This document shows, in pieces, positions 1 to 21,242 of a stretch of 21,242 nucleotides of DNA. The stretch spans positions 1 through 21,242 of the IMG/VR virus record IMGVR_UViG_3300034196_000039; one strand, given 5' to 3'. Each line of letters starts with the position of its first letter. The first letter of the stretch is position 1. Source of the DNA: a virus. A program made the translations under genes and the position numbers. The notes beneath the pieces are model-generated. The model ran no database searches. It saw only the letters and a list, made by a program, of their open reading frames with translations, and had not been told where the DNA came from.

Positions 1-543
1 GAGGCCCTGAAGAATTCCGAAGAGGAGCTCTCCAAGGACCTCGCCTCGAAAGGTTTGGACTTCACCGCTCTGGCTGAAGAGTTCAATACCGCTGGTGAGC
101 TGAGCGCTGAGACCCTGGCAAAGCTGGCAGAGAATGGTTATCCGAAAGTAGTGGTCGATTCGATCATTGCAGGTCGGCAGGCCATTGAGCAGCGTTTCGC
201 CTCAGCAGTTCACTCGTTGGTTGGAGGCTCGGAAGAGTTCAACACCCTGCAAGAGTTCGCCGCGACCAACCTCAGTGCTCAAGAGGTGGCCTCGTTCAAT
301 CGAGCCATTGAGAGCGATGACCTAGGCGTTATCGGTCTGATGCTGAAAGGTATCCAGGCCAAGTATTCCGCCAAGCACGGCACCAAAGGTAAGCCTATTA
401 CTGGCGCCTCCACTGGAACTCCTAAAGCGCAAGGCTTCAAGGACAACTCCGAGATGGTCAAGGCGATGAGCGATAAGCGCTACGGTCGTGACTCGAAGTA
501 CACCGACGAAGTTATCCAACGGGTAGCAGTGTCGGGCCTCTGA
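1..543 (+). CDS. T7-like capsid assembly scaffolding protein (gp9-like), 5' end outside window
   Basis: The frame is open from the first base, so this is the last 180 codons of a gene that starts upstream. A TTG at 55 lies inside the frame and has no reason to be the start. The visible part is acidic and helix-rich, with a Gly/Thr/Ser-rich segment (around GKPITGASTGTPKAQGF) before a basic C-terminal tail (KAMSDKRYGRDSKY). This is the usual architecture of podoviral scaffolds, in which the C-terminal helix contacts the capsid floor. Scaffold directs procapsid assembly and then leaves the head. The identification rests mainly on position: it directly precedes the major capsid gene, as gene 9 precedes gene 10 in T7. 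T7 gp9 is about 307 residues, so roughly 40% is probably missing here. Confidence 0.8.
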   Translation, partial: EALKNSEEELSKDLASKGLDFTALAEEFNTAGELSAETLAKLAENGYPKVVVDSIIAGRQAIEQRFASAVHSLVGGSEEFNTLQEFAATNLSAQEVASFNRAIESDDLGVIGLMLKGIQAKYSAKHGTKGKPITGASTGTPKAQGFKDNSEMVKAMSDKRYGRDSKYTDEVIQRVAVSGL

Positions 544-586
544 TACACCCGTAAGACCCTCCTCAAGAAATTCCCCAAGGGCCACT

Positions 587-607
587 CCCGGTAATCGTGC
601 CGGGTTT
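587..607 (+). terminator. stem-loop between scaffold and capsid genes
   Basis: A 7-bp stem (cccggta 587-593 with tgccggg 598-604, one G-U pair) with an atcg tetraloop is followed by only three T residues. It could be a weak terminator, or a processing or stabilising hairpin upstream of the capsid message. The short T run makes efficient termination doubtful. Confidence 0.3.
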
Positions 608-651
608 CTGGTGAGCCCTTTCTCTAAGCTCGTCTCAAGGATTGAAACACT

Positions 652-1659
652 ATGGCTTCTACCACTATTGCCGCACCCGGTCAGATCAATGGCGCTGGTG
701 ATCGCAAAGCAATCTTCATGAAGGTCTTCTCGGGCGAGGTCTTGACTGCCTTCGCTCAGAACACCGTTGTGATGAATCGCCATCTGGTCCGCACCATCAC
801 CAGCGGCAAGTCGGCCTCCTTCCCAGTGATTGGCCGTGGTACTGCAAAGTATCTGGCTCCGGGCAACAATCTGGATGACCAGCGTAGCGTGATCAAACAT
901 GCCGAGAAGACCATCACCATTGATGGCCTGCTAACCTCGGACTGCCTGATTACTGACCTCGACGAGGCCATGAACCACTACGATGTTCGCCAACCTTACG
1001 CCGCCACCTTGGGCGAAGAGCTGGCAATGGCCGCTGACGGCGCCGTACTGGCTGAAGGTATGCAAGTTGCTCTGGCTTCCGAAAACATCACCGGCCAGTC
1101 GGGCCAAGGTGGCAGCATCGGCGTAGGCACTCCGGTGATTACCGCCGAGTATGGCCGCATCGTCCTGTCCGCTCTGATCTATGCCCGTGGCCGCTTCTCC
1201 AAGCTGCGCACTCCGAAAGCCGATCGTACCGTGTACGTTGAGCCGGATATCTATTCGGCCATCCTGTGTGCCTTCGGTCCATATGCCGGTAATTACATCG
1301 TCCCAGGTACTGGCGACATCAAGGAAGGTGCCGTCCTGCGCTGGGCAGGCTTCGAGATCGTTGAGGTTCCTCACTTCGCCAATGGTGGTGCTGAGGAGTT
1401 GCACGCTCCAGTAGCCAACGCTGTGGGCCTGGCGATGCATCGTGGTGCCGTAGGTACTGTGAAGCTGAAAGACCTAGCGATGGAGACTGCACGTCGCATC
1501 GAATACCAAGCTGACATGATGGTCGCCAAGTACGCCATGGGTCACGGTGGCCTGCGCCCAGAAAGCGCACTGATCCTGACCACTGATCCGGCTTCCCCTG
1601 ACCTGATCGCTGCTCAGCAATCGGCTCTGGAAACCGCCCTGGCGAACCCAGGCACCTAA
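652..1659 (+). CDS. major capsid protein (T7 gp10A-like)
   Basis: A 335-residue protein, close to the roughly 345 residues of T7 gp10A, placed between scaffold and tail adaptor as in T7. It forms the icosahedral head shell in the HK97 fold. The N terminus (MASTTIAAPGQINGAGDRKA) is small-residue rich as in T7-type capsids. It is followed by KVFSGEVLTAFAQNTV and the TSGKSASFPVIGRGTAKYLAPGNNL segment, which recalls the conserved N-arm and E-loop region of podoviral capsid proteins. The ATG is supported by AAGGA at 637-641, 10 bases upstream. A stem-loop terminator lies 13 bases beyond the stop codon, matching the place of T-phi after gene 10 in T7. The +1 reading frame stays open past the stop (see findings). 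Confidence 0.93.
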   Translation: MASTTIAAPGQINGAGDRKAIFMKVFSGEVLTAFAQNTVVMNRHLVRTITSGKSASFPVIGRGTAKYLAPGNNLDDQRSVIKHAEKTITIDGLLTSDCLITDLDEAMNHYDVRQPYAATLGEELAMAADGAVLAEGMQVALASENITGQSGQGGSIGVGTPVITAEYGRIVLSALIYARGRFSKLRTPKADRTVYVEPDIYSAILCAFGPYAGNYIVPGTGDIKEGAVLRWAGFEIVEVPHFANGGAEELHAPVANAVGLAMHRGAVGTVKLKDLAMETARRIEYQADMMVAKYAMGHGGLRPESALILTTDPASPDLIAAQQSALETALANPGT

Positions 1660-1672
1660 GCAACACCCTCTT

Positions 1673-1696
1673 GAGGAGCCCTTCGGGGCTCTTCTT
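1673..1696 (+). terminator. terminator after capsid gene (T-phi-like position)
   Basis: A 9-bp stem (gaggagccc 1673-1681 with gggctcttc 1686-1694, one G-U pair) is closed by a stable TTCG tetraloop. The T tract after it is poor (ttgat), so termination is probably partial, as at T-phi after T7 gene 10. A second, longer-loop stem (tgggag 1718-1723 with ctccca 1749-1754) and a third (gttgctg 1784-1790 with cagcaac 1807-1813) lie farther along the same 207-base gap. Confidence 0.6.
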
Positions 1697-1866
1697 GATC
1701 ACCCTCAAGTAACCATCTGGGAGTCCTTTTCGGATCCTTCCCTTTGGGCTCCCACCTGCGCATTCACGAGAAAGTCCCCGAGAGTTGCTGGCCCGTCTAG
1801 TGGTCACAGCAACCCGTGGATTCCCTTCCTCTCAGCGCTTTGCCTGTTCTCTAAAGGATTCCACAA

Positions 1867-2427
1867 ATGGTTATTACCCCAGCCACCGAGCTCGATGCTA
1901 TCAACGAGATCATCGGGATCATTGGTCAGGCGCCTATCAACTCCCTGGAGGACGAAGCGGACATTGATTCTCTGAACGCTCAGCGAATCCTCCAGGGCGT
2001 GTCCCGTGAAGTTCAGTCTAAAGGCTGGTCATGGAACATCGAAACCGCATCTCTCAGTCCAGACTCCACGACCAAAAAGATCACCTATCGGGATGATTGG
2101 CTGAGGCTCGAAGGGGCCTCCGTGGTTCGTCGTGAAGGCTACCTCTACGACCTCTCCAACCAAACCAACTTGTTCACCGCTTCAGTGTCTGTGGACATCG
2201 TTCGGCTGATTGACTTCGTTGATCTCCCTGAGGTGGTCCGAAAGTACGTCACCACGAAAGCCACGAAGATATTCCAAGCAAGATCCGTAGGTGCTGCTGA
2301 GTTGGACCGCGAGGCTCGTGAAGAGCTTCAGGAAGCCTATCAGGCTCTCCAGGAATACGAGCTGGACTTTGGTGCTTACAACCAAGTGGATAGCGACCCG
2401 TATCTGACTGACGTGATGTCTCGCTAA
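1867..2427 (+). CDS. tail tubular protein A / adaptor (T7 gp11-like)
   Basis: A 186-residue protein (T7 gp11 is about 196) that should form the dodecameric adaptor ring between portal and nozzle. It is recognised by the N-terminal pattern ELDAINEIIGIIGQAPINSL followed by D..SLNAQRIL and by SKGWSWNIE. These are characteristic of the gp11 family, where the segment around GW.WN..E contributes to the ring fold. The middle section runs through YRDDWLRL and LYDL, and the C-terminal helix carries the acidic EELQEAYQALQEYEL stretch. The start is fixed by AAAGGA at 1853-1858. The gene is followed after 9 bases by the nozzle gene, whose Shine-Dalgarno overlaps this stop codon, so the two are translationally coupled. 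Confidence 0.9.
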   Translation: MVITPATELDAINEIIGIIGQAPINSLEDEADIDSLNAQRILQGVSREVQSKGWSWNIETASLSPDSTTKKITYRDDWLRLEGASVVRREGYLYDLSNQTNLFTASVSVDIVRLIDFVDLPEVVRKYVTTKATKIFQARSVGAAELDREAREELQEAYQALQEYELDFGAYNQVDSDPYLTDVMSR

Positions 2428-2436
2428 GGAGGCTTC

Positions 2437-4848
2437 ATGCCACTCATCTCGCAATCCATTAAGTCCCTCAAAGGGGGCATCTCGCAGCAACCGAACAATC
2501 TCCGCTTCCCTGACCAAGGGGAGCTCCAGGAGAACGGCTTTAGTAGTGAGGTCGAGGGTCTCCAGAAGAGGCCCCCTACGGTTCACCTCAAGAGGCTCAT
2601 GCAGAGCATCACTGGTAAGCCAGCCTTCCACTTGATCCATCGCGACGCAGTGGAACGGTACATGGCGATGACCGATAACCAGTTGATCCGTGTTTGGGAT
2701 CTTGCTGGGAATGAATGCACCGTGAATGCCCCTGAAGGGCTCTCCTACCTGAGCACTACGAATCCCCGTAAGGATCTCCGACTGGTTACAGTGGCCGACT
2801 ACACCTTCGTGGTGAATCGGAATGTGGTTGTTCAGGCTGCTACTGATCGTTGGCCCACACGTCCCAATGAGGCGTTCCTGTGGGTCAAGACGGGTCAGTA
2901 CGGCAAGACCTACAAGATCACCATCACTTTCACTGATGGGTCTTCCCAGCTTCTGACCTTCACGACTCCTGATGGCACGGACGCAAAGGATTCCCCAAAG
3001 GTTGCGGCGAACTACATACGGGACCAGTTCCTGGATCAAGCTCTGAACGGAGCTCCTGTAGTTCCAGCCACAGTTCCTCCCACACGAAGCCCTACATATC
3101 TGGTGCCGACTGCTACGGAGAACGGTGGGCTGTACCTCAATCCAAAACCTGGCTACACCATAACCAAGATCGCTATTGAGGACGGTTTCAACGGCCAGTC
3201 GGTGATCGGATTCATGCAGAACGCTCAGCGCTTCAACCAACTCCCTCCGCAATGCCTGGACGGATACGTGGTGAAGGTGGCTGGGGACCCTGACAATGAC
3301 GCCGATGATTACTACCTTCAGTACAGCGAAACGGAGCGCCTCTGGAAAGAGTGTGCCCAGCCGGGTTCCCTAAAGGGGTTCCTCCCGAGCACCATGCCGC
3401 ATGTTCTTGTGCGGGAAGCCAATGGGACGTTCACCTTTAGGGCTAACGACTGGGGTGTACGTTTAGCAGGCGATGAAGACTCCAACCCGTTCCCATCCTT
3501 CGTTAACTCAGTGATCAACGATGTGTTCTTTTTCAGGAACCGCATCGGGTTCACCTCGGGAGAGAACGTGGTTATGTCGGTGAGCGGGGAGTTCTTCAAG
3601 TTCTTCCCTGCCTCTGTGGTAGTCCTAGCGGACACTGACCCCATCGACACCGCCGCAAGTGGGCACACCACCGTGTCCATCCTGTACAACGCCGTGCCTT
3701 TCAAGGAAGAGCTCCTCCTGTTCTCCAGCGAGGTCCAATTTACCTTGAGAGCTGAAGGTGTGCTCTCGGTGAAGACCGCGAAGATTGACCCAGCAACTGA
3801 GTACAACTGCATTGCATCGGTGCGTCCAGTGGGTGTGGGGCGGTCAGTATTCTTTGCCAGTGAGAGAGCTTTGTACTCCAGCATGAATCGCTTCTATGCG
3901 GTTCAGGATGTGTCGGATGTAAAGGACGCTGATGACATTACGGCACACGTCCCTAGCCTGATTCCCAATGGGATCTTCAAGCTCTCCTCCTCGTCCGCTG
4001 AGAAGCTCCTTGTGATCCCCACGAGTGGTCAGGAAGATACCCTCTTCGTCTACAAGTTCCTCTTCCAACAGGATCAGCTTGTTCAGCAATCGTGGTCCCA
4101 TTGGGTCTTCAAAGGGGATCGGGTACTGGCTGCTGAGTTCATTGGCTCAGACCTCTATCTGATCCTCTCGAACCCCTCTGGGACCTACCTTGAGAAGCTC
4201 TCGTTTACCCAAAACACCCTGGATTACCAGGAAGAACCCTATCGGCTTTACATGGATCGTAAGGTCCGATACGTGGTTCCAGCAGATGCCTCCTACAACG
4301 ACTACACGGGGATCACTACGATCAACCTTGCGAGTCTCTATGGAGGCGCCCCTGACCCTACTCACAAGTACCACATTGCAGCCAAGGATGGCCGGGTGTG
4401 GACCTTTGAGGGTGTCCCAGGGGGAATCGTTGAGATCCCTTCAGATGTACGAGGGGAGACTCTGATCGTCGGTAAAGCCTTCAACTTCCGATACCAGTTC
4501 TCGCAATTCCTCCTCAAAAAGACGGACCAGCAGGGGCTTTCCTCAGAAGATGTGGGGCGGCTCCAGCTTCGCTATGGATGGCTCAACTACAAGGATGCAG
4601 GCCCCTTCACGATCACCGTGCAAGTGGGCAACAGAAAGCCCTTCACGTATGTCCAGACCGCAAGGATCCTGGGCAGCAATAAGAATCGCCTTGGGGTGCT
4701 TCCCCTGGAAACCGGCAAGAAAACCTACCCAATCCAGTCACAACCGGAAAAGGTGGAGATCACGGTCTCTTCAGATGAAGTATCACCGCTGGCCCTAACA
4801 GGCGCGGGCTGGGAAGCCCTATACAGCAGAAGGAACCAAGGCGTTTAA
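2437..4848 (+). CDS. tail tubular protein B / nozzle (T7 gp12-like)
   Basis: An 803-residue protein, almost the length of T7 gp12 (794). Six copies form the tail nozzle below the adaptor ring and carry the fibre attachment sites. The opening SQSIKSLKGGISQQPNNLRFPDQGELQENGFSSEVEGLQKRPPTVHLKRL is diagnostic: the GGISQQP...RF..Q...Q.N...S...GL.KRPPT pattern opens gp12-family proteins. Later family-like segments are FFFRNRIGFTSGENVVMS and the NRFYAVQDVSDVKDADDITAHVPSLI stretch. The start is set by AAGGAGG at 2426-2432, overlapping the upstream stop. A strong intrinsic terminator begins 6 bases after its stop codon and ends the adaptor-nozzle unit. Confidence 0.95.
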   Translation: MPLISQSIKSLKGGISQQPNNLRFPDQGELQENGFSSEVEGLQKRPPTVHLKRLMQSITGKPAFHLIHRDAVERYMAMTDNQLIRVWDLAGNECTVNAPEGLSYLSTTNPRKDLRLVTVADYTFVVNRNVVVQAATDRWPTRPNEAFLWVKTGQYGKTYKITITFTDGSSQLLTFTTPDGTDAKDSPKVAANYIRDQFLDQALNGAPVVPATVPPTRSPTYLVPTATENGGLYLNPKPGYTITKIAIEDGFNGQSVIGFMQNAQRFNQLPPQCLDGYVVKVAGDPDNDADDYYLQYSETERLWKECAQPGSLKGFLPSTMPHVLVREANGTFTFRANDWGVRLAGDEDSNPFPSFVNSVINDVFFFRNRIGFTSGENVVMSVSGEFFKFFPASVVVLADTDPIDTAASGHTTVSILYNAVPFKEELLLFSSEVQFTLRAEGVLSVKTAKIDPATEYNCIASVRPVGVGRSVFFASERALYSSMNRFYAVQDVSDVKDADDITAHVPSLIPNGIFKLSSSSAEKLLVIPTSGQEDTLFVYKFLFQQDQLVQQSWSHWVFKGDRVLAAEFIGSDLYLILSNPSGTYLEKLSFTQNTLDYQEEPYRLYMDRKVRYVVPADASYNDYTGITTINLASLYGGAPDPTHKYHIAAKDGRVWTFEGVPGGIVEIPSDVRGETLIVGKAFNFRYQFSQFLLKKTDQQGLSSEDVGRLQLRYGWLNYKDAGPFTITVQVGNRKPFTYVQTARILGSNKNRLGVLPLETGKKTYPIQSQPEKVEITVSSDEVSPLALTGAGWEALYSRRNQGV

Positions 4849-4854
4849 CCACTC

Positions 4855-4889
4855 GGGCTCTACAGGATATTTCCTGTGGGGCCCTTTTT
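4855..4889 (+). terminator. strong intrinsic terminator after nozzle gene
   Basis: A 13-bp stem with two G-U pairs (4855-4867 with 4872-4884), a TATT loop and a run of five T (4885-4889). It lies in the T7 gene 12/13 gap, between the tail genes and the ejection-protein genes. A GTG at 4876 in the frame of the next gene falls inside this hairpin, so it cannot be the real start of that gene. Confidence 0.85.
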
Positions 4890-4911
4890 ACATTCAACCA
4901 GAGGTAGCTCT

Positions 4912-5541
4912 ATGTCAGGCGCATTAAGCGGCGCAATGGCTGGTGCCCAAACTGGTGGTGCTGTAGGGGGTCCGTGGGGTGCTGCTGTCGGCGCTGTCAT
5001 TGGTCTCTTTGTTGGTAGCAAGGTTGATAAGGAAAACCGTAAGCGGATCGAAGAGGACTATAAGGCCCAAGTTTCCGCAATGGTTCAAAACTACAACTAC
5101 GCCACACAGACCACCGACTTGGAGGTCCAAGCAGCCTCCGAACAAGCCTCCGCTGATCTCTCGAACATGCAAACCAACTCCATTATGAATATCGCCGCCC
5201 TCCGTGCGGCAACTTCGGAGACAGGCTTGGAGGGGAACTCTATGGAGCGTGTTATGCGGATAGCCAAGGGTTCCGACTTGAGGGCAGAAGACAGCGTGAA
5301 AGAGAACCACAGCCGAACTGTGGCTCAGTCCCTGCTAATCAAGCAAACCAACCAGATCAGCACTCAAACTAATCTCAACGAGCTACGCCGCTCAGTAGTG
5401 AACTCCCAGCCATCCAAGTGGACTCAGCTCCTCTCTTTGGGCCAGCAAGCCGCTGGTTCGATGAGTTCTATGGGCGGCTCCAAGGGTGGTCAGACTGGCG
5501 CCAACACAGGCCAAGCAGGGAACGTAGCAGGGAAATCTTAA
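4912..5541 (+). CDS. internal virion / ejection protein (T7 gp14-like)
   Basis: A 209-residue protein (T7 gp14 is 196). In T7, gp14 is ejected first and forms the outer-membrane pore of the DNA ejectosome. The central segment NIAALRAATSETGLEGNSMERVMRIAKG aligns well by eye with T7 gp14 (SIRAAIGESMLEGSSMDRIKRVTEG), followed by a Q-rich helical region (TNQISTQTNLNELR). The N terminus is a long Gly/Ala zipper (about residues 2-35), a candidate membrane-inserting hairpin, and the C terminus is Gly/Ser-rich. The chosen ATG at 4912 has GAGGT just upstream and follows the terminator; the longer GTG start at 4876 is rejected. The stop TAA shares its last A with the ATG of the gp15-like gene. No separate gp13-like gene precedes it. 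Confidence 0.88.
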   Translation: MSGALSGAMAGAQTGGAVGGPWGAAVGAVIGLFVGSKVDKENRKRIEEDYKAQVSAMVQNYNYATQTTDLEVQAASEQASADLSNMQTNSIMNIAALRAATSETGLEGNSMERVMRIAKGSDLRAEDSVKENHSRTVAQSLLIKQTNQISTQTNLNELRRSVVNSQPSKWTQLLSLGQQAAGSMSSMGGSKGGQTGANTGQAGNVAGKS

Positions 5542-7838
5542 TGACCGGCTCAGCTCTCAACACCGCGTATAACACCTGGAGACAGTTTGCTCCTCAGGAG
5601 AAAAACCTTACTCCAATCACTGGTTCACGCCTGAATGTGCAAGCGGCAACCACCTCCGATGGTGGTATGAATGCTGCCTTCGATGGCTTGGTAGGTGCCG
5701 CAGTAAATGCTGGCTACCGCTATGAGCACACCCAGAAGCGTCAAAAGGGTCTCGAAGCGGAAGCCAAGGCCGAAACCTGGATGAAGTCGGTTTCTCCTGA
5801 AGAGTTCCGTAAGGCCGCTCAAGAAGGGAACCTCCCGTTCCAGGATGACCCCATCGCAATGGCGCGCTTGAGGTATCTCCACGGATTCCACGCTTCAGCA
5901 GCAGTCCAAAGCCAAGTCGCTGAGAACATCCGTGGGGGAACCTACAAGGATGAACTCGATGCATCCGGCAAGGTGATCCGTAGCGGCTCTGATGCTGCTA
6001 TTGAGGACTACTACAAGCGGATGAAGTCCATGCGGACGGACATCACCAAGGAGCTTGGATTCTCGGAAGAGGACGAGGCGCTAACCAACGGTATGTTCCG
6101 TAACGCAGATGACGCTCAGGTAGCCCTCATGGGGCTCCAGACGCAAGTCACTGATCAGCGTAATCGTGCCCAGGCCAGTATTCTCCACACGTCCACTCGC
6201 AATGCCCTCCTCTCGGAGGCCGTCAAGAGGAACCCGGAAGAGGCCGCTCAGGTCTCCATGGAATCCTGGCAGACTGGCTATGAGACGGGCGTGTACCGGA
6301 ATCTCCCGGATGCTCTCAAGGACATCGGGCAGACCCTCGGTCAGGTGTCCTCTCAAGCTGGTGGCTTAGCAGTCATAGACAAGCTTCTGGATGCCCCGGT
6401 CCCTGGCACCACTCAGAAAGTCCGGGAGTTCTATGATCCCGATGAGCTCGAAGGTTTCCGTCAGAAAGCCCTGAATGCTCAGGTCAAGATGGATGCCTCA
6501 GCGGACTTGGACTGGCAGGTAAAGGTTCAAGACCATCAGGACGACCCTAACGGCCTCACTGGGCTCTACCAGATGTACAACGAGGAACTCCAACGGAGTG
6601 GTGGGGTTGCTTCCAAACGAACTCAACAGCTCCAGCAAGAGATCACCTCGAAGAAACACTCTCTGGCAACCGAGGCAACAAAGCTCCAAACGGAGAACGC
6701 CAAGGCTTCCCTTCAGACGGCTCGTGTGGCGGTCCTCACGCAGGAAGCCGGTAGATTCCTTGCGGGTCAGCGTGACGCTCAGCGTTACGACACCATGCCG
6801 AAGGATCCTGAACTGGGTAAGTACACCAAGGATGACGCTTTGCTCATGGAGCGAGGTCTCCTGGAGCGCTACCAGTCCCAACCAGCGAAGCTCCTGAAGA
6901 TCGCTGACTACATGCCCCAGGGATACATCGCGAACACCATCCAAGACTACTGGAAGGACACCTCCGCGAGTATGGCCGTGGATGCCTCTCGGGTTTCCCA
7001 AGGGCTCATGCGTCCAGAAGACATCAAGGAACCAGAAGCCCTGGCCTCGGTGAATCTCCTGAAGCAGGCTGACCCTCTGGCATTCCGTAAGGTGATCGGC
7101 GGGGACACTGAAGCTCTCGCCAAGCTGGACACCCTGGATGTCCTCTCGGGGATGGGCCTGGGCTACAAGGACATGGTGATCAGCCAAGCTCGCTGGCACA
7201 AGATGACCGACAAGGAGAAAGCCGCTCAGACTACCAAGATCCAGCGGACTCTCATGGATGAGGTCATTGCTCCCAAGAAGGTTGGCAAGGTTGACGGTCT
7301 CAAGAACTTGGCTGGTAGCGAATACGCCCAGACCTATATGAAGACGATGGTCAACGGCCTGCTCTCCCTTGGGATCCCCGAAGAGGAAGCCTACAAGAAA
7401 GCTGATAGCGCCTTCGCTCAGTCCCACGTAGGGCTCAACGGTTTCCCCATCCCGGCTTCCTTCTTCTCCTCCATTCAATCCTCAGACCAAGTGAATGTCG
7501 GTATGGATCTCCTCGCGGAGGCTCTCACTGGCTACGCCCATTCTCAGGGGGTCCGTGAGGAGGATGTCATCCCGGATTACAACCAAGCAGCCGGAACTGT
7601 GGGCTTCAGGGCCCCCGGAAGAATCTCCCTGGAGATCCGTTCGGACTCTCTTCAACAAGGCGCAAAGGCCCTCACTGAGAAGCGTCAGCAAGAGGCTCTG
7701 GCGAAGAACGCCGAAGGAACGAAGTCGGCGCTCAAGGATGCGACCACCAAGAAGACCACCCGCAAGGCAGCCTCCCAGGCTATCGAGAGTGGGATCAACA
7801 ACATGACTCCTGAACGACTCGGGAGTAAAAACGACTAA
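5541..7838 (+). CDS. internal virion / ejection protein (T7 gp15-like)
   Basis: A 765-residue protein, close to T7 gp15 (747). In T7 it sits in the internal core and after ejection builds the periplasmic tube with gp16. The start is the ATG at 5541, which overlaps the upstream stop by one base, giving MTGSALNTAYNTWRQFAPQEK. The frame itself extends 41 codons further upstream inside the gp14-like gene, but a coupled start at the stop codon is typical here. The sequence is largely alpha-helical, with no signal peptide and no membrane segment, and ends in a basic K/T-rich tail (ALKDATTKKTTRKAASQ). Identity is inferred from size, composition and place between gp14- and gp16-like genes rather than from a catalytic motif. 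Confidence 0.87.
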   Translation: MTGSALNTAYNTWRQFAPQEKNLTPITGSRLNVQAATTSDGGMNAAFDGLVGAAVNAGYRYEHTQKRQKGLEAEAKAETWMKSVSPEEFRKAAQEGNLPFQDDPIAMARLRYLHGFHASAAVQSQVAENIRGGTYKDELDASGKVIRSGSDAAIEDYYKRMKSMRTDITKELGFSEEDEALTNGMFRNADDAQVALMGLQTQVTDQRNRAQASILHTSTRNALLSEAVKRNPEEAAQVSMESWQTGYETGVYRNLPDALKDIGQTLGQVSSQAGGLAVIDKLLDAPVPGTTQKVREFYDPDELEGFRQKALNAQVKMDASADLDWQVKVQDHQDDPNGLTGLYQMYNEELQRSGGVASKRTQQLQQEITSKKHSLATEATKLQTENAKASLQTARVAVLTQEAGRFLAGQRDAQRYDTMPKDPELGKYTKDDALLMERGLLERYQSQPAKLLKIADYMPQGYIANTIQDYWKDTSASMAVDASRVSQGLMRPEDIKEPEALASVNLLKQADPLAFRKVIGGDTEALAKLDTLDVLSGMGLGYKDMVISQARWHKMTDKEKAAQTTKIQRTLMDEVIAPKKVGKVDGLKNLAGSEYAQTYMKTMVNGLLSLGIPEEEAYKKADSAFAQSHVGLNGFPIPASFFSSIQSSDQVNVGMDLLAEALTGYAHSQGVREEDVIPDYNQAAGTVGFRAPGRISLEIRSDSLQQGAKALTEKRQQEALAKNAEGTKSALKDATTKKTTRKAASQAIESGINNMTPERLGSKND

Positions 7839-7853
7839 TCACAGGAGGCCAGG

Positions 7854-10800
7854 ATGGCTACCCCTAACGAATCCCCCTACCGAGCTCTCTATGCAGCCGC
7901 TGGGGAAGCACATGGCGTGAGTCCTGACCTCCTTGAGCGTCAAGGCTTCGCGGAATCCAGTTGGAATCCTCTGGCTGTGGGCCCAATGACCAAGTACGGT
8001 CAGGCAAAGGGTCTCTCGCAGTTCATCCCAGGGACCGGCAAGGCCTACGGGTTGGAGACCGATGAGGACTTCCATAACCCAGAGAAGTCGATTCCTGCAC
8101 AAGCGCGCTACATGGCTGACCTGAAGAAACGCTTCGGGGGCTCCGATGAGCTCGCCCTTGCGGCCTACAACATGGGCCCCACAGCTCTCCAACGGAAGAT
8201 CGACAAGGCCGGTGGGATCATCGAAAACGTGGACCTCCCAGAGGAAACCCGTGGGTATCTCCAGAAGATCCTTGAGGGAAAGCAATCAGGCTGGGCAGCA
8301 GATGGCACACGAGCGCCTAGCCGTATCAACTTCGGGACCACTCAGGCTCCCACCGAAAGTGCCATCGACCGGATCGCTTCAGCTACCCCTGAAGAACTCG
8401 GAACGGACTCCGAGAGATCCAAGTGGGACGCCTTCACTGAGGGTCTCCAGCGCTCCTCCATTGGCTCAGACATTCGCTCTGGCCGGGTAACCATTCCGGT
8501 CACTGAGCGGGACATCGACTGGGTTCCCAATGAGGACGATCTCCAGAAGGTCACAGCATCGGGGATCGGTGAAGCCGGGGCCTCCTTCGTATTCAACCAT
8601 GCTTATTCAGGAGAGGACCTTGATGGACTCATCGACATTGCTAAAGAAAACCGCGCCAGTGCAGCAGCCGATGGCCGTCAGGGAGTCCTTACGAGCCTCG
8701 CTGGAGGCCTGGGGGAAATGGTTGGCGACCCTATCACCTACTCAGCTCTATTTATTCCAGGAGGAGCTCAAGTTGGTCGCCTCTTCAATCCCGGCACAGC
8801 TCGAATCCTGGCGGGCTCTGTGGGAGCTGCAACTGAAGGTGCAGCCTATGGCGCCCTCACCGAGTCACTTCGAGAAACCTCCACAGGCGTCGATGCAGAT
8901 TACAAGTCAGCAATCCTCGCTGGAGCAGTTGGTGGAGCGGCGCTTCATGGTGTCGCAGTAGGGATCAAGAAAGCTCTCGGCAAGACGGACAGCATGGATA
9001 GCTTCCGGTATGTCGAGGATGCGGAAACCTCCAAGACCCTGGAGGACGCTGGGATCATTCCCGAGCAACGCTATCAACCTGGGCCACTCACCTCGAAGGT
9101 TCTCAAGGAAGACACCTTCAACCCTGTGGCAAGGTTCTCAACGATTGGCGAACGGATGCGTTCCAGTCAAAACGAGGACATCCGCACAGCCGCTATGGGC
9201 CTCTTCCGTAACGACAAGGGCTATAAGGACGGAACCACTGGCCTCGGTCGGATGACTGGTGAAGAGGTCAAACGGAACCTGGACAACGAATGGTTCGATG
9301 TCGACTCCACTTATGCTCGCCATGCCAACGACTACATCACCTCGAAGCGCTCCTCGGGACTCTCCAAGGCAGAGCTTGAGGAAGAGTTCGGCTATCTCGT
9401 GACGATGGCTCGTGAAAGCGGCAACCGTCAGGGGCTCCCTAGAGGGGTCTCCGAAGCTGCTGAATTGATGGGTAACTTCTATGATCGCCGGATTGGTGAC
9501 GTGCTGACCCCAGCAAGACGCTACGGAACTGGGGCTGACATCATCGACAATCCCAAGGACTGGGCAGGTGTCGCTAACTACTCACCCGTGATCATGGATA
9601 CCGCCAAGATTGCCCGAGCTTCTGCTAAGGCTGGTGGTGACGATCGTCTGCTGGAGATCTCCGGGAGGGCCCTCTATGCCTCCCTGGGGAACCCACAGGT
9701 TCGCGCCAAGGCAATCCAGGCGTATGAGGAAGAGTTCGCCAAGCTGGCAGAGAAGGCCCTGAAGAATGCGGAGACTCCTGAGGGCGCGGCAAAGGCTCAA
9801 GAGATGGCCCGAAAGGCTCTCGATGAGACCGGCAAGCTGACCTCAGACTTCCGTCGATGGGCATTCCAGAAGGCGAAGAACCAGGCTCTCGGTTACGTGG
9901 ACCAGGACATGAGCCGCATTAAGGCCCACCTGTACAAGACCATGGATCCGGCTGAGTTGCCTGACTTCATGCGTTCCCGTGGGATCTTTAGCACGGACGC
10001 TAAGATCACCCTGGCGGATGGCTCTCAATTCAGTATCAACAAAGACCTCCGAAGTGGTGATGTGCGGGCAATCATGCACAGCTATCACAAGCGCACTGCC
10101 GGGGATCTGGCAATGTCCGTGGGGCTTGGTGATAAGGGGTTCGCGGGATTCTCCGAGAGGCTCTCAAGGATTGAACAGCAGATCGCCAAGGCTACTCGGG
10201 ACGATAATCCCAAGCTTAAGCGGCAACTCCAGGGCGACCTCAATGCCATGAAGATTGCAGCGAAGAAGATGTACGGCATGAGCCTCAATCAGGATGGTAG
10301 AGGTGCTGCTGACATGCTGGCCGGGTCACTGACTAACCTCTCTTTCGTGGCGAAGTCGGCCTACATGGGCCCAATGAACTACACCGAGATTTCCTCAGGA
10401 CTTGCCAACTACGGCATGGGGTTCTTCTTCAAGGCCCTCCCTGGAGTCGGTGAGATGTTCCAGCGGGTAGCTAAAGGAAAGTCCACGGCTGATGACCTGA
10501 TGCTCCTACAAAACCGTCTTTGGGGTGAGGAGCTCCATGATGTGGTTTATCCCTCTCACCTGCATACGGCTTATACGGTAGCCAAGGAAAGTGCTCCGGC
10601 GCCAATTGCGGCTGTTTTCGCAGGGACCTCCCGACTGGCCCAGGTGGCACCCTCAGCGAAACTCTTGGGAGCAACCACCAACCGGATCGTCAAGGCAGCC
10701 CAGGAAGAGTTCCTCGCTACCCTCGTCCGGTATGCCCACGGGAGCTCCTCGAAGGTCTTCTCCCAGGCCAAGCTTAAGCACATGAACGTGGATCCGGCCT

Positions 10801-11675
10801 TGTTCTCGAAGGTCCTTGCGCACGTCAAGAAGAGCTCCAAGGTGGGCTCCAAAGGTCAGTTCTCGCTGAACGCTTCGAGGTTCCTCAAGGGATCCGGCAA
10901 GGATGCTCTGGAAGCACGTCAGGTAGTCGCTGAGATCCGCCGAATGGGCGATATGGCAGCAACCGATGTGATCCAGCGGCCTTCCCTCGGTGACACCTTT
11001 ATATGGGCTGATTCCAAGAACCCCTTCATCCGCTTCCTGACCCAGTTCCAGACTTTTTCAATGAGGTCCCTGGAGAAGAAGTTCCTGAAGGGAGCCAACC
11101 GGATTCGCAATGGGGACATCGATGAGGCACTCCAGATGAGCCTCTCCTTGGGGCTTTCTGCGATGGGCACCACCGGTTTTGCCGTTGTTCGTGCTCAGAC
11201 AATTCGTGATGAGGACAAACGCCGAGAGTTCTACAAGAACGCGCTGGGTTATGACTCGGATCTGGATAAGTGGGACCCGACCACATTGGCCGTGGCTGCC
11301 CTGAAGCGCTCCTCATACCTTGCAGCACCCTCCATGGCTTACGACACCTTAGGGACCCCTCTTGGGCTTCCTTATGCAGGTCTTGCGAGAACCACTCGGG
11401 ACACTGAACAGTTCTCTGGGGAAACACCAGCGAAGGCCTGGAAGGGTCTGAACATTGGGGATACCTTCGGGAACTTCCCTGCGGTGAAGTACGGCACTCA
11501 GATGATTCAGTCGGGAGTAGCTGCGGGTAACTTGCTACGCCCTGATCTCGACCCTGAACAGGTAGAGCGTCAAAAGAAACTCATCTTGCTCAATCTAAAA
11601 GGGCTCCTCCCAAACGATCCAGCGACTCAAACCGCACTCTCGTGGCTTATCGCTCATGGCGTAGAGGAACCTTAA
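7854..11675 (+). CDS. internal virion protein with N-terminal lytic transglycosylase domain (T7 gp16-like)
   Basis: A 1273-residue ejection protein (T7 gp16 is 1318). Residues about 8-125 form a Slt-type lysozyme-like domain: HGVSPDLLERQGFAESSWNP places the catalytic glutamate at residue 34 (E37 in T7), followed by GQAKGLSQFIPGTGKAYGL and LALAAYNMGP. It locally opens peptidoglycan during entry. The segment from DGLIDIAKENRASAAADGRQGVLTSLAGG through VGDPITYSALFIPGG to VDADYKSAILAGAVGGAA matches the gp16 family by eye and contains hydrophobic Gly/Ala-rich stretches that may enter the inner membrane. The start is clear: AGGAGG lies just upstream of ATG 7854, 15 bases after the previous stop. The coding pattern is uniform and unbroken to the C terminus. 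Confidence 0.95.
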   Translation: MATPNESPYRALYAAAGEAHGVSPDLLERQGFAESSWNPLAVGPMTKYGQAKGLSQFIPGTGKAYGLETDEDFHNPEKSIPAQARYMADLKKRFGGSDELALAAYNMGPTALQRKIDKAGGIIENVDLPEETRGYLQKILEGKQSGWAADGTRAPSRINFGTTQAPTESAIDRIASATPEELGTDSERSKWDAFTEGLQRSSIGSDIRSGRVTIPVTERDIDWVPNEDDLQKVTASGIGEAGASFVFNHAYSGEDLDGLIDIAKENRASAAADGRQGVLTSLAGGLGEMVGDPITYSALFIPGGAQVGRLFNPGTARILAGSVGAATEGAAYGALTESLRETSTGVDADYKSAILAGAVGGAALHGVAVGIKKALGKTDSMDSFRYVEDAETSKTLEDAGIIPEQRYQPGPLTSKVLKEDTFNPVARFSTIGERMRSSQNEDIRTAAMGLFRNDKGYKDGTTGLGRMTGEEVKRNLDNEWFDVDSTYARHANDYITSKRSSGLSKAELEEEFGYLVTMARESGNRQGLPRGVSEAAELMGNFYDRRIGDVLTPARRYGTGADIIDNPKDWAGVANYSPVIMDTAKIARASAKAGGDDRLLEISGRALYASLGNPQVRAKAIQAYEEEFAKLAEKALKNAETPEGAAKAQEMARKALDETGKLTSDFRRWAFQKAKNQALGYVDQDMSRIKAHLYKTMDPAELPDFMRSRGIFSTDAKITLADGSQFSINKDLRSGDVRAIMHSYHKRTAGDLAMSVGLGDKGFAGFSERLSRIEQQIAKATRDDNPKLKRQLQGDLNAMKIAAKKMYGMSLNQDGRGAADMLAGSLTNLSFVAKSAYMGPMNYTEISSGLANYGMGFFFKALPGVGEMFQRVAKGKSTADDLMLLQNRLWGEELHDVVYPSHLHTAYTVAKESAPAPIAAVFAGTSRLAQVAPSAKLLGATTNRIVKAAQEEFLATLVRYAHGSSSKVFSQAKLKHMNVDPALFSKVLAHVKKSSKVGSKGQFSLNASRFLKGSGKDALEARQVVAEIRRMGDMAATDVIQRPSLGDTFIWADSKNPFIRFLTQFQTFSMRSLEKKFLKGANRIRNGDIDEALQMSLSLGLSAMGTTGFAVVRAQTIRDEDKRREFYKNALGYDSDLDKWDPTTLAVAALKRSSYLAAPSMAYDTLGTPLGLPYAGLARTTRDTEQFSGETPAKAWKGLNIGDTFGNFPAVKYGTQMIQSGVAAGNLLRPDLDPEQVERQKKLILLNLKGLLPNDPATQTALSWLIAHGVEEP

Positions 11676-11727
11676 ACATCCCTCCGGGGCTTCTTCATGA
11701 GGCCTCATTGATTCCTCAAGGATAACC

Positions 11728-14169
11728 ATGGCTGCATACGCGCCTATCACTTATCAAAAGAGTGAAGCATCGGCACTTTTCGATATCCCCTTTGACTATC
11801 TCTCTCAGCAATTCATTGTGGTCATAGTCGCGGGCATTGTACGAACTCACGGAGTTGATTATGACTTCCTTGACAAGACCCGCATACGCTTCCTTACGGG
11901 AGACATTCCAGCGGCCGCGCGCGTAACTCTTAAGCGGAACACAAATGCTTCTTCGCGACTTGTTTCCTGGAAGGACGCATCGGTCCTCAAAGCGAACGAC
12001 CTTGAGTTATCTCAACTGCAATTACTGCACATAGCGGAAGAAGCAACTTACATTGCAGGATCCGCCATACTTCCAGACTATGAATTCAACTGGAATGCAC
12101 TTGGGCGCCGCCTGACAAATCTTGCAGAGCCACAGGCTCTTCATGATGGAGCCACAAAGAACTACGTCGACACATCTTTAACTAAAACCGTGAGAGCTCC
12201 ACAGGGAGAAGTTCTTAAGGAGCTCCCTGGAGCATCAGGGCGGGCGGGCAAGATACTGGGATTCGATTCAAGTGGTAATCCTATTGCGGCACTTCCAGCT
12301 TCTGGCTCAGGAACTGAGTTAGCCCTGGCTTTGGCTGACCCTTTGAACGAAGTGGTGGCCTTTGCTCAGCCAGGGGATTCGGTAGCCAGGTTTGTTCGCG
12401 ACAAATTGCTTGAGGGCGCGGTAAGCATACTTGATTACAAAAAGCCTTCGGACGGGGAAGATATACACCCAGCCATTCTTCGTGCTTTATTTGCCATAAA
12501 GAGCGGCCTAACTAAATCAAGAACTCTACTTATCCCTCAAACTCCCGCCTACTGGGAGTGCTCTTCTCAAGTCACCTTTAATCTCTCCGACTTCACGTTA
12601 CTTGCTTATGGCAATGTCAAGCTGACATCCAACCTCCGCCAAAATACATTCCTGTTTGCCTTTGATGATAACAGCGTGCCAGCGCAGTATCTAACCAACG
12701 TCACCGTGCTTTCAAACAAATCTTATGTAGACGGTAATGCGCCAGCGATGACATTTGATTATGCGCATGCGGACGGTTCAGACAATCACTGTGCAATACG
12801 TTTCAATCGCGTAAAGAACTTGGTTGCTCGCGACTGGCACGGTACTCACGGCCCCATAGATTCTTTTAGTGTCCGGGAGTGCCCTAATCACTATATAAAA
12901 CGGTGTGAGTTCTCTTTTGCCCGTGAGGATAACGGCTTTTCGGCTACAACGGATATGCCTACATGGGTCAATGGGGATTGGACGACTTTTGGTTACGGAG
13001 TTGTCGAGGACTGCATAGCTCACCATAACAACGACTTCGGGATGACAGCCTTTAATTGCTCCGGGGTTAGATTTATTCGAGGTCTTAGTTACAAAAACAG
13101 AGGTGGCTACAGCTACGAAGATAGCTATGGCAGTCCTGACATAAAGACATTCCATGGAGGATTTTACTCGTGTGTGACGTATGACTGCATTGAGCAGGGA
13201 TACTATTTAAACGCAGATGGTGTCGGAACGGACATATGGTGCCGCTCGCGAAACATCCGGGGCTACCCTGGCGACAACAGTAATAATATTTACGAAAACG
13301 GTGTAGTTGTAGCTAGTAATCGGCGTGTATTTATTGGCGGGGACCATCGAGGTAACGGGCGGTGTGGCTTAGCAATATTCAACGGTTCCGGCCTCTTTAT
13401 GGACATCACGGTCGATGGTCAGTTCAACGATAACGACTCATCTGGCATTTGGGCGCGAGGCGTTGGGCAGCTCATCCTTAAGCCAGGGACGGAGATAAAT
13501 AGGAACGGTAAGGTTTTAGTGAACGGGCAGTTTAGCCCTGGACTAAGAGCATTCAATAATGGCGGTATCTTTTACCTCCAAGGTCAAGGCCTGCTGAAGG
13601 CAATTGGGGTAATTTGCAGCGACAACGGCCTGAATGGAATGGATATCAACTACGTGAAAACCGTAGAAGTATTCGCAACCACCGGGGAAAACAACTGCCA
13701 GTGCGATACGGGGCGGGGCATTCGAATTAGTAATGCTACCGACGCCAAACTTGGACTGAATGCGTTCCCCTCTGATACCGGAAACCAGACATTTGCCTTC
13801 TCCTTTGAAAGCTCGGTGATCAACGGTTACGACATAGCCAATACAGGCACTGGCACAGTGGGGGTAGTTGCTAACAACTCTTCTACCAAACAGCAGGCAG
13901 TGCGCGGGCAGTTTGCCGGAAGTACCACTTATAACCCTCCGGTTATTTCACCTGGATCCCGAGTAGCAGTGACAATTGAGGTGATAGGCGCTGACGTAGG
14001 GGATTTTGTTGAAGTATCTTTCGCCGCCGATACCGGCTATGCGGTTATAAGCGGCAAGGTTTTTACTCTCAACAACGTCACGGTCTTCATCAACAACTTT
14101 ACCGGCTCCCCCATTGACATTGAGTCAGGGACTGTCCGCGTACTAGTAACCAAAAGAAACGGCGGTTAG
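11728..14169 (+). CDS. tail fibre / tailspike with T7-type anchor and beta-helix body
   Basis: An 813-residue receptor-binding protein. Residues about 1-150 (MAAYAPITYQKSEASALFDIPFDYLSQQFI...VDYDF.....I.F..G) match the T7 gp17 N-terminal tail-attachment domain. After a linker (about 150-230), the stretch SILDYKKPSDGEDIHPAILRALFAI...LLIPQTPAYWECSSQVTF has the look of a pectate-lyase-3 type right-handed beta-helix entry, and repeats rich in N, G and D continue to about residue 705. The C-terminal 100 residues form a beta-sandwich-like domain. The body may cleave surface polysaccharide, but no catalytic residues can be assigned by eye. The gene is more AT-rich and uses different codons from its neighbours, which suggests exchange. 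AAGGA at 11718-11722 supports the start. A 12-bp palindrome (11697-11708) lies in the leader. Confidence 0.9.
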   Translation: MAAYAPITYQKSEASALFDIPFDYLSQQFIVVIVAGIVRTHGVDYDFLDKTRIRFLTGDIPAAARVTLKRNTNASSRLVSWKDASVLKANDLELSQLQLLHIAEEATYIAGSAILPDYEFNWNALGRRLTNLAEPQALHDGATKNYVDTSLTKTVRAPQGEVLKELPGASGRAGKILGFDSSGNPIAALPASGSGTELALALADPLNEVVAFAQPGDSVARFVRDKLLEGAVSILDYKKPSDGEDIHPAILRALFAIKSGLTKSRTLLIPQTPAYWECSSQVTFNLSDFTLLAYGNVKLTSNLRQNTFLFAFDDNSVPAQYLTNVTVLSNKSYVDGNAPAMTFDYAHADGSDNHCAIRFNRVKNLVARDWHGTHGPIDSFSVRECPNHYIKRCEFSFAREDNGFSATTDMPTWVNGDWTTFGYGVVEDCIAHHNNDFGMTAFNCSGVRFIRGLSYKNRGGYSYEDSYGSPDIKTFHGGFYSCVTYDCIEQGYYLNADGVGTDIWCRSRNIRGYPGDNSNNIYENGVVVASNRRVFIGGDHRGNGRCGLAIFNGSGLFMDITVDGQFNDNDSSGIWARGVGQLILKPGTEINRNGKVLVNGQFSPGLRAFNNGGIFYLQGQGLLKAIGVICSDNGLNGMDINYVKTVEVFATTGENNCQCDTGRGIRISNATDAKLGLNAFPSDTGNQTFAFSFESSVINGYDIANTGTGTVGVVANNSSTKQQAVRGQFAGSTTYNPPVISPGSRVAVTIEVIGADVGDFVEVSFAADTGYAVISGKVFTLNNVTVFINNFTGSPIDIESGTVRVLVTKRNGG

Positions 14170-14171
14170 TA

Positions 14172-14369
14172 ATGTTCAAACTTGATTTTACCAACGGGAC
14201 TCTCCAGTGGACCCCTCAAGCCGTTGCCGGCGTTGATATTTCGGTAAGACTTTTCTACGGGCTCACTCTCAACGAATGGTTTTACGTCACGGTCATCCTG
14301 GCTACCTTCGTGCAAATGTGGGCAGTCATCTACAAAACCCGTAAGGGAACTCCTAAGGACAAAGAATGA
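14172..14369 (+). CDS. class II holin (T7 gp17.5-like)
   Basis: A 65-residue protein. The sequence MFKLDFTNG...VAGVDISVRLFYGLTLNEWFYVTVILATFVQMWAVIYKTRK aligns closely by eye with T7 gp17.5 (MLSLDFNN...SARLFFGLSLNEWFYVAAIAYTVVQIGAKVVDK). It holds the signature GL.LNEWFYV, one clear membrane segment (about residues 33-53) and a charged C terminus (KTRKGTPKDKE). It permeabilises the inner membrane at the end of the lytic cycle and lets the endolysin, presumably encoded in the early region outside the window, act. It starts 2 bases after the tail-fibre stop with only a weak Shine-Dalgarno, and its stop overlaps the start of the small terminase gene (ATGA). Confidence 0.92.
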   Translation: MFKLDFTNGTLQWTPQAVAGVDISVRLFYGLTLNEWFYVTVILATFVQMWAVIYKTRKGTPKDKE

Positions 14370-14605
14370 GTGACCTTGTAGAACTCCTGAAAGAAATCCA
14401 TAGCGCTCTTGCAGAGCAACTATTGGCGGATCTTCAGAACTCTGAGAAACGGACTCCTCAGCTCTACTCCCAGATCATCAAGTTTCTCAAAGACAACGGC
14501 ATTGATGCACTTCCGAAAGGTGGCAATCCAGTGTCGTCTCTTTTGGACGGACTGTCTGAGTACGAGAATGAGGTAAATGAGGCGGCTGGCCTTCCACGCC
14601 ACTAA
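14366..14605 (+). CDS. terminase small subunit / DNA maturase A (T7 gp18-like)
   Basis: A 79-residue acidic protein (T7 gp18 is 89). The pattern LLKEIHSALAEQLLADLQNSEKRTPQLYSQIIKFLKDNGIDAL matches T7 gp18 (FLEMLDTAMAQRMLADLSDDERRSPQLYNAINKLLDRHKF), including the conserved R[TS]PQLY turn of the DNA-binding helices. It recognises concatemer junctions and delivers them to the large subunit. The ATG overlaps the holin stop codon (ATGA), so translation is coupled. In T7 the spanin genes 18.5/18.7 follow; here only a 62-base gap with a terminator separates it from the large subunit. Confidence 0.92.
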   Translation: MSDLVELLKEIHSALAEQLLADLQNSEKRTPQLYSQIIKFLKDNGIDALPKGGNPVSSLLDGLSEYENEVNEAAGLPRH

Positions 14606-14625
14606 GAGCCTCATCAAGGAACCCT

Positions 14626-14652
14626 AGGGGGCCCCGCAATGGGGCCTCTTTT
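14626..14652 (+). terminator. terminator between small and large terminase genes
   Basis: A GC-rich stem of six Watson-Crick pairs (ggcccc 14630-14635 with ggggcc 14641-14646), extendable to ten with G-U pairs (14626-14635 with 14641-14650), has a gcaat loop and ends in four T residues. It would lower expression of the large terminase relative to the holin and small subunit. Confidence 0.6.
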
Positions 14653-14667
14653 GCTATTGGAGTCGCA

Positions 14668-16410
14668 ATGACCCAAGCGGAACAAAAGAAGCTCTTAACG
14701 AACTTCGCCCTATTCGTGTGGGTGGTCTGGAAGTCCATTGGGCTTCCCCCTCCGACCCCCATTCAGACAGATATGTCGAATACCCTCCAGGCCCCTCCTT
14801 CCCGGCGATTTATCATCCAGGGGTTCCGAGGAGTGGCTAAGTCATTCATCACCTGTGCTTACGTGGTGTGGATGCTGTGGAGGAACCCGAATCTCAAAAT
14901 CATGATCGTCTCAGCCTCGAAGGAGCGAGCTGATGCGAACGCCCAGTTCATCAAGAAGATCATCGCCGAGCTGGACTTCCTGAGCCACCTAAGAGCCGGG
15001 AAGGACCAGAGGGATACCCAGAACATCTTCGACGTAGGCCCTGCTGCGCCTGACCACTCCCCTTCTGTGAAGTCGGTGGGTATCACGGGCCAGCTCACGG
15101 GTTCTCGCGCAGACATCATCATTGCGGATGACGTGGAGGTCCCCGGCAACTCCTTTACTCAAGCCATGCGGGACAAGCTGTTTGAGCTCGTGAAAGAGTT
15201 TGACGCCATCCTGAAGCCACAAGGTTCGGTCATCTACCTTGGCACTCCCCAGAATGAGATGAGCCTCTACAACGAGCTCCAGGAACGTGGCTACACCACC
15301 TACATTTGGCCTGCCCGATTCCCCTACGATCAGAAGCACAGGGACTCTTACGGAGTACGTCTGGCGCCATACATTGCGCGGATCTTCGATGCTGACCCTG
15401 TGGGCACTGCTGGTACTCCAACGGACCCTAAGCGGTTTGATGATGAGGACCTAAGGGAGCGGGAGCTCTCCTACCGGAAAGCAGGGTTCATGCTCCAGTT
15501 CATGCTGGATACGAGCCTCTCTGACGGTGACAGGTATCCCCTGAAACTCCGCGACTTGATCGTCATGGACGTGAACAAGGAGGAAGGGCCGCTTAAGCTG
15601 ACCTGGATGCCTGCACCGAATCTTCTCCTCCAGGCGCTAGCTTTGGTGGGCCTCAAGGGGGATCGGTACTACGGACCTCACAGCGTCTCTCAGGAGACGG
15701 GCAAGTACACCTACAAGATCCTCGCAGTGGACCCTTCAGGCCGTGGTAAAGATGAGACTGGCTACGCCGTCCTCTACTACCTCAACGGATACATCTACCT
15801 GATGGAAGTTGGGGGTCTCCACGATGGCTACTCAGATGCAACCCTGGCTAGTCTCGCGCAGATCGCCAAGAAGTGGGATGTGAATGAGGTAGTGGTAGAG
15901 GCCAACTTCGGTGACGGCATGTACACCAAACTCCTAACCCCTGTGATGTCCGCTGTTCATCGGTGCCACATCGAGGAGATCAAGAGTAAGGGTCAGAAGG
16001 AAGTCCGCATCATCGACACCCTAGAGCCTCTCGTTACGAATCACCGCTTGGTGGTCAACATGAGAGCCGTGGATCGTGATGCTGAGGCCGTAGCCAACTC
16101 CGAGCACTGCCAGCCCTACCACTCGTTCTTCTACCAGTTCACCCGCTTGACCGCTGACAGGGGCTCCCTGAAGGCTGATGACCGGCTGGACTCGGTGGCT
16201 ATCGGTGTGGCCCGTCTGATCGAGGCCATGGGTGTAGATCCTGATGAAGGCGTGAAGGTTGCCGCTGAGGACTTCATTGAGAACGCTATGGAGGGTCTCA
16301 TGAACGTAGTCACGAAGACTCTGAGTGTCTGTGGGATCTCCATTCAATCCTCCGTCGAGGAAGGCTCTGGGGGAACCTGGGATAGTCTTAATTGGATGGA
16401 TAACAGATAA
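14668..16410 (+). CDS. terminase large subunit / DNA maturase B (T7 gp19-like)
   Basis: A 580-residue packaging motor and nuclease (T7 gp19 is 586). The N-terminal ATPase has a Walker A variant GFRGVAKS at residues 52-59 and a Walker B IIIADD at 150-155 (T7: DIIIADDVE). The coupling-type segment VIYLGTPQNE lies at about 188-196. The C-terminal RNase H-like nuclease has its acidic residues in ILAVDPSGRGKDETG (D355), VVVEANFGDGMY (E411, D416) and DDRLDSVAI (D508). A Shine-Dalgarno TTGGAG lies upstream of ATG 14668. All key residues are present, so packaging should be intact. A TTG in the TTGGAGG that follows its stop is the ribosome site of the next gene, not a start. Confidence 0.95.
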   Translation: MTQAEQKKLLTNFALFVWVVWKSIGLPPPTPIQTDMSNTLQAPPSRRFIIQGFRGVAKSFITCAYVVWMLWRNPNLKIMIVSASKERADANAQFIKKIIAELDFLSHLRAGKDQRDTQNIFDVGPAAPDHSPSVKSVGITGQLTGSRADIIIADDVEVPGNSFTQAMRDKLFELVKEFDAILKPQGSVIYLGTPQNEMSLYNELQERGYTTYIWPARFPYDQKHRDSYGVRLAPYIARIFDADPVGTAGTPTDPKRFDDEDLRERELSYRKAGFMLQFMLDTSLSDGDRYPLKLRDLIVMDVNKEEGPLKLTWMPAPNLLLQALALVGLKGDRYYGPHSVSQETGKYTYKILAVDPSGRGKDETGYAVLYYLNGYIYLMEVGGLHDGYSDATLASLAQIAKKWDVNEVVVEANFGDGMYTKLLTPVMSAVHRCHIEEIKSKGQKEVRIIDTLEPLVTNHRLVVNMRAVDRDAEAVANSEHCQPYHSFFYQFTRLTADRGSLKADDRLDSVAIGVARLIEAMGVDPDEGVKVAAEDFIENAMEGLMNVVTKTLSVCGISIQSSVEEGSGGTWDSLNWMDNR

Positions 16411-16436
16411 TCCTTAGCGACTATTTGGAGGTGCAT

Positions 16437-17150
16437 GTGGGAAAAACTTATGAAGTGACAAAAAAACAGCATTTTCACATGCGCCATATCTTGGATAAGT
16501 TTTCGGACAAGGGCGACCTCGTTATCCTTGAAAAAAACTCAACAGAACTGAAGCCGGCAAAAACAACTGACAGCATATTTCTAGCTGATAGCGCATGGTC
16601 GCAGGAGCTCGAAGGCTCTTATAGTAGAAAGATAGAACGCAGAATAGTTGGGCAAATAAGTCATATATTAAAAGAAGAAACCGTATGTGATCACCCAGCC
16701 ATATCAAACTACCATCTGCTATGGAAGCTGCGCCATCATTACGCGCTGAGCCCTGGAGAAAAAGAGCAATACTATGAAGGGTACGGTGCGGGCGAAATGG
16801 ACCCTGCCTTAAAGCAGATGGCTAATTACCTCGAAAAGCTCCCCATCAATCCTGATGGATCAATCGACGCTATGTTTTCTGTCACTCAAAAAATAAAAAT
16901 CGGCTTCGAAAACTACATCCGCCAGTATCGCGGCATAAAATGGGAAATATTAAAATCATCTACTGGCGGTTTTATTTCTGCTGACTGCTATGACAGAAGC
17001 TTAATATTTCCAATCTCGCCCTCGGTTCTCTTGCTTGGAAAACACAAGGCTAGCAAAAGACCGGTCGAGGCAACACCGGAGCAGATCGAACTGTATAACA
17101 ATGCTGCCTTGGATCAATGTTCTCTTTTTTGTTTTTCCGCCAAACCTTGA
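16437..17150 (+). CDS. DUF4238-like accessory protein, function unknown
   Basis: A 237-residue protein from the GTG at 16437, preceded by GGAGGT at 16427-16432. An in-frame TTG at 16425 lies in the ribosome site and is a poor start. The opening KKQHFHMRHILDKFSDKGDLVILEK has the [RK]QH....YL..F.....l.vy pattern of DUF4238. The middle (ADSAWSQELEGSYSRKIERRI.G) and the end (GGFISADCYDRSLIFPISPSVLLLG) also fit that family, in which an S.D.P.....FPLSP motif is common. There is no signal peptide and no membrane segment. The gene is clearly AT-rich (AAA, ATA, TTT codons) next to terminase, so it is probably acquired. It sits in the T7 19.2/19.3 position, where accessory genes accumulate. A role in lysogenic conversion or phage exclusion is inference only. 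A GATAAT hexamer (16406-16411) could be a -10 box, with no clear -35. Confidence 0.75.
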   Translation: MGKTYEVTKKQHFHMRHILDKFSDKGDLVILEKNSTELKPAKTTDSIFLADSAWSQELEGSYSRKIERRIVGQISHILKEETVCDHPAISNYHLLWKLRHHYALSPGEKEQYYEGYGAGEMDPALKQMANYLEKLPINPDGSIDAMFSVTQKIKIGFENYIRQYRGIKWEILKSSTGGFISADCYDRSLIFPISPSVLLLGKHKASKRPVEATPEQIELYNNAALDQCSLFCFSAKP

Positions 17151-17154
17151 AGAT

Positions 17155-17200
17155 GCCCCTTGGTGAGTCCTTAAGTGGATTCATTGAGGGGCTATTTTTT
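17155..17200 (+). terminator. strong intrinsic terminator after the DUF4238-like gene
   Basis: A 16-bp stem (17155-17170 with 17177-17192, several G-U pairs), loop TTAAGT, followed by six T residues (17195-17200). It begins 4 bases after the stop codon and closes the late transcript, separating it from the lipoprotein gene. Confidence 0.88.
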
Positions 17201-17212
17201 CTGAGCTACCAT
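17184..17212 (+). promoter_or_regulatory. sigma70-type promoter for the lipoprotein gene
   Basis: TTGAGG (17184-17189), a 17-base spacer and TACCAT (17207-17212): four of six matches in each box with ideal spacing. The -35 lies inside the descending arm of the upstream terminator. Transcription would start near 17219, leaving a leader of about 19 bases that holds the AGGAAG ribosome site (17227-17232). This would allow expression by host polymerase in the lysogen. Confidence 0.45.
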
Positions 17213-17237
17213 AGGCGCCTACTGACAGGAAGTCCCT

Positions 17238-17615
17238 ATGAAAGTCCTCAAGGCATCCGCCATCGCTACCCTCGTCTTGGTAGCTCTACAAGGCTGTTCC
17301 AGCCATCGTTTCGTAGCCACGGGCGATGCCCCCAAGGTGGACTCCAAAGGGGCTAATTGCGGGGCTACAGTCCTCATTAGCGTTCCGAGCACTCCTTATC
17401 AGGAGCTTGGAATCTGCTACGCCCAGGTGCCTGGTGGAGGGATGATCTCGGACAATACTCCAGAAGCTATTGAAGAGCTCCAGAAGTGCGCCTGTGAGGC
17501 TGGTGGCGATGCCGTGCTCCTTGGGGGAACGAACGACCAAAGCACTATGACTATGTACGGTTCCACCCAGCAGAACGTCAAGACTCAAGGGATCGTGATT
17601 ATTCGAGGCAAGTAG
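17238..17615 (+). CDS. small outer-membrane lipoprotein, RcsF-like pattern
   Basis: A 125-residue protein with a lipoprotein signal peptide: basic start MKVLK, hydrophobic core and lipobox LQGC, so C20 would be lipidated. S21 at +2 predicts outer-membrane sorting. The mature part has four more cysteines (C41, C60, C84, C86), enough for two disulfides. The arrangement P[YF][QR][ED]LG followed by a cysteine helix and A.DAVLL recalls RcsF (PFRDLGEVSG...ANAVLLHSC) and DUF4156-type envelope proteins; this is a visual resemblance, not a proven homology. AGGAAG at 17227-17232 supports the ATG. The gene sits between a strong terminator and the structured right end, apparently with its own promoter, which fits a gene used in the lysogen. 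An Rz1-like spanin role is less likely: no Rz partner is seen and it is not proline-rich. Confidence 0.85.
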   Translation: MKVLKASAIATLVLVALQGCSSHRFVATGDAPKVDSKGANCGATVLISVPSTPYQELGICYAQVPGGGMISDNTPEAIEELQKCACEAGGDAVLLGGTNDQSTMTMYGSTQQNVKTQGIVIIRGK

Positions 17616-17686
17616 TGACCATCGACCTCTTGATTGCTCTGTGGCCTATTCCGGCGTACCTCCTTTGGAAGCTCTTCCAGAGGTAG
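17615..17686 (+). CDS. possible 23-residue hydrophobic peptide
   Basis: A GTG at 17615 overlaps the last base of the lipoprotein stop codon and opens a short frame, MTIDLLIALWPIPAYLLWKLFQR, ending TAG. It is one membrane-spanning-length segment with a basic end (K..QR), a pattern seen in small membrane peptides and toxins. Translational coupling to the lipoprotein gene is possible. There is no separate ribosome site, the length is small and no homology is recognised, so it may be chance. Confidence 0.3.
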   Translation: MTIDLLIALWPIPAYLLWKLFQR

Positions 17687-17692
17687 CTTTTA

Positions 17693-17732
17693 GTTTCTCC
17701 CCACCTATAAGAGTGGTCGTTTCTCCCCACCT
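17693..17732 (+). repeat. 14-bp direct repeat, two copies, 26-bp period
   Basis: gtttctccccacct occurs at 17693-17706 and again at 17719-17732, exact. The copies are followed by ataagag and tagatc respectively. No third copy was seen in the window. Confidence 0.85.
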
Positions 17733-17740
17733 TAGATCCC

Positions 17741-17766
17741 CCCCGAGAGCACATATAGAGAGGAGA
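17741..17766 (+). promoter_or_regulatory. possible phage RNA polymerase promoter (phi-OR-like)
   Basis: GAGCACATATAGAGAGGAGA resembles the core of T7-group single-subunit polymerase promoters (T7 CTCACTATAGGGAGA, K11 GGGCACACTATAGGGAGA). It lies at the T7 phi-OR position, downstream of the terminase gene. The match is not exact in spacing, and no second copy was found upstream of the capsid, gp14-like or tail-fibre genes, so the call is weak. Confidence 0.22.
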
Positions 17767-17933
17767 CCCTCTCGCTCACGGAGGCATGCTTAGGTATAGA
17801 CAGTAGGAATGTACTCAGGAGTACCCAAGGTGTATGCCTCGGGAGGTCCTGAGCTGCGCCTGATGAGTCCTTCCCTGGGATGTGATCAATCAATGATTAA
17901 CCATCCACAGTAACCCTTCACAAGGAGTCAACC

Positions 17934-18122
17934 ATGACTGAAGTGAATGTAAGTGAGGGCAAGGCTCAAAAGGTTCTCAAGGGTCTGGGCGTTCTTGTCC
18001 GGGATAAACGCACATGGGCTTTTCTGGTCGCTGCTGCGGCTGCTGGTGGCTACAGCCTTTCTCCTGATGTCGCTTCGGCGCTTAGTGTCCTCTTAGAGGT
18101 CCTCCAGACTCCGGCAAGCTAA
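17934..18122 (+). CDS. small membrane protein, T7 gp19.5-like
   Basis: A 62-residue protein with one Ala/Gly-rich membrane segment (TWAFLVAAAAAGGYSL, about residues 28-43), flanked by a basic stretch (VRDKR) and an amphipathic C-terminal helix. The pattern R.K.TWAFLVA.AAAGGYSLSPDVASALSVLLEVL parallels T7 gp19.5 (RHRVTYRFLVVLCAALGYASLTGDLSSLESVVCSIL), the last gene before the T7 right end, and it is the last + strand gene of the prophage here. The role of gp19.5 is not well defined. AAGGAG at 17922-17927 fixes the ATG. The integrase gene converges on it with only 24 bases between stop codons. Confidence 0.7.
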   Translation: MTEVNVSEGKAQKVLKGLGVLVRDKRTWAFLVAAAAAGGYSLSPDVASALSVLLEVLQTPAS

Positions 18123-18146
18123 AGCCTACCTTCGCCTGGACCCTCG

Positions 18147-19811
18147 TCAAATCAAGCCAGCTTCCCTCGCAATACTCGGGATCTTGCTGATCTCTGCGAC
18201 CAACCGCTCCATGGGCATACTCCCATAGTCCCGGCTTACCGAACCGTCAGAGTGCCCGGTCAGTGCGTCATGGACCTCTTCGGGGATCCCTGCACCTCGA
18301 CATAAAGTCTTGAACGTGTGCCGGAAGCCGTGGCTAGGAGAGGCAGTGGTCTCAAGCTTTACCACTCCGCGTAGATACTTGGTCCAATGCTTCCCGAAGC
18401 CCTTCCCGTACCATCCCTCAGCATTGGGAGTGAGTTGAGGGAATAGCTGACCACCCTTCGGGACCCCTTTGACGTAATCCAGGAATCCTAAGGTGATGAG
18501 GTCTGGATGCAAGGGCACAGCTCTCCGCGATCCCACAGTCTTCACAGTGCGATCATCATCGTCATCAGCCTCAAGGATGCTTAGGTAAGAGACTCCTTCA
18601 GGGCTCTTCTTCACATCCCGCGCAAACAACTGAGTCAGCTCCTCACGACGAGCTCCAGTGTAGAGAGCCAGTAATGGAACCCAGTAGAGGGACCTTCCGA
18701 GATCCTTTTTGGGCGGTGACCAACCTTCACTAGTGTAGAGTTGGCTGCTGAAGATCACCTTCAGCTCCTCTCGTGTGTAGTCCTTCCGGCGTCTAGAACC
18801 ACCAGCCTTGGCGATGCTCTTGGCGAGTCTTGTGGCAATCCCAGAGGCCGTCACTGGGTTCTCTGTAATGAACCCCAACCGGATGCCAAACCCGAGGACC
18901 GCCGAAAGGGTTCTCAACCGAGTCTTGATGGTCGCAGCCTGGAGCGTGGGTAGCCCTTCCTCCTGAGCCCTCTGGATCTGCTGTCTGGCATTCAATCCAC
19001 GGATACCATCCCCTTTAGAGGGCATCTGCTGGAGTGCCATGCGATAGTCCTGGATCGTCTGCCGGTCGATCTGACCCACGGGGAGGTCCCCGAAGAGCTC
19101 AATGAACTTGAGGACCACTGCCTGATATTCATCGCAGGTCTTCAAAGCTGTCCGGGTCTTCCCTTCAGTAGCCAGCTTGTCTTCCTTGAACTGCGCAAAG
19201 ACCTCAGACAATAGATGCCGCTTCGGCTTCCCTTCGACCTTTAGGGGCTCCTGTGGAAGCACGTCAGGCTTGAGGGTCCAATCCCCACTGTTACGGGAGA
19301 GTGCGGTATCTGACAGCTTCAGCAGGTGCGCCGAGAAGGCTCCCACCAGCTCTTCATAAAGAGGTGCCGACTGGGGGACTGGAGGCAGCTTGTGAGCATT
19401 CAGAGCTTCGCTGATGTAGGGCCTGACTAGGCCAGAGACCTTCTCGATGTCATCGAAGTAGTGGCGCAGACTAACCAATCCTTCACCGGCTATTGGGTAA
19501 AGAAAGGCCGTGAAGTCTCCGCTGGACTCCATTCGGGAGAGCTCTTTAGTGAACCACCGGCTGGCAAGCTGCTGGACATCTCTGGAGGTCAGGATTGACC
19601 CAGTGTCCCGCTGAGATCGTGCCAGTGCGAACCGCTCTTCTGATTCCACCCAGGCGGCGGCAAAGAGGGGCTTGGCAGTTAGAAGATCCTTCGTTCCCAG
19701 GGTACGTTTGAACATTCCCCCGAGGATCCCTTGAAGGTCCTTCGGAACCTTCCTACGGAGGTAGTAAACGCCAGTCCTTGGGTCTTTCCAGGGTGTAGCC
19801 ATATGTGCCAT
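18147..19811 (-). CDS. int: tyrosine recombinase, phage integrase
   Basis: About 554 residues (558 from an in-frame GTG at 19823). It catalyses site-specific integration and excision between attP and the tRNA-Ser attB. The N terminus ATPWKDPRTGVYYLRRKVPKDLQ is a DUF6538-type arm-binding domain. A core-binding SAM-like helical region lies mid-protein (EVFAQFKEDKL...LFGDLPVGQIDRQTIQDY). The catalytic domain shows Arg I in ALYTGARREELTQLF, HGFRHTF (His498 and Arg501 by the longer numbering), the LTGHSDGSVSRDYGS box with His524, and nucleophile Tyr533. All catalytic residues are present. Start choice is uncertain among GTG 19823, ATG 19811 and ATG 19802; none has a strong ribosome site. A TATAAA on the - strand (19851-19846) is a candidate -10. 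The gene opposes the late genes and lies next to the tRNA, as expected for an integrase at attR. Confidence 0.93.
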   Translation of the reverse strand: MAHMATPWKDPRTGVYYLRRKVPKDLQGILGGMFKRTLGTKDLLTAKPLFAAAWVESEERFALARSQRDTGSILTSRDVQQLASRWFTKELSRMESSGDFTAFLYPIAGEGLVSLRHYFDDIEKVSGLVRPYISEALNAHKLPPVPQSAPLYEELVGAFSAHLLKLSDTALSRNSGDWTLKPDVLPQEPLKVEGKPKRHLLSEVFAQFKEDKLATEGKTRTALKTCDEYQAVVLKFIELFGDLPVGQIDRQTIQDYRMALQQMPSKGDGIRGLNARQQIQRAQEEGLPTLQAATIKTRLRTLSAVLGFGIRLGFITENPVTASGIATRLAKSIAKAGGSRRRKDYTREELKVIFSSQLYTSEGWSPPKKDLGRSLYWVPLLALYTGARREELTQLFARDVKKSPEGVSYLSILEADDDDDRTVKTVGSRRAVPLHPDLITLGFLDYVKGVPKGGQLFPQLTPNAEGWYGKGFGKHWTKYLRGVVKLETTASPSHGFRHTFKTLCRGAGIPEEVHDALTGHSDGSVSRDYGSMPMERLVAEISKIPSIAREAGLI

Positions 19812-19864
19812 AGGTGTACCCACTCGGTGTACTCATAGAGCGGGCTTTATAGGGGTCCAGATAC

Positions 19865-19899
19865 CAAAAAGCCCCTGATCTCTAATGAAATCAAGGGCT
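19865..19899 (-). terminator. intrinsic terminator of tRNA-Ser
   Basis: Read on the - strand: agcccttgat (19899-19890), a 10-base loop, atcaggggct (19879-19870, one G-U pair), then five T residues. It stops tRNA transcription before the integrase gene. It lies on the prophage side of the tRNA 3' end, so it was either carried in by the phage or is part of a long att identity segment. Confidence 0.85.
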
Positions 19900-19907
19900 T
19901 CAGAATT

Positions 19908-19997
19908 TGGCGGTGAAGGAGAGATTCGAACTCTCGATACAATTTCTTGTATACACACTTTCCAGGCGTGCTCCTTAAGCCACTCGGACACTTCACC
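19908..19997 (-). tRNA. tRNA-Ser (GGA), prophage attachment target
   Basis: Ninety bases including an encoded CCA end. The acceptor arms ggtgaag (19997-19991) and cttcacc (19918-19912) pair fully. The anticodon arm is CACGC-CTGGAAA-GTGTG with anticodon GGA at 19963-19961. A long variable arm (GTATACAAG...TTGTATC) marks a class II tRNA, here serine, and the T arm GAGAG-TTCGAAT-CTCTC is intact. The 3' end faces the integrase and the phage, the usual arrangement when a phage integrates into a tRNA gene and restores its 3' part. The att core therefore probably lies within the T-arm to acceptor end; the second copy (attL) is outside the window. Confidence 0.95.
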
Positions 19998-20035
19998 GTA
20001 TCTCGTCAAACAAGTTCTGTCTGTCGAGGCGCGCT

Positions 20036-20064
20036 AATGTAGTCGAAAGCTTTTCCGATGGCAA
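20036..20064 (-). promoter_or_regulatory. sigma70 promoter of tRNA-Ser
   Basis: Read on the - strand: TTGCCA (20064-20059), a 17-base spacer and TACATT (20041-20036), followed by a GC-rich discriminator (AGCGCGCC) typical of growth-regulated stable-RNA promoters. An A-rich stretch just upstream (GAAAAAAATAT) looks like an UP element. The start would lie about 30-40 bases before the mature tRNA 5' end. Confidence 0.65.
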
Positions 20065-20220
20065 ATATTTTTTTCAGAATTTTCATGCGGTTAGCGATTT
20101 AGTCGCTCCAGCGCGTTTGAGGCCATGGCAAACCTGCCAATCTCCGGCTTCGCGCCCTCTTCTATATAGAAGGGAATGCGCGGCGGGTGTGGCGGGCCAG
20201 GCTTGCCGGGCGAGCAAAGG

Positions 20221-20240
20221 GTGACTGACGGGTCAGTCAC
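20221..20240. promoter_or_regulatory. perfect palindrome, probable TetR-family operator
   Basis: GTGACTGAC, two bases (GG), then GTCAGTCAC: 9-bp arms with perfect symmetry, 66 bases before the crotonase start. Size, tight spacing and the GAC/GTC-containing arms are like operators of dimeric TetR-family repressors. The cognate regulator is not in the window. Confidence 0.5.
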
Positions 20241-20305
20241 GGCGCTTTACCTGGCCGGTGGTGGTGGGTAACGTCTGCCTCATCTTTCATACAAGGAATA
20301 GCGTC

Positions 20306-20995
20306 ATGAGTGAGTTGATTTCCTACCACCTCGAAGACGGTATCGCGACCCTGACCTTGAGCAATGGCAAGGTCAATGCCATCTCGCCGGATGTGATTGC
20401 TGCGTTTAATGCTGCACTGGATCAGGCGGTCACCGATCGTGCGGTGGTGATCATTACCGGTACGCCGGGGATTCTGTCGGGCGGTTATGATTTGAAGGTG
20501 ATGACGGCCGGCCCTAAAGAAGCCGTGGCGCTGGTCACTGCCGGCTCGACCCTGGCGCGCCGCCTGTTGTCGCACCCGTTCCCGGTGATCGTCGCGTGCC
20601 CTGGGCATGCGGTGGCCAAGGGTGCGTTCCTGCTGTTGTCGGTGGATTACCGCATTGGTGTCGACGGCCCGTTCAGTATTGGCCTGAACGAAGTGCAGAT
20701 CGGCATGACCATGCACCACGCCGGTATCGAGTTGGCTCGTGATCGTCTGCGCAAGTCGGCGTTCCACCGTTCGGTGATTAACGGTGAGATGTTCAATCCG
20801 CAGAGCGCAGTGGACGCAGGCTTCCTCGACGTCGTGGTGTCGCCCGAGGAACTGCAAGGCACGGCGTTGGCGGCGGCTCGCCAGTTGAAGAAGATCAACA
20901 TGACCGCGCACAAAAACACCAAGCTCAAAGTGCGTAAGGCGCTGCTGGAGACCCTGGACAACGCGATCATCCAGGATCAGGAGCATTTGGTTTAA
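20306..20995 (+). CDS. crotonase / enoyl-CoA hydratase family protein (host)
   Basis: A 229-residue crotonase-fold protein acting on a CoA thioester, probably in fatty-acid or amino-acid breakdown. The ATG at 20306 has AAGGA at 20292-20296. An upstream in-frame start at 20258 is disfavoured because the ribosome site fits 20306. Family landmarks are SNGKVNAIS (the usual N.lna.s motif), ILSGGYDLKVM for the first oxyanion-hole segment (usually AG.D...), CPGHAVAKGAFLLLSVDYRIG for the second, and GLNEVQIGM in place of GLPE. The second segment lacks the glutamate of the usual GGG.E (AKGAF here), while a glutamate is kept in GLNEV, so hydratase activity is uncertain and an isomerase, hydrolase or other crotonase reaction is possible. 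It is shorter than typical hydratases (about 257 residues). It is a single gene with its own terminator. Confidence 0.9.
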   Translation: MSELISYHLEDGIATLTLSNGKVNAISPDVIAAFNAALDQAVTDRAVVIITGTPGILSGGYDLKVMTAGPKEAVALVTAGSTLARRLLSHPFPVIVACPGHAVAKGAFLLLSVDYRIGVDGPFSIGLNEVQIGMTMHHAGIELARDRLRKSAFHRSVINGEMFNPQSAVDAGFLDVVVSPEELQGTALAAARQLKKINMTAHKNTKLKVRKALLETLDNAIIQDQEHLV

Positions 20996-21014
20996 GACCA
21001 CACGCGCTGCACCG

Positions 21015-21043
21015 AAAAGCCCGACCGTCGTGTCGGGCTTTTT
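21015..21043 (+). terminator. intrinsic terminator after crotonase gene
   Basis: A 7-bp GC stem (gcccgac 21019-21025 with gtcgggc 21032-21038), preceded by four A and followed by five T residues, 20 bases after the stop codon. The flanking A and T runs may let it work in both directions. Confidence 0.9.
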
Positions 21044-21209
21044 CATACGCGTATTGTTTAAAAGCCTACAACCGCTCTAGACCGCGTCTGACCCATAAGT
21101 CGGAAACATGCGCTCAAACATCGGCTATTTCCTACCTCTATAGCGGCAATTGCCGAAAACAGTGCACATCCGTACACTGCGCCACCTTTTGTCCCGGTGG
21201 GGCCTGTAA

Positions 21210-21242
21210 ATGCTGTTTGTGTTTCGTATGTTATTGATGGGT
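21210..21242 (+). CDS. possible start of a plsC-like acyltransferase gene, cut by window end
   Basis: An ATG at 21210 opens a frame MLFVFRMLLMG that runs off the window. GGTGGGG at 21196-21202 is a plausible ribosome site. The hydrophobic N-terminal sequence resembles the start of 1-acyl-sn-glycerol-3-phosphate acyltransferases (E. coli PlsC begins MLYIFRLI). Eleven codons are too few for certainty. A 12-bp palindrome, CGGCAATTGCCG, lies upstream near 21145 in the otherwise featureless gap from 21044. Confidence 0.35.
   Translation, partial: MLFVFRMLLMG

Follow-up and report, generated by a model that had tools for sequence, protein, structure and literature searches.

The right end of a T7-like Pseudomonas prophage

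The stretch of DNA analysed here (the window) is a virus record of 21,242 bases that comprises the right half of a T7-like prophage together with a flank of its host chromosome. A tail fibre, a T7-type holin and the small and large terminase subunits are encoded in the window, while the genes that we take to encode the capsid, the tubular tail and the internal virion proteins are named by gene order and general knowledge. The principal features are listed in Table 1. In Pseudomonas phages 3MF5 and phTUNSv an integrase gene occupies the equivalent position relative to its neighbours. The sequence from about position 19857 onwards shows matches of up to 90% to Pseudomonas chromosomes over 1.4 kb, which identifies the host as Pseudomonas and places the end of the prophage near 19.85 kb. 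The flank itself (19857–21242) carries the tRNA-Ser(GGA), followed by an enoyl-CoA hydratase-like gene.

Table 1. Features at the right end of the prophage, in window coordinates.
Feature	Position	Strand	Evidence or remark
T7-like terminase large subunit (gp19)	14668..16410	+	Pfam PF22530, E 3.8e-42; PHROG 38, E 1.6e-119
Shine-Dalgarno sequence GGAGG, 5 nt ahead of the GTG	16427..16431	+	Read from the sequence
DUF4238-type cargo gene, 237 aa, GTG start	16437..17150	+	ORF, Pfam, profile homology
Intrinsic terminator hairpin with T-run	17155-17192	+	Fold -30.7 kcal/mol, z -7.7
Candidate phage-RNA-polymerase promoter TTTCTCCCCACCTATAAGAG	17694..17713	+	Sequence and pattern search; downstream of the cargo
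Tyrosine integrase of the prophage	18147..19823	-	PHROG 1 integrase, E 1.6e-31
tRNA-Ser(GGA)	19908-19997	-	Directly adjoins the integrase

The carrier is a temperate T7-like (Autographiviridae) Pseudomonas prophage, and it shares its late gene order and the possession of a tyrosine integrase with the temperate T7-like Pseudomonas phages LUZ100, 3MF5 and phTUNSv. In 3MF5 and phTUNSv (Warsawvirus) the integrase follows the terminase on the other strand, as it does in the carrier, whereas in LUZ100 it is located upstream of the RNA polymerase (PMC10134795). The interval between the small and large terminase genes of the carrier (14605–14668) contains a terminator-like hairpin only and is without Rz/Rz1 spanin genes; spanin genes are found between the two terminase genes in Pseudomonas phages 3MF5, phTUNSv and phiPsa17.

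The terminase gene forms the left border of an insertion that consists of a single gene. This cargo gene starts 26 bp behind the terminase stop, with no terminator between the two, and the TTG at position 16425 that opens its reading frame overlaps its Shine-Dalgarno sequence. Its GC content is 43.3%, against 55.8% in the terminase gene, and its GC3 is 0.45 against 0.70. The step in GC content is sharp, occurs at about 16.40 and 17.20 kb, and is confined to the cargo interval. The codon fit of the gene to the phage is -0.147, compared with a mean of +0.079 in 81 same-length slices of other late genes, and lies below that of every one of the 81 slices. An earlier note, made from the sequence alone, had described a gene with its own Shine-Dalgarno sequence and a base composition unlike that of the terminase, and both descriptions hold. 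The gene is accessory, foreign in composition and missing at the same site in close relatives, which are the features expected of a moron or cargo gene.

The nearest relative is a prophage of Pseudomonas sp. HMWF032, whose terminase is 81% identical to that of the carrier. The cargo gene is missing there, and the terminase stop leads straight into a terminator. A DUF4238 gene after the terminase was found in none of five further Pseudomonas T7-like prophages, in which the terminase match was full-length or nearly so in four and partial in one. No such gene follows the terminase in the T7-like phages 3MF5, phTUNSv, phiPsa17 and IME-DE1 either; 3MF5 and phTUNSv differ from the carrier in having no cargo of the DUF4238 kind at this point. 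From these sequence comparisons, an insertion in the carrier's lineage is the simplest reading. The earlier note had called the gene a recently gained cargo: its gain is borne out by its absence from the examined relatives and its distinct composition, while "recently" can be read in a relative sense only. The outcome that the note had named as refuting this, presence of the gene in every relative with codon usage to match, was looked for and not found, the gene being missing in the relatives examined. The note had also suggested comparing the same locus in related prophages for alternative cargo. The right ends of these prophages do vary, but in none of the five is an intact terminase separated from a terminator by a comparable gene, and a same-site cargo hotspot is not supported.

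The strong terminator behind the gene is present, as had been noted, but it is not evidence that the cargo forms a unit of its own. The cargo-less HMWF032 prophage has a terminator at the same point, so that the hairpin is probably the phage's own post-terminase late terminator, and the idea of a terminator brought in by the cargo was rejected. A scan of the plus strand for sigma-70-like promoters of the cargo gave none at the scan threshold (best match 8/12), which makes expression of the cargo in the lysogen doubtful. Downstream of the late genes, positions 17694–17737 contain two near-copies of TTTCTCCCCACCT, the first continuing with ATAAGAG and the second, partial, at 17720. Judged by their sequence, these repeats are likely candidate phage RNA polymerase promoters of unusual sequence, and the position of the first agrees with that of annotated or visible phage promoters after the terminase in relatives.

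A further open reading frame of 125 aa (17238–17615), encoding a putative lipoprotein, is situated between the late terminator and a gp19.5-like gene. Neither a Pfam family above threshold nor a PHROG match was obtained for it, the phage records and the fetched loci contain no relative, and it is a second orphan cargo candidate.

The cargo protein and its relatives

The Pfam DUF4238 model (PF14022) matches the cargo protein with 24.5 bits (E 2.1e-5) over its C-terminal part only, which falls below the curated cut-off of 27 bits; several of its relatives likewise fall just under this cut-off. Homology over the full length was found when a profile of ten proteins of the cargo clade was compared by hhalign with a profile of seven canonical DUF4238 proteins (E 6.8e-14 over 214 columns). 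The real profile of the clade scored 95 and that of the three closest proteins 64, while none of the 100 column-shuffled controls run for each exceeded 24. In addition, a full-length homologue on a Burkholderia plasmid carries a DUF4238 annotation. A motif scan with HHYVPQxYL yielded three further canonical DUF4238 loci, which entered the alignment only.

The residues common to the cargo protein, the protein from the P2 hotspot (see below) and other canonical members are His12, Leu19, Phe22, Glu67, Arg99, Phe179-Ile180, Asp183, Pro192, Leu199 and Asn221 (cargo protein numbering). The motifs of DUF4238 are present, namely an N-terminal (Q/H)H with L..F, a Glu, an Arg, FI-x-x-D, P-(I/V/L)-S and a near-C-terminal Asn. 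In the short clade, the loop that separates FI-x-x-D from P-I/V-S in canonical members is missing, and so is the P of SD-N/H-P. Judged by profile and motif homology, the cargo protein is a divergent, short-form member of the DUF4238 superfamily. The label "DUF4238-like" in the earlier note is therefore upheld by the profile search, with a Pfam score that is sub-threshold and a full-length profile homology far above that of the shuffled controls.

Searches for solved structures by sequence and by profile returned nothing meaningful for the cargo protein. AlphaFold models reached a mean pLDDT of 37.8 for the cargo protein alone and 47.2 for the P2-hotspot homologue with a 7-row alignment, values that are too poor for a claim about the fold. 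No transmembrane segment or signal peptide was found in the cargo protein, the highest 19-residue hydropathy being 0.9.

The closest homologue is encoded in another Pseudomonas genome and is 43% identical over its full length. The integrated element in which it is located is AT-rich (43% GC) and contains genes of relaxase-like and replication-initiator-like type. There the homologue overlaps an upstream 260-aa open reading frame with a PD-...-ELKTK-like motif (L126:8749-10261), and the pair is possibly a two-gene nuclease and DUF4238 cassette in an integrated mobilizable element. The 260-aa neighbour has no significant Pfam or PADLOC match. Homologues on plasmids of P. coronafaciens are 30% identical to the cargo protein, and those on Klebsiella and Burkholderia plasmids about 23–24% identical; the plasmids carrying relatives come from Pseudomonas, Burkholderia, Klebsiella and Pantoea. 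Conjugative or mobilizable plasmids carry other relatives, and further ones, at loci that also seem to be mobile, have a DNA methyltransferase gene or recombinase-type genes as neighbours. The Klebsiella plasmid relative adjoins an HNH gene and an NYN gene that matches HEC-09 of PADLOC, the Pantoea relative adjoins ssb and psiB, and a Pseudomonas plasmid relative is found near toxin-antitoxin and SOS-peptidase genes. These short-form proteins resemble the cargo protein in full-length homology (from 43% down to about 23% identity) and in the order of their motifs. They differ from it in their carriers, which are plasmids or integrated elements, and some of them have nuclease-like or NYN genes next to them, whereas the phage copy stands alone.

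Among 50,697 phage records, no convincing homologue of the cargo was found at useful similarity. A few weak tblastn matches, mostly in large Pseudomonas phages, were discarded; in Aura, the one that was examined, the matching stretch is antisense to the annotated genes. Scans of viral contigs with the cargo protein and three of its relatives also gave no homologue.

Comparison with the DUF4238 defence system of P2-like prophages

A single DUF4238 protein encoded in the A–Q hotspot of P2-like prophages confers strong resistance to T7, its molecular function being unknown (Rousset et al., 2022; PMC9122126). Later surveys include DUF4238 among the defence systems of Pseudomonas (PMC10855318; PMC12629846), and PADLOC contains a DUF4238 defence model, DUF4238-Pers (PDLC03000). 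The defence function that the earlier note had thought might be undescribed was thus already published in 2022, included in PADLOC and counted in surveys. In Escherichia phage pro483, a DUF4238 gene lies in precisely this A–Q interval. Its product matches DUF4238-Pers over residues 1–309 of 309 with 725 bits, although it may not be the very protein that was assayed, and copies of the gene that are at least 99% identical occur in 14 of 5,426 complete genomes of E. coli.

The cargo protein gave no match to PDLC03000 at E values up to 10, and a survey relying on that model would therefore overlook such a variant. The relationship between the P2-hotspot protein and the cargo protein is distant, which speaks against a shared role: pairwise, they are 19% identical over a C-terminal stretch (E 0.13), and 17% identical in the alignment. 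Like the P2-hotspot system, the cargo is a stand-alone single gene of the same superfamily, borne by a prophage at an accessory locus, and its product retains the conserved His, Glu, Arg, FI-x-x-Asp, Pro and Asn positions. Unlike the P2-hotspot protein, it has 237 instead of 309 aa and is without the segment after the Asp motif. The locations also differ, the cargo being on the late strand of a T7-like prophage and the P2 gene between the replication gene A and the portal gene Q. The cargo probably belongs to a kind of anti-phage gene that is already known, and its location is unusual.

Possible roles of the cargo gene

Most likely, the cargo is an exchangeable gene with a role in anti-phage exclusion. 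The exclusion or defence role proposed in the earlier note remains the leading hypothesis, a relative with an anti-T7 effect having been published. We hold it to be reasonably probable that the gene, inserted behind the terminase stop and ahead of the late terminator, is a horizontally acquired, single-gene exclusion cargo of the DUF4238 superfamily. Its product would be a soluble cytoplasmic effector, and probably an enzyme, since six residues are conserved across both clades (His12, Glu67, Arg99, Asp183, Pro192 and Asn221). Surface exclusion is unlikely for a soluble protein without a transmembrane or other hydrophobic segment. By analogy with the P2-hotspot protein, it may act after adsorption, within the cell, against incoming phages and first of all against T7-like ones. 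Late transcription reading through into the gene, or a weak promoter that was not recognised here, could provide its expression, to the benefit of the lysogen or of the producing cell against competitors.

A T7-like phage that encodes a factor of the anti-T7 type would need immunity to it. In a more specific form of the exclusion reading, which we put forward as doubtful, a temperate T7-like phage uses an anti-T7 relative from its late unit against T7-like competitors and would itself be immune through timing or an insensitive target.

The main rival is a role in the late lytic phase, because no sigma-70-like promoter was found and the cargo would be read with the late operon. The gene would then be a host-takeover or late lytic accessory gene, expressed from the late transcript only, whose product, during the lytic cycle of the phage itself, would target the host or prevent secondary infection instead of defending the lysogen. 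Its location on the late strand, 26 bp behind the terminase and ahead of the late terminator, is in keeping with such a role. The homologues, however, belong to plasmids and to an integrated mobilizable element, neither of which passes through a lytic late phase, and the characterised DUF4238 member is a stand-alone defence gene; we consider a purely late lytic function rather improbable.

The gene might instead counter host defences or stabilise the element that carries it, and this would explain some of the neighbours of its relatives, such as ssb and psiB in Pantoea and the toxin-antitoxin and SOS-peptidase genes on the Pseudomonas plasmid. Other relatives, however, lie beside nuclease-type or HEC candidate defence genes, the DUF4238 protein that was assayed is defensive (PMC9122126), and a late position is a poor place for an anti-defence gene, all of which makes a function in anti-defence or maintenance quite unlikely. 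There is a similarly small chance that the carrier acquired a DUF4238 gene by accident and keeps it without selection, as the single occurrence among T7-like phages and the lack of a detectable promoter might suggest. An intact frame of 237 codons, with its own Shine-Dalgarno sequence and the conserved residues of both clades, argues against such a neutral passenger. A structural or morphogenetic protein of the virion, for which only the position in the late gene block after the terminase speaks, is very improbable given its foreign composition, its plasmid-borne homologues and its absence from all examined T7-like relatives and, at useful similarity, from the 50,697 phage records.

If the more specific reading, exclusion of T7-like competitors, is true, current defence catalogues would be blind to an anti-phage family, the short-form DUF4238 clade. 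An anti-T7 phenotype has been reported for DUF4238, and a divergent copy inside a T7-like prophage offers a natural test for the target of the protein. The carrier must escape its own weapon, and a comparison of carrier and victim phages should therefore indicate the target or the trigger. The short-form clade, which is present on many plasmids and is missed by both the PADLOC model and the Pfam cut-off, deserves anti-phage screening.

Two other right ends contain possible cargo of different kinds. In a T7-like prophage of another genome (G263), a 242-aa minus-strand open reading frame of lower GC content lies 423–1151 bases after the terminase, and is possibly a nuclease-type cargo in a similar right-end position. 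A viral contig contains a 362-aa open reading frame beginning with MSEVKKFQVFVSSTYIDLIEHRREIMQALLEL, 1.6 kb after a T7-like terminase, which is a possible cargo and resembles DUF4062-type proteins.
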